From positions 6,194,001 through 6,258,000 of the forward strand of contig CP020563.1 of the NCBI GenBank assembly GCA_002082585.1: a stretch of 64,000 nt of DNA, in the 5' to 3' direction. This document shows, one piece after another, positions 1 through 64,000 of this stretch (position 1 is the stretch's first letter; each line of letters begins with the position of its first letter). Below the pieces are notes generated by a model. That model was not told the DNA's origin. It saw only the letters and a list, made by a program, of their open reading frames with translations, and did no database searches. This DNA is from Kitasatospora albolonga (GTDB lineage: Bacteria > Actinomycetota > Actinomycetes > Streptomycetales > Streptomycetaceae). A program made the position numbers and the translations under genes.

Positions 1-1
1 C

Positions 2-823
2 GTCCCGGTCCACCGGCGCGGCCTCGGCCTGATGTTCCAGGACCATCAGCTCTTCCCGCACCGCGATGTCGGCGCCAACGTGGCGTTCGGACTGCGGATG
101 CACGGCGCCGGGCGGGCGGAGTCCGAGCGCCGGGTCCGCGAACTCCTGGAGCTGGTCGGCCTCCCCGGCGCCGAACGCCGGGCCGTCGCCGCCCTCTCCG
201 GCGGCGAGCAGCAACGCGTCGCCCTGGCCCGCGCCCTCGCCCCGCGCCCCAGACTGCTGATGCTGGACGAGCCGTTGGGCCAGCTCGACCGCAGCCTCCG
301 TGAACGGCTCGTCGTCGAACTGCGCACCCTCTTCCAGGAGTTGGGTACGACGGTGCTCGCCGTCACCCACGACCAGGGCGAGGCGTTCGCGCTCGCCGAC
401 CGGGTCGTCGTGATGCGGGACGGGCGGATCGCCCAGGAGGGCAGCCCGCTGGACGTCTGGCAGCACCCCGCCTCCGCGTTCGTCGCCCGCTTCCTCGGCT
501 TCGACAACGTGACCCCCGCGACCGTGACCGGCCGGGCCGCCGCCACCGCCTGGGGCAAGGTGCCGGTCCCCGAGGGCTCCCCCCAGGGCGAGGTGGACCT
601 CCTGGTCCGCCCCGCCGGGGTGCTGATCGGCGCCCCGGAGGACGGGCTGCGCTGCACGGTCGGCGTCCGCACGTTCCGCGGGAACCACGTGACCGTGCGG
701 CTGACCCCCGAGAACGCGCCGGTCCTGGAGGCCGAGTGCGCCCTGCGGGACACCCCGGACGAGGGCGCGGTGGTGGGCGTCCGGTTCGACGAGGCGGAGA
801 CGGTGGTGCTGGCGGGGGAGTAG
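2..823 (+). CDS. ABC transporter ATP-binding protein (FbpC/PotA type), 5' end cut by window
   Basis: This is the C-terminal part of an importer ATPase that energises solute uptake at the membrane; the Walker A region lies upstream of the window. Visible are a Q-loop region (LMFQDHQLFPHRD), the ABC signature LSGGEQQR, Walker B (LLMLDEP), the D-loop and the H-loop His in AVTHDQ. After about residue 165 a TOBE-like domain follows, as in iron(III), thiamine and polyamine importers. The frame is open from base 2, so the true start is outside. The partner permease and binding protein would lie upstream, so the substrate cannot be assigned. Confidence 0.9.
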   Translation, partial: VPVHRRGLGLMFQDHQLFPHRDVGANVAFGLRMHGAGRAESERRVRELLELVGLPGAERRAVAALSGGEQQRVALARALAPRPRLLMLDEPLGQLDRSLRERLVVELRTLFQELGTTVLAVTHDQGEAFALADRVVVMRDGRIAQEGSPLDVWQHPASAFVARFLGFDNVTPATVTGRAAATAWGKVPVPEGSPQGEVDLLVRPAGVLIGAPEDGLRCTVGVRTFRGNHVTVRLTPENAPVLEAECALRDTPDEGAVVGVRFDEAETVVLAGE

Positions 824-1441
824 GGGCTGTCCTGCCTGATCAGCGCGCCATTCCTGGGCCCCGTCGTGCAGGAAGCGGTGCCACTCCAGGAGGGCGCCGT
901 CGCGGAGGCGCAGCTGATGGAGTACGTACGGGCCGGATTTCTGCAGGGCCCAGTCGGGAAGCAGGACGCGGTTCTTCAGGCGGGCGTCCTGGGCCAGTGG
1001 GCAGGGCGTGCGCAGTCCGTGGGCGATCGTGTCCCGGAAGTCGGCGTCCCAGTGCGCCGGACCGGTGGCCGCTCCGGGTCCCCGGGCATCGATGATGCCG
1101 CGCGCGTGATCGACCACCGCCTCGTTCACCGCCTCCTGGAGCCGCTGGAAGGCATCGGCCGTGGCACTCCGGGGCCGCCTGATCCGGATGTTCCTCAAGC
1201 GCTCCTCACCGTCCCGGTAGTGGTGGACCCGGCAGTACGTCAGCGTCCTCCCCTCCGCACCAGGCTTCTTCTCGCGCACCCACGCCTCGATGGCCATCAC
1301 GTCGCGCAGCGGTATGCGTCCGGTGCGCCCCCAGGGCAGGGGCCGGAGCCGGCGCGTCAGACGCAGTGTGTGTCCGTCGAAGGTCAGCCGGGCGGACAGG
1401 GTCGACGCGGTCAGCGGATGGCGGACGGGCGGCCCGCTCAC
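824..1441 (-). other. Possible hypothetical gene with DUF4429/PH-like N-terminus; 3' end unresolved
   Basis: A reverse-strand frame with protein-like composition opens at a GTG at 1441. It encodes a basic, beta-rich N-terminal part resembling the actinobacterial DUF4429 (PH-like) pattern, with FDGHTLRLTR and RIPLRDVMAIEAW, then a helical stretch (AFQRLQEAVNEAVVDHARG) and a C-terminal part I do not recognise. No stop codon occurs in this frame before the window edge: the frame continues exactly antisense to the ABC ATPase gene, where stops are rare by composition. The annotated 3' limit is therefore only the edge of the ATPase gene. No good ribosome binding site precedes the GTG. It may be a gene remnant that has lost its stop. 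Confidence 0.35.
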
Positions 1442-1628
1442 CCCGTTGGGATTCGTCGTAACCCCAAGTGTGTTTGGAAAAAGGCCCGTTGGTGCGGCCC
1501 GGAGGCGGAAGGGCTCGGGACCGTCGTCCGCCCCCGGCCCGCGCGACAGGACAGGACCGGGCGGGCCGGGCAAGCTGAAGACACGCCTCCCGGACCCCGA
1601 CCCCCGACCACGAGACGAGGCCGCGACC

Positions 1629-2102
1629 ATGAACGGTGGCACCCGCCAGGGCATCGACCTCACCCGCGTGCTCCACGCCCCCCAGCGGCGGGTCTTCGCC
1701 GCCTGGACGTCACCGGAGGACTTCGCCGCCTGGTACGGCGGTGAGGCCGACGTGCCGCTGGACCGGGTCTCGATGGACGTCCGGCCCGGCGGCGCGTGGA
1801 GCCTGGTCATCGTGATGCCGGGCGTCGAGATGCCCTTCCACGGGGTGTACCGGGAGGTGAGCGAGCCCGACGGGCTGGTCATGACGCTCAAGGACGGCTC
1901 CGCGCCGAAGGACCCGGAGGGCACGGAGAGCACGGAGGGCGAGACCGTCACCGTGACCTTCACCGATCTGGGGGACGGCACCACCGAGCTGGCCTTCCAG
2001 CAGCGCGGCGGCCACCTCACCCCCGCCCAGTACGCGGCGGCCGAGGACGGCTGGGAAGCCTTCTTCGACGCCCTCGCCGCCCGTCTGGCCAGCCACCCCT
2101 GA
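1629..2102 (+). CDS. SRPBCC (AHSA1/START-like) domain protein
   Basis: Encodes 157 residues of the AHSA1/START-like SRPBCC fold, a small hydrophobic-ligand-binding cytoplasmic domain. The diagnostic start is present (LTRVLHAPQRRVFAAWTSPEDFAAWYG), followed by the beta-sheet core (DVRPGGAW, VYREVSEPDGLVMT) and the C-terminal helix (GWEAFFDALAARL). The ATG at 1629 is chosen because GACGAGG lies just upstream and homology begins at once; the same frame is open further upstream but that part has no protein character. It stands alone. In this family ligand and partner vary too widely to predict. Confidence 0.88.
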   Translation: MNGGTRQGIDLTRVLHAPQRRVFAAWTSPEDFAAWYGGEADVPLDRVSMDVRPGGAWSLVIVMPGVEMPFHGVYREVSEPDGLVMTLKDGSAPKDPEGTESTEGETVTVTFTDLGDGTTELAFQQRGGHLTPAQYAAAEDGWEAFFDALAARLASHP

Positions 2103-2123
2103 CCGGGCCGCCCCCCCGGCGGC

Positions 2124-3284
2124 CTACTTCGCCAGCGGCAGCGCCGCCAGCTCCGCGATCACCCAGGTCAGCGGGGCGAACACGGCCAGCAGCGCGGCGG
2201 CCCGCAGCGCGGTCGCGGCGCGCAGCGCGGAGGCCGGGGCGCCCATCCGCAGCAGCGCCTGAGCGGTGTGGGCGCGGGCCTGCTTCGCCTCCAGGGCCGA
2301 GGTCAGCAGGGTCGCCACCGTACAGCCGAGGACCAGCACCGCACCGAGCGCGGTGAGCGGGCCCCAGGGGCGCTCGTCGCCCCCGTACAGCGCCGAAGCG
2401 GCGATCGCGGCGGCGACCACCGCGCAGACGATCCCGAGCGGCCGCCCGATCCGGCGCGCCTCGTCCATCAGGACCCGGCCGGCCAGCAGGCGTACGGCAC
2501 CGGGGCGCACCGCCTGGAGCGCCCGCCCGCACAGGTGGGTCAGCCCCGGTCCGGCCATGGCCAGGCCGATCGCGGTCAGCGTCCAGCCCGCCAGCACCGC
2601 CACCGGGGTCGCGTCGAACCGGCCCGGCAGCGGGAACGCGCTCCCCGACCCGCCCCCCGACGCGTACGCCTCCACCGCCAGCCCCGCGGCCACCAGCGCC
2701 ACGCCCCAGGGGAGTCCGCTCGGCACGGGGGCGGGCTCCGGCAGCTCCTCGGAGCCGAAGGTGTCCCGCGCCGGGTCCGGCCGCGAGCGCAGGGCCAGCG
2801 CGCTCGCCGTCGCCGACGCCACCGGTACGAGGGCGAGCAGCATCAGCGCGGCGGCCAGCGGCAGCGGGGTGCCCGCGCCGAGGAACTCCGCCGCGCCGCC
2901 GTCGAAGGGCATCCCGGTCAGATCGCCCCGCAGATGCAGGAAGAACAGCAGGGCCACCATCGAGCCGAGCGTGGTGGAGACGGCGGTCGAGACCGCGGCC
3001 AGCACGGAGAGCCGCACCGGGCCGAGGCCCACGGAGGAGAGGCCGGGCCGGGGGCGGGTGCTCGGGTCCGTACGGGCCACCGCCACGGCGAACTGCACGG
3101 TGGCGGCCAGCGGGACGAAGCACCACAGCAGCCGCAGCACCGAACCGGCGGATGCGGGGTGCGCGGCGGCGTACCCCAGGGAGCTCAGGAGGAGGAAGCC
3201 GACTCCGGCGGAGGCGGCGGCCACCAGGAGCCGCCGGACCAGGACGAGGGGGTGCGTACCGCGGGCTAGACGGAGAGCGAGCAC
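2124..3284 (-). CDS. ABC transporter permease, FtsX-like
   Basis: A 386-residue integral membrane protein with about eight to ten hydrophobic segments and a C-terminal block (LRMGAPASALRAATALRAAAL) like those of FtsX/MacB-type exporter permeases. Its GTG start lies inside the last codons of the upstream ATPase gene (19-base overlap), so the two are translationally coupled and form one exporter. The first half of a usual 800-residue FtsX-type actinobacterial permease is not obvious, so it may act as a dimer. Substrate is unknown. Confidence 0.78.
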   Translation of the reverse strand: MLALRLARGTHPLVLVRRLLVAAASAGVGFLLLSSLGYAAAHPASAGSVLRLLWCFVPLAATVQFAVAVARTDPSTRPRPGLSSVGLGPVRLSVLAAVSTAVSTTLGSMVALLFFLHLRGDLTGMPFDGGAAEFLGAGTPLPLAAALMLLALVPVASATASALALRSRPDPARDTFGSEELPEPAPVPSGLPWGVALVAAGLAVEAYASGGGSGSAFPLPGRFDATPVAVLAGWTLTAIGLAMAGPGLTHLCGRALQAVRPGAVRLLAGRVLMDEARRIGRPLGIVCAVVAAAIAASALYGGDERPWGPLTALGAVLVLGCTVATLLTSALEAKQARAHTAQALLRMGAPASALRAATALRAAALLAVFAPLTWVIAELAALPLAK

Positions 3285-4003
3285 GCCGCGCTGCCCTCCG
3301 CTTCGGGGCCGGTGGTGAGGGCGGTGTTGGAGACGCGGCGGCCGTCCAGCAGGGAGACGGCCCGGTCGGCGAGGGCGGCGACCTCGGTGTCATGGGTGGC
3401 CAGGACCACCGTGATGCCGTGCGAACGGGCCGCCGCGGTGAGGGTGCGCAGGAGCTGGGAGCGCTCGGCGCGGTGCAGGGTCGCGGTGGGCTCGTCGGCG
3501 AAGATCACCGTCGGCCGCGCGCAGAGCGCCCGGGCCACGGAGACCCGCTGGCGCTCGGCCTGGAGCAGGGCGTGCGGGCGCTTCCTGGCGAGCGGGGCGA
3601 TGTCGAGGCGCTCCAGCCACTCGGTGGCGGCCTTCTTCGCGGCCCGGTGCGCGACCCCGCGCAGCAGCAGCGGAAGCGCCGCGTTCTCCCAGGTGGTCAG
3701 CTCGGGGACGAGCTCCGGATCGGCGGCGATCCAGCCGAACCGTTCCCGCCGCAGCCGTTCGCGCACCCGGGGGCTCATCGTGTGCACGGGGACGCTGTTG
3801 AACCAGACCTCGCCCTGGTCGGGCACCAGCCGGCCCGACAGGCAGTGCAGCAGGGTCGTCTTCCCGCTGCCGCGCGGGCCGGTGACGGCCAGGATCTCGG
3901 CGTCCCGGATGCCCACGGAGACACCGCCGAGGCCGGGCGATCCGTTGTGGGAGTGGTGCAGGGAACGCGCCCAGATCACGTCGTTGTCCGGCGGGGCCAC
4001 CAT
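3266..4003 (-). CDS. ABC transporter ATP-binding protein with degenerate signature motif
   Basis: A 245-residue LolD/MacB-like ATPase paired with the adjacent permease. Walker A is intact (GPRGSGKTT, residues 42-50), as are Walker B (TVIFADEPT) and the H-loop (ATHDTE). The ABC signature, usually LSGGQ, reads LLQAERQRV, and the Q-loop position also departs from consensus. The ATG at 4003 is preferred because a GAGG lies about nine bases upstream; a GTG nine bases earlier overlaps that site. A 20-bp perfect palindrome lies 32 bases upstream in the leader. Confidence 0.85.
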   Translation of the reverse strand: MVAPPDNDVIWARSLHHSHNGSPGLGGVSVGIRDAEILAVTGPRGSGKTTLLHCLSGRLVPDQGEVWFNSVPVHTMSPRVRERLRRERFGWIAADPELVPELTTWENAALPLLLRGVAHRAAKKAATEWLERLDIAPLARKRPHALLQAERQRVSVARALCARPTVIFADEPTATLHRAERSQLLRTLTAAARSHGITVVLATHDTEVAALADRAVSLLDGRRVSNTALTTGPEAEGSAACSLSV

Positions 4004-4034
4004 GGCGTACACCTCGGTTCGGATGAGTTTTCCC

Positions 4035-4054
4035 GTTCCCCCGTACGGGGGAAC
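4035..4054. promoter_or_regulatory. Perfect 20-bp palindrome in the leader of the ABC exporter operon
   Basis: Every base pairs with its partner around a central GTAC; the half-site is GTTCCCCCGT. It lies 32 bp before the ATPase start. The symmetry without a loop suits an operator for a dimeric repressor better than a terminator. Binding is inferred only from symmetry and position. Confidence 0.45.
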
Positions 4055-4118
4055 GAGGACGCGGCCGATCGGTCACTGGGCACCGTAGGGAGTCGGACCG
4101 GGGTGTACGCACAGCACG

Positions 4119-4164
4119 CGGCCCGGATGCACCCCTTCTCACTCGAACGGGTGCATCCGGGCCG
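4119..4164 (-). terminator. Hairpin terminator after the aminotransferase gene
   Basis: Two perfectly complementary 16-base arms (4119-4134 and 4149-4164) enclose a 14-base loop, 77 bases beyond the aminotransferase stop and before the ABC operon on the same strand. No U-tract follows, as is common for Streptomyces terminators. Confidence 0.7.
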
Positions 4165-4240
4165 GGTGGACCGTATGAAATGACCGCTGGATGATGATCA
4201 TCCGGCGCTCGTGGCGGTGGTCAGACGCTCATGGCGGGGA

Positions 4241-5602
4241 TCAGAGCTTCGTCCACGCCTCCGTCAGCACGGTCCGCAGGATGCCCTCGATCTCGTCGAA
4301 CGTGGACTGGTCCGAGATCAGCGGCGGCGCGAGCTGGATGACCGGGTCGCCTCGGTCGTCGGCGCGGCAGTAGAGGCCGTTCTCGAACAGCGCCTTGGAG
4401 AGGAACCCGTACAGGACGCGCTCGGTCTCCTCGTCGGTGAACGTCTCCTTGGTGGCCTTGTCCTTCACCAGCTCGATGCCGTAGAAGAAGCCGTTGCCGC
4501 GGACGTCGCCGACGATCGGCAGGTCGTGCAGCTTCTGGAGCGTGGTGAGGAAGGCGTTCTCGTTGTCCAGGACGTGCTGCGGGAGGTTCTCGCGCTCGAA
4601 GATGTCCAGGTTGGCGAGGCCGACCGCCGCGGAGACCGGGTGGCCGCCGAAGGTGTAGCCGTGCAGGAAGGTGTTGCCGCCCTGGTAGAAGGGCTCGGCG
4701 ATGCGGTCCGAGACGATGCAGGCACCGATCGGGGAGTAGCCGGAGGTCATGCCCTTCGCGCAGGTGATCATGTCCGGTACGTAACCGAACTTGTCGCAGG
4801 CGAAGATCGTGCCGAGGCGGCCGAAGGCGCAGATGACCTCGTCGGAGACGAGCAGCACGTCGTACTGGTCGCAGATCTCGCGGACCCGCTGGAAGTAGCC
4901 GGGGGGCGGCGGGAAGCAGCCGCCCGCGTTCTGCACGGGCTCCAGGAAGACGGCCGCGACGGTCTCGGGGCCCTCGAAGAGGATCTCCTGCTCGATCTGG
5001 TCGGCGGCCCAGCGGCCGAACGCCTCCGGGTCGTCGCCGAAGAGCGGGGCGCGGTAGATGTTGGTGTTCGGCACCTTGTGCGCGCCGGGGACCAGCGGCT
5101 CGAAGGGGGCCTTGAGGGCGGGCAGACCCGTGATGGACAGGGCGCCCTGCGGGGTGCCGTGGTAGGCGACGGCGCGCGAGATGACCTTGTACTTGGTCGG
5201 CTGGCCCTTGAGCTTGAAGTACTGCTTGGCCAGCTTCCAGGCGGTCTCGACGGCCTCGCCGCCACCGGTGGTGAAGAAGACCTTGTTGAGGTCGCCCGGG
5301 GCGTAGTCGGCCAGCCGCTCGGCCAGCTCGACGGCCTTCGGGTGGGCGTAGGACCACACCGGGAAGAAGGCGAGCTCCTGGCCCTGCTTGTACGCCGTCT
5401 CGGCGAGCTCGTGACGACCGTGACCGGCGTTGACCACGAACAGGCCGGAGAGGCCGTCCAGGTAGCGCTTGCCCTTGTCGTCGAAGATGTACGTTCCCTC
5501 GCCACGCACGATGGTGGGAACGGGCGCGTTCTCGTAGTCCGACATGCGGGTGAAGTGCATCCACAGGTGGTCGTACGCGGTTCGGCTGAGGTCCTTGCTC
5601 AC
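4241..5602 (-). CDS. Class III PLP aminotransferase, probable putrescine/polyamine aminotransferase
   Basis: A 453-residue fold-type I aminotransferase. The PLP lysine is K283 in TCAKGMTSGYSPIGA; the glycine-rich cofactor loop (TTGGGEAVETAWKLAKQY) and the VSDEVICAFGR segment containing the cofactor Asp are intact. The family covers omega-amine, putrescine and GABA transaminases that pass an amino group to pyruvate or 2-oxoglutarate. Its position beside an aminobutanal-type dehydrogenase and polyamine uptake genes favours putrescine or a longer polyamine as donor. The GTG at 5602 gives an N-terminus MSKDLSRTAYDHLW; a GTG at 5620 is possible. The start sits two bases after the regulator's stop, so the genes are coupled. 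Confidence 0.88.
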   Translation of the reverse strand: MSKDLSRTAYDHLWMHFTRMSDYENAPVPTIVRGEGTYIFDDKGKRYLDGLSGLFVVNAGHGRHELAETAYKQGQELAFFPVWSYAHPKAVELAERLADYAPGDLNKVFFTTGGGEAVETAWKLAKQYFKLKGQPTKYKVISRAVAYHGTPQGALSITGLPALKAPFEPLVPGAHKVPNTNIYRAPLFGDDPEAFGRWAADQIEQEILFEGPETVAAVFLEPVQNAGGCFPPPPGYFQRVREICDQYDVLLVSDEVICAFGRLGTIFACDKFGYVPDMITCAKGMTSGYSPIGACIVSDRIAEPFYQGGNTFLHGYTFGGHPVSAAVGLANLDIFERENLPQHVLDNENAFLTTLQKLHDLPIVGDVRGNGFFYGIELVKDKATKETFTDEETERVLYGFLSKALFENGLYCRADDRGDPVIQLAPPLISDQSTFDEIEGILRTVLTEAWTKL

Positions 5603-5604
5603 GG

Positions 5605-6111
5605 CTATCGGGTTCCCCACATATAGGTCTGCTTCTTGAGCTTGAGGTAAACAAAGCTCTCGGTGGAGCGCACCCCGGGAATGGCCCGGATGCGTTTGTT
5701 GATCGTCTCCAGCAGGTGGTCGTCGTCCTCGCAGACGATCTCCACCATCAGGTCGAAGGAGCCCGCGGTCATCACCACGTACTCGCACTCGGCCATTGCC
5801 GACAGGGCTTCGGCCACCGGGTCGAGGTCGCCCTCGACATTGATGCCGACCATCGCCTGGCGCCGGAATCCCACGGTGAGCGGGTCCGTGACGGCGACGA
5901 TCTGCATCACGCCCTGGTCGAGCAGCTTCTGGACGCGCTGGCGCACAGCCGCTTCGGAGAGGCCGACGGCCTTGCCGATCGCGGCGTACGGACGGCGTCC
6001 GTCCTCCTGGAGCTGCTCGATGATTGCGAGGGAGACGGCATCGACCGCCGACGGCGATCCGTTCCCGGTCCTGGAGTCTGCGCTGCGACTGGCCACACCT
6101 CCACTCTGCAC
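5605..6111 (-). CDS. Lrp/AsnC family transcriptional regulator
   Basis: A 168-residue feast/famine regulator. An N-terminal winged helix-turn-helix (SLAIIEQLQEDGRRPYAAIGKAVGLSEAAVRQRVQKL) is followed by a RAM effector-binding domain with the glycine-containing VMTAGSFDLMVEIVCEDD motif. It is divergent from the aldehyde dehydrogenase at 6273 and upstream of the aminotransferase in one transcription unit, so it most likely controls both in response to an amino acid or amine. The GTG at 6111 is used; a GTG at 6096 would remove five residues from the disordered N-terminus. Confidence 0.9.
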   Translation of the reverse strand: MQSGGVASRSADSRTGNGSPSAVDAVSLAIIEQLQEDGRRPYAAIGKAVGLSEAAVRQRVQKLLDQGVMQIVAVTDPLTVGFRRQAMVGINVEGDLDPVAEALSAMAECEYVVMTAGSFDLMVEIVCEDDDHLLETINKRIRAIPGVRSTESFVYLKLKKQTYMWGTR

Positions 6112-6272
6112 CGCACTCGTCTGTCTCGCAACCCCAGAGCGATGAAATTCGTTGAGTTGGTGCTCGGAACCGACTGAATCCGAAGCTGGGGGTGGTTGCC
6201 TATGTCGAAAGCGTCACCGGAGCGATTAGGGTGGGTGTCTCACCCATCGGACAGCCGACAGGAGGGGTGGTC
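6112..6272. promoter_or_regulatory. Divergent promoter region between regulator and aldehyde dehydrogenase
   Basis: This 161-base gap must hold the promoters for both directions and the likely Lrp-type binding sites. The part around 6140-6185 is noticeably A/T richer than its surroundings. A strong ribosome binding site (AGGAGGGG) ends the gap before the dehydrogenase. I cannot place the -10 or -35 elements with confidence. Confidence 0.5.
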
Positions 6273-7712
6273 ATGACCACCGAGGTGCGCCGTCTGCGCA
6301 ACTACATCAACGGGGAGTTCCGGGACGCCGCGGACGGGCGGACCATCGATGTGGTCAGCCCGGTGACGGAAGAGGTCTACGCGACCTCGCCGCTCTCCGG
6401 ACAGGCCGACGTCGATGCCGCCATGGAGGCGGCCGCCGCCGCGTTCCCGGCCTGGCGCGACACCACGCCCGCCGAGCGCCAGAAGGCCCTGCTGAAGATC
6501 GCGGACGCCTTCGAGGAGCGGGCCGAGGACCTGGTCGCCGCCGAGTCGGAGAACACCGGCAAGCCGCTGGGGCTCACCCGCAGCGAAGAGGTTCCGCCGG
6601 TGGTGGACCAGATCCGCTTCTTCGCGGGCGCCGCGCGCCTTCTCGAGGGCCGCTCGGCCGGTGAGTACATGGAGGGCCTGACCTCCATCGTGCGCCGCGA
6701 GCCCGTCGGCGTATGCGCGCAGGTCGCGCCGTGGAACTACCCGATGATGATGGCCGTCTGGAAGTTCGCCCCGGCGCTCGCCGCGGGCAACACCGTCGTG
6801 CTCAAGCCGTCCGACACCACCCCGGCCTCCACCGTGCTGATGGCCGAGATCATGGGCCAGTTCCTGCCCAAGGGCGTCTTCAACGTCCTGTGCGGCGACC
6901 GGGACACCGGCCGCGCGATGGTCGAGCACCCGACCCCGGCGATGGCCTCCATCACCGGTTCCGTACGGGCCGGTATCCAGGTCGCCGAGTCCGCCGCCAA
7001 GGACGTCAAGCGCGTCCACCTGGAGCTCGGCGGCAAGGCGCCCGTCGTCGTCTTCGAGGACGCCGACATCGCCCGGACCGTCGAGGGCGTCTCCGAGGCG
7101 GGCTTCTTCAACGCGGGCCAGGACTGTACGGCCGCGACCCGCGTCCTGGTCCACGAGTCCATCCACGACGAGTTCGTGGCCGCGCTCGCCAAGGCCGCCG
7201 CCGACACGAAGACCGGGCAGCCGGACGACGAGGACGTGGCGTACGGCCCGCTCAACAACGCCAACCAGCTGAAGCAGGTCAGCGGCTTCATCGAGCGGCT
7301 CCCCGCCCACGCCAAGGTCGAGGCGGGCGGCCACCGGGTCGGCGACAAGGGCTACTTCTACGCCCCGACCGTCGTCTCCGGCCTCAAGCAGGACGACGAG
7401 ATCATCCAGAACGAGGTCTTCGGACCCGTCATCACCGTCCAGTCCTTCAGCGACGAGCAGCAGGCCGTGGAGTACGCCAACGGCGTGGACTACGCCCTCG
7501 CCTCCTCGGTTTGGACGCAGAACCACTCCCGCGCCATGCGCATGTCCAAGAGCCTCGACTTCGGCTGTGTGTGGATCAACACCCACATCCCGCTGGTCGC
7601 GGAGATGCCGCACGGCGGGTTCAAGAAGTCCGGCTACGGCAAGGACCTCTCGGCGTACGGCTTCGAGGACTACACCCGGATCAAGCACGTCATGACGTCC
7701 ATCGAGGACTGA
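6273..7712 (+). CDS. NAD-dependent aldehyde dehydrogenase, 4-aminobutanal dehydrogenase type
   Basis: A 479-residue ALDH. The general base E251 lies in LELGGKAP and the catalytic C285 in NAGQDCTAATR, with the Rossmann motif GSVRAG and the active-site Asn in APWNYP. The substitution of GQDC for the commoner GQ(V)C context is typical of the aminobutyraldehyde/betaine aldehyde branch. Next to a polyamine aminotransferase its job would be oxidising 4-aminobutanal to GABA. The ATG at 6273 follows AGGAGGGG; the frame extends upstream but without family homology. A related enzyme is encoded at 13256. Confidence 0.9.
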   Translation: MTTEVRRLRNYINGEFRDAADGRTIDVVSPVTEEVYATSPLSGQADVDAAMEAAAAAFPAWRDTTPAERQKALLKIADAFEERAEDLVAAESENTGKPLGLTRSEEVPPVVDQIRFFAGAARLLEGRSAGEYMEGLTSIVRREPVGVCAQVAPWNYPMMMAVWKFAPALAAGNTVVLKPSDTTPASTVLMAEIMGQFLPKGVFNVLCGDRDTGRAMVEHPTPAMASITGSVRAGIQVAESAAKDVKRVHLELGGKAPVVVFEDADIARTVEGVSEAGFFNAGQDCTAATRVLVHESIHDEFVAALAKAAADTKTGQPDDEDVAYGPLNNANQLKQVSGFIERLPAHAKVEAGGHRVGDKGYFYAPTVVSGLKQDDEIIQNEVFGPVITVQSFSDEQQAVEYANGVDYALASSVWTQNHSRAMRMSKSLDFGCVWINTHIPLVAEMPHGGFKKSGYGKDLSAYGFEDYTRIKHVMTSIED

Positions 7713-7800
7713 CATCGAGGACTGACCGGCGCGTACGCCGTACAAGGACGCGTACGCCGTACGAGGACCTGACCGGCGCGCACATGCACGTCGTACGGAT

Positions 7801-7829
7801 ACGGCCCCGGGCTCCCCGCCCGGGGCCGT
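7801..7829 (+). terminator. Hairpin terminator after aldehyde dehydrogenase
   Basis: Perfect 12-base arms with a 5-base loop, 88 bases after the dehydrogenase stop, followed by a short pyrimidine run. The preceding gap also repeats GCGTACGCCGTAC twice. Confidence 0.75.
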
Positions 7830-7947
7830 GCCCTTTCTGGACAACGTGTGCGGGGCGCGCCCGTTCCGCTGGACGCTTGGTCCATTGTCCGCCGAGGTGA
7901 TCACCCGGCATCCTGCGCGGGTGCGAGCGATCCCGAAGAACCACCCC

Positions 7948-9111
7948 ATGAACCGCCGTTCCCTGCTGCGCGCCCTCGGGGCGGGGGCCGCCGGGGCCGT
8001 CCTGGCCGGCTGCGGGGTGCCCGCCGCCTACGTCGAGCCGGGGGACCGGGCCGGACGCGACAGCTCCGACACCGACCACCGCCTCCACTTCGCCAACTGG
8101 CCGCTCTACATCGACACCGACGACGAGAACACCTCGAAGCGGCCCACCCTGGACGCCTTCACCGAGCGGACCGGGATCTCCGTCACGTACACCGAGGAGA
8201 TCAACGACAACGACGAGTTCTTCGGGAAGATCAGCCCGGCCCTGATGAACCGTCAGCAGACCGGGCGGGACCTGATCGTCATCAGCGACTGGATGGCCGC
8301 CCGCTTCGTCCGGCTCGGCTGGGTGCAGGAGATGGACCGGGCGAAGCAGCCCAACGTCACCAAGTACCTGGACCCCCAGCTGCGTTCACCCGCCTTCGAC
8401 GCGGGACGGCTGCACAGCGTCCCCTGGCAGTCCGGGATCACCGGCATCGCGTACAACCGGAAGCGGCTCGGCCGCGAGATCCGCTCCACCGGTGACCTGT
8501 GGGCGGACGACCTGCGGGGCAAGGTGACCCTGCTCTCCGGGCTCGACGAGGCGTTCGCGCTGCTGATGCAGGGCGACGGCGTCGACATCACCCGCTGGAG
8601 CGCCGACGACGTCCACACCATGTGCGAACAGGTGGAGAAGCGGGTCGGCTCCCATCACATCCGCCGCTTCACCGGCAACGACTACATCAAGGACCTCTCC
8701 ACCGGCGATGTGCTGGCCTGCCAGGCGTACTCCGGCGATGTCATCCAGCTCCAGGCGGACAACCCGGACATCGAGTTCGTCGTCCCCGAGGAGGGCGCCG
8801 AGCTCTGGGCGGAGTCCCTGATGATCCCCAACCTCGCCCGCCACAAGCGGAACGCGGAACGGCTGATCGACCACTACTACGACCCCGAGATCGCCGCCGA
8901 ACTCGCCACCTGGGTCAACTACGTCTGCCCGGTGCCCGCCGCCCGTGACGTCCTCGCCTCCTCGAAGGACGAGGAGACCGCCGCGCTCGCCGAGGACCCG
9001 CTGATCTTCCCCGACGACGCGATGCGCGAGCGGCTGGCCATCGCCCGGGACATCACCGCCGAGGAGCGGACGGACTTCACCAAGAAGTGGAACGCGATCG
9101 TCGGGTTGTGA
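7948..9111 (+). CDS. Polyamine ABC transporter substrate-binding lipoprotein (orphan, PotD-like)
   Basis: A 387-residue solute-binding protein. The N-terminus MNRRSLLRALGAGAAGAVLAGCG combines a twin-arginine motif with a lipobox, giving lipidated C22. The mature part follows the PotD/PotF pattern: FANWPLYIDTD, a TYTEEINDNDEFFGKI segment, GRDLIVISDWMA and IRRFTGNDY. It shares these blocks with the binding protein at 14844, pointing to duplication. No permease or ATPase gene adjoins it, so it may feed the PotABC machinery downstream. The ATG at 7948 puts the signal peptide at the very N-terminus; earlier in-frame starts would bury it. Confidence 0.88.
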   Translation: MNRRSLLRALGAGAAGAVLAGCGVPAAYVEPGDRAGRDSSDTDHRLHFANWPLYIDTDDENTSKRPTLDAFTERTGISVTYTEEINDNDEFFGKISPALMNRQQTGRDLIVISDWMAARFVRLGWVQEMDRAKQPNVTKYLDPQLRSPAFDAGRLHSVPWQSGITGIAYNRKRLGREIRSTGDLWADDLRGKVTLLSGLDEAFALLMQGDGVDITRWSADDVHTMCEQVEKRVGSHHIRRFTGNDYIKDLSTGDVLACQAYSGDVIQLQADNPDIEFVVPEEGAELWAESLMIPNLARHKRNAERLIDHYYDPEIAAELATWVNYVCPVPAARDVLASSKDEETAALAEDPLIFPDDAMRERLAIARDITAEERTDFTKKWNAIVGL

Positions 9112-9165
9112 ACCCGTACCAGGGGTGCCGTGAGGAGGGCGTAAATACGGGCGTACGCTGCGGAT

Positions 9166-9699
9166 ATGAGTGAGCGACACGCCCTCACACGGGGGATACG
9201 CAGGTGGCTGGTCTTCTTCATCGTCTGTCTGGTCCTGAGCGGGATCACGGCCTTCCCGCTCGTCACCGAACTCCGCTGGGGTGAGGAGCTGCTGAGGTCC
9301 ACCCCGGTCCCCGAACACCTCCCGGGCCTGATGGAGTGGATCACCCGGGTCCGTGAAGGGCTCGACACCATCGACCGGGACCAGCCCTTCATGCTGTACG
9401 GCACCGACTGGCTGGCCTTCGCCCACCTGGTCATCGCCGTCGCCTTCTACGGGCCCTACCGCGACCCGGTCCGCAACATCTGGGTCATCGAGTTCGGCAT
9501 GATCGCCTGCGCCGGGATCATCCCGCTCGCGCTGATCTGCGGGCCGATCCGGGGCATCCCGTTCTGGTGGTCCGTGATCGACATGGCCTTCGGGGTCTTC
9601 GGCGTCATCCCGCTGCTGATCGTGCGACGGATGATCAAGCGACTGGAAGTGCTGGAGCAGGCGGCGGCCTCCGCGCCCCCTGTACCGGCGGCCGCCTGA
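9166..9699 (+). CDS. Conserved hypothetical membrane protein
   Basis: A 177-residue protein with four predicted membrane segments: about residues 14-35, 83-97, 107-122 and 129-147. A roughly 45-residue loop between the first two carries the acidic and proline-rich stretch RSTPVPEHLPGLMEWITRVR. No catalytic motif is visible. The C-terminus is basic then alanine/proline-rich, likely cytoplasmic. It follows the binding-protein gene by 54 bases, but functional linkage is not shown. I do not recognise the family. Confidence 0.7.
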   Translation: MSERHALTRGIRRWLVFFIVCLVLSGITAFPLVTELRWGEELLRSTPVPEHLPGLMEWITRVREGLDTIDRDQPFMLYGTDWLAFAHLVIAVAFYGPYRDPVRNIWVIEFGMIACAGIIPLALICGPIRGIPFWWSVIDMAFGVFGVIPLLIVRRMIKRLEVLEQAAASAPPVPAAA

Positions 9700-9704
9700 C
9701 GCAC

Positions 9705-9722
9705 GGACGGCACCGGCCGTCC
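9705..9722. terminator. Small hairpin between convergent genes
   Basis: Seven-base arms with a 4-base ACCG loop lie in the 34-base gap between the membrane protein gene and the convergent phosphodiesterase gene. Confidence 0.45.
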
Positions 9723-9733
9723 TGCCGGGCGGG

Positions 9734-10447
9734 TCAGGAGCCGCCCCGGGCGGAGGAGCCGGTGCGCAGCTTGTGCAGGGCGTCGATCCGGTTGGTGGTG
9801 ATCGAGTCGACGCCCCGCTCGATCAGGCGGCGCATCGTGCGCTTCGTGTCGGCCGTCCAGGCGGAGACGAGCAGCCCGTCCCGGTGCGCCCGGTCGGTCA
9901 GTTCACGGCTGACCAGGCCGAAGCGGTAGTTCAGCCAGCGCGGCTTCACCGCGTCCAGCAGGACCGGGCGCGGCGGGGCGAGCGTGTTCCAGGTGAGCGC
10001 GATCTCGGCGGCCGGGTCGGCGGAGCGCACCCGGAGCATCGCGTCCGCGCCCGCGCAGTAGTACGCCCGGTCGCCCGCACCGCACTCCAGGACCGTCCCC
10101 ACGACCTTCCGCACCGAGGCGTCCGTGGAGCCCGGCAGATCCACCATCACCCGGTGCTCCCCGGCGGCCTCCAGCGCCTCGCGCAGGGTCGGCACCCCGC
10201 CGCCGGTCAGCTCCCGCACCTCGGCGAAGTCCATCCGGTCCAGGCGCAGGTCATGGCCCCACAGCCGTTCCAGCGTCGCGTCGTGGAGCAGGACGGGCAC
10301 CCCGTCCCGGGTCACGCGTACATCGATCTCGACCGCGTCCGCCCCCCGGTCGAGGGCGGAGCGGATCGAGGGCAGCGTGTTCTCGCGGGCCCGGTACGGA
10401 TCGCCGCGGTGCGCCACGGCGGTGAGGCGGGGAGTGGTGTCGGCCAT
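9734..10447 (-). CDS. Glycerophosphodiester phosphodiesterase
   Basis: A 237-residue GDPD of TIM-barrel fold that hydrolyses deacylated phospholipid diesters to sn-glycerol 3-phosphate and an alcohol. The metal and catalytic signature is present: VAHRGD near residue 12, ARENTLPS, and AVEIDVRVTRDGVPVLLHD with the second catalytic His. The C-terminal barrel strand VSAWTADTKRTMRRLIERGVDSITTN is also family-typical. There is no signal peptide, so a cytoplasmic enzyme is expected. It is 22 bases from the adenosine deaminase gene on the same strand and is probably cotranscribed. Confidence 0.92.
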   Translation of the reverse strand: MADTTPRLTAVAHRGDPYRARENTLPSIRSALDRGADAVEIDVRVTRDGVPVLLHDATLERLWGHDLRLDRMDFAEVRELTGGGVPTLREALEAAGEHRVMVDLPGSTDASVRKVVGTVLECGAGDRAYYCAGADAMLRVRSADPAAEIALTWNTLAPPRPVLLDAVKPRWLNYRFGLVSRELTDRAHRDGLLVSAWTADTKRTMRRLIERGVDSITTNRIDALHKLRTGSSARGGS

Positions 10448-10469
10448 GGGGCCATTGTGACGACCGGGG

Positions 10470-11504
10470 TCAGCGGGCGGGACCCCGGAGCCAGTCCGCC
10501 GTGTACGTGTCGATCTCCTCGGCCAGCCTGCGCTTGCCGGCCGGGTCGAGGAACGACGCCTCCACCGCGTTCTTCGCGAGGCCCGCGATGCCCTTCTCGT
10601 CGAGCTCCAGCAGCCGGGCGGCGACCGCGTACTCGTTGTTCAGGTCGGTGCCGAACATGGGCGGGTCGTCGCTGTTGACGGTGACCAGGACGCCCGCCGC
10701 GGCCATCTCCCGGATCGGGTGGAGCTCGATGTCGGTGACCGCGCGGGTGGCGATGTTCGACGTCGGGCAGACCTCCAGGGCGATCCGGTGCTCGGCGAGG
10801 TGTTCCAGCAGCTTGGGGTCCTGGACGGAGCTGGTGCCGTGGCCGATGCGCTCGGCGCGCAGCGCGGTGAGCGCGTCCCAGACTGTCTGCGGCCCCGTGG
10901 TCTCCCCGGCGTGCGGCACCGAGTGGAGGCCCTCGGCGATGGCCCGGTCGAAGTAGGGCTTGAACTGCGGGCGCTCCACCCCGATCTCCGGCCCGCCGAG
11001 CCCGAAGGAGACCAGCCCCTCGGGCCGCCGCTCCACCGCCAGCCGGGCCGTCTCCTCGGCGGCCTGGAGCCCGGCCTCGCCCGGGATGTCGAAGCACCAG
11101 CGCAGGACGATGCCGAGCTCCGACTCGGCGGACTTGCGGGCGTCCTCGATCGCCTCCATGAAGGCCACCTCCGGGATGCCGCGCCGGGTCGAGCTGAACG
11201 GGGTCACGGTCAGCTCCGCGTACCGGATGTTCTGCCGCACCATGTCCCGGGCCACCTCGAAGGTGAGCAGCCGGACGTCCTCGGGGGTGCGGACCAGGTC
11301 CACCACCGAGAGGTAGACCTCGATGAAGTGCGCGAAGTCGGTGAAGGTGAAGTAGTCGGCCAGCGCCTCCGGGTCGGTGGGCACCTTGGAGTCCGGGTGC
11401 CGGGCGGCCAGCTCCGCGACGATCCGGGGCGAGGCGGACCCCACGTGGTGGACATGGAGCTCGGCCTTGGGCAGCCCGGCGATGAAGGGGTGCGGATCGG
11501 TCAT
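10470..11504 (-). CDS. add: Adenosine deaminase
   Basis: A 344-residue amidohydrolase converting adenosine to inosine. Zinc ligands are visible as H17/H19 (ELHVHHVGS); the catalytic VPHAGE, the RIGHGTSS loop and the VTVNSDDPPMFGTDL metal-binding Asp block are intact. The first motif reads HVH-HVG instead of the commoner HLHLDG, so the substrate pocket edge may differ. The ATG at 11504 follows GGGAGAGACAG. The frame is open for 82 codons further upstream, but that part runs antisense to the start of the next gene and lacks homology. Confidence 0.88.
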   Translation of the reverse strand: MTDPHPFIAGLPKAELHVHHVGSASPRIVAELAARHPDSKVPTDPEALADYFTFTDFAHFIEVYLSVVDLVRTPEDVRLLTFEVARDMVRQNIRYAELTVTPFSSTRRGIPEVAFMEAIEDARKSAESELGIVLRWCFDIPGEAGLQAAEETARLAVERRPEGLVSFGLGGPEIGVERPQFKPYFDRAIAEGLHSVPHAGETTGPQTVWDALTALRAERIGHGTSSVQDPKLLEHLAEHRIALEVCPTSNIATRAVTDIELHPIREMAAAGVLVTVNSDDPPMFGTDLNNEYAVAARLLELDEKGIAGLAKNAVEASFLDPAGKRRLAEEIDTYTADWLRGPAR

Positions 11505-11664
11505 CTGTCTCTCCCGGTTCGGCGTGTACGTCGGCGGTGCCGGGGCCTGTCGTCGAACTGCCTCCGCCGCCTCGGGGCCCGGCCTGCCGCACCGATCATC
11601 GTATGCGGGGTGAGGCGGCGCGGACCTGGGCCGTAGCATGACGGGACCACGATGGGGGAGGCCC

Positions 11665-12345
11665 ATGCCAGACAACACAGAACAGCCCGCCGGCGGGGCC
11701 GCGCCGCGCGATCCGTGGGCACCGCCGGACAGCAGGGTGGAGCTGGGCAAGCAGGACGCGGGCCCGCCGCCGCCCGCCGTCCACGACCAGCCGACCGTGA
11801 CATCGATGCCGAGCGCGGGGGACGGCCCCGGGCCGATACCGACGCCGGGCGGCTTCGGACCCGCGCCCTCGGCCGTACCGCCGCCGCCGACGGGTCCGGG
11901 CGGCCCCGGATACCAGGCCCCGCCGCCGGGTGCCGGGCACTACGGCTACCCGGCGCCCCCGGTCCAGCCGTACGGCGGCTACCCGCAGTACGACGCCTAC
12001 GGCCAGCAGCCCTGGGGGCCCGCCCCCGCGAACGGCCTCGGTATCGCCGCGATGGTGCTCGGCATCATCTCGGTGGTCGGCTTCTGCCTGTACGGGGTCA
12101 ACATCATCCTGGGCATCCTCGCGCTGATCTTCGGCCTGATCGGCCTCGGCCGGGCCAAGCGCGGCGAGGCCACCAACCGGGGCATGGCCATTGCCGGGAT
12201 CATCCTGGGCGCGGTCGGCATGGTGCTGGGGGCCGTGATCCTCGGCTTCCTCATCTGGGCTGGTGTGAACGCCGACGAGCGGAGCTCGTGGGACGACTCC
12301 GACGACCCGTTCGCCACGTCGCTGGTCATCGAGGGCCGCGGCTAG
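11665..12345 (+). CDS. DUF4190 membrane protein with Pro/Gly/Tyr-rich N-terminus
   Basis: A 226-residue protein. Residues 1 to about 120 are disordered and rich in Pro, Gly and Tyr (repeated PYGGYP-like pieces). Residues about 125-205 form the two-helix DUF4190 unit (GLGIAAMVLGIISVVGFCLYG, then GMAIAGIILGAVGMVLGA), joined by the typical GLGRAKRGEATNRG turn. The C-terminal tail is acidic. Function of DUF4190 is unknown. GGGGGAGG at 11654-11661 fixes the ATG at 11665. It is transcribed divergently from the adenosine deaminase gene. Confidence 0.82.
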   Translation: MPDNTEQPAGGAAPRDPWAPPDSRVELGKQDAGPPPPAVHDQPTVTSMPSAGDGPGPIPTPGGFGPAPSAVPPPPTGPGGPGYQAPPPGAGHYGYPAPPVQPYGGYPQYDAYGQQPWGPAPANGLGIAAMVLGIISVVGFCLYGVNIILGILALIFGLIGLGRAKRGEATNRGMAIAGIILGAVGMVLGAVILGFLIWAGVNADERSSWDDSDDPFATSLVIEGRG

Positions 12346-12385
12346 CCACCGTCGGCGGCCGCCCGGCGGCCGTACGCGGCGCATC

Positions 12386-12432
12386 CGCCGCCCGGTCCGG
12401 TGGGGAACCACTCCCCACCGGACCGGGCGGCG
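12386..12432. terminator. Bidirectional hairpin terminator
   Basis: Perfect 21-base arms (12386-12406 and 12412-12432) with a 5-base loop sit midway between the convergent DUF4190 and NADAR genes, where they can stop transcription from both sides. Confidence 0.85.
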
Positions 12433-12490
12433 CCGTCGTACGGGGACCGGCAAGGGCCCGCGCCCTCCCCGGGACCTCAGCCCCCAGGGC

Positions 12491-13048
12491 CTAAGCCCCC
12501 GCCCCCACCCGCAGCCGCTCCCGCGCCTCCATCAGCGCGAAGCCCAGCAGATTCAGCCCCCGCCACTCCTCGGGCCGCTCCACCCGCTCGTCGTCCGGCG
12601 CGAGGCCGATGCCCCAGATCCGGTCCACCGGGGACGCCTCCACCAGCACCCTGTCGCCCGTGCCCAGCAGATAGCCGGCCAGCTCCGGGTCCTGCCCGAA
12701 CTTGTGCGCGCTGCCTTCCACGACGAGGGCGAACCGCTCCCGTATCCACACGTCCTCGTCGAAGCCGCGCACCAGCCGCCCCGCCTTCTTCGCCGCCCCC
12801 GGGCTCGACGCCGTAACGGCGGCCTTCTCCGCCTCCGTATCACCGAAGAGGCGGGCCTTCGCGGCCATCATCCAGTGCTCCGCGCTCGCGTACGTCACGC
12901 CGTCCACCGTGAACGGCGACGGCCACCACTGGCTGAGGCAACTGGCCCCCAGCCGCCCGTCCGGGCGCGGACGGTGCCCCCAGAACGGCAGGTACTTCAC
13001 CCGCTTGCCGCGCGCCACGTCCGCCAGAAGCTCATCGATCGGTCCCAT
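12491..13048 (-). CDS. NADAR family N-glycosidase/hydrolase
   Basis: A 185-residue protein of the NADAR (DUF1768/YbiA-like) family, which acts on N-glycosidic bonds of riboflavin intermediates or ADP-ribosylated guanine. The core is clear: YLPFWGH, LSQWWPSPFTVDGVTYASAEHWMMAAKARLF with the catalytic-region Glu/His/Trp, AKKAGRLVRGFDEDVW and a C-terminal NLLGFALMEARERL. Start is uncertain between ATG 13048 and ATG 13063; neither has a strong ribosome binding site. It runs convergent to the DUF4190 gene and divergent from the aldehyde dehydrogenase operon. Confidence 0.87.
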   Translation of the reverse strand: MGPIDELLADVARGKRVKYLPFWGHRPRPDGRLGASCLSQWWPSPFTVDGVTYASAEHWMMAAKARLFGDTEAEKAAVTASSPGAAKKAGRLVRGFDEDVWIRERFALVVEGSAHKFGQDPELAGYLLGTGDRVLVEASPVDRIWGIGLAPDDERVERPEEWRGLNLLGFALMEARERLRVGAGA

Positions 13049-13132
13049 GACATGTGAGTGTGGCATCCGCCACTGACACTCCGTACGGGGATTTCCGCAC
13101 CGACACGACACATGGTCGACAGATTCCGTCGC

Positions 13133-13159
13133 GTAACCAAAAGGCAACAACGGAATCAC
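13133..13159. promoter_or_regulatory. GlnR-like box upstream of the polyamine catabolism/uptake operon
   Basis: The sequence reads GTAAC-n6-GCAAC-n6-ATCAC. The GlnR pattern in Streptomyces is alternating GTnAC and GAAAC half-sites on a 6-base spacing, so three half-sites are present with at most one mismatch each; a fourth is not. An overlapping inverted repeat (GATTCCGT at 13122-13129, ACGGAATC at 13150-13157) could be a separate operator. The site is about 100 bp before the dehydrogenase start. Confidence 0.5.
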
Positions 13160-13255
13160 TTGTTGGGCCTGGACCCCTCTGTCAGGATCGGCACTCAATT
13201 CACGAAGAGGCTACGCCGACCCCGCGCAGCGGGTACAGCGGCGGAGGAGAGCGTC

Positions 13256-14770
13256 ATGAGCAACGGCTTCCAGGTTCAGGACCGCTTCGGGGAAGGTGCG
13301 CAGTACATCGGCGGCAAGCTGCTCCCCGGCACGTCCGGCCGCCACCACGACATCGTGAACCCCGCGACCGGCGAGACCGTCCTGCGGTACGAGCTGGCGG
13401 GCACCGAGGACGTCGACGCGGCCGTCGCCGCGGCCAGGGCCGCCTTCCCCGGCTGGTCGGGCGCCACCCCCGGCGAGCGCTCCGACGCGATGCACCGGTT
13501 CGCCGCCGTCCTCGCCGAGCAGGCCGACGACTTCGCGTATGCCGAGTCCCTCCAGTGCGGCAAGCCGCTCAAGCTCTCCACGGAGTTCGACGTCCCCGGC
13601 ACCGTCGACAACGCCGCCTTCTTCGCGGGCGCCGCCCGCCACCTGGAGGGCAAGGCCGCCGCCGAGTACGACGGCGACCACACCTCCTACGTACGGCGTG
13701 AGGCGATCGGTGTCGTCGGCTCCATCGCCCCCTGGAACTACCCGCTCCAGATGGCCGCCTGGAAGGTCCTCCCGGCCGTCGCCGCGGGCAACACCATCGT
13801 CCTCAAGCCCGCCGAGCTCACCCCGCTGACCTCGCTGATGTTCGCCCAGGCCGCCACCGAGGCGGGCATCCCCGACGGGGTCATCAACATCGTCACCGGA
13901 GCGGGCAAGGACGCGGGCGAACACCTCGTCGGCCACCCGGACGTCGTCATGACCTCCTTCACCGGCTCCACCGCCGTCGGCAAGCGGGTCGCCGAGATCG
14001 CCACCGCCACCGTCAAACGCCTCCACCTGGAGCTCGGCGGCAAGGCCCCCTTCGTGGTCTTCGACGACGCCGACCTGGAGGCCGCCGTCCACGGCGCGGT
14101 CGCCGGATCGCTCATCAACACCGGCCAGGACTGCACCGCCGCCACCCGCGCCTACGTCCAGCGCCCGCTCTACGACGCCTTCGTCCGCGATGTCGCCGCC
14201 CTCATGGAGACCGTCCGCCTCGGCGACCCCTTCGACGCGGCCACCGACCTCGGCCCCCTCATCAGCCACGCCCAGCGCGACCGGGTCGCCGCCTTCGTCG
14301 AGCGCGCCCGCGGCTACGCCCGGGTCGTCACCGGCGGCGAGGCCCCCGGCGGGGAGCTGGCGGACGGCGCGTACTACCGGCCGACCCTCATCGCGGACGC
14401 CGCCCAGGACAGCGAGGTCGTCCAGTCGGAGATCTTCGGCCCGGTCCTGGTCGTCCTCCCCTTCGACACCGACGACGAGGGCATCGCCCTCGCCAACGAC
14501 ACCCCCTACGGACTGGCCGCTTCCGCCTGGACCCGCGACCTGTACCGCGCGAACCGCGCCACCCGCGAGATCCAGGCGGGTTGTGTGTGGGTGAACGACC
14601 ACATCCCGATCCTCTCCGAGATGCCGCACGGCGGATACAAGGCCAGCGGCTTCGGCAAGGACATGTCGGCGTACTCCTTCGAGGAGTACACGCAGGTCAA
14701 GCACGTCATGTACGACAACACCGCGGTCGCCCGCAAGGACTGGCACCGCACGATCTTCGGGGACCGATAG
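13256..14770 (+). CDS. Aldehyde dehydrogenase, 4-aminobutanal/gamma-glutamyl-aminobutanal type
   Basis: A 504-residue ALDH with E259 in LELGGKAP, catalytic C293 in NTGQDCTAATRAY, the GSTAVG coenzyme loop and APWNYP. It resembles the dehydrogenase at 6273 but is longer at both ends. It is first in a run of same-strand genes followed by the binding protein, PotA, PotB, PotC and the FAD oxidase, so substrate import and oxidation are coexpressed. The FAD oxidase suggests that its substrate may be 4-aminobutanal or its gamma-glutamyl form. The ATG at 13256 follows GGAGGAG; the frame upstream to 13058 crosses the regulatory site and is not coding. Confidence 0.9.
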   Translation: MSNGFQVQDRFGEGAQYIGGKLLPGTSGRHHDIVNPATGETVLRYELAGTEDVDAAVAAARAAFPGWSGATPGERSDAMHRFAAVLAEQADDFAYAESLQCGKPLKLSTEFDVPGTVDNAAFFAGAARHLEGKAAAEYDGDHTSYVRREAIGVVGSIAPWNYPLQMAAWKVLPAVAAGNTIVLKPAELTPLTSLMFAQAATEAGIPDGVINIVTGAGKDAGEHLVGHPDVVMTSFTGSTAVGKRVAEIATATVKRLHLELGGKAPFVVFDDADLEAAVHGAVAGSLINTGQDCTAATRAYVQRPLYDAFVRDVAALMETVRLGDPFDAATDLGPLISHAQRDRVAAFVERARGYARVVTGGEAPGGELADGAYYRPTLIADAAQDSEVVQSEIFGPVLVVLPFDTDDEGIALANDTPYGLAASAWTRDLYRANRATREIQAGCVWVNDHIPILSEMPHGGYKASGFGKDMSAYSFEEYTQVKHVMYDNTAVARKDWHRTIFGDR

Positions 14771-14843
14771 CAGCTGCCGCACGATCGGGGCCCGCCCACC
14801 GCGACGGGCCCCCGCGGCCTCCCACCCGAAAGGGCAACAGCGT

Positions 14844-16091
14844 ATGGAGAGTTACGAGCCCGAGCGCCTCACGCCGGTCCAGCTGGCGGCCATGAGGCGT
14901 TCCCTGACCAACGGCAGGGGCGCCCTCACCCGCCGCTCCCTGCTGCGCGCCTCCGGTATGGGTGCCCTCGCACTGGGCGGGATAGCCACCCTCGGCGCCT
15001 GCGGCATCCCGCCCGCCGGACGCGCCAAGGGAGCAGCCGCCGCCGACGACCACTCGGAGCGCGAGAAGGTGGTGAACTTCTCCAACTGGACCGAGTACAT
15101 GGACGTCAGCGACGACGAGAAGAGCCGCCCCACCCTCGCGGCCTTCACCAAGCGGACCGGGATCAAGGTCAAGTACACCGAGGACATCAACGACAACGTC
15201 GAGTTCTTCGGGAAGATCAAACCGCAGCTCGCCGCCGGGCAGGACACCGGGCGCGACCTCATCTGCGTCACCGACTGGCTGGCCGCCCGGATCATCCGGC
15301 TCGGCTGGGCCCAGAAGCTCGATGCCTCCAACCTCCCGCACGCCTTCGCCAACGTATCCGCCCAGTTCCGCAGCCCCGACTGGGACCCCGGCCGCGCCTA
15401 CTCCTACCCCTGGACCGGCATCCCCACGGTCATCGCGTACAACGCGAAGGCCACCGGCGGCCGCAAGGTCGACTCCGTCACCCAGCTCCTCGACGACCCG
15501 AAGCTCAAGGGCCGTGTCTCCTTCCTCTCCGAGATGCGCGACACCGTCGGCATGACCCTCCTGGACCAGGGCAAGGACCCGGGGAAGTTCACCGACGCCG
15601 ACTTCGACGGGGCGATCGGGCGGCTCCAGAAGGCCGTCGACAAGAAGCAGATCCGCCGCTTCACCGGCAACGACTACACCGCCGACCTCAGCAAGGGCGA
15701 CATCGCCGCCTGCGTCGGCTGGGCCGGGGACATCATCCAGCTCCAGGCCGACAACCCGGACATCAAGTTCGCCATCCCGGCCGCCGGTTACATCATCTCC
15801 AGCGACAGCCTCCTGGTCCCCGCCCAGGCCCGGCACAAGACCAACGCCGAGAAGCTCATCGACTACTACTACGAGCCGCCGGTCGCCGCCCAGCTGGCCG
15901 CGTACATCAACTACGTCTGCCCGGTGGACGGCGTACGCGAGGAACTCGCCAGGATCGACGAGTCGATGGCCTCCAACACCCTGATCCTCCCGGACCGGGA
16001 GATGGCGTCGAAGTCGCGCGCCTTCCGCTCCCTGAGCACGGAGGAAGAGACGGCGTACGAGGAGAAGTTCGCCAAGCTCATCGGCGCCTGA
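14844..16091 (+). CDS. potD: Spermidine/putrescine-binding lipoprotein (PotD-like)
   Basis: A 415-residue periplasmic-type binding protein attached to the outer face of the membrane. A Tat motif (R30-R31 in TRRSLLRASG) precedes a lipobox with lipidated C53 (ATLGACG). The mature domain has the PotD features NFSNWTEYMDVS, DINDNVEFFGKI, DLICVTDWLAARI and QLQADNPDIKFAIP. The signal peptide is preceded by about 28 extra residues, unusual but compatible with Tat export. It is directly followed by potA, potB and potC genes and is the cognate receptor of that importer. Confidence 0.92.
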   Translation: MESYEPERLTPVQLAAMRRSLTNGRGALTRRSLLRASGMGALALGGIATLGACGIPPAGRAKGAAAADDHSEREKVVNFSNWTEYMDVSDDEKSRPTLAAFTKRTGIKVKYTEDINDNVEFFGKIKPQLAAGQDTGRDLICVTDWLAARIIRLGWAQKLDASNLPHAFANVSAQFRSPDWDPGRAYSYPWTGIPTVIAYNAKATGGRKVDSVTQLLDDPKLKGRVSFLSEMRDTVGMTLLDQGKDPGKFTDADFDGAIGRLQKAVDKKQIRRFTGNDYTADLSKGDIAACVGWAGDIIQLQADNPDIKFAIPAAGYIISSDSLLVPAQARHKTNAEKLIDYYYEPPVAAQLAAYINYVCPVDGVREELARIDESMASNTLILPDREMASKSRAFRSLSTEEETAYEEKFAKLIGA

Positions 16092-16163
16092 CCCGGTAAC
16101 CGCCGGTACCCCACCGGCCCTGCCTTCCCCGAACTCCCCCCGAACACACTGGGACCGCGACCC

Positions 16164-17315
16164 ATGACACAGCAGCAGACCGCGGGCGGCGATGTCCGCC
16201 TCGTAGGGATCAGCAAGACCTACGGCTCCTTCACCGCCGTGCACCCGCTCGACCTGACCGTCCCCCAGGGCTCCTTCTTCGCCCTGCTCGGCGCCTCCGG
16301 CTGCGGCAAGACCACCACCCTGCGGATGATCGCGGGGCTGGAGGAGGCCACCACCGGCACGGTGCTCCTCGGGGAGAAGGACATCACCGACCTGCCCCCG
16401 TACAAGCGGCCGGTCAACACCGTCTTCCAGAGCTACGCGCTCTTCCCGCACCTGGACATCACCGAGAACATCGCCTTCGGGCTCCGCAGGCGCGGCATCA
16501 AGTCGGTGAAGAAGCAGGTCGACGAGATGCTCGACCTCGTCCAGCTCGGCGACTTCGCCCGCCGCAAACCGCACCAGCTCTCCGGCGGCCAGCAGCAGCG
16601 CGTCGCCGTGGCCCGCGCGCTCATCAACCACCCGCAGGTCCTGCTGCTCGACGAACCGCTCGGCGCCCTCGACCTCAAGCTCCGCCGCCAGATGCAGCTG
16701 GAGCTCAAGCGCATCCAGACCGAGGTCGGCATCACCTTCGTGCACGTCACCCACGACCAGGAGGAGGCCATGACCATGGCCGACACCGTCGCGGTGATGA
16801 ACGGGGGCCGCGTCGAACAGCTCGGTGCCCCCGCCGACCTCTACGAGAACCCGCGCACCACCTTCGTCGCCAACTTCCTCGGCACCTCCAACCTCATCGA
16901 GGGCGAGATCGTCTCCACGGGCGGCGATCTGGTCGTGGCGGCGGGCGGCGGCAAGCTCACCCTGCCCCGCGAGCGATGTTCGGCCCCCACGAGCAGCGGC
17001 GGCCGGCTCCTCCTCGGCATCCGGCCCGAGAAGATATCCCTCGCCCACGCGGACGACGCCGACACCATCGCCGCGGGCCGCAACCGCGTCACCGGCCGTA
17101 TCACCGACTCCAGCTTCATCGGCGTCTCCACGCAGTACGTGGTCGAGAGCCCGGCCGGAACGGCCCTCCAGGTCTACGAGCAGAACATCGAGAGGGATAC
17201 GCGCCTGGTCCCCGGCGCCGAGGTCGTCCTCCACTGGAACCCCGCCCACACCTTCGGCCTCGACGCCGCCCAGGACATCGACGCGGGCGCGACGAGCGTG
17301 GAGGACGCGGAATGA
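16164..17315 (+). CDS. potA: Spermidine/putrescine ABC transporter ATP-binding protein
   Basis: A 383-residue importer ATPase. Walker A is GASGCGKTT near residue 41, followed by the Q-loop (VFQSYALFPH), signature LSGGQQQR, Walker B (VLLLDEP), D-loop (LGALDLKLR) and H-loop (HVTHDQEEA). A C-terminal TOBE domain starts near residue 245. Its last codons overlap the potB start by ATGA, so the two are translationally coupled. Confidence 0.95.
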   Translation: MTQQQTAGGDVRLVGISKTYGSFTAVHPLDLTVPQGSFFALLGASGCGKTTTLRMIAGLEEATTGTVLLGEKDITDLPPYKRPVNTVFQSYALFPHLDITENIAFGLRRRGIKSVKKQVDEMLDLVQLGDFARRKPHQLSGGQQQRVAVARALINHPQVLLLDEPLGALDLKLRRQMQLELKRIQTEVGITFVHVTHDQEEAMTMADTVAVMNGGRVEQLGAPADLYENPRTTFVANFLGTSNLIEGEIVSTGGDLVVAAGGGKLTLPRERCSAPTSSGGRLLLGIRPEKISLAHADDADTIAAGRNRVTGRITDSSFIGVSTQYVVESPAGTALQVYEQNIERDTRLVPGAEVVLHWNPAHTFGLDAAQDIDAGATSVEDAE

Positions 17316-18247
17316 GCGCCACCGAGGCGCCGCCCGCGCCGACCCCCGAGGGGCCCCGGGAGCTGACGCTCCGCAAGCCCTCCACCCGCAAACGGCTCGT
17401 CCCGTACTGGCTGCTGCTTCCCGGCATCCTCTGGCTGCTCGTCTTCTTCGCCCTGCCGCTCGTCTACCAGGCGTCCACCTCCGTACAGACCGGCTCCCTG
17501 GAGCAGGGCTTCGAGGTCACCTGGCACTTCCAGACGTACGTGGACGCGCTGCGCGAGTACTACCCGCAGTTCATCCGGTCCCTGCTGTACGCGGGCACCG
17601 CCACCATCCTGTGCCTGCTGCTCGGCTACCCGCTCGCCTACCTCATCGCCTTCAAGGCGGGCCGCTGGCGCAACCTGGTGCTGGTGCTGGTCATCGCCCC
17701 GTTCTTCACCAGCTTCCTCATCCGTACGCTGGCGTGGAAGACGATCCTCGCCGACGGCGGCGCGGTCGTGGACGTGCTCACCACCCTGCACGTCCTGGAC
17801 GTCACCAGCTGGCTCGGCTGGACCGAGTCCAACCGGGTCCTCGCCACGCCCATGGCGGTCGTCTGCGGTCTGACGTACAACTTCCTGCCGTTCATGATCC
17901 TGCCGCTCTACACCTCGCTGGAGCGGATCGACGGCCGACTGCACGAGGCGGCGGGCGACCTCTACGCCACCCCCGCCACCACCTTCCGGAAGGTGACGTT
18001 CCCGCTCTCCATGCCCGGCGTCGTCTCCGGCACCCTGCTGACCTTCATCCCGGCCAGCGGCGACTACGTCAACGCCGAACTGCTGGGCTCCACCGACACC
18101 AAGATGGTCGGCAGCGTCATCCAGAGCCAGTTCCTGCGGGTCCTGGACTATCCGACGGCCGCCGCGCTCTCCTTCATCCTCATGGCGATCGTCCTGCTGA
18201 TGGTCACCTTCTACATCCGCCGCTCCGGGACGGAGGACCTGGTCTGA
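17312..18247 (+). CDS. potB: Spermidine/putrescine ABC transporter permease PotB
   Basis: A 311-residue permease with six membrane helices, the first at about residues 34-55. The cytoplasmic EAA loop that docks on PotA reads HEAAGDLYATPATTFRKVTFPLSMPG. The N-terminal 25 residues are a charged cytoplasmic tail. Start ATG at 17312 overlaps the potA stop; the stop overlaps the potC start (TGATG). Confidence 0.94.
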   Translation: MSATEAPPAPTPEGPRELTLRKPSTRKRLVPYWLLLPGILWLLVFFALPLVYQASTSVQTGSLEQGFEVTWHFQTYVDALREYYPQFIRSLLYAGTATILCLLLGYPLAYLIAFKAGRWRNLVLVLVIAPFFTSFLIRTLAWKTILADGGAVVDVLTTLHVLDVTSWLGWTESNRVLATPMAVVCGLTYNFLPFMILPLYTSLERIDGRLHEAAGDLYATPATTFRKVTFPLSMPGVVSGTLLTFIPASGDYVNAELLGSTDTKMVGSVIQSQFLRVLDYPTAAALSFILMAIVLLMVTFYIRRSGTEDLV

Positions 18248-19050
18248 TGCCCGTACTGCGCTGGATACGCCGGAACCTGGTCGTCATCGCGGGTCTGCTG
18301 ACCCTCGCGTACATGATCCTGCCGAACATCGTCGTGATGGTGTTCTCGTTCAACAAGCCCAACGGCCGCTTCAACTACCAGTGGCAGCGGTTCTCGCTGG
18401 ACGCCTGGAAGGACCCCTGCGGGGTCGCCGACCTCTGCGGCTCGCTCTCCCTCTCGCTCCAGATCGCCTTCTGGGCGACGGTGGGGGCCACCGCGCTCGG
18501 TACGGCGGTCGCCTTCGCGCTGGTCCGCTACCGCTTCCGGGCGCGCGGCGCGATCAGCTCGCTGATCTTCCTGCCGATGGCGATGCCCGAGGTCGTCATG
18601 GCGGCCTCCCTGCTCACGCTCTTCCTGAACATGGGCGCCCAGCTCGGCTTCTGGACCGTGCTCATCGCCCACATCATGTTCTGCCTCAGCTTCGTGGTGA
18701 CCGCCGTCAAGGCGCGCGTGATGTCGATGGACCCGAAACTGGAGGAAGCCGCCCGCGACCTCTACGCGGGGCCCGTACAGACCTTCCTACGGGTGACCCT
18801 TCCGATCGCCGCGCCCGGAATCGCGGCGGGCGCGCTGCTTGCCTTCGCGCTCTCCTTCGACGATTTCATCATTACGAATTTCAACGCGGGCTCCACTGTC
18901 ACCTTCCCCATGTTCGTCTGGGGTTCTGCGCAGCGCGGCACGCCCGTCCAGATCAACGTCATCGGCACCGCCATGTTCATCATTGCGGTAATGGTGGTTC
19001 TCGTCGGCCAGGTCATAGCGAGCCGGCGCAGGAACAACGCTCGACCCTGA
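18247..19050 (+). CDS. potC: Spermidine/putrescine ABC transporter permease PotC
   Basis: A 267-residue second permease subunit with about six membrane helices and an EAA loop (EEAARDLYAGPVQTFLRVTLPIAAPG). PotB and PotC form the membrane channel of the importer. A cysteine pair (DPCGVADLCG) in the first extracytoplasmic loop is unusual and could form a disulfide. Start ATG overlaps the potB stop by two bases. Confidence 0.94.
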   Translation: MPVLRWIRRNLVVIAGLLTLAYMILPNIVVMVFSFNKPNGRFNYQWQRFSLDAWKDPCGVADLCGSLSLSLQIAFWATVGATALGTAVAFALVRYRFRARGAISSLIFLPMAMPEVVMAASLLTLFLNMGAQLGFWTVLIAHIMFCLSFVVTAVKARVMSMDPKLEEAARDLYAGPVQTFLRVTLPIAAPGIAAGALLAFALSFDDFIITNFNAGSTVTFPMFVWGSAQRGTPVQINVIGTAMFIIAVMVVLVGQVIASRRRNNARP

Positions 19051-19073
19051 AATTCCCGAAGGAGTTGGAAACC

Positions 19074-20489
19074 ATGGCCCCAGCTGCCATGCGTACTGCT
19101 GCACAATCCATCGCCGGTGCCAAGCCGGTCTCCTACTGGCTGGACGACCCGGCCAGGCCCGAGGCGCTGCCCGCCCTGACCGGCGACGAGCGCACCGACC
19201 TCCTGGTCATCGGCGGCGGCTACAGCGGACTGTGGACCGCGCTCATCGCCAAGGAGCGCGACCCGGACCGGGACGTCGTCCTCATCGAGGGGCACGAGGT
19301 GGGCTGGGCCGCCTCGGGCCGCAACGGCGGCTTCTGCGCCGCCTCCCTCACCCACGGCCTGGCCAACGGCGTGGAGCGGTGGCCGGACGAGATCGCGGAG
19401 CTGGAGGAGCTGGGGGAGCGGAACCTCGACGCCATCGAGGCCGCCGCCGCCCGCTACAGCATCGACTGCGAGTTCGAGCGGACCGGCGAGATCGATGTCG
19501 CCACCGAGCCCCACCAGCTCGAGGAGCTGCGGGAATGGCACCAGGAGATCCAGCGGCTCGGCATCACGGGCGTGGACTTCCTGGACCGCGACGCCCTGCG
19601 CGCCGAGGTCGACTCGCCCACCTTCCTCGGCGGCCTCTGGGACCGGCGCGGCGTCGCGATGCTCCACCCGGCCAAGCTCGCCTGGGGCCTGAAGCGGGCC
19701 TGCCGGGAGCTGGGCGTACGGATCTACGAGAACACCCGGGGCCTCGACCTGGTCCGCTCCGGCCCGGGGATGGCGGTGCGGACACCGTACGGGCGCGTCT
19801 TCGCCCGCCGGGTCGCGCTCGGCACCAACATCTTCCCCTCGCTCGTCAAGCGGGTCCGCCCGTACACCGTGCCGGTCTACGACTACGCGCTGATGACCGA
19901 ACCGCTCACCCCCGGGCAGCTCGAATCCATCGGCTGGAAGGGGCGCCAGGGGCTGGGCGACAGCGCGAACCAGTTCCATTACTTCCGGCTCTCCGCGGAC
20001 AACCGCATCCTGTGGGGCGGATACGACGCGATCTATCCGTACGGGGGGCGGCTCAGTGCCGATCTGGACCAGCGGCCGGAGACGTTCCTCAAGCTCGCGG
20101 AGCAGTTCTTCGAGTGTTTTCCGCAGCTTTCCGGGCTGAATTTCTCGCATGCCTGGGGCGGCGCGATCGACACCTGTTCCCGCTTCACCGCTTTCTTCGG
20201 CACGGCCCATCAGGGGCGGGTCGCGTACGCCGCCGGATATACGGGTCTCGGCGTCGGCTCGACGCGTTTCGGGGCCGATGTGATGCTCGATCTGCTCGAC
20301 GGTGAGGAGACCGAGCGGACCCGGCTGGAGATGGTCCGCTCCAAGCCGATGCCGTTCCCGCCGGAGCCGTTCGCCTGGGCCGGGATCGAGATCACCAAGC
20401 GGTCCCTCGCCCGCGCCGACGCCAACGGGGGCCACCGCAATCTGTGGCTGAAGACCATGGACAAGCTGGGGCTCGGCTTCGACAGCTGA
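19074..20489 (+). CDS. FAD-dependent oxidoreductase, PuuB-like (gamma-glutamyl-)putrescine oxidase
   Basis: A 471-residue DAO-fold flavoenzyme. The FAD Rossmann motif is DLLVIGGGYSGLWTA (residues about 42-56), followed by the E of VVLIEG, which binds the ribose, and GWAASGRNGGF, typical of PuuB/OrdL amine oxidases. The C-terminal FAD-closing motif AAGYTGLGVGSTRFGADVM is intact. In the Puu pathway this enzyme oxidises gamma-glutamylputrescine with O2. Here it ends the Pot operon and probably acts on the imported polyamine, with the aldehyde passed to the dehydrogenase at 13256. No gamma-glutamylpolyamine synthetase gene is in the window. AAGGAG at 19060-19064 supports the ATG at 19074. Confidence 0.88.
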   Translation: MAPAAMRTAAQSIAGAKPVSYWLDDPARPEALPALTGDERTDLLVIGGGYSGLWTALIAKERDPDRDVVLIEGHEVGWAASGRNGGFCAASLTHGLANGVERWPDEIAELEELGERNLDAIEAAAARYSIDCEFERTGEIDVATEPHQLEELREWHQEIQRLGITGVDFLDRDALRAEVDSPTFLGGLWDRRGVAMLHPAKLAWGLKRACRELGVRIYENTRGLDLVRSGPGMAVRTPYGRVFARRVALGTNIFPSLVKRVRPYTVPVYDYALMTEPLTPGQLESIGWKGRQGLGDSANQFHYFRLSADNRILWGGYDAIYPYGGRLSADLDQRPETFLKLAEQFFECFPQLSGLNFSHAWGGAIDTCSRFTAFFGTAHQGRVAYAAGYTGLGVGSTRFGADVMLDLLDGEETERTRLEMVRSKPMPFPPEPFAWAGIEITKRSLARADANGGHRNLWLKTMDKLGLGFDS

Positions 20490-20629
20490 CACCCCGTCCA
20501 ACAGTGTGACCCACCTCACGGCCAACAAGTGGCCCCAACCCGCGTCATAGTTCGGGCCCGACGCTCTCTCGCCCGTGTACGCACCGGTAGGACCCTGCCG
20601 GTGTTCTTCACACCAACGGGAGGCTGGTC

Positions 20630-21094
20630 ATGGCTGGCTCGGAGACCAGGGCCGCGGTCGAATGGCTCACATCGGTGGCACCGGACCCCGGCGCCTGCCG
20701 GTGGGAGTGGGAGCGCAATCCGCAGGGAATCGCGCTCCTCCCCGCCGGTAAGCGCTGGGACGTGCTGATCCTGCCGGGGGAGCTGGGGTATCCGACGCTC
20801 GACGTGCTCACCCGTCTCATCGACCGGCCCGGACCGGTCCTCGCCGACTTCGGCGAATCCCGTATGGGCTTCTTCGTCCCGCCCGGCACCGCGTCCCGCT
20901 GGGTCGGCACCGGCATCCGGGGCGCGGGCCCCGGCACCTGGATCGTCGTCCCGCATCCGGGCCGGGCGGCCGGGGGAGTGCGGTGGCTGATCCCGCCGGA
21001 CGGCTCGGGGACCCTCACCGACCCGGGGCTGCTGGAGCTCGCGATGCACGAGGCGGCCGGAGCCGCCGCCCAGGACGGCCACGAGGGAGGGTGA
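20630..21094 (+). CDS. Conserved hypothetical protein
   Basis: A 154-residue cytoplasmic protein without signal or membrane segment. It is rich in Gly, Pro and Trp and contains the strings LPAGKRWDVLILPGELGYPTL and DFGESRMGFFVPPGTASRW, which recall the N-terminal fold of actinobacterial primase/polymerase-like proteins but without its metal-binding acidic residues. GGGAGG stands just before the ATG. The final codons (AQDGHEGG) form the first copy of a tandem DNA repeat that continues past the stop, so the C-terminus is probably unstable between strains. Function unknown. Confidence 0.65.
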   Translation: MAGSETRAAVEWLTSVAPDPGACRWEWERNPQGIALLPAGKRWDVLILPGELGYPTLDVLTRLIDRPGPVLADFGESRMGFFVPPGTASRWVGTGIRGAGPGTWIVVPHPGRAAGGVRWLIPPDGSGTLTDPGLLELAMHEAAGAAAQDGHEGG

Positions 21095-21213
21095 CCCGGC
21101 CCGTCCGGGGCGGCCGAGAGGGAGGGGGTCCGGCCGGTCCGGGGCGGCCGAGGGGGAGGGTGGCCCGGGCCGTCCGGGCGGCCGAGGGGGAGGCCGGTCC
21201 CGGTGTCCGGGCC
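21076..21213 (+). repeat. Imperfect ~34-bp tandem repeat, about four copies
   Basis: The block CGGCC(G/A)-n-GAGGGnGAGGG recurs at 21076, 21111, 21145 and 21179, a 34-35 bp period. The first copy is the 3' end of the preceding gene; the rest fill the gap before the chitinase promoter. Confidence 0.7.
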
Positions 21214-21246
21214 GCCGCGAAGAGGGGTGACCCACTGCCAGAGGTC

Positions 21247-21273
21247 TTGACAACCTGATTGGTCTGGACCATG
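21247..21273 (+). promoter_or_regulatory. Chitinase promoter with DasR-like operator (dre)
   Basis: A consensus -35 TTGACA stands at 21247-21252. From 21258 to 21273 lies a near-palindrome centred on TGGTCTGGACCA, agreeing at most positions with the dre site bound by DasR (core TGGTCTAGACCA). The operator fills the -35/-10 spacer, a layout that blocks RNA polymerase and fits GlcNAc-responsive control of chitinase genes. The -10 (about 21270-21275) is weak. Confidence 0.65.
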
Positions 21274-21317
21274 TTGTGCGCACGCCACACCCAATTCCCC
21301 CCTGCACGGAGGTTGTT

Positions 21318-23141
21318 GTGGGACGCACCGGACCAACCGTCAGATTTTCCGGACTTCTGGCCACCTGTACGGCCGCGGTGCTCGCCGCCGGTGCCCTGGT
21401 CGCCACGGCACCGGCGGCCAGCGCGGCCGACGTGGACGTGGCCCGCAACGGCGGCTTCGAGGCGGGCCTCGACGGCTGGAGCTGCACCGCCGCCAGCGGA
21501 GCGGCCGTCTCCACCCCCGTACGCAGCGGCACGGCGGCCCTGAAGGCGACCCCGGCGGGCCACGACAACGCCCGGTGCTCCCAGAGCGTCACGGTCAAGC
21601 CCAACTCCCGCTACACGCTGAGCGCCTGGGTGCAGGGCAGCCACGTCTACCTCGGCGCCACCGGCACCGGCACCACCGACGTCTCCACCTGGACCCAGTC
21701 CCCGGGCGCCTGGAAGCAGCTCACCACCAGCTTCACCACCGGCCCCAACACCACCTCCGTCAGCGTCTACACCCACGGCTGGTACGGCACGCCCGCCCAC
21801 TACGTCGACGACCTCACCCTCGTCGGCCCCGGCGGCGACCCCGTGGTCGTCCCGGCCGTTCCCAGCGGCCTGCGGACCACCGCGCTCACCTCCTCCTCGG
21901 TCGCCCTCGCCTGGAACGCCGTCTCCGGCGCGACCGGCTACCACGTCTACCGGGGCGGTACGAAGGTGGCCACGGTCACCGGCCCGGCCGCCACCGTGAC
22001 GGGGCTGGCCGCATCGACCGCGTACAGCTTCCAGGTCACCGCCGCCAACGCGGCCGGTGAGTCCGCCCGGTCGGCCGCCGTCACCGCGACCACCACCGAG
22101 GGCGGCGGGGGCGGCGACGGCAAGCTCCCGGCCCGGGCGCTCGTCGGTTACCTCCACTCCAGCTTCGCCAACGGTTCCGGCTACACCCGCATGGCGGACG
22201 TGCCCGACTCCTGGGACGTCATCAACCTCGCCTTCGGCGAGCCCACCACCGTCACCTCCGGCGACATCCGCTTCTCGCTCTGCCCGGTCACCGAGTGCCC
22301 GAACGTCGAGTCCGAGGCGGAGTTCAAGGCCGCGATCAAGGCCAAGCAGGCCGCGGGCAAGAAGGTCCTGATCTCCATCGGCGGCCAGAACGGCCAGGTC
22401 CGGCTCGCCTCCACCGCCGCCCGGGACGCCTTCGTCACCTCGGTCTCCAGGATCATCGACACCTACGGACTCGACGGCCTGGACATCGACTTCGAGGGCC
22501 ACTCCCTCTCGCTGGAGACCGGGGACACCGACTTCCGCTCCCCGACCTCGCCGGTGATCGTCAACCTGATCTCCGCGGTGAAGACCCTCAAGGCGAAGTA
22601 CGGCTCCGACTTCATCCTGACGATGGCGCCCGAGACCTTCTTCGTCCAGCTCGGCTACCAGTTCTACGGCTCCGGCCCCTGGGGCGGCCAGGACCCGCGC
22701 GCAGGCGCGTACCTGCCGGTCATCCACGCCCTGCGCGACGACCTGACCCTGCTCCACGTCCAGGACTACAACTCCGGCCCGATCATGGGGCTGGACAACC
22801 AGTACCACTCGATGGGCGGCGCGGGCTTCCACATCGCCATGACCGACATGCTGCTCGCCGGGTTCCCGGTCGCGGGCAACACGAGCCGCGTCTTCCCGGG
22901 CCTGCGCCCCGACCAGGTCGCCATCGGTCTCCCGGCCTCCACCCACGCGGGCAACGGCCACACCTCACCGGCCGAGGTCAACAAGGCGCTCAACTGCCTC
23001 ATCAAGAAGACCGACTGCGGCTCCTACCAGACCCACGGGACCTGGACCGATCTGCGCGGGCTGATGACCTGGTCGATCAACTGGGACCGGTTCAACAACT
23101 GGGAGTTCAGCCGGAACTTCAACTCCTACTTCGGGCGCTGA
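21318..23141 (+). CDS. Secreted GH18 chitinase with CBM and FnIII domains
   Basis: A 607-residue exported chitinase. The signal peptide ends near APAASA (about residue 37). Next come a carbohydrate-binding beta-sandwich of CBM4/9/16 type (about 38-175), one fibronectin III domain (about 178-265), a glycine linker, and a GH18 barrel (about 272-607). The catalytic motif DGLDIDFEG gives proton donor E393, and SIGG marks the substrate-assisted barrel strand. It resembles ChiB-type Streptomyces chitinases. The GTG at 21318 is chosen because GGAGG lies 5 bases upstream; an earlier ATG overlaps the operator region. Confidence 0.92.
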   Translation: MGRTGPTVRFSGLLATCTAAVLAAGALVATAPAASAADVDVARNGGFEAGLDGWSCTAASGAAVSTPVRSGTAALKATPAGHDNARCSQSVTVKPNSRYTLSAWVQGSHVYLGATGTGTTDVSTWTQSPGAWKQLTTSFTTGPNTTSVSVYTHGWYGTPAHYVDDLTLVGPGGDPVVVPAVPSGLRTTALTSSSVALAWNAVSGATGYHVYRGGTKVATVTGPAATVTGLAASTAYSFQVTAANAAGESARSAAVTATTTEGGGGGDGKLPARALVGYLHSSFANGSGYTRMADVPDSWDVINLAFGEPTTVTSGDIRFSLCPVTECPNVESEAEFKAAIKAKQAAGKKVLISIGGQNGQVRLASTAARDAFVTSVSRIIDTYGLDGLDIDFEGHSLSLETGDTDFRSPTSPVIVNLISAVKTLKAKYGSDFILTMAPETFFVQLGYQFYGSGPWGGQDPRAGAYLPVIHALRDDLTLLHVQDYNSGPIMGLDNQYHSMGGAGFHIAMTDMLLAGFPVAGNTSRVFPGLRPDQVAIGLPASTHAGNGHTSPAEVNKALNCLIKKTDCGSYQTHGTWTDLRGLMTWSINWDRFNNWEFSRNFNSYFGR

Positions 23142-23157
23142 GGCACCCCACCAGACC

Positions 23158-23200
23158 GATGCCCGTCGCCGCGGTGAAGAGGACCGCGGCGACGGGCATC
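23158..23200 (+). terminator. Strong hairpin terminator after chitinase gene
   Basis: Perfect 18-base arms (23158-23175 and 23183-23200) with a 7-base loop, starting 16 bases after the chitinase stop. Confidence 0.88.
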
Positions 23201-23280
23201 ATCCATGCTGTCCAGCCCACCCAGGGTGATCACGCCGTGGAAGGGCGCTCCCGCCCGCCGCGTACGAGAGAGGACAGCGT

Positions 23281-24513
23281 GTGAGCACAGGTACAGCTTC
23301 GCCGGTCTTCGCGGAGGACGCCTCCGCGGGGGACGCGTTCCACACCCCGCCGGTGCCGCTGCCCGACGGCATCCCCGGCGACCCGATCCGGGTACGCCGC
23401 CTGGACAACCCCGCCGCCGCCGTACCCGGCGGGGAGAACTGGCTGGTCCTGCACCGGTCGGAGGGCGCGGACGGAAGCCCGGTCGCCACCTCGGGGATCA
23501 TCGCCCTGCCGGACCGCGCCGCCCACCCCGTCCCCGAGGGCGGATACCCGCTGATCAGCTGGGCCCACGGCACGGTGGGCGCGGCCAACCGGTGCGCGCC
23601 CTCGCGGGACCGGGGCGACACCGGGGCCTCGCCCATGAACGCCCACCCGCGCACGCTCCTCGGCCACTTCCTGGACCAGGGGTGGGCCGTGGCGATGACG
23701 GACTACGAGGCCCTGGGCACGGGCACCGCCGGGCATCTGCACCCGTACCTCTGCGGCCGCTCCGAGGCCATGGGCGTACTCGACATCGTGACGGCCGCCC
23801 GCAGGCTGTTTTCCGGGGAGATCGGGGAGCGGTACGCCGTCGTCGGGCACTCCCAGGGCGGTCAGGCGGCCCTGTTCGCCGCCCATTACGCGCCCGGCCG
23901 GGTGGCCGGACTGGTCGGCGCCGCCGCCATCGCCCCCGCCAACCACCTCCTGGGCCTGGTCCGGGCCGGAGCCCTCCTCGGCCAGGTCAACAGCGGCTTC
24001 GCCTTCACCCCGCTCCTCCTGGCCGGAGCCCTCGGCGGCGACCCCGCGATCGACCCGGAACAGGTCCTCTCGCCCCGGGCGTTCGAGGAGCTCTGGCCCC
24101 ATGTGCGGCAGCGCTCCCGCGCCGGTCTGAGCCGCCCCGACTCCTGGGGCGGCATCAGGGGCGACGAGCAGTTCAGGGCCGGGTATCCCGCCGCGCCCAA
24201 CGCCCACCAGGCGGCGTTCGACCGGCAGCTGGAGGCGATGAACCCGGACCTCCCCATCACCGTCCCGGTCCGTATCACCCAGGCCGCCGACGACGAACGC
24301 GTCCGCGCCGACCCCGCACCCCTGCCGGGCACGGACGCCCTGGTCGCGGAGCTCACCGCGACGAACAGCCCGCGCGGGAACATCCACTACCGGCGGTACG
24401 GGCCCGGCGCCGTCCCCGCCGACGAGCCGCTCGGCATCCACTTCGCGACGATCGACCACGACACCCCGGAGCTCACCGCGTGGCTCGCGGCCCTCCTCGC
24501 CGACCCGGACTGA
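23281..24513 (+). CDS. Secretory lipase-family alpha/beta hydrolase
   Basis: A 410-residue alpha/beta hydrolase of the LIP (triacylglycerol lipase) family. The nucleophile S191 sits in GHSQGG, preceded by a strand AVVGHS and an oxyanion region with LISWAHGTVG near residue 95. A downstream Asp (QAADDERV) and His (GIHFATIDHDTP) fit the triad. Although the family is often secreted, no clear signal peptide follows the GTG start at 23281 (GAGAGGA lies upstream), so this copy may be cytoplasmic or exported by another route. Confidence 0.83.
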   Translation: MSTGTASPVFAEDASAGDAFHTPPVPLPDGIPGDPIRVRRLDNPAAAVPGGENWLVLHRSEGADGSPVATSGIIALPDRAAHPVPEGGYPLISWAHGTVGAANRCAPSRDRGDTGASPMNAHPRTLLGHFLDQGWAVAMTDYEALGTGTAGHLHPYLCGRSEAMGVLDIVTAARRLFSGEIGERYAVVGHSQGGQAALFAAHYAPGRVAGLVGAAAIAPANHLLGLVRAGALLGQVNSGFAFTPLLLAGALGGDPAIDPEQVLSPRAFEELWPHVRQRSRAGLSRPDSWGGIRGDEQFRAGYPAAPNAHQAAFDRQLEAMNPDLPITVPVRITQAADDERVRADPAPLPGTDALVAELTATNSPRGNIHYRRYGPGAVPADEPLGIHFATIDHDTPELTAWLAALLADPD

Positions 24514-24843
24514 CCCGCCACCGCACACGCCGGGCGCCTTCCCGGCCCTCTTCCGGCCCGTTCCCGGCCCCTTCTCGGCTCTCTCCCGACCCTTTCCCGG
24601 CCCGCTCTCGTCCCGTTCTCGTCCCGGGCTGTGCCGCTCCGTCCCGGAGGCCGCCGGGACGCCGCTGACCAGCGGACCAGCCGTCCCGGGAATTCCCGGG
24701 AACGCCGTCCCGCCCGCCCGGGACGGGCTCCGCCTGCCAGGGTTACCGGCGAGTCGGGAAGCGGCCGTCGGCCTGCGCACCCGGCCGGTACGCCGTCGGG
24801 CACAGGCTGCCCGCGGGGGATTCGCACGAAGGGGAAAAACGTT
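24514..24843. other. Intergenic region: pyrimidine-rich repeats and an 18-bp palindrome
   Basis: Between the lipase and the next gene, 24537-24628 is strongly C/T-rich on the plus strand, with roughly eight copies of a degenerate 10-12 base unit resembling TTCCCGGCCC. A perfect 18-bp palindrome centred on GAATTC (TCCCGGGAA half-site) lies at 24684-24701, and the remaining sequence has no convincing gene. The palindrome, about 140 bp before the next start, is a possible operator. Confidence 0.55.
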
Positions 24844-25215
24844 TTGCTGACCAAGAAGCTGGCCGCAGGACTGTCCACCGCCGCCCTCATGGGAGTCGGC
24901 CTGTTCGGAGCCCCGGCCGCCACCGCGGCCCCGGCCGCGGCAGGTGGCCAGGTCGGTGTGATGACGGTGAAGGGCTGCGTCTACGCCGGTACCCACCCGG
25001 TGGTCAAGTCCGGTGACAACAACCGGCACGTCAAGCACGCCCAGTGCCTGCTGAAGAAGGTCTACGGCTACAACGTGGACATGGACGGCAGCTTCGGGCC
25101 GAAGACCAAGAGCGCGGTGATCAAGGCCCAGAAGCGGTGCTACCCCAAGAGCCCGTCCGACTGGGACGGCATCGTCGGCTTCAAGACCTGGTCCTGCCTG
25201 CACACCAAGGTCTGA
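24844..25215 (+). CDS. Small secreted peptidoglycan-binding protein (TTG start)
   Basis: A 123-residue exported protein. A signal peptide (KKLAAGLSTAALMGVGLFGAPAATA) ends near residue 30; the rest is a single PG_binding_1-like domain (VKHAQCLLKKVYGYNVDMDGSFGPKTKSAVIKAQ). Four cysteines in the mature part could form two disulfides. No catalytic domain is attached, so it probably binds peptidoglycan or a partner. The TTG at 24844 is preferred because GAAGGGG lies nine bases upstream and the signal peptide begins there; upstream in-frame starts lead through the repeat region. Confidence 0.82.
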   Translation: MLTKKLAAGLSTAALMGVGLFGAPAATAAPAAAGGQVGVMTVKGCVYAGTHPVVKSGDNNRHVKHAQCLLKKVYGYNVDMDGSFGPKTKSAVIKAQKRCYPKSPSDWDGIVGFKTWSCLHTKV

Positions 25216-25234
25216 CGGACACCCGGCGAGCGGT

Positions 25235-26047
25235 TCAGCGGCCGGCCGCCACCGGTGAGCTCCGGCGGCAGGCCCACCACAGGGGCGCGAGCAGTACCGG
25301 CCCCAGGCACCAGCTCGCCAGGACGTCCAGCGGCCAGTGATAGCCGTGCAGCACCAGACCGACGCCCGTCGCCGCCGTCAGCAGCACAGCGGCGACGGGC
25401 GTCAGCCATGCGCGCAGCCATGCCGGGCGGGGGACGGCGAGGAGGAGCAGCGCCGAAGCCCCGTACGCCACCGCGGCCGTCGCCGTATGGCCCGACGGGT
25501 AGTAGTTGACCGCCTCGGTCAGCGGCCCCTGCCGGGCGGTGGCCACCTTCAGCGGGATCACCAGCGCGGGTACGGCCGCCATGGTGAGGGCCGCGTACAC
25601 CGGCAGCCGCCGGGCGCCGCGCCACAGCGCGTACGCCATCGCGCAGACGAGCACCGGGAGCGCCACCGGCACCCCGCCGAGGTCGGAGAGGAACTGGGTC
25701 AGGGGAGCCGGACCGCGCTCGAAGAGGTGCTCGCCGACGCGCTCGTCCAGCCGGACCAGCGGGCCGTCGGCCGCCACCTGCCAGGTGATCAGTGCGAACA
25801 GCGCCACCAGGGGGCCGAGAACGAGAGAGGCCGGCCACCCGGGAACAGGGGGGGTTGTTCCGGGATGGCCGGCGGGACCGGGTCGCCGCGCGCCCCGGGG
25901 GGTGTGGGGCGGGCGGCCGTCCGATCGGTGAGAAGTCCCGGAGCCCGAGGCTCCGGTGCCGTGCCCGAAGGCACGCCCGGGACGGTGCGGGGAACGCCCC
26001 GGCCCGGAACCGCCCGCGGTTTCCCGGGGGCGATGTGTTTCTCTCAT
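25235..26047 (-). CDS. PAP2-superfamily membrane phosphatase
   Basis: A 270-residue integral membrane lipid phosphatase. The three PAP2 motifs are present: KVATARQGP, YPSGHTATA with the catalytic-acid His, and LHGYHWPLDV with the nucleophile His and Asp. About five or six membrane helices follow a long Pro/Gly/Arg-rich, disordered N-terminus (first ~75 residues). Likely substrates are phosphatidate or undecaprenyl/isoprenoid pyrophosphates. The start is uncertain: the ATG at 26047 lacks a clear ribosome binding site and a start inside the disordered part is possible. Confidence 0.85.
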   Translation of the reverse strand: MRETHRPRETAGGSGPGRSPHRPGRAFGHGTGASGSGTSHRSDGRPPHTPRGARRPGPAGHPGTTPPVPGWPASLVLGPLVALFALITWQVAADGPLVRLDERVGEHLFERGPAPLTQFLSDLGGVPVALPVLVCAMAYALWRGARRLPVYAALTMAAVPALVIPLKVATARQGPLTEAVNYYPSGHTATAAVAYGASALLLLAVPRPAWLRAWLTPVAAVLLTAATGVGLVLHGYHWPLDVLASWCLGPVLLAPLWWACRRSSPVAAGR

Positions 26048-26216
26048 CTGCAGAAACCGTACGGCAGCGGCGGGGCCGCCGACAGCCGCAACCGCGACCC
26101 GCCATCGGCCCCGCACACCTTCTTCACAGGCCCTCACCCGGATGCCGTACGGCAGCGGCGCGGCACCGCCGCCGTACGCGCCCGGGTTCGAGGAACCGGA
26201 GGGCGCGTTCGAAGGA

Positions 26217-27557
26217 TCAGAGAGTGCCGAACGCCTGCTCGATGACGTCGAGGCCCTCGTTGAGCAGGTCCTCACCGATCACCAGCGGCGGCAGGAAGCG
26301 CAGCACGTTGCCGTAGGTGCCGCAGGTGAGGACCATGACGCCCTCGGCGTGGCATGCCTTGGCGAGCGCGCCGGCCGCCTCCGGGTTCGGGTCCTTCGTG
26401 CCGGACTTCACCAGCTCGATCGCGATCATCGCGCCACGGCCCCGGATGTCACCGATGATGTCGCCGTTCGGGAGCTTCGCCCGCATCTCGGCGAGGCGGC
26501 CCTTCATGACCTCCTCGATGCGCTTGGCCTTCCCGTTCAGGTCCAGCTCGCGCATCGTCTCGATGGCGCCGAGCGCACCCGCGCAGGCGACCGGGTTGCC
26601 CCCGTACGTACCGCCCAGACCGCCCGCGTGCGCGGCGTCCATGATCTCGGCGCGGCCGGTCACGGCGGAGAGCGGCAGACCGCCCGCGATGCCCTTGGCG
26701 GTGGTGATCAGGTCCGGGACGATGCCCTCGTCCTCACAGGCGAACCACTGGCCGGTACGGCAGAAGCCGGACTGGATCTCGTCCGCGACGAAGACGATGC
26801 CGTTCTCCTTGGCGAACTGCGCGATCGCCGGGAGGAAGCCCTTGGCCGGCTCGATGAAGCCGCCCTCACCGAGCACCGGCTCGATGATGATCGCGGCGAC
26901 GTTCTCCGCGCCGATCTGCTTGGTGATCTCGTCGATGGCCTGGGCGGACGCCTCGGCACCGGCGTTCTCGGCACCGGTCGGCCAGCGGTAGCCGTAGGCG
27001 ACCGGGACGCGGTAGACCTCGGGCGCGAACGGACCGAAGCCCTGCTTGTACGGCATGTTCTTCGCCGTCATGCCCATGGTGAGGTTCGTCCGGCCGTGGT
27101 AGCCGTGGTCGAAGACGACGACGGCGGTGCGCTTGGTGTAGGCGCGGGCGATCTTCACCGCGTTCTCGACGGCCTCGGCGCCCGAGTTGAACAGCGCCGA
27201 CTTCTTCGCGTGGTCGCCCGGCGTCAGCTCGGCGAGCTGCTCGCAGACCTCGACGTACCCCTCGTACGGCGTGACCATGAAACAGGTGTGGGTGAAGTCC
27301 GCGAGCTGCGCGGAGGCCCGGCGTACGACGGCCTCGGCGGAGGCGCCGACCGACGTCACGGCGATGCCGGAGCCGAAGTCGATCAGCCGGTTGCCGTCCA
27401 CGTCCTCGATGATCCCGCCGCCCGCACGGGCGGTGAACACCGGCAGGGTGGAGCCCACACCTGCGGCGACGGCCGCGACACGGCGAGCCTGGAGCTCGGC
27501 CGACTTCGGGCCGGGGATGGCAGTGACGACGCGGCGCTCCTGCGGAATTGCGGTCAT
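26217..27557 (-). CDS. gabT: 4-aminobutyrate aminotransferase
   Basis: A 446-residue class III aminotransferase transferring the amino group of GABA to 2-oxoglutarate to give succinate semialdehyde. PLP lysine is K288 (TTAKGIAGGLPLSA); FNSGAEAVENAVKIAR binds the cofactor phosphate, and FVADEIQSGFCRTG carries the cofactor Asp. The sequence matches bacterial GabT along its full length. It takes the GABA produced by the aminobutanal dehydrogenases of this island. Start ATG at 27557 has GGAG ten bases upstream. Confidence 0.93.
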   Translation of the reverse strand: MTAIPQERRVVTAIPGPKSAELQARRVAAVAAGVGSTLPVFTARAGGGIIEDVDGNRLIDFGSGIAVTSVGASAEAVVRRASAQLADFTHTCFMVTPYEGYVEVCEQLAELTPGDHAKKSALFNSGAEAVENAVKIARAYTKRTAVVVFDHGYHGRTNLTMGMTAKNMPYKQGFGPFAPEVYRVPVAYGYRWPTGAENAGAEASAQAIDEITKQIGAENVAAIIIEPVLGEGGFIEPAKGFLPAIAQFAKENGIVFVADEIQSGFCRTGQWFACEDEGIVPDLITTAKGIAGGLPLSAVTGRAEIMDAAHAGGLGGTYGGNPVACAGALGAIETMRELDLNGKAKRIEEVMKGRLAEMRAKLPNGDIIGDIRGRGAMIAIELVKSGTKDPNPEAAGALAKACHAEGVMVLTCGTYGNVLRFLPPLVIGEDLLNEGLDVIEQAFGTL

Positions 27558-27881
27558 GAGGGGCTCCTGGGGGGTGTTTCGGACGCTCTTCTCCTCGCAG
27601 GCTAGGGGCGGGAGGCACACCCGGGCATGCTCCGATCGGGAGTGGTGGGTGCGTGTCGTTGTCCGTCGCGGACAGATGGCGGGCCGTAGGCCGAATGCCC
27701 CCGCCGACCTGGTGTGCTCGCGGACCGATGGCGCGGGGGCGCGCCCCGCCGACCTGGTGCGATGCGGGCGCGGGGCGGTCCGGGACCGTCACGGTTCGGG
27801 CGGGTTGCTGAACTCCCCGTGCGCGCGCACTAGATTGACCGGGGCAGCGGACGGACCGGCAGGTCAAGGGGGCAGTGGTTC
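27558..27881. promoter_or_regulatory. Divergent intergenic region between gabT and the membrane ATPase gene
   Basis: This 324-base gap holds the promoters for both genes. It contains a 14-base direct repeat (CCGCCGACCTGGTG at 27701-27714 and 27746-27759), 45 bp apart, a possible pair of regulator sites. No small reading frame in it looks coding and no -10/-35 pair is convincing. Confidence 0.4.
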
Positions 27882-30404
27882 ATGGACGACGAGGGCACGC
27901 GGGGCGCACGGGGCACGAACGCGGACAGGGTGCCCGGCCCGGCGGTGCCACCGCCCCCGGCGGAGGCACCCCGGGTACCGCCACCGGGGTCCGGCCACCG
28001 GCCGCCCGCCGACCCGTCGTCCGGGCACACGACCCCCGCCCACCGGCCGCCCGCCCCCACCTCCGCGTGGACCCACTCGCCCACGCCTCCCACACCCCCC
28101 GGGCCGCCCCCCGCGCGCCCCGCCGCCCCGCCGCCCCCCGTCGAGCAGCCCTCCGCCGGGGCCCCCGCCCTGGACGCCTGGCTGCGGACGCCCAGGCCGC
28201 CGCAGGCACCGGGGATCTGGCGGTACGGGTTCACCCCGCGCCCGCCCGAGCAGGGGGACGGGGTCTCCGACCGCTCGCTCCTCGTGGGCGCCCTCATCGC
28301 CCTCCTCTCCGCCCTCCTCCTCTGGTCCCTCTGGCGCAACGGCTACCTCCCCTACCGGCTCGTCCCGCTGAAGCTCTTCACCCCGGGCGAGTGGTGGAAC
28401 CCGGGCACGCGCGGCGGCCCCCGCACCATCGAGGGCGTCCGTGCCCTCGCGGTGTACGAGGCGCTCCTCTTCGGGCTGCTGGTCTACGGCTGCGGCCGGC
28501 TCGGCAACTTCTCCGAGCTCTTCCGCCGCCATGTGGTGAGCCGGGGGCAGCCGTTCCTCGCCGTCGCCACGGCCGTCGCGGCGGGCCTGACGCTGCTGCT
28601 CGTCTGGAACGGGACCCTGCCGGTCGCCGCCCCGGTCCTCGTCCTGGTCGCCGCCGTCGGGGGCGGTGAGATCTACCAGAGCCAGGCCGTCGCCAACACC
28701 GTCTACGCGGTGATCGCCGCCGCCGTCCTGTACCCCTTCGCCCGCCTCGGCCGCTGGCGCGAGCTGATCGCCGCCCGCCGGGGAAGGGGGACCGGTACAC
28801 CCGCCCCCGCCGACGACCCGGCCCCCGCCACCGCGACCTCCGCCGACCGGTGGCCCGAACTGCGCGCCGCCGGGTGGACCGACGCGGCCGAGACCCTCAC
28901 CGCCGAGGTCCGCACCGGCCGGATGAACGACGTGGACGTGGCCCGGCTCCGGCACGCCTGGGCGCAGGCCACCCGCAGCCCCGACCGGCTCGCCCCCCTG
29001 GCCGAGGCCGTCCTCCGTACTGGGGGAGCCGCCGCCCCGCACCCCTCCGGCGACCGCGACCTGCCCCGCCGCACCGCCCGCCACGATGTGCTCACCGGCC
29101 AGGTCCGCATCGGCCGCTGCGCCGAGGACCCGCACAACCCCTACGCCCGCCGCACCACCGGCCTCGCCCTGGACCCCACCCTGCTGGGCACCTCGCTGCT
29201 GGCCGTCGGGCCCCCCGGCTCCGGCAAGTCCGACCGGCTGGTGCGCCCCGTCGTCGAGGCCCTCGGGCTGCGCGCCCTGGCCGGACAGGCGGCCGTCCTC
29301 GCCGTCGGCGGCGCGGGCGCGCCACTGGGCCCGGACGACGCCTTCGACGTCGTCGTACGCGTCGGCAACCCCGCCTCCGCCCACGACCTCGACCTCTACG
29401 GCGGCACCACCGACCCCGACGAGGCCGCCGCCGTCCTCGCGGAGGGGCTCGTCGGCGATGTCGGCAGCCTGGACAGCCGCCGCGCCGCCACCGTCCTCGC
29501 CCAGCTGCTGGGCCCCTACCGGGCGGCCCACGGCCACTTCCCCTCCGTACCGGAGCTGCGCGAACTCCTCGACGGCACCCCGGCCGCGCTCACCGCCCTG
29601 CGGACCGCCCTCGAAGCCACCGGGCAGCACGCGATGCTCCGCGAACTGGACGCCAGGGCCCGGCAGGCGGGCGGTGCGGGCGACCCCGCGCCGGTCCTCG
29701 CGGACCGGGTCGCGCTGCTGGACCGGCCCGCGTTCGCCGGGTTCTTCGCCACCGGCCCCGACGCCCGCCCCTTCGCGCTGCGCTCGCTCGGCCAGTACCC
29801 CCTGCGGGTCCGCGTCGACCTGCCGGAGCGCGGCCACGCCGAGGCGTCCCGGCTGCTCACCCGGCTGCTCCTGGCCCAGTTCACGGCCATCACCGCCGCC
29901 CGTACGGACACCACGCTCTTCGCGGGCCTGGTGCTGGACGACGCGACCCACGCGGTGACCGCCGAGACCGTACGCGGCATCCGCCGGCTGCGCTCGGTCA
30001 ACGCGGGGGCCGTCCTCACCCTCCGTACCGTCGACGACGTGCCCGAGGCCCTGCACACCCCGTTGCTCGGCGCGGTCGGCTGCACGGCCGCCTTCTCCGG
30101 CATCACGACCTGGGACGGCAAGCGGTTCGCCGAGGCGTGGGGCAAGGAGTGGGTGGAGACCCGCGAGGTCGCCCAGCACACGGTCTTCGCCGACCAGCCC
30201 TTCACCCGCGCCCTGCACGCGCTGCGCAAGCTGGTCACGGGCAAGGCGGTGACCACGGACGCGGTGACCGTACGGCAGGTGGAGAAGGAGCGCTGGTCGG
30301 CCTCGGAACTGGCGTACGCGGTCCCCGCCGGGCACGCGGTGATCCGGCTGGCCACGGTGCAGGGCGAGCACGCTCCGCCGCTGCTGGTGGAGCTGGGCGG
30401 CTGA
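27882..30404 (+). CDS. Large membrane P-loop ATPase, VirD4/HerA-like
   Basis: An 840-residue protein. Residues 1 to ~118 are Pro-rich and disordered; four membrane helices follow (about 129-150, 188-208, 222-262 in two segments, 270-285). The cytoplasmic part carries a P-loop, LAVGPPGSGKSDRLVRPVVEAL (near residue 445), a Walker B-like LVLDDATHAV (near 685) and a downstream segment GAVLTLRTVDDVPEAL resembling the sensor strand of VirD4/TraD/HerA coupling ATPases. No relaxase, secretion channel or phage gene is nearby, and it appears as a stand-alone gene beside gabT. Role is not established; DNA or protein translocation is the family-based guess. Confidence 0.7.
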   Translation: MDDEGTRGARGTNADRVPGPAVPPPPAEAPRVPPPGSGHRPPADPSSGHTTPAHRPPAPTSAWTHSPTPPTPPGPPPARPAAPPPPVEQPSAGAPALDAWLRTPRPPQAPGIWRYGFTPRPPEQGDGVSDRSLLVGALIALLSALLLWSLWRNGYLPYRLVPLKLFTPGEWWNPGTRGGPRTIEGVRALAVYEALLFGLLVYGCGRLGNFSELFRRHVVSRGQPFLAVATAVAAGLTLLLVWNGTLPVAAPVLVLVAAVGGGEIYQSQAVANTVYAVIAAAVLYPFARLGRWRELIAARRGRGTGTPAPADDPAPATATSADRWPELRAAGWTDAAETLTAEVRTGRMNDVDVARLRHAWAQATRSPDRLAPLAEAVLRTGGAAAPHPSGDRDLPRRTARHDVLTGQVRIGRCAEDPHNPYARRTTGLALDPTLLGTSLLAVGPPGSGKSDRLVRPVVEALGLRALAGQAAVLAVGGAGAPLGPDDAFDVVVRVGNPASAHDLDLYGGTTDPDEAAAVLAEGLVGDVGSLDSRRAATVLAQLLGPYRAAHGHFPSVPELRELLDGTPAALTALRTALEATGQHAMLRELDARARQAGGAGDPAPVLADRVALLDRPAFAGFFATGPDARPFALRSLGQYPLRVRVDLPERGHAEASRLLTRLLLAQFTAITAARTDTTLFAGLVLDDATHAVTAETVRGIRRLRSVNAGAVLTLRTVDDVPEALHTPLLGAVGCTAAFSGITTWDGKRFAEAWGKEWVETREVAQHTVFADQPFTRALHALRKLVTGKAVTTDAVTVRQVEKERWSASELAYAVPAGHAVIRLATVQGEHAPPLLVELGG

Positions 30405-30564
30405 GAAACGCCCCCAGGGGGCTTGAGAGCGGTTACAGGAACTCTGCCGCCCTGGCAGAATCGGTGGAGGCCGTTCATACGGGACGGCGAAATACCCACG
30501 ATCAATCCGGTCGGCGAACCCCCTCGTCGGCCGGGCGCCACCGACACCGAGGGTTCCCGGTCCC

Positions 30565-32139
30565 ATGCCCCCCACGCTCGCCTCGCTCGTCCAGAACTCG
30601 GCGCTCAAGCTCACGGTGCGGGCGGGCGCGGACCGGCTCTCCACCCCCGTGCGCTGGGCCCACGCCAGCGAGCTCGCCGACCCCGTCCCGTACATGGACG
30701 GCGGCGAACTGCTCCTGGTGACCGCCACCAACCTGGACGCCGAGAACGCCGAGTCGATGCGCCGGTACGTGCGACGGCTGGCCGGAGCGGGCGTCGCGGG
30801 CGTCGGTTTCGCGGTCGGCGTGAACTACGACGACATCCCGGCCGCGCTCGTCGAGGCCGCCGAGGAAGCGGGCCTGCCGCTGCTCGAAGTCCCCCGCCGC
30901 ACCCCGTTCCTCGCCATCAGCAAGGCCGTCTCCGCCGCCATCGCCGCCGACCAGTACCGCGCGGTGACCGCCGGTTTCGAGGCCCAGCGCGAGCTGACGA
31001 GGGCCGCGCTCTCCGGGGACGGCCCCGCCGGCCTCCTCGCCCGCCTCGCCGCCCACATCGACGGCTGGGCCGCGCTGTACGACACCTCCGGCGCGGTCCT
31101 CGCCGCAGCCCCCGACTGGGCGTCCCGCCGCGCCGCCCGCCTCACCCCCGACGTCGAACGCCTCCGGGACCGCCCGGCCCCGGCCAGCATCGTCGTCGCC
31201 GACAGCGAGGACCGGGTCGAGCTCCAGTCGCTGGGCACCGGCCGCCGGGCGCGGGGGGCGCTGGCCGTCGGTACGGGCGCCGCCCTCGGCACCGCCGAGC
31301 GGTACGCCGTCCACTCCGCCGTCGCCCTGCTCACCCTCACCACCGCCCGCTCCCGCTCCCTCCAGGGCGCCGAACAGCGCCTGGGTGCCGCCGTCCTGCG
31401 CATGCTGCTCGCGGGCCAGCCCGACCACGCCCGCGCGGTCGCCGGAGACCTGTACGGCGGACTCCTCGACGCCCCCTTCCGGCTGCTGATCGCGGAGACG
31501 GCCGCGCCCGCCGGTACCGACCCGCTCACCGAGACGATGGAGGCCGCGGCGGCCCGCTCCGGCGAGGCGCTGCTCCTGGTCCCGGAGGGCGAGCGCGTGG
31601 TGGTCCTGGCGGCCGACGGCGGCGCGGCGGTCGCCGCCTGCGCGGCCTACGCCGAGGCCCAGGAGGACCGCGCGCCGCGCGAGGGCGGCGCCGAGGACAG
31701 CGATGTGACCGTGGGCCTCTCCGCCCCCTGCGGCCCGATCGCCGTCTCCGCCGCGTACAAGCAGGCCGAACAGGCCCTCTCGGTCGCCCGCCGCCGGGGC
31801 AGGGCCCTGGTCGAGCACGAGGAGCTGGCGGCGGGCTCGGTCCTGCCGCTCCTCGCCGACGACGCCGTACGGGCCTTCGCCGACGGGATGCTCCGCGCCC
31901 TGCACGAGCACGACGCCAAGGGCCGCGGCGACCTCGTGGCCTCCCTGCGCGCCTGGCTCTCCCGCCACGGCCAGTGGGACGCGGCCGCCGCCGACCTGGG
32001 CGTGCACCGGCACACCCTGCGTTACCGGATGCGCCGGGTGGAGGAGATCCTCGGCCGCTCGCTGGACGACCCGGACGCGCGGATGGAGCTGTGGCTCGCG
32101 CTGAAGGCGACGGAGGCGGCAACGCCACCGGAGGAGTAG
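30565..32139 (+). CDS. PucR-family transcriptional regulator
   Basis: A 524-residue regulator with an N-terminal PucR sensor domain (about 5-125; LASLVQNSALKLTVRAG), a central GGDEF-like/CdaR region and a C-terminal PucR helix-turn-helix (AAADLGVHRHTLRYRMRRVEEILG, near 485-508). Members activate nitrogen-compound catabolism (purines, GABA, amino acids) on sensing substrate. It stands between gabT's divergent neighbour and the third aldehyde dehydrogenase, which is likely a target. The sequence opens MPPTLASLVQNSALKL at the ATG of 30565. Confidence 0.9.
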   Translation: MPPTLASLVQNSALKLTVRAGADRLSTPVRWAHASELADPVPYMDGGELLLVTATNLDAENAESMRRYVRRLAGAGVAGVGFAVGVNYDDIPAALVEAAEEAGLPLLEVPRRTPFLAISKAVSAAIAADQYRAVTAGFEAQRELTRAALSGDGPAGLLARLAAHIDGWAALYDTSGAVLAAAPDWASRRAARLTPDVERLRDRPAPASIVVADSEDRVELQSLGTGRRARGALAVGTGAALGTAERYAVHSAVALLTLTTARSRSLQGAEQRLGAAVLRMLLAGQPDHARAVAGDLYGGLLDAPFRLLIAETAAPAGTDPLTETMEAAAARSGEALLLVPEGERVVVLAADGGAAVAACAAYAEAQEDRAPREGGAEDSDVTVGLSAPCGPIAVSAAYKQAEQALSVARRRGRALVEHEELAAGSVLPLLADDAVRAFADGMLRALHEHDAKGRGDLVASLRAWLSRHGQWDAAAADLGVHRHTLRYRMRRVEEILGRSLDDPDARMELWLALKATEAATPPEE

Positions 32140-32156
32140 CCCCTTCTTCTGCCCCC

Positions 32157-32179
32157 CCCCTGCCAATCCGTAGCAGGGG
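32157..32179 (+). terminator. Hairpin after the PucR regulator gene
   Basis: Seven-base arms (CCCCTGC/GCAGGGG) and a 9-base loop, 17 bases after the regulator stop; a run of C precedes it. Confidence 0.5.
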
Positions 32180-32315
32180 AGGCCGCCCCCACTCCACCCC
32201 GGCTAAACGCGATCGAGGCCGCCCCGCCCTACCGTGGGACAACAGAGGGGAGCCTTCCCGGCCCCCACGACGTACATCACGACCTCCCCACGACCTCCGA
32301 AGGGCCGGAACCTCC

Positions 32316-33761
32316 ATGACTTCGCCCCACGCCTTCTGGGTGGCCGGCCGCCGGGCCACCGGTGCCGACAGCTTCGACGTCACCAACCCGTACGACGGAC
32401 GCCTCGTCGGCACGGTCAGCGTGCCGACCGACGACCAGGTGGAGGAGGCCGTCGCCGCCGCCCACGCCGTACGCGACGAGTTCGCCGCGACCCCGGCCCA
32501 CGTACGGGCGGCGGCGCTCGACCACGTCGTACGGCGGCTGGGGGAGCGCACCGAGGAGATCGCGCGGCTGATCTCGGCGGAGAACGGCAAGCCGATCAAG
32601 TGGGCGCGCGGCGAGGTCGGCCGGGCGGTCTCGGTGTTCCGGTTCGCGGCCGAGGAGGCCCGCCGCTTCAACGGCGGCGAGGCACAGCGGCTGGACACCG
32701 ACCTCGGCGGCACCGGCCGCCTCGGGCTGACCCGGCGCTTCCCGCGCGGGGCCGTCCTCGGCATCGCCCCCTTCAACTTCCCCCTCAACCTCAGCGCCCA
32801 CAAGGTGGCCCCGGCCATCGCCGTAGGCGCCCCGATCATCCTCAAGCCCGCCCCGGCGACCCCGATCTCCTCCCTGATCCTCGGCGAGCTGCTGGCCGAG
32901 ACCGACCTCCCGGCGGGCTCCTGGTCCGTCCTGACGGTCCCGAACGACAAGATGCCCGCCCTGGTCCAGGACGAGCGGCTGCCGGTCATCTCCTTCACCG
33001 GCTCGGGCCCGGTCGGCTACGCGATCATGGAGTCGGTGCCCCGCAAGCACTGCACCCTGGAGCTGGGCGGCAACGGCGCCGCGGTCGTCCTGTCCGACTA
33101 CGCATCGGACGAGGACCTGGACTGGGCGGCCACCCGGATCGCCACCTTCTCCAACTACCAGGGCGGCCAGTCCTGCATCTCGGTGCAGCGCGTGATCGCG
33201 GACGCCTCGGTCTACGATCGCCTCGTCCCGAAGATCGTCGCCGCCGTCGAGGCCCTGGCCACCGGCGACCCGGCCGACCCCACCACGGACGTCGGCCCCC
33301 TGGTCAGCGAGGACGCGGCCAAGCGCGTCGAGTCCTGGGTCGACGAGGCCGTCCAGGGCGGCGCCGAACTCCTCACCGGCGGCAAGCGCGACGGCGCCAC
33401 CTACGCCCCCACGGTCCTCGCGGGCCTCCCGGACGACGTCACGCTCTCCTGCGAAGAGGTCTTCGGCCCGGTCATGTCCCTCCAGAAGGTCGACGGCGAG
33501 GCGGAGGCGTTCGCCGCCGTCAACTCCTCCAAGTACGGCCTCCAGGCAGGCGTGTTCACCCACGACCTCCAGACCGCTTTCCGTGCCCACCGCGCCCTGG
33601 AGGTCGGCGGCGTGATCATCGGCGACGTCCCCTCGTACCGCGCCGACCAGATGCCGTACGGCGGCGCCAAGCAGTCCGGCGTCGGCCGCGAGGGCGTCCG
33701 CTACGCGATGGACGACTACACCTACGAGCGCGTCCTGGTCCTCACGGGCCTCGCCCTGTAA
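32316..33761 (+). CDS. Aldehyde dehydrogenase, probable succinate-semialdehyde dehydrogenase
   Basis: A 481-residue ALDH. General base E249 (LELGGNGAAVV) and catalytic C287 (QGGQSCISVQRV) are intact, with APFNFPLN in the active-site region. The FNFP and GQSC patterns belong to the SSADH/lactaldehyde/glyceraldehyde-3-phosphate branch, unlike the two GQDC enzymes upstream. With gabT in the same island, oxidation of succinate semialdehyde to succinate is the simplest role, though sequence alone does not exclude another short aldehyde. The ATG at 32316 begins family homology; the frame is open far upstream as composition noise. Confidence 0.85.
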   Translation: MTSPHAFWVAGRRATGADSFDVTNPYDGRLVGTVSVPTDDQVEEAVAAAHAVRDEFAATPAHVRAAALDHVVRRLGERTEEIARLISAENGKPIKWARGEVGRAVSVFRFAAEEARRFNGGEAQRLDTDLGGTGRLGLTRRFPRGAVLGIAPFNFPLNLSAHKVAPAIAVGAPIILKPAPATPISSLILGELLAETDLPAGSWSVLTVPNDKMPALVQDERLPVISFTGSGPVGYAIMESVPRKHCTLELGGNGAAVVLSDYASDEDLDWAATRIATFSNYQGGQSCISVQRVIADASVYDRLVPKIVAAVEALATGDPADPTTDVGPLVSEDAAKRVESWVDEAVQGGAELLTGGKRDGATYAPTVLAGLPDDVTLSCEEVFGPVMSLQKVDGEAEAFAAVNSSKYGLQAGVFTHDLQTAFRAHRALEVGGVIIGDVPSYRADQMPYGGAKQSGVGREGVRYAMDDYTYERVLVLTGLAL

Positions 33762-33818
33762 CCCTCCCGGACGACCCCGCCCCCGCCTGGACAGCGAGCA
33801 CGGGCGGGGCGCGAGACG

Positions 33819-33855
33819 AACGGCCGGAGCCCACTGTGCGGGGGCTCCGGCCGTT
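33819..33855 (+). terminator. Hairpin terminator after aldehyde dehydrogenase
   Basis: Perfect 14-base arms with a 9-base loop, followed by TTCTGT, 58 bases after the dehydrogenase stop. Confidence 0.8.
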
Positions 33856-33940
33856 TCTGTCCGTGCGGGGACCGAGGCGCCCCTCCTTGAGCGGCCGAAT
33901 CCGCCGGACTGGTGGGGCGTGCTCTCGTAGGCTCCGGGCC

Positions 33941-34264
33941 ATGACTGATTGCGTGCAGGTATCCACGGCCACAGCGACGAGGGACGAAGCGGTCACCCTG
34001 GCGGGCGGGGCCGTTCAGCAGCGGCTGGCGGCAGGCGCCCAGATCGCGGGGCCCGTCGTCAGCGTCTACTGGCACCTGGGGGAGTACGGCACGGGGGAGG
34101 AGTGGCAGCTCCTGCTCAAGACGACGAAGGAGCGGTACGTCGAGCTGGAGACCTACCTCCTGGAGCAGCACCCCTGGGACAACCCGGAGGTGTGCGCGGT
34201 GCCGGTCGTTGAGGGTGCCGACCGGTACCTCGACTGGATTCGGGAGTCCGTGAGCCGCGCCTAG
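33941..34264 (+). CDS. cutA: CutA divalent-cation tolerance family protein
   Basis: A 107-residue CutA1-type trimeric protein of ferredoxin-like fold. Family blocks are visible: VSTATATRDEAVTLAGGAVQQRLAA, the SVYWHLGE strand, EEWQLLLKTTKERYVELE and HPWDNPEVCAVPV. CutA1 was linked to copper tolerance in Escherichia coli, and its molecular role elsewhere is unclear. It is isolated between a terminator and the decayed region. Confidence 0.9.
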   Translation: MTDCVQVSTATATRDEAVTLAGGAVQQRLAAGAQIAGPVVSVYWHLGEYGTGEEWQLLLKTTKERYVELETYLLEQHPWDNPEVCAVPVVEGADRYLDWIRESVSRA

Positions 34265-34285
34265 GCTGCTGCGCGTTCCAGGAGT

Positions 34286-34387
34286 TCAGGGCACCATTCG
34301 CTGTATCAGCGCGCTGAAAACCGCTGGTTGCGGCATCGGGCTGCCCGTGTTGTACCGGTTGCCGTTCCAGCCCGAGCTGATCGTCAA
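34286..34387 (-). other. Possible short ORF or coding remnant, 33 codons from a TTG
   Basis: A reverse-strand frame beginning at TTG 34387 (GGGGAG a few bases upstream) ends at a TGA. It is in the same frame as the preceding TPR regulator fragment, which stops at 34439, and is open from that stop on. Third positions are mostly G/C. The peptide includes ISSGWNGNRYNTGSPMPQ; I do not recognise it. It could be a remnant or a very small gene. Confidence 0.3.
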
Positions 34388-34438
34388 CGACTCCCCCCCC
34401 GCGGCATTGATGACGAGTGGGCACTCACGTGCCCACGG

Positions 34439-35150
34439 TCAGGCGTGGGCCACTTGCCAGCTCCGGGCCCGCTCGTCGAGCTGAACGGCAGCCCCGACTC
34501 CGCGGCGCTCGAAGACGGCGAGTCGGCGGCGGATACCGGCGACCTGCTTGACGGCGCGGTCGGAGTAGACCCCTTCGAAACCGCCGATGGCCTTTTCCCA
34601 AGTGCGGCAGGCCATTTCCAGGTGGCCTTGAGCGGCCTGCTCCCTGCCCTGCGCGGCGAGCGACAGGGCGGTGATGCGGGACAGGCTTCCGCCGTTGGTG
34701 CTGCCGTAGCTGCGCGCGGCGGCAGCGTACTGCTTCTCGGCGTTGGAATGATCGCGAAGGACCCGGAAGATCTTCGCCGCATGGGTGTCGACGGCGGCGC
34801 GTGGCGTGCCGGACAAGGTGAGCCAGTACGGCATCTCGTCGCCCTCCCCCCGGACCGCCAGATCCTGCGCACGGCGAACCTCGGCGACGGCTTCTGCACC
34901 CTGACCGGCGTGCGCGAGGGCACGGGCGCGGCAGATGACGAGCATCGACAGTATCCCCGGCCCGGCGTGGCCCTTGGCGACGTCGAGGGCGGTGTCGGCA
35001 AGGTCGAGGGTGTGGTCCGGCTGGGAGATGTCCAGCCCGTTGTGGGCCATGATCCGGAGAATCCACGCCTGGTGGAGGGGGTTGTCGGCCTCACGGGCCA
35101 GACCGAGTGCCTGGAGGTAGTAGCGCTGGGCCAAGCCGTGCTCGCCGGCT
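34439..35150 (-). pseudogene. XRE/TPR transcriptional regulator, C-terminal fragment
   Basis: About 237 residues of a TPR-rich C-terminal half as found in Streptomyces XRE-family regulators: AGEHGLAQRYYLQALGLAREAD, AWILRIMAHNGLDIS, CRARALAHAGQGAEAV, IFRVLRDHSNAEKQYAAAARSYG. Homology starts abruptly near 35150; the HTH and first TPRs (about 180-200 residues in a full protein) are missing, and the frame runs straight into the antisense strand of the next remnant. It has no start codon of its own with a ribosome binding site. Codon use is less extreme in GC than the neighbours, suggesting foreign origin. Confidence 0.75.
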
Positions 35151-35949
35151 CGTACTCTCCGGGGCCGATGTGCTGGCCCTTGCCCTGGCCGCCGCACGCC
35201 TGGCCCGTGAGGTGATCCGAGGTCAGCTCCTGCGAGACGGGTGGGCTGTTCTCCACTCCTCCGCCGTGGTCCGGCCCGACGACGGGGCCACCCTCCTCAC
35301 GTTCGGCGACAAGGGGGCCGGGAAGACCACGACCGCGCTGCTCCTGGCCTCGTCCGGGTGGCAGCTCCTCGCCAACGACAGGGTGCTGGTCCGGCCTACC
35401 GGCGAACGGGACGTGGAGGTGGTGCCCTGGCCGTCCGCCGCCGCGCTCGGCCTCGGCCTGGTCCGGGCGCTCGGGTGGGACACCCCTGCGCGGGACCACC
35501 TGCGGGAGGGCGGCACCTTCCATCCGACCCAGCACGACACGGTGACGACAGCGCTCCTCGCAGGTGACTGCACGCCCCTGTGGGAGAGCGGGAGCCGTGA
35601 GCGGAAGGTCCAGGTGTTCCCGGACCAGTTCCCCGATCTGTTCGGTGTGCCGCTGGCCACCGGCGGCCGGGCCGCCGGGCTCCTTTTCCCCCGGGGCGAC
35701 GCCGATACGGCTCCGGATGTCATCGACGGTACGCGGACCCTGAGGGAGGCCGATTTCATGTCCGGGGCCACGGAGGACCGCTACCCGGACGTCTTCGAGC
35801 TGGCCCAGGGGGTGGACGGAGGGGGACGCCGGAGCGCCCGGGAGGAGGTCGCGGCCCGCCTCTCCGCGCTGCCTCACCGCGCGGTCCGTCTGAGCCACGA
35901 CGTCCCTGCGAGCGTTGCCGTGCTCCGGAAAGTCGCAGAGGCGCTCTGA
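35150..35949 (+). pseudogene. HPr kinase-like P-loop protein, N-terminally truncated
   Basis: About 265 residues of an HprK/PEPCK-fold protein. Clear homology begins near VLSGADVLALALAAARLAREV and includes VLHSSAVV, the P-loop FGDKGAGKTTTALLLASSGW, LLANDRVLV and a C-terminal helical part. The N-terminal domain is lost at the same point where the oppositely oriented TPR regulator is cut. An ATG at 35107 could start translation but would add residues encoded antisense to that fragment. The ATPase core looks intact, so residual expression cannot be excluded. Confidence 0.7.
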
Positions 35950-36042
35950 CGCCCGGGTGCTCGATGTGCCGGAGGTCGGGCACATCCGCCGAGTACGGGA
36001 AGAGGCAGGGGGACCGCCGCGGCCCCGGCCGCCTGGTTGCGG

Positions 36043-36507
36043 TCATGAGCTGGCGTGCTGGTCCTCCGCCCCGGACGCAGTCGGCTCCGTGTCGGGCGGC
36101 CGGTGACAGCCGGCGTCGTGCAGCTTGCTCAACGCCGCGTGATCATTGGACACCAGCACCTGGGCCAACCGGGCTGCCGCGGCGACCACCGCGGACCAGC
36201 CCGGTGCGTCCAGATAGACCTCGTCGCGGGCAGAGGCGCCGACCGATTCCTGTACCGCGCTGTATGCGGCACCAAGAGCTGCCATCAGCTCGACCTCCTC
36301 CATGGTGCGAAGGCACTGCCCCAGCCAAGGCAACGGATGGTCCGCATCGCAGAAGTCGTCGAAGAGCACATGCACGGTGTAGTTGAGGTCCTCGAACCGA
36401 TCCGGATCGAGCCACACTTCTCGCTGCCATGTCGGGCTGGCCAGCGCTACGACGGCAGGCACGACATGGAGGCGGTAGCGGGGCAGGGTGACACCGTGAT
36501 CCAACAC
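36043..36507 (-). CDS. Conserved hypothetical protein
   Basis: A 154-residue acidic, soluble protein. Distinct features are LPRYRLHVVPAVVALASPTWQREVWLDPDRFEDLNYTVHVLFDDFCD and a helical LMAALGAAYSAVQESVG segment. The length, a low stop density and constant GC bias support a real gene. The GTG at 36507 has no strong ribosome binding site. It lies among remnants but looks intact. The acidic character and position would suit an immunity or antitoxin-like protein, but nothing in the sequence proves this. Confidence 0.6.
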   Translation of the reverse strand: MLDHGVTLPRYRLHVVPAVVALASPTWQREVWLDPDRFEDLNYTVHVLFDDFCDADHPLPWLGQCLRTMEEVELMAALGAAYSAVQESVGASARDEVYLDAPGWSAVVAAAARLAQVLVSNDHAALSKLHDAGCHRPPDTEPTASGAEDQHASS

Positions 36508-36580
36508 GCGCCAAGAGTACGCACCTCACGATCGCTGGGCAGGTTCCGGCCGAGGGAGCTTGCCCGCACCGCGTTCGAGG

Positions 36581-36871
36581 TCAGCCGCGTACCAGGGAGA
36601 GGGCACCACCCGCCAGGAACACGAGCCCGACGGCAGAGAGGCACCCGCCCCAGATCCGTACGGAGCGCGGGTAGCGTGGGGCGTGTTCGAAGAAGTGCAG
36701 TTCGGGGTGGTCGATGCGCCGCCGCGCGTAATGCCGCAGGATGGCGCGGTCGCCCTGGTTGGGGTTCCAGGAGGCGTTCGCGAACATCCTGGCGGCGCCC
36801 CGGTAGTCCGTTGCCAGCGCGAGTCCCGCCAGAACCATCGCGGCGCCCATCAGCAGGGGTGTCAGGGGCAT
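36581..36871 (-). CDS. Small hypothetical membrane protein
   Basis: A 96-residue protein with two membrane helices (about 3-20 and 74-93) separated by a basic cytoplasmic-type loop (NPNQGDRAILRHYARRRIDHPELHFFEHAPRYPRS). GGAGG six bases before the ATG at 36871 fixes the start; longer in-frame starts up to 37090 would cover the opposite-strand deacetylase remnant. Function unknown. Confidence 0.72.
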   Translation of the reverse strand: MPLTPLLMGAAMVLAGLALATDYRGAARMFANASWNPNQGDRAILRHYARRRIDHPELHFFEHAPRYPRSVRIWGGCLSAVGLVFLAGGALSLVRG

Positions 36872-37020
36872 GCGCGCCTCCAGGGTGGGGTGGGGTGTGG
36901 TGGGGGCACCGTACACAGCACGCCCGGTTCGTGCGATGTCCGCGCGAAACGGCGGGCGTTGCCCTTCCCGGGGCTGCGTATTGCCGTGCGGAGAGCGGGA
37001 GCAGGTCTCGGACTGCGGCC

Positions 37021-37480
37021 ATGGATGAAACCGACGCTCATGGGTCCGTCGTGCCTGCGGGGCAGGCGAGTCAGTTGCTGGGGTATGCACCCGGTGCCCG
37101 GTTGCTGATCATCAACTGCGACGACTTCGGGATGTGCCCGGAGATCAACGCTGCGGTGATCGAGTCGGTCGAGGAGGGCATCGCCAGTTCGTGCAGCCTG
37201 ATGGTCCCGTGTCCCGGTGCGGCACAGGCCATGAGAATGCCCGGTCGGCGACCGCACGTTCCGTTCGGGTCCACCTCACTCCGGTGTGCGAGATGCCGGG
37301 CCTCCGGTGGGGGCCGGTGAGCCCGAGAGAGCGGGTGCGGTCACTGCTGAACAGCGAGGGCGAGCTGTTCGCACCGACCTCCGCGGGCCGGGCGGCCCTG
37401 GAGTACGGACTCGCTGTCAGGGTCTGGCTCGAACCCGGGCGCCGGGCGATACGGGAACGGGGGCTGCCGGTCATCGACCC
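37021..37480 (+). pseudogene. ChbG/YdjC-family carbohydrate deacetylase, frameshifted and internally deleted
   Basis: The first frame encodes LLGYAPGARLLIINCDDFGMCPEINAAVIESVEEG, the N-terminal metal-site block of ChbG/HpnK-like deacetylases, up to about 37262. Homology then moves to the next frame (VHLTPVCEMPGLRWGPVSPRERVRSLL), and after SAGRAAL it jumps to a much later part (EYGLAVRVWLEPGRRAIRERGLPVIDP), so an internal segment with the catalytic His residues is missing. The C-terminus is absent. At least one frameshift and one deletion make it non-functional. Confidence 0.82.
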
Positions 37481-37482
37481 GG

Positions 37483-37531
37483 TGACCGACCGGGCCGCGC
37501 CTGTTCCCGATGACCGACCGGGCCGCGCCTG
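37483..37531 (+). repeat. Tandem duplication after the deacetylase remnant
   Basis: A 21-base sequence (TGACCGACCGGGCCGCGCCT + G) occurs at 37483-37503 and again at 37511-37531, a 28-bp period. The duplicated piece lies exactly where homology to the deacetylase ends. Confidence 0.8.
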
Positions 37532-37708
37532 GACTGGATCACCGGCTGAACCACCACCCCACCCCAGCGGCCCGTGCGCCAGGGCTGGTGCAGGTGCCGA
37601 GCAGCGGGTACACGGGTTACATACGGACCAGTAAGCAGCTCGGCTCCTACGCAGTCCGCGCGTCCGAGGGTCCGTCCGTCCTGGTGACGCCCAGCGAGGT
37701 GAGGCCCC

Positions 37709-39664
37709 ATGTCCGCACCGCACAACACCCCCCAGGTCCCCAAGGCACCCAAGGTCACCGAGCGTGAGGCGCGCAAGGTCGCCGAGGCGGCCCGGGAGCA
37801 GGACTGGCGCAAGCCCAGCTTCGCCAAGGAGCTGTTCCTGGGGCGGTTCCGGCTCGACCTGATCCACCCGCACCCCCTGCCGCCGCCCGACGACATCCGG
37901 CGCGGTGAGGAGTTCCTGGCGCGGCTGCGGGCCTTCTGCGAGGCGCACATCGACAGTGCGCGGATCGAGCGCGAGGCCAGGATTCCCGATGAGGTGGTCT
38001 CCGGGCTCAAGGAGCTCGGGGCGCTCGGGATGAAGATCGAGACGAAGTACGGCGGTCTCGGGCTCACCCAGGTGTACTACAACAAGGCGCTCGCCCTGGT
38101 CGGCTCCGCGAGCCCCGCCATCGGGGCGCTGCTCTCGGCGCATCAGTCGATCGGCGTACCGCAGCCCCTGAAGATTTTCGGCACCCAGGAGCAGAAGGAC
38201 GCCTTCCTGCCCCGGCTCGCCACCACCGACATCTCCGCGTTCCTGCTCACCGAGCCCGACGTGGGCTCCGACCCCGCCCGCCTCGCCACCACCGCCGTGC
38301 CTGACGGGAACGACTATCTGCTGGACGGGGTGAAGCTCTGGACCACCAATGGGGTTGTCGCCGATCTGCTCGTGGTGATGGCCCGGGTGCCCGCCTCCGA
38401 GGGGCATCCCGGCGGCATCACCGCCTTCGTCGTCGACGGCGACGCTCCCGGCGTCACCGTCGAGCACCGCAACGCCTTCATGGGGCTCCGCGGCATCGAG
38501 AACGGCGTCACCCGCTTCCACCAGGTCCGGGTCCCCGCCGCGAACCGGATCGGGCCCGAGGGCGCCGGGCTGAAGATCGCCCTGACCACCCTCAACACCG
38601 GGCGCCTGTCGCTGCCCGCCATGTGCGTCGGCGCCGGGAAGTGGTGCCTGAAGATCGCGCGTGAATGGTCCGCCGTACGGGAGCAGTGGGGGCGGCCCGT
38701 CGCGAAGCACGAGGCGGTCGGCGCGAAGATCTCGTTCATCGCCGCCACCACCTTCGCCCTGGAGGCGATCGTGGACCTCTCTTCGCAGATGGCCGACGAG
38801 GACCGCAACGACATCCGTATCGAGGCCGCCCTCGCCAAGCTGTACGGCTCCGAGATGGGCTGGCTCATCGCCGACGAGCTCGTCCAGATCCGTGGCGGGC
38901 GCGGCTTCGAGACCGCCGAGTCGCTCGCCGCCCGGGGCGAGCGGGCCGTCCCCGCCGAACAGATGCTCCGCGACATGCGCATCAACCGGATCTTCGAGGG
39001 CTCCACCGAGATCATGCACCTGCTGATCGCCCGTGAAGCCGTCGACGCCCACCTCAAGGTCGCCGGTGACATCATCGACCCCGACAAGCCGCTCGGTGCG
39101 AAGGCCAAGGCCGGGGCCAACGCCGCCGGGTTCTACGCCCGTTGGCTGCCCCAGCTCGTCACCGGGGCCGGGCAGCTGCCGCGTACGTACGGGGAATTCC
39201 ATCCCGCCGGGCACCGCGACCTCTCCGGGCATCTCCGGTACGTCGAGCGCTCCTCCCGCAAGCTCGCCCGCTCCACCTTCTACGCCATGTCCCGCTGGCA
39301 GGGGCGGATGGAGACCAAACAGGGGTTCCTCGGCCGGATCGTCGACATCGGCGCCGAACTCTTCGCCATGAGCGCCGCCTGCGTCCGCGCCGAGCACCTG
39401 CGCGGTGCGGGGGAGCACGGCCGGGAGGCGTACCAGCTCGCGGACGCCTTCTGTCAGCAGTCCCGGGTCCGGGTGGAGGAGCTGTTCACGCGCCTCTGGT
39501 CCAACACCGACGACCTGGACCGGCGCGTGGTGGAAGGGGTGCTGTCCGGTACGTACGCCTGGCTGGAGGAGGGCGTCATCGACCCCAGCGGCGACGGCCC
39601 CTGGATCGCGGACGCCGACCCCGGCCCCTCCGCCCGCGACAACCAGCACCGGCCCGTGCGCTGA
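37709..39664 (+). CDS. Acyl-CoA dehydrogenase family protein (long form)
   Basis: A 651-residue flavin-dependent dehydrogenase, longer than the usual 380-400. Residues about 70-450 are the ACAD core, with FLLTEPDVGSD and KLWTTNGVVADLLVV for FAD and substrate binding, REQWGRPVAKHEAVGAKI, and the C-terminal MLRDMRINRIFEGSTEIMHLLI. The extra ~200 C-terminal residues are helical, as in the very-long-chain/ACAD9-like and actinobacterial forms. It would oxidise acyl-CoA thioesters to enoyl-CoA. GAGG lies just upstream of the ATG at 37709. It is not in an obvious beta-oxidation operon. Confidence 0.9.
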   Translation: MSAPHNTPQVPKAPKVTEREARKVAEAAREQDWRKPSFAKELFLGRFRLDLIHPHPLPPPDDIRRGEEFLARLRAFCEAHIDSARIEREARIPDEVVSGLKELGALGMKIETKYGGLGLTQVYYNKALALVGSASPAIGALLSAHQSIGVPQPLKIFGTQEQKDAFLPRLATTDISAFLLTEPDVGSDPARLATTAVPDGNDYLLDGVKLWTTNGVVADLLVVMARVPASEGHPGGITAFVVDGDAPGVTVEHRNAFMGLRGIENGVTRFHQVRVPAANRIGPEGAGLKIALTTLNTGRLSLPAMCVGAGKWCLKIAREWSAVREQWGRPVAKHEAVGAKISFIAATTFALEAIVDLSSQMADEDRNDIRIEAALAKLYGSEMGWLIADELVQIRGGRGFETAESLAARGERAVPAEQMLRDMRINRIFEGSTEIMHLLIAREAVDAHLKVAGDIIDPDKPLGAKAKAGANAAGFYARWLPQLVTGAGQLPRTYGEFHPAGHRDLSGHLRYVERSSRKLARSTFYAMSRWQGRMETKQGFLGRIVDIGAELFAMSAACVRAEHLRGAGEHGREAYQLADAFCQQSRVRVEELFTRLWSNTDDLDRRVVEGVLSGTYAWLEEGVIDPSGDGPWIADADPGPSARDNQHRPVR

Positions 39665-39678
39665 GTCCCACCACGTAC

Positions 39679-39712
39679 AGGGGGCGCGCCCGTACGCCGG
39701 TGCGCGCCCCCT
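39679..39712 (+). terminator. Hairpin terminator after acyl-CoA dehydrogenase gene
   Basis: Perfect 11-base arms with a 12-base loop, 15 bases after the stop and 70 bases before dxr. Confidence 0.75.
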
Positions 39713-39781
39713 CTGCACCCAATCCGCGCCCCACCGGGACGCGCTGTCCACGCACACAGCCGGAGCGGCAACAATGGAGGC

Positions 39782-41035
39782 ATGAGCGACAGCCCCGCCC
39801 CCCTCGCCGATCCGCATCTTCTCTTCGACACCGCGGACGGCCGCCGGGATCTCGTGATCCTCGGCTCCACCGGGTCCATCGGCACCCAGGCCATCGACCT
39901 GGTCCTGCGCAACCCCGACCGCTTCCGGGTCACCGCGCTCTCCGCCGCCGGAGGCCGGACCGCCCTCCTCGCCGAGCAGGCCCACCTCCTGCGGGTGAAC
40001 ACGGTCGCCGTCGCCGACCCCGGCGCGGTCGGAGGACTGCGCGAGGCGCTGCGTGAGCGGTACGGGGCCGGGGAGCCGCTCCCCGAGATCCTCGCCGGGC
40101 CCGACGCGGCGGCCACGCTCGCCGCGAGCGAGTGCCACACCGTGCTCAACGGGATCACCGGCTCCATCGGGCTCGCCCCGACGCTGGCCGCGCTGAAGGC
40201 GGGCCGCACGCTCGCCCTCGCCAACAAGGAGTCGCTCATCGTCGGCGGCCCGCTGGTGAAGGCGCTCGCCGCCCCCGGCCAGATCATCCCGGTCGACTCC
40301 GAGCACGCCGCGCTCTTCCAGGCCCTGGCGGCCGGTAAACGCGCCGACGTCCGCAAGCTCGTCGTCACCGCGTCCGGCGGGCCCTTCCGGGGCCGTACGC
40401 GCGAGGAGCTGGCCGACGTCACCCGCGAGCAGGCACTCTCCCACCCCACCTGGGCGATGGGACCGGTCATCACGATCAACTCCGCGACGCTCGTCAACAA
40501 GGGTCTTGAGGTCATCGAGGCGCACCTCCTCTACGACATCCCCTTCGACCGCATCGAGGTCGTGGTCCACCCGCAGTCCTACGTCCACTCCATGGTCGAG
40601 TTCACCGACGGCTCGACCCTCGCCCAGGCCACCCCGCCGGACATGGGCGGCCCCATCGCCATCGGCCTCGGCTGGCCCGAGCGGGTCCCGGACGCGGCCC
40701 CCGCCTTCGACTGGTCGACGGCCTCCACCTGGGAGTTCTTCCCGCTGGACACCGAGGCGTTCCCGTCGGTCGGCCTCGCCCGGCACGTCGGTACGCTCGG
40801 CTCCACGGCACCCGCCGTCTTCAACGCGGCCAACGAGGAGTGCGTCGACGCCTTCCTCGCCGGACAGCTGCCCTTCAACGGAATCATGGATACGGTCACC
40901 GCTGTGGTGTCCGAACACGGCACCCCCGCCCCGGGAACCCCGCTCAGCGTCGCGGACGTCCTCGAAGCGGAAACCTGGGCCCGCGCACGGGCCCGGGAAC
41001 TCTCGGCGAAAGCGACAGCGGAGGCGCGCGCATGA
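39782..41035 (+). CDS. dxr: 1-deoxy-D-xylulose 5-phosphate reductoisomerase
   Basis: A 417-residue enzyme converting DXP to 2-C-methyl-D-erythritol 4-phosphate with NADPH, the committing step of the MEP isoprenoid pathway. The NADPH motif [22 protein letters not shown](V)GG, the metal/substrate residues of [10 protein letters not shown] and the ATVNKG-like [16 protein letters not shown] are all visible. It opens the transcription unit dxr-rseP-ispG; its stop overlaps the rseP start (ATGA). Confidence 0.97.
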
Positions 41036-42342
41036 GTCTGACCTCGATCCTGCTGACGGTCCTGGGGATCGCCGTCTTCGTCGTGGGCCTGCTGTTCTCC
41101 ATCGCCTGGCACGAGCTGGGCCACCTCTCCACGGCCAAGATGTTCGGCATCCGGGTCCCGCAGTACATGGTCGGATTCGGCCCCACGCTCTGGTCGAAGC
41201 AGAAGGGCGACACCGAGTACGGCATCAAGGCCATCCCGGCGGGCGGCTACATCCGCATGATCGGGATGTTCCCGCCCGGCGCCGACGGCCGCCTCGAAGC
41301 CCGCTCCACCTCACCGTGGCGCGGCATGATCGAGGACGCCCGCTCCGCCGCGTACGAGGAGCTCGAACCCGGCGACGAGAAGCGGCTCTTCTACACGCGC
41401 AAGCCGTGGAAGCGCGTCATCGTCATGTTCGCCGGTCCCTTCATGAACCTGATCCTCGCCGTCGCGATCTTCATGGGCGTCGCGATGACCTTCGGCTTCC
41501 AGACGCAGACCACCGAGGTCGCCGGGGTCCAGCAGTGCGTGATCTCGCAGAGCGAGAAGCGCGACACCTGCAAGAGCACCGACCCGGTCTCCCCGGCCAA
41601 GGCCGCGGGGCTGAAGGAAGGCGACAGGATCGTCGCCTTCGACGGGCAGAAGGTCACCAACTGGGCCGCGCTCTCGGAGCGCATCCGCAACACCATCGGC
41701 CCCGCCACCATCACCGTCGAGCGCGGCGGCCAGGAGGTGACCCTCAACGCCGTCCTGCGCGAGAACGCCGTCGCGAAGAAGGACGCCAGGGGTGACGTCA
41801 TCCCCGACCAGTACATCAAGGCGGGTTACCTCGGCTTCGCCGCCCAGACGGAGATCGTGCCGCTCGGCTTCGGTGACTCCGTCGTGCGCATGGGCGACAT
41901 GATCGAGAACGGTGTCGACGCGATCATCGCGCTGCCCTCCAAGATCCCCGACCTGTGGAACGCGGCCTTCAGCGACGGCCAGCGCGCCGACGACTCGCCG
42001 GTCGGCGTGGTGGGCGCGGCCCGGATCGGCGGCGAGGTGATGAACCTCGACATCCCGGCGCAGAACCAGGTCGCGATGATGCTGTTCCTGCTCGCGGGCT
42101 TCAACCTGTCGCTGTTCCTGTTCAACATGCTGCCGCTGCTCCCGCTGGACGGGGGGCACATCGCGGGCGCGCTCTGGGAGTCGCTGCGGCGCAATCTGGC
42201 CAAGGTCTTCCGGCGCCCGGACCCGGGCCCGTTCGACGTGGCCAAGCTGATGCCGGTCGCCTATGTGGTCGCCGGACTCTTCATCTGCTTCACGCTGCTG
42301 GTCCTGGTGGCCGACATCGTGAACCCCGTCAAGATCAGCTGA
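41032..42342 (+). CDS. rseP: Site-2 intramembrane metalloprotease RseP/Rip1 type
   Basis: A 436-residue zinc protease that cleaves membrane-bound anti-sigma factors inside the bilayer. H27ELGH31 in the first helix and the distal [12 protein letters not shown] motif supply zinc ligands; a PDZ domain lies between (about 175-260: [23 protein letters not shown]). Four membrane helices are evident. In mycobacteria the homologue Rip1 is encoded in the same dxr-rip-ispG order. Start ATG at 41032 overlaps dxr by four bases. Confidence 0.95.
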
Positions 42343-42519
42343 GCCTCCGCAGAAGGAGCCCCCGGAGGTGGCCGCCGGGTACACGCCTTGTGCCCGGTCG
42401 GTCACCATCTGGTTGACTTGTCCGTACGGTGCGTGCGCCCCGGCTCCGGTGCCGTAACCTCGAAGCCTGGAGCCCGCCGACATCGGGACCTTGATCCACA
42501 CCTTGGGGATGCACAGCGC

Positions 42520-43677
<1,158 letters not shown>

Positions 43678-43697
43678 CCTGCGCCCAACCCCGCCAT

Positions 43698-43734
43698 CAC
43701 CGCCCCGCCGGGCCCCGAGCCCGGCGGGGCGGTG
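43698..43734 (+). terminator. Hairpin terminator closing dxr-rseP-ispG
   Basis: Perfect 16-base G/C-rich arms with a 5-base loop, 20 bases after the ispG stop. Confidence 0.82.
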
Positions 43735-43840
43735 GCGTGTCCAGGACGTCCGCGGGAGCCCGCTCACGGACCCGGGCAGCGTTCGACAGCCTTGTTGGGT
43801 ACAGTGCGGAAATCAGCAGACCGCATGGTGAGGCCCCCTC

Positions 43841-44686
43841 GTGTTGACGCAGACCACCACCCGGGTCCTCGAACCCAGCGACCTCGGCGCAGCGCTCGCC
43901 ATCCTGGAGAGCGAGCCCGTGGCCAACGCCTTTGTGACGTCCCGCGTACAGGTGGCGGGGCTCGATCCCTGGCGCCTGGGCGGCGAGATGTGGGGCTGGT
44001 ACGCCGACGGCAGGCTCCGCTCGCTCTGTTACGCCGGTGCCAACTTGGTCCCCATCTGCGCCGGGCCCGAAGCCGTACGCGCCTTCGCCGACCGGGCCCG
44101 CCGGGCAGGCCGCCGCTGCTCCTCGATCGTCGGCCCCGCCGAACCCACCGCCCTGCTCTGGCGGCTCCTGGAACCGGGCTGGGGCCCCGCCCGCGAGGTC
44201 CGCGCCAACCAGCCCCTCATGGTCACCGAGAGCCCCTCCGCCGACATCACCCCCGACCCGCTCGTCCGCCGCATCCGCAAGGACGAGATGGAGATCCTGA
44301 TGCCCGCCTGCGTGGCGATGTTCACCGAGGAGGTCGGCATCTCCCCGCTGGCCGGGGACGGCGGCCTCCTCTACCAGGCCCGGGTCGCCGAACTCATCGG
44401 CTCCGGCCGCTCCTTCGCCCGGATCGACGACGGCAAGGTCGTCTTCAAGGCGGAGATCGGCGCCGCCACCCCCCAGGCATGCCAGATCCAGGGCGTCTGG
44501 GTCGCCCCCGAACACCGCGGCAAGGGCCTCTCCGAGACGGGCATGGCCGCCGTCCTGCGCTACGCCCTCGCCGATGTCGCCCCCGTCGTCAGCCTGTACG
44601 TGAACGACTACAACACCCCCGCCCGCAAGGCGTACCACCGCGTCGGCTTCCGCGAGACGGGCACCTTCATGAGCGTGCTGTTCTGA
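43841..44686 (+). CDS. GNAT acetyltransferase with DUF4081 N-terminal domain
   Basis: A 281-residue protein: an actinobacterial DUF4081 domain (about 10-115) and a GNAT domain (about 140-281) with the acetyl-CoA loop QIQGVWVAPEHRGKGLSETGMAAVL and C-terminal YVNDYNTPARKAYHRVGF. The same type of gene follows ispG in mycobacteria (Rv2867c), so the linkage is old, but the acceptor is unknown. GTG at 43841 has GAGG eight bases upstream. Confidence 0.9.
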   Translation: MLTQTTTRVLEPSDLGAALAILESEPVANAFVTSRVQVAGLDPWRLGGEMWGWYADGRLRSLCYAGANLVPICAGPEAVRAFADRARRAGRRCSSIVGPAEPTALLWRLLEPGWGPAREVRANQPLMVTESPSADITPDPLVRRIRKDEMEILMPACVAMFTEEVGISPLAGDGGLLYQARVAELIGSGRSFARIDDGKVVFKAEIGAATPQACQIQGVWVAPEHRGKGLSETGMAAVLRYALADVAPVVSLYVNDYNTPARKAYHRVGFRETGTFMSVLF

Positions 44687-44754
44687 CCCCGTACGGGGCG
44701 CTTCCCGGCCTCCGCGCGTACCGGCCCGCCCGCCCCGGCCAGTAGGGTTCCCGC

Positions 44755-45330
44755 ATGGCACCAGCAGACGCCGGGAACGGCCCCGCGAACCCCGGCATCG
44801 AGGTCGGCCCCATCGATCTGGCCGCACGCGTCGACGAAGCCCTCCATGTCCAGGCCGCCGCCTTCGGGCTGAGCCAGGACGAGATCGACGTACGCCGCCA
44901 CATCGTCCTGCGCCACCTGGACCACCCCCAGGCCCGCGCGCTCGGCGCCCTCACCCCTGACGGACGGCTCGTCGGCTTCGTCTACGGGCTGCCCAACGAC
45001 CGTACCCACTGGTGGTCCACCGTTGTCGAGCCCTACCTCCGGGCCACCGGCTCCGACGGCTGGCTCGACGACTCCTTCGTCATCACCGAGCTCCACGTCC
45101 ACCCCGGCCACCAGCGGCACGGCATCGGCCGTACCCTGATCACCACCATCACCGACGCCGTCCCGCACCCCCGCTCGATCCTCTCCGCGATCGACCGGGA
45201 CAGCCCGGCCCGCACTCTGTACGGCGCACTCGGCTACCGCGACCTGGCCCGCCAGGTCGTCTTCCCCAGCGCCCCGCTCCCGTACGCGGTCATGGGCGCC
45301 CCCCTTCCGCTGCTCGGGCCCCGGGGCTGA
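44755..45330 (+). CDS. GNAT family acetyltransferase
   Basis: A 191-residue GNAT enzyme. The acetyl-CoA P-loop-like segment is ELHVHPGHQRHGIGRTLITTI; the C-terminal ARTLYGALGYRDLARQV closes the fold. The first 20 residues are disordered. It lies 68 bases after the DUF4081 acetyltransferase and 69 before proS. Substrate unknown. Confidence 0.87.
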   Translation: MAPADAGNGPANPGIEVGPIDLAARVDEALHVQAAAFGLSQDEIDVRRHIVLRHLDHPQARALGALTPDGRLVGFVYGLPNDRTHWWSTVVEPYLRATGSDGWLDDSFVITELHVHPGHQRHGIGRTLITTITDAVPHPRSILSAIDRDSPARTLYGALGYRDLARQVVFPSAPLPYAVMGAPLPLLGPRG

Positions 45331-45399
45331 ATGGATTTCCGCCCGCCCGCACCGCACGGTTAACCTCGGGCTCACCACTTTCGCGAGCAGGAGTTCACC

Positions 45400-47103
45400 A
45401 TGGCCCAGGTCCAGCGCATGTCCCGATTGATGATCAAGACACTGCGCGACGACCCGGCGGACGCCGAGACGCTCAGCCACAAGCTGCTGGTCCGCGCCGG
45501 ATACGTACGCCGCAACGCGGCCGGCATCTGGTCCTGGCTGCCGCTCGGCAAGAAGGTCCTGGACAACATCTCCACCGTGGTCCGCGAGGAGATGGACGCC
45601 ATCGGCGCCCAGGAGGTCCTGCTGCCCGCCCTGCTGCCCAAGGAGCCCTACGAGGCGTCCGGCCGCTGGGAGGAGTACGGCGACCTGCTCTTCCGCCTCC
45701 AGGACCGCAAGGGCGGCGACTACCTCCTCGGCCCCACCCACGAGGAGATCTTCACCCAGACCGTCAAGGACCAGTGCACGTCCTACAAGGACCTGCCGGT
45801 GATGCTCTACCAGATCCAGACGAAGTACCGCGACGAGGCCCGCCCCCGCTCCGGCGTGCTCCGCGGCCGCGAGTTCCTGATGAAGGACTCGTACAGCTTC
45901 GACACCACCGACGAGGGCCTCGCGCACTCCTACGCCCTGCACCGGGCCGCGTACATCAAGATCTTCGAGCGCATCGGCCTCGACCACCGTGTCGTCTCCG
46001 CCGTCTCCGGCGCGATGGGCGGCTCCGCGTCCGAGGAGTTCCTGGCGCCCGCCGCCGCCGGTGAGGACACCTTCGCGGACTGCCCGAACTGCGACTACGC
46101 CGCCAACACCGAGGCCGTGACCTTCGCGCTCGCCCCGGTCGACGGCTCGGCGCACGGCGCGGTCGAGGAGCTGGACACCCCCGACACCCCGACCATCGAG
46201 ACGCTCGCCGAGCACCTGGGCGTCCCCGCCTCGGCCACCCTGAAGAACCTGCTGGTCAAGGTGGACGGCGAGATCGTGGCCGTCGGCGTCCCCGGCCACC
46301 GCGAGGTCGACCTCGGCAAGCTCGGCGAGCACCTGGCGCCCGCCGTCGTCGAGCTGGTCACCGCCGAGGACTTCGTCGGCCGCGACGACCTCGTACGCGG
46401 CTACGTCGGCCCCCAGGGCCTGGAGAAGGTCCGCTATCTGGCCGACCCCCGCGTGGCCCCCGGCACCGCCTGGATCACCGGCGCCAACAAGGAGGGCAAG
46501 CACGCGAAGAACGTCGTCGCGGGCCGTGACTTCGAGGTCGACGAGTACCTGGACGTCGTCGTGGTCGAGGAGGGCGACCCCTGCCCCAAGTGCGGTACCG
46601 GCCTCGTCCTGGACCGCGCCATCGAGATCGGCCACATCTTCCAGCTCGGCCGCAAGTACGCCGACACCTTCCAGCTCGACGTGCTGGGCCAGCAGGGCAA
46701 GCCCGTCCGCGTCACGATGGGCTCGTACGGCATCGGCGTCTCCCGCGCGGTGGCCGCCCTCGCCGAGCAGGCCGCCGACGACAAGGGCCTGTGCTGGCCC
46801 CGCGAGATCGCCCCGGCCGACGTCCACGTCGTCGCCGCGGGCAAGGCCCTCCAGACCGAGCTGGCCCTCGACGTCTCGGAGAAGCTCAACGCGGCGGGCC
46901 TGCGCGTCCTGGTCGACGACCGCCCCGGCGTCTCGCCCGGCGTGAAGTTCACCGACTCCGAGCTCATCGGCGTGCCGAAGATCCTGGTCGCGGGCCGCCG
47001 CTCCGCCGAAGGCGTCCTGGAGCTGAAGGACCGCCGCACCGGCGAGCGCGAGGAGCTCACGGTCGACGAGGCGATCGCCCGCCTCACGGCCGACCTGGCC
47101 TGA
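45400..47103 (+). CDS. proS: Prolyl-tRNA synthetase, bacterial type
   Basis: A 567-residue class II synthetase charging tRNA-Pro. Motif 1 to motif 3 are visible ([63 protein letters not shown]). An editing (INS/YbaK-like) domain occupies about 230-390, including [33 protein letters not shown]-terminal anticodon-binding domain follows. The insertion marks the bacterial architecture. Confidence 0.97.
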
Positions 47104-47109
47104 CCGCGT

Positions 47110-47152
47110 ACGGGAAGGGCCTCCGCGCACCGTGCGCGGAGGCCCTTCCCGT
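47110..47152. terminator. Bidirectional hairpin between convergent proS and pseudokinase genes
   Basis: Perfect 20-base arms with a 3-base loop, beginning six bases after proS. Confidence 0.88.
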
Positions 47153-47167
47153 CAGGTACGTACGCGA

Positions 47168-48085
47168 CTACAGCCAGCCCGCGAACTCCAGGTTGACCTC
47201 GCCCATCTGCCGCCGCCCCTCGGCCAGCGCCCGGGTGCCCGACTCGACCGCCCGGAACAGCGTCCAGCCGTGCAGCCGCGCCTGCTCCACCTCCAGCGAC
47301 TCCGCCAGCTTCTTGACCCGCCGCCGGGCCGTCACCGGGCCGCCCGGGGAGGCGATCAGATCCTCCGCCCGGTCCCGCACCAGCCGCGCCAGGTCGTAGG
47401 CGCGCTCGCCCACCAGCGGCTCGGGACCCACCGTCAGCCACGGCGCGCGCTCACCGGAGAGCACCTTGCTCTGCCGGAAGTTGCCGTGCAGGAGCAGGAG
47501 TTCGGGGGAGCCCGCCAGCAGTTCCGTACGGGCCGCGAGGGCCGCCTCCACCAGCGGCGCCAGCGCCGGATCGGCCTCGGCCGCCGCCCGCATCCCCGCC
47601 GTCTGCCGCCCGGTCCGCTCGGCCACGGTCTCGAAGGGGTGGCCGACGGGCGGCTCCACCCACAGCCGCCGGACCGTGCCCGCCGCCTCCAGGAGCGCCT
47701 TGGCCTCCGGCAGCGACCGCAGCGACACCTCGTGGTGCAGCCGCTCCAGCAGCAGCGCCCCCGACGCCTCGGACTCCGGCGCGTCCAGCAGCTTCACCGC
47801 GCCCCAGCCGTTCCAGTGCGCCAGCGCCGCCCGCTCCCGCTCCGGTTCGGCGCCCGGCGGGGCGATCTTCAGCGCGGCCGGGGTCCCGTCGGCCCGCCGG
47901 ACCAGGAGCACCAGGGCGCTGCGCCCGCCCGGGGCGGCCACCCGCTCCACGGCGAGGTCCGGCCCGGCGGCGCCGACGGCCCGTTCGGTGAGCGCGGGGA
48001 GCCGTTCCAGCCAGTCGGCCGCGGCTTCGTCCCCGTACATCTCGCCGAGCGCGCGCACCAGGCGCTGCGGCGGTTCGAAACCCAT
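47168..48085 (-). CDS. APH-fold phosphotransferase-like protein, probable pseudokinase
   Basis: A 305-residue aminoglycoside phosphotransferase/homoserine-kinase-fold protein (APH(6)-like): N-lobe with ATP-lysine region PAALKIAPPG and C-lobe. The catalytic loop, normally HGD(L/F)H..N, reads HGNFRQSKVL with N202 in place of the catalytic Asp; the metal-binding (I)DP(K)P motif reads TVGPEPL, so that Asp is also replaced. Loss of both acidic residues argues against phosphotransfer. The remaining APH landmarks (LVGERAYDLARLVRD, RRVKKLAESLEV) are well preserved, suggesting selection for a non-catalytic function. Confidence 0.82.
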   Translation of the reverse strand: MGFEPPQRLVRALGEMYGDEAAADWLERLPALTERAVGAAGPDLAVERVAAPGGRSALVLLVRRADGTPAALKIAPPGAEPERERAALAHWNGWGAVKLLDAPESEASGALLLERLHHEVSLRSLPEAKALLEAAGTVRRLWVEPPVGHPFETVAERTGRQTAGMRAAAEADPALAPLVEAALAARTELLAGSPELLLLHGNFRQSKVLSGERAPWLTVGPEPLVGERAYDLARLVRDRAEDLIASPGGPVTARRRVKKLAESLEVEQARLHGWTLFRAVESGTRALAEGRRQMGEVNLEFAGWL

Positions 48086-48113
48086 ACGTCCGTTGTTCCC
48101 TTTCCGTCCTTCG

Positions 48114-48626
48114 TCAGCCCGTGCCGTCGGCTCCCGCGGCCTCCACCGGGCTCGTCCGCTCGGCCGGACCGGCGCTCGCGGCCCGCTCGGCGAGCCCCGG
48201 AAACACTACGTTGCCGCCCCGCCAGCGGGCCGCCCGCACGGCGGCCTCCCTCAGTGCGCCCGCCGCGTCGGCGCGCGCGGGCCCCTCGGTGGCCCGGACG
48301 AGATCGGAGTAGACGCCCGCCACCCGGTCCTCCAGGACGGCGGCGAGACGTACGGCCGACACGGCGTCGGTAACCGCGAAGGGCAGAGCGTACGCGGCGT
48401 CGGCGGCGACCGGCGCACCGCCCAGGTCACGCACGGTGCGCATCAGCGCGTCCCGGCGCGCGCGGTGGCCGTCGTACGCCGCGTTCGCCTCGGTGCGCCG
48501 CTTCCCGGGGACCCGGCCGCCGAGCACCCCGTACCCGTAGACCGCCGCGTGCTCGGCGGCCAGCGCGGCCTGGGCGGCGGTGAGGGCGGGGGAGGAGGGT
48601 CCGTCCTCAGAGCGAAGGGTGATCAC
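48114..48626 (-). CDS. Ferritin-like DUF4439 domain protein
   Basis: A 170-residue four-helix-bundle protein of the ferritin-like DUF4439 family. The first helix carries AALAAEHAAVYGYGVLGGR; a second contains RRTEANAAYDGHRARRDALM. Some typical ferritin Glu and His positions are present (AEHAAVYGY, GHRARRD), but whether metal is bound is uncertain. Start GTG 48626 overlaps the stop of the lipoprotein gene (GTGA), so the two are translationally coupled. Confidence 0.8.
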   Translation of the reverse strand: MITLRSEDGPSSPALTAAQAALAAEHAAVYGYGVLGGRVPGKRRTEANAAYDGHRARRDALMRTVRDLGGAPVAADAAYALPFAVTDAVSAVRLAAVLEDRVAGVYSDLVRATEGPARADAAGALREAAVRAARWRGGNVVFPGLAERAASAGPAERTSPVEAAGADGTG

Positions 48627-49138
48627 GGGGTCTCCTTGGCCAGCTCGGTCAGCAGGTACGCGTGCGCCGCCGCTGCCGCCGCCACCGAGGCCAGCAGCCG
48701 GGCCAGCTCCGGTTCGGCGGTGAGCAGGGCCTCGGTGTGGGCGTCGGCCCTGCGGCGCTCGGCGGCGGCCAGCTCCTTCACCGCGGCCCTCGGGTCGGTG
48801 GACACCGGACCCGGCGCGGGCGGGACGGTCGCTTTTCCGCCAGCTGCCGACAGGGCCCTGGTGTGCTCCCGTACGGCCGCCCGCAGGGGCGCCAGGCCCG
48901 CTGCGAGCGCCGGATGGGCCTCGGCGGCCAGATCGTAGTGGGCGAGCGTCAGGGCGGCCGTGTGCGCCTCGGCCGTCCTCAGCTTCCGCTCGGCCCGGAC
49001 CGCCTCGGCGTCGGCGCGCACGGGCCGGTCCCGGTCCGTGCTCTTCTCGTCGCCGCCGCAGCCGGTCAGCACCGCACCCAGTGCGAGAGCCCCCGTGGCG
49101 GTGAGCGCTCCCCTGCGGGTCGTCCCCGTGCTCCGCAC
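48623..49138 (-). CDS. Tat-exported lipoprotein, helical
   Basis: A 171-residue protein. The N-terminus RRGALTATGALALGAVLTGCGG contains a twin-arginine motif and lipobox with lipidated C27. The mature part is alanine-rich and alpha-helical with several His (ALTLAHYDLAAEAHPALA, EHTRALS), possibly a degenerate four-helix bundle like its coupled neighbour. GAAGGAG before the GTG at 49138 is a strong ribosome binding site. Its pairing with a DUF4439 gene is common in streptomycetes; function unknown. Confidence 0.78.
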   Translation of the reverse strand: MRSTGTTRRGALTATGALALGAVLTGCGGDEKSTDRDRPVRADAEAVRAERKLRTAEAHTAALTLAHYDLAAEAHPALAAGLAPLRAAVREHTRALSAAGGKATVPPAPGPVSTDPRAAVKELAAAERRRADAHTEALLTAEPELARLLASVAAAAAAHAYLLTELAKETP

Positions 49139-49315
49139 GTTTCTCCTTCGGGCCGGGGACCGATCCTGACAGGATCTGTCCAGAAGTGATCACCGCAGGC
49201 GAGCGTACCCGCGGTGACAGGGCAGGCGGACGGCAACACCCCTGGCGACCGGATACCCTTTGACCTGACACACGACGATCCCCACAACAGCACACGCGGC
49301 CGAGGAGTCACCCGG
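49139..49315. promoter_or_regulatory. Divergent promoter region for the rimP-nusA-infB operon
   Basis: A 177-base gap separates the lipoprotein and rimP genes. A small inverted repeat (GATCC-n5-GGATC) stands at 49162-49176. GAGGAG ends the gap before rimP. No -10/-35 pair is assigned. Confidence 0.4.
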
Positions 49316-49819
49316 ATGAGCACCACCCAGAGCGAGAGGCTGCGCGGGCTGCTGGAACCGCTCGTCAGCGCGCAGCAGCTGGACCTCGAGGAGATCGAGG
49401 TGTCCCGGGCAGGCCGCCGCGGGGTGCTGCGGGTCATTGTGGACTCCGACGAGGGCGTGGAGCTGGACACCTGCGCGGAGCTGAGCCGCGCGATCTCCCA
49501 GAAGCTGGACGAGACCGACGTGATGGGCGAGGGCGAGTACGTCCTCGAAGTCAGCTCCCCCGGCGCCGAGCGCCCCCTCTCCGAGCCCCGGCACTACGTC
49601 CGCGCCACCGGCCGGCTGGCCAGGTTCCACCTCGCCGCCGACGGCTCCGGGGAGCTGGTCGCCCGCATCCTCTCCGTCGACGAGGACGGGCTCGACCTCG
49701 AAGTGCCCGGAGTCAAGGGCCGCAAGCCCACATCCCGCCGCCTCGCCTTCGACGAGATCGCCAGGGCGCGCGTGGAGATCGAATTCAACCGCAAGGACAA
49801 GAAGGAAGAGGAGGCGTAG
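49316..49819 (+). CDS. rimP: Ribosome maturation factor RimP
   Basis: A 167-residue protein assisting 30S subunit assembly. The N-terminal alpha/beta domain ([35 protein letters not shown]) and the [15 protein letters not shown] hinge into the C-terminal SH3-like barrel are diagnostic. First gene of the translation operon; nusA starts two bases after its stop. GAGGAG supports the ATG at 49316. Confidence 0.95.
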
Positions 49820-49821
49820 CC

Positions 49822-50862
49822 GTGGACATCGATGTGAAGCTTCTGAAGGGCTTGGCGCAGGACAAGGAGATCCCCTTCGACGTGCTCGTCGCGGCGATCG
49901 AGTCGGCCCTCCTCATCGCGTACCACCGCACCGAGGGCAGCCACCGCCGGGCGCGCGTGAAGCTCGACGAGAACGGCCACGTCACCGTGTGGGCCAAGGA
50001 GGACCCGGCCGACCTCGAGGAGGGCCAGGAGCCCGAGGAGTTCGACGACACCCCCTCCGGGTTCGGCCGGATCGCCGCGACCACCGCCAAGCAGGTCATC
50101 CTGCAGCGGCTGCGCGACGCCGAGGACGACAAGACCTTCGGGGAGTACGCGGGCCACGAGGGCGATGTCGTCACCGGCGTCGTCCAGCAGGGCAAGGACC
50201 CCAAGAACGTCCTGGTCGACATCGGCAAGATGGAAGCCATGCTGCCGGTCCAGGAGCAGGTCCCGGGCGAGGAGTACACCCACGGCCTGCGTCTGCGTAC
50301 GTATGTCGTACGGGTCGCCAAGGGCGTGCGCGGCCCCTCCGTGACGCTCTCGCGCACCCACCCGAACCTGGTGAAGAAGCTCTTCGCCCTGGAGGTCCCC
50401 GAGATCGCGGACGGCTCCGTGGTCATCGAGGCCATCGCCCGCGAGGCCGGTCACCGCACCAAGATCGCGGTCCGCTCCACCCGTTCGGGCCTGAACGCCA
50501 AGGGCGCCTGCATCGGCCCGATGGGCGGCCGGGTGCGCAACGTCATGGCCGAGCTGCACGGCGAGAAGATCGACATCGTGGACTGGTCGGACGACCCGGC
50601 CGAGATGGTCGCCAACGCGCTCTCGCCCGCCCGGGTGAGCAAGGTCGAGGTCGTCGACCTCGGCGCCCGCTCCGCCCGGGTCACCGTGCCGGACTACCAG
50701 CTGTCGCTGGCGATCGGCAAGGAGGGCCAGAACGCCCGCCTCGCCGCCCGGCTCACCGGCTGGCGCATCGACATCCGGCCGGACACCGAGACGGACGAGG
50801 AGCGCGAGAACGCCGACCGCGAGCGGGCCGAGCGGGCCCGGGAGCGCTCGGAAAGGCGTTGA
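49822..50862 (+). CDS. nusA: Transcription termination/antitermination protein NusA
   Basis: A 346-residue NusA: N-terminal RNA polymerase-binding domain, S1 domain (near 105-170), then two KH domains including [29 protein letters not shown] and [19 protein letters not shown]. It lacks the C-terminal acidic repeats of proteobacteria, as usual in actinomycetes, and ends in an Arg/Glu-rich tail. GTG start at 49822 with GAGGAGG inside the rimP end indicates coupled translation. Confidence 0.97.
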
Positions 50863-50975
50863 CCCGGAGCCGCTCCAGGGAATAGATCTTGGCCGTACGA
50901 CGCTGAGATCACGACAACATCCGTTCGATTTTTGCCCCAAAGGGGTGAGGTCGGTACGGGGAGGTAGACTTAACC

Positions 50976-51254
50976 GTGTCTGGCCGGACGCAAGCCCGCG
51001 CTTGCCCCGAGCGAACCTGTGTGGGTTGCCGGGAGCGAGTGGCCAAGAGCGAGCTGCTGCGCATCGTGGTGGACGAGGGCGCCTGCGCCCCTGATCCACG
51101 CGGTACGCTGCCCGGCCGGGGTGCTTATGTGCACCCCACCCCTGTCTGTCTCGACCTGGCGGTTCGCCGCCGGGCGTTCCCCCGGGCCTTCAAGGCGAAG
51201 GGGCCGTTCGACACCGCGGCACTCACGCGGTTCGTCGAGCGGGTGACACCGTAA
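50976..51254 (+). CDS. ylxR: YlxR (RnpM) family RNA-binding protein
   Basis: A 92-residue basic protein of the YlxR/DUF448 family. The CVGCRERV...ELLRIVV core, GRGAYVHP and the C-terminal RRRAFPRAF are typical. Homologues bind RNase P RNA or act as nucleoid-associated regulators. Located between nusA and infB as in most bacteria; GTG start with GGGGAGG upstream. Confidence 0.9.
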   Translation: MSGRTQARACPERTCVGCRERVAKSELLRIVVDEGACAPDPRGTLPGRGAYVHPTPVCLDLAVRRRAFPRAFKAKGPFDTAALTRFVERVTP

Positions 51255-51327
51255 GAAAGCGCAAGTGAACGGCACGGGACCCCGTGCGGTCAGGTACCTC
51301 GCGAGTTGGAAGTAGGTCGAGATTGCG

Positions 51328-51370
51328 ATGAGCACTCGATGAGTACGCGATGAGTACGCCCATGAAGTAG
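51328..51370 (+). promoter_or_regulatory. Three chained mini-ORFs in the infB leader
   Basis: Three ATG-started reading frames follow one another on an 11-base repeat: MSTR-stop (51328-51342), MSTR-stop (51339-51353) and MSTPMK-stop (51350-51370). Each junction overlaps by ATGA, the signal for termination-reinitiation. No strong ribosome binding site precedes the first. They end 38 bases before the infB start. Leader-peptide or ribosome-handover control of infB is an inference. Confidence 0.55.
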
Positions 51371-51374
51371 CGAC

Positions 51375-51395
51375 GGTCCGGCGGTAACCCGGACC
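51375..51395 (+). promoter_or_regulatory. Short hairpin just upstream of the infB ribosome binding site
   Basis: GGTCCGG pairs with CCGGACC around a 7-base loop, directly followed by TAAAAGGAG, the infB ribosome binding site. A stem ending five bases before the Shine-Dalgarno could influence initiation, or act as a weak attenuator with the mini-ORFs. Confidence 0.5.
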
Positions 51396-51408
51396 TAAAA
51401 GGAGCGAA

Positions 51409-54400
51409 GTGGCTAAGGTCCGGGTATACGAACTCGCCAAGGAGTTCGGCGTCGAGAGCAAGGTCGTCATGGCCAAGCTCCAAGAACTCGGTGAATTCGT
51501 CCGTTCGGCGTCCTCGACGATCGAGGCGCCGGTTGTGCGCAAGTTGACCGACGCACTGCAGGGACCCGGCGGCAACGCCGGAAAGTCCGCTGCCAAGCCG
51601 GGCGCGCCCCGCAAGGCGACGCCCGCGAAGCCCGCAGCGCCCTCCCCGGCCGCTGCGGCACGTCCCGCTGCCCCGAAGCCCGGCGCACCGGCCCCCAAGC
51701 CGGCCGCTGCCGAGGCCCCGGAGACCAGCACCCCCGCGGCGCCCTCCGCGCCGTCGGCGGGCCCCCGTCCGGGCCCGAAGCCCGCGCCGAAGGCGGCCCC
51801 GGTGACCCCGGTCCCGGCCGCCGAGTTCTCGGCTCCGGCTCCGGCCCCCGAGCGTCCGGCCGCCCCGCGGCCCACGGGCGCAACCCCCGGCCCGCGTCCC
51901 ACCCCCGCCCGTCCGGCTCCGGCCGGCGGCCAGCGCGACGGTGGAGCGCGTGACGGCGGCCAGCGCGGTGGCGAGCGTGGCGGCGACCGCCCCGCACGTC
52001 CCGCCGGTCAGGGCGCCCCGCGCCCCGGCGGCGCCCGTCCGGCCGGTCCCCGTCCGGGCAACAACCCCTTCACCTCCGGCGGTTCCACCGGCATGGCGCG
52101 CCCCTCGGCGCCCCGTCCCGGCGGTGCCCCGCGCCCCGGTGGCGGCCAGGAGCGCCCCGGCGCCCCGCGTCCCCAGGGCGGCCCCGGCGGCGCCCCGCGT
52201 CCGCAGGGCGGTCAGGGTCAGGGCGGTGCCCGTCCCACTCCGGGCGGCATGCCCCGCCCGCAGGCTCCGCGTCCCGGCGGCGGCCCCGCCGGTAACCGCC
52301 CCAACCCGGGCATGATGCCGCAGCGTCCCGCTGCCGGACCGCGCCCCGGTCCCGGCGGTGGCGGCCGTGGCCCCGGTGCCGGCGGTCGTCCCGGCGGCGG
52401 TGCCGGTCGTCCCGGTGGCGGCGGCGGCTTCGCCGGTCGTCCCGGTGGCGGCGGTGGCGGCGGCTTCGCAGGCCGTCCGGCCGGTCCCGGCGGTGGCGGC
52501 GGCGGTGCCGGTCGTCCCGGTGGCGGCGGCGGCTTCGGCGGCCGTCCCGGCTTCGGCGGTCGTCCGGGTGGTCCCGGCGGCCGCGGTGGCACGCAGGGTG
52601 CGTTCGGCCGTCCCGGCGGTCCGGCGCGTCGTGGCCGCAAGTCGAAGCGGCAGAGGCGCCAGGAGTACGAGGCCATGCAGGCCCCGTCCGTCGGCGGCGT
52701 GATGCTGCCCCGCGGCAACGGACAGGCCGTCCGGCTGTCGCGCGGTGCCTCCCTCACCGACTTCGCGGAGAAGATCAACGCCAACCCGGCGTCGCTCGTC
52801 GCCGTGATGATGAACCTCGGCGAGATGGTCACGGCCACGCAGTCGGTCTCCGACGAGACGCTGAAGCTCCTCGCCGAGGAGATGAACTACGTCCTGGAGA
52901 TCGTCAGCCCGGAGGAGGAGGACCGCGAGCTGCTCGAGTCCTTCGACATCGAGTTCGGCGAGGACGAGGGCGGCGAAGAGGCACTGGTCTCCCGTCCGCC
53001 GGTCGTGACCGTCATGGGTCACGTCGACCACGGTAAGACCCGGCTCCTCGACGCGATCCGCAAGACCAACGTGGTCGCGGGCGAGGCCGGTGGCATCACC
53101 CAGCACATCGGTGCCTACCAGGTCACGACGGACGTCAACGACGAAGAGCGCAAGATCACCTTCATCGACACCCCGGGTCACGAGGCGTTCACCGCCATGC
53201 GTGCTCGTGGTGCGAAGTCGACCGACATCGCGATCCTCGTGGTGGCGGCCAACGACGGTGTGATGCCCCAGACGATCGAGGCGCTGAACCACGCCAAGGC
53301 GGCCGAGGTGCCGATCGTGGTCGCGGTCAACAAGATCGACGTCGAGGGCGCCGACCCGACCAAGGTGCGCGGTCAGCTCACCGAGTTCGGTCTGGTGGCC
53401 GAGGAGTACGGCGGCGACACCATGTTCGTCGACATCTCCGCCAAGCAGGGCCTCAACATCGAGGCGCTCCTGGAGGCCGTCGTCCTCACCGCCGACGCCT
53501 CGCTCGACCTGCGGGCCAACCCGAACCAGGACGCGCAGGGTATTGCGATCGAGTCCCACCTCGACCGCGGTCGCGGTGCCGTCTCGACCGTCCTGGTCCA
53601 GCGCGGAACGCTGCGCATCGGCGACACGATGGTCGTGGGCGACGCCTACGGCCGGGTGCGCGCCATGCTCGACGACAACGGTCAGAACGTGCAGGAAGCG
53701 GGTCCCTCGACCCCCGTCCTGGTGCTCGGTCTCACCAACGTCCCGGGCGCAGGCGACAACTTCCTGGTCGTCGACGAGGACCGTACGGCCCGTCAGATCG
53801 CCGAGAAGCGTGCCGCCCGCGAGCGCAACGCCAACTTCGCCCGCAAGGGTGTCCGGTTCTCCCTGGAGAACCTGGACGAGGCGCTCAAGGCCGGTCTGGT
53901 CCAGGAGCTCAACCTCATCATCAAGGGCGACGCGTCCGGTTCGGTGGAGGCTCTCGAGTCCTCGCTGCTCCAGCTCGACGTCGGTGAAGAGGTCGACATC
54001 CGGGTCCTGCACCGTGGTGTGGGTGCGGTCACCGAGTCGGACATCAACCTGGCGACCGGTTCCGACGCCATCGTGATCGGCTTCAACGTGCGCGCCGCAG
54101 GGCGTGCCGAGCAGATGGCCGAGCGCGAGGGCGTGGACGTCCGGTACTACTCGGTCATCTACCAGGCGATCGAAGAGATCGAAGCGGCCCTCAAGGGCAT
54201 GCTCAAGCCGGAGTACGAAGAGGTCGAGCTCGGTACGGCGGAGATCCGCGAGATCTTCCGCTCGTCCAAGCTGGGCAACATCGCCGGTGTGCTGGTCCGC
54301 TCCGGCGAGGTCAAGCGCAACACCAAGGCGCGCCTGCTGCGCGATGGCAAGGTCATCGCGGAGAACCTCAACATCTCCGGTCTGCGCCGCTTCAAGGACG

Positions 54401-54516
54401 ACGTCACCGAGATCCGCGAAGGCTTCGAGGGCGGTATCAACCTCGGAAACTTCAACGACATCAAGATCGACGACGTCATCGCGACGTACGAGATGCGCGA
54501 GAAGCCGCGAGGCTGA
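51409..54516 (+). CDS. infB: Translation initiation factor IF-2
   Basis: A 1035-residue GTPase that positions initiator tRNA on the 30S subunit. Residues 1-50 form an IF2-N domain ([26 protein letters not shown]); about 55-420 is a low-complexity Ala/Pro then Gly/Arg/Pro linker; a second IF2-N domain and the G domain follow (GHVDHGKT at 537-544, [12 protein letters not shown]). C-terminal beta-barrel and tRNA-binding domains complete it. The long linker is typical of actinomycetes. GTG start with AAAAGGAG. Confidence 0.97.
52060..52640 (+). repeat. Gly/Arg/Pro repeat region within infB
   Basis: The coding sequence repeats units translating to [10 protein letters not shown] and GRPGG variants many times, with matching DNA repeats of GGTCGTCCCGGTGGCGGC type. 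This block is prone to slippage and length variation; it remains in frame here. Confidence 0.85.
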
Positions 54517-54575
54517 TCCGCAGGGTTCGAGGAGCGTTCCGGGGGACCATCCCCCGGTCCGCTCCCACCACGGTC

Positions 54576-54615
54576 GGGGCCGGTCGACGGGTCGTAATTT
54601 CCGTCGATCGGCCCC
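54576..54615 (+). terminator. Hairpin after infB
   Basis: Fifteen-base arms with one G-U pair and a 10-base loop, 60 bases after the infB stop, likely reducing readthrough into ylxP-rbfA-truB. Confidence 0.65.
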
Positions 54616-54695
54616 GGCCGTTCCGGTACGGTTCTGCTGTCCCCGCCAAGCTCTGGCGGGGCACGAACCCGAACCGGCGGGACATCCGGACACAC

Positions 54696-54989
54696 ATGTA
54701 TGTGGGGACCCTGTCCTTCGATCTGCTCCTCGGCGACGTACGGTCGTTGAAGGAGAAACGCTCCGTCGTCCGTCCGATCGTCGCCGAACTCCAGCGCAAG
54801 TACGCGGTGAGTGCGGCGGAGACGGGCGGGCAGGATCTCCACCGCAGGGCCGAGATCGGCCTCGCCGTGGTCTCCGGTGACACCGGACATCTGACGGACG
54901 TGCTGGACCGGTGCGAGCGGCTGGTCGCCGCCCGCCCCGAGGTGGAGCTGCTGTCGGTGAGACGGCGGCTGCACAGTGACGAAGACTGA
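54696..54989 (+). CDS. ylxP: DUF503 (YlxP-like) protein
   Basis: A 97-residue protein with the DUF503 ferredoxin-like pattern: [51 protein letters not shown]. The family is fixed between infB and rbfA and is linked to ribosome function, but its exact role is unknown. Its final codons precede the rbfA start. Confidence 0.9.
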
Positions 54990-55026
54990 CACGCAAGCGA
55001 ACACCAGAAGGAAGAGTGACGGACCG

Positions 55027-55503
55027 GTGACCGACAACGCGCGGGCCCGCAAGCTGGCCGATCGCATCCAGGTCGTGGTCGCGGAGACCCTGGACCGGCG
55101 AATCAAAGATCCGCGGCTGGGATTCGTGACGATCACGGACGCCCGGGTCACCGGCGACCTGCGGGAGGCCACGGTCTTCTACACGGTCTACGGCGACGAC
55201 GAGGAGCGCGCGGCCTCCGCCGCCGCGCTGGAGAGCGCCAAGGGCGTGCTCCGCTCCGAGGTCGGCCGGCAGACCGGGGTCCGGTTCACGCCGACCCTGG
55301 CCTTCGTCCCGGACGCCCTCCCGGACAACGCCCGCACCATCGAGGACCTCCTCGACAAGGCGCGCGCCAAGGACGCGCAGGTGCGCGAGGTCTCCACGGG
55401 CGCGACGTACGCCGGGGACGCCGACCCGTACCGCAAGCCCGAGGACGACGAGAACGAGACCGACGGACCCTCCGAGAAGAACGAGGGCCCGGCCTCCGCA
55501 TGA
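55027..55503 (+). CDS. rbfA: 30S ribosome-binding factor RbfA
   Basis: A 158-residue KH-fold assembly factor for 16S rRNA 5'-end maturation. The core ([50 protein letters not shown]) is complete; the C-terminal 45 residues are acidic and disordered. GTG at 55027 (VTDNARARK) begins homology; an earlier GTG at 54976, inside ylxP, would add 17 residues. The stop overlaps truB by ATGA. Confidence 0.92.
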
Positions 55504-56402
55504 CCGAGCAGCAGACCACCACGCCGGACGGCCTTGTCATCGTCGACAAGCCGTCCGGCTTCACTTCGCACGACGTCGTGGCCAAGATGCGCGGCATCGC
55601 CCGCACCCGCCGGGTCGGCCACGCCGGAACGCTGGACCCGATGGCGACCGGAGTCCTCGTGCTCGGGGTCCAGCGGGCCACCAAGCTCCTCGGCCACCTC
55701 GCGCTGACGGAGAAGGAGTACCTGGGCACCATCCGGCTCGGCCAGGACACCGTCACCGACGACGCCGAGGGCGAGATCACCTCCTCCACCGACGCGTCCG
55801 GTGTGACCCGTGAGGGCATCGACGCCGGAGTGGCGGCCCTGACCGGCGCGATCATGCAGGTCCCGTCCAAGGTCAGCGCCATCAAGATCGACGGCAAGCG
55901 GTCCTACGCGCGGGTGCGCGGCGGCGAGGAGTTCGAGATCCCGGCCCGCCCGGTGACCGTCTCCTCCTTCCGTGTCTACGACGTCCGCGAGGCCGTCGCG
56001 GAGGACGGCACCCCCGTCCTCGACCTGGTCGTCTCCGTCGTCTGCTCCTCGGGGACGTACATCCGCGCCCTCGCCCGCGACCTCGGCGCCGGACTCGGCG
56101 TCGGCGGCCACCTCACCGCGCTGCGCCGCACCCGCGTCGGCCCCTACGGACTGGACGCGGCCCGCACGCTCGACCAGCACAAGGAGGAGCTGACGGTCAT
56201 GCCGGTCGCCGAGGCCGCCGCGTCCGCCTTCCCGCGGTGGGACGTGGACGAGAAGCGCGCCAAGCTGCTCCTCAACGGCGTACGGCTGGACATGCCGACG
56301 TACCCGCCGGGGCCGGTCGCGGTCTTCGGGCCGGACGGGGCGTTCCTCGTGCTGGTGGAGGAGGAGAAGGGCAAGGCCAAGAGCCTCGCGGTCTTCGCCT
56401 GA
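55500..56402 (+). CDS. truB: tRNA pseudouridine-55 synthase
   Basis: A 300-residue enzyme making pseudouridine at U55 in the T-loop of tRNA. The catalytic Asp is D46 in [16 protein letters not shown]; the substrate-binding [31 protein letters not shown] and [15 protein letters not shown] motifs are intact, with a C-terminal PUA-like domain (KRAKLLLNG). Translationally coupled to rbfA. Confidence 0.96.
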
Positions 56403-56449
56403 CCCCTGGGCCCTGCCCCCGACTTCTGGCTCCTGGCTCCTGGATTCCT

Positions 56450-56490
56450 GTGGAGCGGGCACCCACCCCCCAACCGGGTGCCCGCTCCAC
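56450..56490 (+). terminator. Hairpin terminator after truB
   Basis: Perfect 15-base arms with an 11-base loop, 48 bases after the truB stop; it separates the translation operon from the large NTPase gene. Confidence 0.83.
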
Positions 56491-56638
56491 CTTCCCCACC
56501 CCCGGACCATCCCTGCTCCGTCCAGGTCACGGCTATTCACCCCATTGGACGGGCGCTCGGAGTGAATACCGGGGGCGCGGGGGGCGCTTTCGCCGTCCGC
56601 GCTACTGCCTGCGATCACCGGCGGCCTACCGTCGGACC

Positions 56639-59600
56639 ATGGGCAGTGGGGACCGGTCGACGCTGGTAAGAATCTGTGATCAGGCCGGCCGGCCGCGGGG
56701 GACGGGCTTCGTCGCGGACGACCGGGGCACGGTCGTCACCGCCCACCAGGCCGTCGCCGCCCCGGGCCCGTACGTTCTGCGCGGCACCGGAGGCCGCACC
56801 TGCTCCGTCGGCCCCGACGACATCACCGCCCTCCCCGCCCTCGGCCTCGCCCTGCTGCGTACGGGAGGGTCCGGGACCCTCGGCGTGGAGCCGCTGCCCA
56901 TCGCCGTACGGGAGCGGATCGAGCCCGGACGGTACGTCGGGATCGCCGCCCACGGCCGCCGGGAGGCCCGGGTCCTCGGTACGGCCCCCGCCACCTACAC
57001 CGCCCCGGACGGCCGCGGCCACCCCGTCCGGGCCGCCCTGGAGCTGGCCCTCGGCACCGACGGGCGCGACGCCCTGCGCTCGGGCGGCGCGGCGATCGGG
57101 GGACCGGTCACCGACCCGGCCACGGGCGCGGTCCTCGGCCTCCTGTGCACCGCCCTCACCACCCCGTACGAGGCCGCCGGGCTCGCCCTGCCCCTCCCGC
57201 GCGGCGCCGACGCCGGTCTCGACGCCCTCCTCGTACGCAACGCCACCGCCGCCCCCGCCTACGGCCCCGACCTCAACCTCGCCGGGGTCCTCCAGCTCAC
57301 CGCCACCTCCGTCGGCTCGGCGGACGGCCCCAAAGCCCGCACCGCACCGGTCGAGCGCGAGGACATCCACGCGGAGTTCGCCGCCTTCGAAGCCGGTACG
57401 GGCACGGTCCTGGGCCTCGTCGGCGGACCCGGCACCGGCCGCACCACCGAGCTCGCCGCCCTCGCCGCCCGCCGGGCCGACGGCAAGGCACCCGCCCCCA
57501 CCCTCTGGCTGCGCGGCGCCGACCTGCTGGCCGACGACACCTCGATCGCCGACGCGGCGGACCGTACGCTGACCCGTTCGGCCCGGATCATCAGCGCGGC
57601 CGGGGCCCCCGGCGACATGGCCACCGCCACGGCGGACCGGATCGCCGCTCTCGCCGCCGACGCGGGCCACCCGCTGCTCGTCGTCCTGGACGGCCCCGAG
57701 GAGATGCCGCCGCTCCTGGCCCACCGGCTCGCGGAGTGGACGGCGGGTACCGCCACCTGGCTGCGGGAGCACGGTGTCCGGCTCGTCGTCGCCTGCCGCC
57801 CCGAGCACTGGGAGACCGCCGGGACCCTCTACCCGCCCGGCGCCCTGCACCGCCCCCACCGGCCCGCCCGGGGGCTCCCGCCGTCCCTGCGCCTGACCGA
57901 CCTCACCTCCGCACAGGCAGACCGGGCCAAGGAGCTCCTCGGCATCCCGCCGCACGCCCTCGCCCCCGGCCACGACCGCCACCCGCTCACCCTGCGGCTG
58001 CTGGCCGAGGTCCGCGAGGCCCTGCCGCCCGGGGTCCCCGGCCGCCCCGACACCGAGGACGTGTTCGGCGCCCACCTGGACCTCATGTGCGTGCGCATCG
58101 CGGTCCGCATCGCGGCCGCCGCCGGTGAACAGCCCCGGGGCACCGCCGTACGCAGGCTGGCCGCCCGGGTCGCGGGCCAGGTCCACGAGGCGGCCCGGCG
58201 CTGTCTGGGCCCGGGCCAGGGGGAGCTGGACCGGGAGGCGTTCGAGGAGATCTTCCCCTGGCGCACGGGGTGGGCCTCGGCCGTGCTGACGGAGGGGCTC
58301 CTGGTCCCCGCCGGGGCCGGATACCGCTTCGCCCACGAGGAGCTGGGCGACTGGGTGCAGGGCGCCCACCTGGACCTGGACGCGGCCCTGCGCTCCCTGG
58401 TGCACCGCTGGCACCGGGGGAGCGGGCAGCGGGCGGCCCGGGGGCGCGGCGGGCAGGACCCCCGGGCCGCCGGGGAGCTCGGGAGCACCGGGGCGCCCCA
58501 CCCCGCCGATGAGCCCCGCTCCCTCCCCGTGCCCCGGCACCGGATCGGCCCGGTGATCCAGGCGATGGTGCTCCTCGGCCGCCGCCAGGGCACGGCCGCG
58601 CTCGCGCACCGGATGGCCGACCTGATCGAGGCGCTGGACCGGCTGTGGGCCGACGACGGACACCGCGAGGCAGGACACGGGGACAGCGGGAAGAGGGACG
58701 GGGATGAGGGACGCCCCGTAGGGCACCGCCGTGAAGGCCCCCGGGACGAGGACGCCGCCTGGTGGGCGGCTCACCTCCTCGGCGGCAGCCTGCTCCGGGT
58801 GCCCGACGCCCGCCCGTATCTCGGCGTCCTCCGGGTCCTCGCCGGGCGCATCACCCGGAGCTCGGCCGCCGCCGCCACCGGGGGACCGGCGGGCCCGGGG
58901 GCGTACGGGGAGTTCGGGCCCTGGTTCTGGCGGCGGCTCCGGCTGCCCGAGGAGGACCGGATCGACCTGCTCCGCCGTCTGGTCCCCGCCGACGGGGTGC
59001 CCCGCACCGACGGAGACGAGCGCTACCTCGACGCGGTGGCCCGCCGCCTGAGCTACGACGCCCCCACCGTGCAGCCGCTGCTCTGCCGCTGGTTCACCGA
59101 CGAGCGCCCGCTGCTGATCGGCGGCCCCGACGCACCGGACCCGGAGCTGCGCCCCACCGTGGCCGCCGCCGCGCAGGCCCTGCTCCATGCCCGCCGGGAC
59201 CTGGACCCGGACGGCCTCACCGACGCGCTGATCGCCACCCCGCACACCCGGGCCGGTGAGCTGCTCGCCGCCCTCGCCGAGGACGAGCCCACCGCGCTCT
59301 GCCGGGCCGTCGAGCGCTGGGCCCGGGACGAGGACCGCCCGGCCCGCCGCTCCGCCGCCGCCCGGTACGCCGGACTCCTCCAGCCCCGGATCACCGCCGA
59401 GGGGGACCGGGCCCTCCTGCGCTCCGCCGCCGTGGAGCTGCTCGCCCGCCCCGATGACGCCGGGCTCCACGCCGCCGCCCTCACCCTCCTCGTCCAGGAC
59501 CCGCAGACCCGGGGCCGCCACCTCCCGCAGGCCCTCCGCCTCTTCGCGCACGGCGACCCCCGGCTCCCCGTGGAGCTCCTCGCCGAGGTCTTCCCCTTTC

Positions 59601-60325
59601 ACCCCGAGCCGGTCCTCGCCGCCCTCCGCGCCCGCCTGGCCCACCCCGGCGACGGCGCGGCGGCGGTGCTGCGGAGCCTCGCCGGGCTCGACACGCCCGC
59701 GCTCGCGCTGCACGTCGCCGGGCTCGTACGCGAGTACATCGACGCCCACCCCGAGGACGGCACGCACGCGGCGGAGTACGTGGACCTCCGCCTCGAACAC
59801 GGCCCCGCCGCCCGCGCCCTGCTCCTCCCGCTGGTCACCGGGCTGCTCCGGGACCGCCCCGCCCCGCCGCCGGTCCGTGCCGCGCTGGCCCGGGTGCTCG
59901 CCGGGGCCGGGTCCGCCGCGTCCCGGCCGCTGCGGGCCGAGCTGCTGGAGGTCCTGCTGGAGTTCGAGCAGGTCACGGGCCGGGACCCGGATGTGCTGGA
60001 CGCCCTCCTCCAAGCGGCGGCGGGAGGGGCGGGGACCCGCCCCGAGGTCCGCACGCGCGCGCTCGTCCACCGCACCGGCATGCTCCTCGTCCGCACCCCG
60101 GAGGGCGCCGCCCGCTTCGACCGCCGCCTGGTCGAACTCGCCCGGGACGTGCCCGGATTCGCCGCCCTCGTCATCCGCTGGCTCACCGACGCCCCGCAGG
60201 AGTGGGCGGCGGTGGTCGGCCCCAGCGCCCGGCGCACCGTGGAGGCGTTGGAGACATCACGCCGGGCGATGCCGATGCCGATGCAGGCGGCGGGGCGTGA
60301 GCATGGCAGTCTTAGACCTGCGTAA
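56639..60325 (+). CDS. STAND/NLR-like NTPase with degenerate trypsin-like N-terminal domain
   Basis: A 1228-residue multidomain protein. Residues 1 to about 200 follow a trypsin-like (S1/HtrA-type) fold: GTGFVADDRGTVVTAHQAV keeps a His (H36), but the expected Asp of DLALLR is G69 (GLALLR) and the expected Ser of G(D/M)SGGPV is I153 (GAAIGGPV), so it should be inactive. A STAND-type NTPase follows: P-loop GGPGTGRTTEL (262-272), Walker B LLVVLDGPEEMP (D351), VVACRPEHWE, and the winged-helix-like end YRFAHEELGDWVQGAHL (~562). The last ~600 residues are HEAT/ARM-like helical repeats. Start ATG 56639 begins the fold. It may be a sensor-type regulator; no partner effector gene adjoins it. Confidence 0.78.
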   Translation: MGSGDRSTLVRICDQAGRPRGTGFVADDRGTVVTAHQAVAAPGPYVLRGTGGRTCSVGPDDITALPALGLALLRTGGSGTLGVEPLPIAVRERIEPGRYVGIAAHGRREARVLGTAPATYTAPDGRGHPVRAALELALGTDGRDALRSGGAAIGGPVTDPATGAVLGLLCTALTTPYEAAGLALPLPRGADAGLDALLVRNATAAPAYGPDLNLAGVLQLTATSVGSADGPKARTAPVEREDIHAEFAAFEAGTGTVLGLVGGPGTGRTTELAALAARRADGKAPAPTLWLRGADLLADDTSIADAADRTLTRSARIISAAGAPGDMATATADRIAALAADAGHPLLVVLDGPEEMPPLLAHRLAEWTAGTATWLREHGVRLVVACRPEHWETAGTLYPPGALHRPHRPARGLPPSLRLTDLTSAQADRAKELLGIPPHALAPGHDRHPLTLRLLAEVREALPPGVPGRPDTEDVFGAHLDLMCVRIAVRIAAAAGEQPRGTAVRRLAARVAGQVHEAARRCLGPGQGELDREAFEEIFPWRTGWASAVLTEGLLVPAGAGYRFAHEELGDWVQGAHLDLDAALRSLVHRWHRGSGQRAARGRGGQDPRAAGELGSTGAPHPADEPRSLPVPRHRIGPVIQAMVLLGRRQGTAALAHRMADLIEALDRLWADDGHREAGHGDSGKRDGDEGRPVGHRREGPRDEDAAWWAAHLLGGSLLRVPDARPYLGVLRVLAGRITRSSAAAATGGPAGPGAYGEFGPWFWRRLRLPEEDRIDLLRRLVPADGVPRTDGDERYLDAVARRLSYDAPTVQPLLCRWFTDERPLLIGGPDAPDPELRPTVAAAAQALLHARRDLDPDGLTDALIATPHTRAGELLAALAEDEPTALCRAVERWARDEDRPARRSAAARYAGLLQPRITAEGDRALLRSAAVELLARPDDAGLHAAALTLLVQDPQTRGRHLPQALRLFAHGDPRLPVELLAEVFPFHPEPVLAALRARLAHPGDGAAAVLRSLAGLDTPALALHVAGLVREYIDAHPEDGTHAAEYVDLRLEHGPAARALLLPLVTGLLRDRPAPPPVRAALARVLAGAGSAASRPLRAELLEVLLEFEQVTGRDPDVLDALLQAAAGGAGTRPEVRTRALVHRTGMLLVRTPEGAARFDRRLVELARDVPGFAALVIRWLTDAPQEWAAVVGPSARRTVEALETSRRAMPMPMQAAGREHGSLRPA

Positions 60326-60368
60326 TGGACACACACACGTACACAGGTTCGGGCGAGGAGCGGTCACA

Positions 60369-61325
60369 GTGCAGCGCTGGCGTGGCTTGGAGGACATCCC
60401 CCAGGACTGGGGACGCAGCGTCGTCACCATCGGCTCCTACGACGGCGTGCACCGCGGACACCAGCTGATCATCGGCCGGGCCGTCGAGCGCGCCCGTGAG
60501 CTCGGCGTTCCGTCCGTCGTGGTGACCTTCGACCCGCACCCCAGCGAGGTCGTCCGCCCCGGCAGCCACCCGCCGCTGCTCGCCCCGCACCACCGCCGCG
60601 CCGAACTCATGGCGGACCTCGGGGTGGACGCGGTGCTGATCCTGCCGTTCACCGCCGAGTTCTCGAAGCTGTCGCCCGCCGACTTCATCGTGAAGGTCCT
60701 CGTCGACAAGCTGCACGCGAAGGCCGTCATCGAGGGCCCCAACTTCCGCTTCGGCCACAAGGCCGCGGGGAACGTGGCCCTGCTGACCGAGCTGGGCGCC
60801 ACCTACGACTACACCGTCGAGGTCATCGACCTGTTCGTGACCGGTGCGGCGGGCGGCGGCCAGCCGTTCTCCTCCACCCTCACCCGCCGTCTGGTCTCCG
60901 AGGGCGATGTCGCCGGGGCCGCCGAGATCCTCGGCCGCCCGCACCGCGTCGAGGGCATCGTGGTGCGCGGTGCCCAGCGCGGCCGTGAGCTGGGCTTCCC
61001 CACGGCCAACGTGGAGACCCTCCCGCACACCGCGATCCCCGCCGACGGCGTCTACGCGGGGTGGCTGGAGGTGGACGGCGAGTCGATGCCCGCCGCGATC
61101 TCGGTCGGCACCAACCCGCAGTTCGACGGCACCGAGCGGACGGTGGAGGCGTACGCGATCGACCGCGTCGGCCTCGATCTGTACGGGCTGCACGTGGCCG
61201 TCGAATTCCTCGCGTACGTCCGAGGGATGCTGAAGTTCGACACGATCGACGACCTCCTGGTGGCCATGGCCGCCGATGTGAAGCGGTGCAGCGAGCTGGT
61301 CGCCGCGTACGACCGTACCCACTGA
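60369..61325 (+). CDS. ribF: Bifunctional riboflavin kinase/FAD synthetase
   Basis: A 318-residue enzyme making FMN and FAD from riboflavin. The N-terminal adenylyltransferase has TIGSYDGVHRGHQLII and FDPHPSEVV; the C-terminal kinase has GRELGFPTANV and the GVYAGW strand. GTG 60369 follows GAGGAG by eight bases and yields MQRWRGLEDIPQDWG; the frame is open upstream inside the NTPase gene. It supplies cofactor for the flavoenzymes of this window, though no direct link is implied. Confidence 0.95.
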   Translation: MQRWRGLEDIPQDWGRSVVTIGSYDGVHRGHQLIIGRAVERARELGVPSVVVTFDPHPSEVVRPGSHPPLLAPHHRRAELMADLGVDAVLILPFTAEFSKLSPADFIVKVLVDKLHAKAVIEGPNFRFGHKAAGNVALLTELGATYDYTVEVIDLFVTGAAGGGQPFSSTLTRRLVSEGDVAGAAEILGRPHRVEGIVVRGAQRGRELGFPTANVETLPHTAIPADGVYAGWLEVDGESMPAAISVGTNPQFDGTERTVEAYAIDRVGLDLYGLHVAVEFLAYVRGMLKFDTIDDLLVAMAADVKRCSELVAAYDRTH

Positions 61326-61373
61326 CGCCCCCTTCCCCGCGCGTTCCGGCCGACGGCGGCGGATGCTGGCAGG

Positions 61374-62534
61374 GTGCGTGACATCCTGCCCGGCCTCCGG
61401 GCCCGCTGCGCCGCCGGTACGCCGCTCGCCCTGGCGACCGTCGTCGCCGTGCACGGCAGCGCGCCCCGCGACCCGGGCGCGGTCATGGCCGTCGACCGGG
61501 CGGGGGCCGTGCTCGGCAGTGTCTCCGGCGGCTGTGTCGAGGGCGATGTGTACGAGGTCGCCCGTGAGGTGCTCGCCGGGGCGGCGCCGCGCGTGGTGGC
61601 GTACGGGATCAGCGACGAGGAGGCGTTCGGCGTCGGGCTGACGTGCGGCGGCACGATCGAGGTGCTGGTGCGCGCGTACGTCTCCGAAGCCGAGCTGGCC
61701 GGTCTCGCGGCGCTGCTCGACCTGATCGCCGCCGACCGGCCGGTCGCGGAGGCCACCGTCCTGTCGGGCGCGGCGGAGACCGGCGCGCGGATGGTGGTCC
61801 GCCCCGCCGACGTACACGGCACTCTTGGTACGGAAGGGCTCGACGCGGCCGTCACGGACGACGCCCGGGGGCTGCTGGAGCAGGGCCTCACCGGCATCCA
61901 GTGGTACGGGGCGCACGGGCAGCGCCGGATGGCGGAGGTGTCCGTCTTCGTCCGGACGTACGCCCCGCCGCCCCGGATGCTCGTCTTCGGCGCCATCGAC
62001 CACGCGGCGGCCACCGCCCGCATCGGCTCCTTCCTCGGCTACCGGGTCACCGTCTGCGACGCCCGCCCCGCCTTCGCCACCCGGGAACGCTTCCCGACGG
62101 CCGACGAGGTGGTGTGCGCCTGGCCGCACGACTACCTGGAGGCGACCGATATCGATGCCCGTGCGGTCATCTGCGTCCTCACCCACGACCCGAAGTTCGA
62201 CGTGCCCCTGCTGGTCGCCGCGCTGCGCACCCCGGCCGCGTACATCGGGGTCATGGGCAGCCGCCGCACCCACCACGACCGCCTCGCCCGGCTCCGTGAG
62301 GCCGGAGTGGACGAGGCCCGCCTGACCCGCCTCGCCTCACCCGTGGGCCTCGACCTCGGAGCCCGTACGCCGGAGGAGACGGCGGTCTCCATCGCCGCCG
62401 AGATCATCCAGCACCGATGGGGCGGGACGGGGCGGCCGCTGGGCGAGCTGACGGGGGCGATCCACCACCGCGCGACGGCCCCGGGCGGTCCATCTCCCGC
62501 CACTCCGGCCGCAGAGCGGCCAGATTCGTGGTGA
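61374..62534 (+). CDS. XdhC/CoxI family protein
   Basis: A 386-residue protein with an N-terminal XdhC domain (LALATVVAVHGSAPRDPGAVMAV, SVSGGCVEGDVYEVA, GLTCGGTIEVLV) and a C-terminal Rossmann domain (PRMLVFGAIDHAAATARIGSFLGYRVTVCDARPAF, YIGVMGSRRTHHDRLARL). Family members insert or mature molybdenum cofactor for xanthine or CO dehydrogenases. The third canonical cysteine-containing motif is present, yet no molybdoenzyme gene is in the window. The last 131 bases overlap the convergent exporter gene. Confidence 0.88.
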   Translation: MRDILPGLRARCAAGTPLALATVVAVHGSAPRDPGAVMAVDRAGAVLGSVSGGCVEGDVYEVAREVLAGAAPRVVAYGISDEEAFGVGLTCGGTIEVLVRAYVSEAELAGLAALLDLIAADRPVAEATVLSGAAETGARMVVRPADVHGTLGTEGLDAAVTDDARGLLEQGLTGIQWYGAHGQRRMAEVSVFVRTYAPPPRMLVFGAIDHAAATARIGSFLGYRVTVCDARPAFATRERFPTADEVVCAWPHDYLEATDIDARAVICVLTHDPKFDVPLLVAALRTPAAYIGVMGSRRTHHDRLARLREAGVDEARLTRLASPVGLDLGARTPEETAVSIAAEIIQHRWGGTGRPLGELTGAIHHRATAPGGPSPATPAAERPDSW

Positions 62535-63759
62535 GGAAGTACGCGGCACCGCAGACGAGCAGGACGGGCCCGAGGCCGACAGCGGTCACCGCCGCCCCGG
62601 CGATCAGCCCGCCGAGCGGGATACCGGACCAGGACAACGCGTCACCGAGCGCGCTGACCCGGCCCAGCATCCGGCGCGGCACCCGCTCGACGAGAACGGC
62701 CCCCAGTACGGGGTTGACGAAACCGGCGCCGAACCCGCTGACCGCGAAGACGGCCACCACCGCCCCGAGCGGGGCGTCGAGGAAGAGGACCAGGAACCGG
62801 GGGGCTCCGGCCAGCAGGAACCCGGCGAAGACCACCGTCCGCCGCCGCAGCCGGTGGGCGACCGCCGCGGCGATCAGGCTCCCGCCGACCGCCGCAGCCC
62901 CCATCACGCTGCCCATCAGGCCGATCGCTGCCGGTCCGCTGCCGGTCTCCTTGGCCCAGACGGGCACGAGCACCGACGTGAACGCCGCGTCCAGCAGATT
63001 GGTGATGCCGATCACGACGATGACGGTGAGCAGCAGCGGATCGCGGCGCAGGAAGGTGAAGCCCTCGCCGAACCGCTGCCAGTAGCCCGGTTCCGGCGCC
63101 CCGTCGGGGGCCGCGTCCCGCGGAGGCGCTTCCCCGGCCGGGTGTCCCGTTCCGCGTGGCAGCGCGAGGCCGATGATCACCGAACCGAGGGCGAAACAGC
63201 CCGCGTTGACGGCGAGCGCGGCCAGGGGGCCGAGCAGCGCCACCAGGGACCCGCCGACCGCCAGCCCGACGGTGGAGGCGAGCCGTTCGGTCGCGCCGGA
63301 GAGACCGGTGGCCCGCTCCAGCGGCACCCGGCCCCGTTCGGCCGCCTCCGGAACCATCACCTCCTTCGCCAGGTCGCCGGGGCCCCGGGCCGCCCCGATC
63401 AGCGCGACCAGGACCAGCAGAAGGGGAAAGGAGAGCAGGTCCAGGGCGTGCAGCAGGGGAATCGAGGCGGCGGCTGTCGCGCTGGCCAGATCGGTGGTCC
63501 AGGAGATTGTCCGTGGGCCGGTCCGGTCCACCAGCGGTCCGGTGAACGCCTTGACCACCACGTAGGGCGTCATCTGGAAGAAGGCGACCAGCCCGGTCTG
63601 GGCGGCGCTGCCGGTCGTGACGAGGACGAACCAGGGCAGGGCCACCACGGAGATCCCCGTGCCGGTCAGCGACACCGCCATGGCCGCCAGCACCCCGGCC
63701 AGCGGCCGTAAGGACCGCCCGCCGGGTATCCCGCCGCCGCCCGGGGCACCGGCCGTCAC
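62404..63759 (-). CDS. MFS transporter
   Basis: A 451-residue major facilitator protein with twelve likely helices. Features include WFVLVTTGSAAQTGLVAFFQMTPYVV and the inter-helix GPLVDRTGPR motif A-like loop, and a long central loop (about 200-225). It is closest in pattern to MFS_3/enterobactin-exporter-like or macrolide-exporter families. GTG start overlaps the stop of the upstream regulator gene by GTGA, and its 3' end overlaps the XdhC gene on the other strand by 131 bases. Substrate unknown. Confidence 0.88.
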   Translation of the reverse strand: MTAGAPGGGGIPGGRSLRPLAGVLAAMAVSLTGTGISVVALPWFVLVTTGSAAQTGLVAFFQMTPYVVVKAFTGPLVDRTGPRTISWTTDLASATAAASIPLLHALDLLSFPLLLVLVALIGAARGPGDLAKEVMVPEAAERGRVPLERATGLSGATERLASTVGLAVGGSLVALLGPLAALAVNAGCFALGSVIIGLALPRGTGHPAGEAPPRDAAPDGAPEPGYWQRFGEGFTFLRRDPLLLTVIVVIGITNLLDAAFTSVLVPVWAKETGSGPAAIGLMGSVMGAAAVGGSLIAAAVAHRLRRRTVVFAGFLLAGAPRFLVLFLDAPLGAVVAVFAVSGFGAGFVNPVLGAVLVERVPRRMLGRVSALGDALSWSGIPLGGLIAGAAVTAVGLGPVLLVCGAAYFLTTNLAALRPEWREMDRPGPSRGGGSPPSARPAAAPSRPIGAG

Positions 63760-64000
63760 GGCGTCTCCGTCTCTGCCGCGGGCGTGGCCGGCTCGGGCAG
63801 GACGTGGGTGATGATCCCGACCCGCTCGGCGCCCTCGGGGGCGCTCGCCGCCGCCTCGGGGGTGTCCCGCCGGTAGCGCGCCACCACCTCGGCCACCTCC
63901 CGGTACAGGGACGCGGTCTCCTCGGGCGTCAGCCGCAGGGCCCAGTCGCTCAGGTCGAAGGCGTTCCGCCAGACGCGGGGCATCGTCTGCAGCTCGTTCA
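63756..64000 (-). CDS. Probable transcriptional regulator, C-terminal part (cut by window)
   Basis: About 81 residues visible, open to the window end. The sequence NELQTMPRVWRNAFDLSDWALRLTPEETASLYREVAEVVARYRRDTPE resembles the C-terminal effector part of actinobacterial ArsR/winged-helix regulators that carry a DUF-type extension; the DNA-binding part is outside. Its stop overlaps the exporter start, which fits a regulator coexpressed with the pump it controls. Confidence 0.6.
   Translation of the reverse strand, partial: NELQTMPRVWRNAFDLSDWALRLTPEETASLYREVAEVVARYRRDTPEAAASAPEGAERVGIITHVLPEPATPAAETETP

Follow-up and report, generated by a model that had tools for sequence, protein, structure and literature searches.

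Organization of the locus

The window, by which we mean the whole 64,000-nucleotide stretch of Kitasatospora albolonga DNA that was analysed, contains a gene for a 1228-residue protein in which one open reading frame combines a trypsin domain of HtrA type with a NACHT/STAND-type NTPase and a tail made up wholly of helices. The gene lies between truB and ribF, and the neighbours scanned were nusA, infB, a DUF503 gene, rbfA, truB, ribF, an XdhC-like gene and an MFS gene. The features referred to below are as follows.

56450..56490, plus strand: perfect 15-bp hairpin (loop of 11) after truB, terminator-like, without a T run (own-script scan)
56580..56632, plus strand: promoter-like region with GGGGGCGCTTTC (56580-56591), GATCA and TACCGT (-10-like TAnnnT, 56627-56632)
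56639..60325, plus strand: pseudoprotease-STAND gene, 1228 aa, between truB and ribF
56660..57208, plus strand: HtrA/trypsin-fold domain, residues about 8-190 (sequence and structure comparison)
56744..56746, plus strand: His36, triad His column (His in 310 of 315)
56843..56845, plus strand: Gly69, triad Asp column (Gly 243, Asp 62, Asn 5, Ala 4, Pro 1 of 315)
57095..57097, plus strand: Ile153, triad Ser column (Ile 94, Val 74, Ser 73, Thr 41, Ala 31, Arg 2 of 315)
57356..58408, plus strand: NACHT/STAND-like NTPase with helical and winged-helix-like parts, residues about 240-590 (fold and motifs)
57422..57448, plus strand: Walker A GGPGTGRTT, Arg268 (57440-57442) replacing Lys (Arg in 315 of 315)
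57674..57712, plus strand: Walker B LLVVLDGPEEMPP with Asp351, Glu354 and Glu355 (Asp351 and Glu354 in 314 of 315, the remaining row gapped)
58541..60268, plus strand: all-helical, solenoid-like tail, residues about 635-1210 (AlphaFold2 model, pLDDT 88.2, pTM 0.78)
60302..60318, plus strand: CATGGCAGTCTTAGACC, DNA-level element before ribF, overlapping the 3′ end of the gene (conservation)

The gene and ribF are 43 nt apart, and no terminator-like site was reported between them by a consensus scan that also overlooked the hairpin after truB. No signal or membrane segment was seen at the N-terminus on inspection by eye, and the protein is probably cytosolic. A minus-strand open reading frame at 56615-60070 and other antisense frames were set aside as effects of the high G+C content. 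The gene is named in no title or abstract opening of the literature searched; PMC7159879 and PMC8195603, whose coverage of trypsin-STAND proteins is broad, may list the family.

DNA elements flanking the gene

The initial annotation had placed a terminator upstream of the gene, and this is borne out by a conserved hairpin after truB: a perfect stem of at least 12 bp occurs in 62 of 75 loci versus none of 75 shuffled regions. The hairpin went unreported by the consensus terminator scan, which requires a T run. Scans for sigma-70 promoters and T-run terminators found nothing, and Rfam gave no match in 54000-62500. TACCGT ends 6 nt ahead of the ATG. The promoter-like box is present in 73 of 75 loci (a raw count, with a pattern drawn up after the sequences were seen) and stands 6 or 7 nt from the next RTG in 62 of these 73, an arrangement that suggests a leaderless mRNA.

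At the other end of the gene, CATGGCAGTCTTAGACC is unchanged at 72 of 78 Streptomyces loci, occurs as a variant in five and was not found in one. A looser form precedes ribF in 11 of the 14 family loci that lack the gene; ribF may therefore be transcribed from a start of its own, and the element probably belongs to ribF. The earlier description of the gene as embedded in a translation and flavin locus is correct as to position, but the conserved hairpin and the promoter-like box set it apart from truB, and the ribF element is also present in genera that lack the gene.

Distribution and inheritance

The Streptomyces loci were taken from the best 80 of 109 relatives, which gave 78 loci, and two further searches covered the best 120 of 2515 and the best 120 of 2280 matches. 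Both truB and ribF flank the gene in 73 of the 78 loci, the other five ending at contig edges, and these flanks are kept at 15 of 16 loci in a second sample, of family genomes with the gene; wherever both flanks were checked, the gene lies between them. Fourteen of 30 family genomes have no gene at this site, and the presence tree contains at least seven changes in its 30 rows. The gene therefore seems to have been lost several times, which suggests that it is not essential. It was not found in the genomes sampled outside Streptomycetaceae, a tblastn search of plasmids gave no match, and the single match in its own genome indicates one copy. Inheritance is apparently vertical.

A trypsin fold with an eroded triad

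Structure comparison gave the N-terminal domain the double beta-barrel fold of chymotrypsin, with its first strand beginning at residue 9. Against viral models, Foldseek returned mainly viral trypsin-fold proteases, and one phage protein named NLR-like at rank 49. In place of His-Asp-Ser the window protein carries His36-Gly69-Ile153, as previously claimed, and its protease domain is therefore probably dead. Many public records, among the best 120 of 2515 matches, bear the name "serine protease", a label that, judging from the residues, probably misdescribes most members.

The complete triad is found at two of 75 loci (L041 and L057), in four of 315 sequences with near-duplicates counted, and in one of 113 representatives. 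His-Asp-Ser is also intact in L125 and the near-identical L136, L137 and L139, which belong to two other genera. Over the 113 representatives there are at least 11 changes between Asp and non-Asp and at least three between Ser and non-Ser, and we infer that the triad has been eroded repeatedly within the family. An apparent mutual exclusion of Asp69 and Ser153 (36 His-Gly-Ser versus one His-Asp-Ser, n = 113) was not significant in a test of independent pairs and was dropped.

The initial annotation had named, as possible grounds for rejecting its reading, an intact triad elsewhere in orthologues, an N-terminal fold unrelated to trypsin, and the lack of conserved Walker B acids. The fold came out as trypsin and the acidic residues of Walker B are conserved; intact triads do exist, among relatives in two further genera and in a few Streptomyces, but at the same columns and not elsewhere. 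This makes the domain look like a decayed protease, and the ancestor was probably active.

The dN/dS of the protease domain is 0.15-0.50 in nine pairs without an intact-triad member, next to 0.15-0.33 for the NTPase in 11 pairs, and by this measure the triad-less domain is under purifying selection; a fold so maintained after triad loss is that of a bacterial pseudoprotease, with absent activity judged from residues. The lowest values for the domain, 0.07 and 0.08, occur in two pairs with intact-triad proteins, and those of some dead-triad pairs reach 0.46 and 0.50, so that constraint may have been partly relaxed after decay. Protease activity may be retained in the few His-Asp-Ser lineages, and the term "pseudoprotease" is hence not valid for the whole family.

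The NTPase module and helical tail

Walker B acids, a sensor CRP, a GxP-like HPL and a winged-helix His define the STAND/NACHT class, and all are found here, HPL (residues 448-450) and the His of YRFAH (566) being conserved. Together with a NACHT-like fold, these motifs uphold the earlier assignment of the P-loop NTPase to STAND, and fold, motif and model evidence likewise bears out the three-part domain reading. The Walker A Lys of the class is Arg in every aligned sequence, and the same holds for all 13 rows scored from further genomes; a NACHT-like protein to which the family profile gives a weak match has Lys at the position of Arg268. Arginine at this position could still allow hydrolysis in this fold.

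Matches to known NACHT proteins are modest. Foldseek gave TM 0.34/0.24 to NLRP9; the curated NACHT model matched five of 18 members at E up to 0.1 (best 1.7e-4), all weakly, the one score printed being 13.9 bits versus a cut-off of 26.7, and Pfam listed no match to it for the window protein. NCBIfam gave weak P-loop look-alikes and nothing stronger. Structure prediction was done on two separate pieces, the NTPase was searched together with other parts, and the VIA-align rows listed are trypsin-fold chains throughout; a closer NACHT match may therefore have been overlooked. The tail has no convincing sequence relative in Pfam or PDB and is conserved about as much as the rest of the protein.

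Comparison with defence systems

OloA, a component of Olokun, was the most frequent PADLOC match, weakly hit by seven of 18 members (best E 1.7e-4). The window protein matched it weakly (E 0.032 over 104 of 596 model positions), within the tail at residues 844-956, and mad8 weakly as well (E 0.01); the mad8 and PDC-M54A matches among the 18 members were weaker than those to OloA. PADLOC matched no Avs model, whether at E up to 1 for the window protein or 0.1 for the 18 members, and the neighbours scanned from nusA to the MFS gene do not include the MBL nuclease partner of the trypsin-bearing AVAST type. Nor does the locus resemble a LypABC-like CARD-NLR system, in which an N-terminal CARD precedes the protease: here the trypsin fold already starts at residue 9, and no separate NLR or second protease gene lies among those neighbours.

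Discussion

It is informative to weigh what this protein might do in light of its fixed position and its altered active sites. An anti-phage, NLR-like role, in which the tail would sense a phage product, the STAND part would oligomerise and the trypsin-fold domain would serve as effector or as decoy for phage proteins, had been the initial suggestion, and it draws on conflict systems, some predicted and some shown, that contain trypsin-STAND fusions or inactive trypsin domains, as described in PMC7159879, PMC8195603 and PMC12799240. The apparent patchy loss across genera also fits a defence gene, and so may the weak PADLOC matches, of which the OloA match of the window protein lies in the helical tail. 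However, no recognised effector or nuclease lies among the neighbours examined and plasmids gave no match; moreover, the constant site at loci with both flanks, the single match in its own genome, the apparent vertical inheritance and the evenly conserved tail argue against a typical anti-phage NLR. The defence reading thus has little positive support, and we consider it rather unlikely.

An enzyme with a non-classical catalytic set, switched on by the NTPase, would account for the near-universal His36, for surrounding loops (GTGF, GT..T.H, G.P) that are largely retained and for the full triads of a few relatives, but in 201 of 315 rows the Ser column is occupied by Ile, Val, Ala or Arg, and no alternative serine occupies a fixed nearby place in the alignment as judged by eye; that the protease is still active is very unlikely. 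Likewise, the constancy of the truB-ribF position and the 43 nt to ribF invite the idea of a regulator acting on ribosome maturation or flavin supply with truB, rbfA or ribF. This seems quite improbable given the conserved elements that set the gene apart from truB, the looser ribF element in gene-less loci and the many family genomes in which the site is empty. One further, unlikely scenario is a double pseudo-enzyme receptor, in which the NTPase first fixed the Arg P-loop, holding ATP without turnover, and repeated decay later turned the attached protease into a binding arm, yielding a long-lived, ATP-locked scaffold for Streptomyces development or stress and not phage defence.

A host regulatory or stress switch is more likely than an anti-phage effector, and the reading to which we give about an even chance is that of a Streptomycetaceae-specific STAND switch with little or no ATP turnover, in which the pseudoprotease serves as a binding arm. 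In such a switch the tail would hold or sense a ligand, and ATP would be bound and hydrolysed slowly or not at all, as in K-to-R P-loop mutants of RecA and RAD51; for RecA K70R, PMC9769622 describes lost ATPase and partly retained ATP binding. Assembly state would then depend on ligand and nucleotide exchange and not on rapid turnover, and the former protease domain, as a peptide- or protein-binding arm, would recruit or mask a partner once the switch opens. The protein probably arose from an active trypsin-STAND ancestor in which catalysis later became unnecessary or harmful.

The family seems to show a change from protease to pseudoprotease in progress inside an NLR-like protein, and the presence of intact, half-broken and fully broken triads in one family at one site makes the loss of catalysis testable with natural variants. 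The naturally fixed Arg P-loop would, in turn, test the need for ATP hydrolysis in STAND switches.

It is also worth considering how the protein compares with known systems. The closest solved relatives by sequence and structure are the HtrA/Deg (S1C) serine proteases, which share its fold and loop order but differ in that here the triad is broken, Pfam finds no PDZ match and a STAND NTPase is fused. With the NACHT/STAND NTPases, including those related to bacterial NLRs, it shares the P-loop, Walker B DGxEE, CRPE, HPL, winged-helix-like His and helical tail, whereas the Walker A Arg throughout the alignment, the weak or missing Pfam NACHT match and the fixed housekeeping site set it apart. 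The pairing of a trypsin-like domain with a STAND or degenerate ATPase recurs, according to PMC7159879, PMC12799240 and PMC13236601, in NucA-trypsin system 3, trypsin-Avs1 of AVAST and LypA of CARD-NLR; in contrast to such fusions, no extra domain precedes the protease here and no nuclease or second protease lies among the neighbours examined. LypA is reported to require its catalytic Ser (S262A fails), which the window protein does not have. Finally, MamO, among the top folds matched, is described in PMC4794232 as a repurposed HtrA-fold pseudoprotease kept for a non-catalytic role, and differs in its Thr at the nucleophile place, its metal binding and its transporter domain.

Genomic position and distribution

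The gene lies where the initial annotation had placed it, and its product joins an HtrA/trypsin domain to a NACHT/STAND NTPase and a helical tail. The locus is arranged as follows:

Upstream neighbours in the window: nusA, infB, a DUF503 gene, rbfA and truB
56580–56591: GGGGGCGCTTTC block, containing the GGG that precedes a −10-like box
56639–60325, + strand: the gene, 1228 amino acids, ATG start
60302–60318, + strand: CATGGCAGTCTTAGACC, a near-invariant DNA element 50–67 nt before the ribF start
60369: GTG start of ribF, 43 nt from the gene
Beyond ribF: an XdhC-like gene, then an MFS gene on the opposite strand

The window genome holds a single match to the gene. All but one of the 78 public-genome loci carrying it (from the best 80 of 109 relatives) are titled Streptomyces, the exception being '[Kitasatospora] papulosa'; ribF follows in 78/78 and truB precedes in 73/78, the other five fragments ending first. 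Within Streptomyces, a match was present in 23 of 25 genomes of one sample (one of them just a fragment) while 41 of the 45 genomes of a second had a long match; the two samples share the window genome and at least one more. No copy was found in 16 genomes from outside the Streptomycetaceae, and a profile re-search of 15 of these gave a sole match of 59 residues, in the protease part. Across a family sample of 30 Streptomycetaceae genomes other than that of the window, the gene adjoins ribF in 16, representing 9 of 17 genera, with truB on the other flank in 15 and the contig of the remaining locus (L119) ending first; in the 14 genomes without the gene at this site, truB and ribF are 96–356 nt apart. 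On a quick tree of TruB, RibF and RbfA, several of whose forks are weak, this distribution requires a minimum of 7 changes, consistent with a single gain and six losses.

As a separate observation, many other genera of the family (e.g. loci L127, L131, L132, L138 and L140) have a gap of ~1–1.4 kb between rbfA and truB, probably an extra gene; the window has none.

Flanking sequence elements

Upstream of the ATG at 56639 the reading frame is unbroken as far as a GTG at 56237, but an ATG stands at the equivalent place in many orthologues. A perfect 12–18 bp hairpin precedes the gene in 62/75 loci, as against 0/75 shuffles. A −10-like box (CTA[ACG][CG]GT, a pattern devised after viewing the sequences) is matched in 73/75 loci; all 73 have GGG 43–45 nt 5′ of it, and each base of GATCA at −14 to −10 occurs in 62–69 of them. 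The next RTG follows the box by 6 or 7 nt in 62/73, the window ORF having 6 nt before its ATG. The GGGGGCGCTTTC block is a possible regulator site.

At the 3′ end of the gene, CATGGCAGTCTTAGACC is identical in 72/78 loci and variant in 5, hence upstream of ribF in 77/78; it was not found in the remaining locus. Looser forms precede ribF in most family-sample loci, reading CATGGCANGCTATAG in some distant genera. Because one such form, CATGGCANNC, is upstream of ribF in 11 of the 14 gene-less loci (not in L126, L141 or L143), the element more likely belongs to ribF than to the gene. In one frame CATGGCAGTCTTAGACC reads ATG-GCA-GTC-TTA, TTA being a rare codon in Streptomyces; possible roles are those of a promoter or leader for ribF, or of a small ORF upstream of it.

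The protease triad

When the protein is aligned with two HtrA proteins of Streptomyces (TNHHVV, DLAVVR or DLAVLR, NPGNSGGP), His36, Gly69 and Ile153 fall in the His, Asp and Ser columns, which bears out the earlier assignment. Among 75 sequences (the window and 74 of the 78 loci, four partial sequences being dropped), 74 retain His, 20 Asp and 10 Ser, and two (L041 and L057) have the complete triad. In a set of 315 that includes near-duplicates (241 database proteins and the 74 loci), the counts are 310, 62 and 73, with four complete triads. A FastTree of 113 representatives below 87% identity, built without one frame-disturbed row, requires at least 11 changes between Asp and non-Asp, at least 3 between Ser and non-Ser, and at least 3 among the letters of the His column.

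The initial annotation had also raised the prospect of relatives with an intact triad at other positions; their His-Asp-Ser falls in the same columns. Among more distant relatives, from Streptomycetaceae genera other than Streptomyces, it occurs in the near-identical L136, L137 and L139 of one genus and in L125 of another. The others scored have His-Gly-Ser (L120, L121, L123, L124, L128), Tyr-Gly-Ala (L134), His-Gly-Ala (L135) or Leu-Asn-Ala (L146), this scoring leaving out the L148 N-terminus. As HtrA is the wider family, these alignments would be explained most simply by an active protease ancestor followed by repeated triad decay. Matches split over two frames in L134, L139 and L148 could reflect either sequencing errors or ongoing decay.

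Pairwise Nei–Gojobori dN/dS shows that the dead domain is still constrained (0.15–0.50 in nine pairs without an intact-triad member). Values of 0.07 and 0.08 in two pairs containing intact-triad L057 suggest that constraint may be tighter in triad-keeping lineages. For the whole protein dN/dS is 0.15–0.34, residues 591–705 reaching 0.61. Conservation scores are 0.73 for the protease, 0.74 for the P-loop part and 0.72–0.75 for the tail, with a maximum at residues 431–590 (0.83) and a minimum in the 600–705 linker (0.66).

The Walker A arginine

Arg268, in the Walker A Lys column, is present in 315/315 sequences, with Gly265, Gly267 and Thr270 equally fixed; it also occupies the 13 rows scored from the 16 family-sample carriers, down to ~37% identity, some carriers being near-copies of database proteins. 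The Walker B acids, whose conservation the initial annotation had made a test of its reading, are Asp351 and Glu354 in 314/315, one row being gapped there. A large AAA/NACHT-like protein with GEPGGGKT (L169 3–5573, − strand, Streptomyces genome G106) is weakly matched by the family profile and weakly related to the family's NTPase. A merely dead site should drift; since the Walker A column does not vary, the protein has probably retained nucleotide binding.

Discussion

With middling confidence, we favor a host switch in which the pseudoprotease serves as an arm over a role in defense, which we consider rather unlikely. No strong defense-model match was obtained, no recognized partner genes lie among the neighbors examined, the site is fixed wherever checked, and protease, P-loop part and tail are similarly conserved. 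The apparent repeated loss of the gene does argue for defense, as do weak matches to the PADLOC defense model OloA, seen in 7 of the 18 diverse members searched (best E 1.7e-4) and in the window protein (E 0.032; helical tail, residues 844–956, window 59168–59506, + strand).

PMC9769622 describes RecA K-to-R as losing ATPase activity but not all binding, and PMC8275761 describes a hydrolysis defect in RAD51 K133R that yields hyperstable filaments; by analogy, the Arg268 protein might behave similarly.

In the open papers searched we found no description of an NLR-like family whose P-loop has Arg throughout, whose protease has decayed repeatedly and whose gene keeps one site between housekeeping genes. 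The protease-STAND fusion as a kind is already known, and conflict systems include both trypsin-STAND fusions and inactive trypsins, as described in passages of PMC7159879, PMC8195603, PMC12799240 and PMC13236601.
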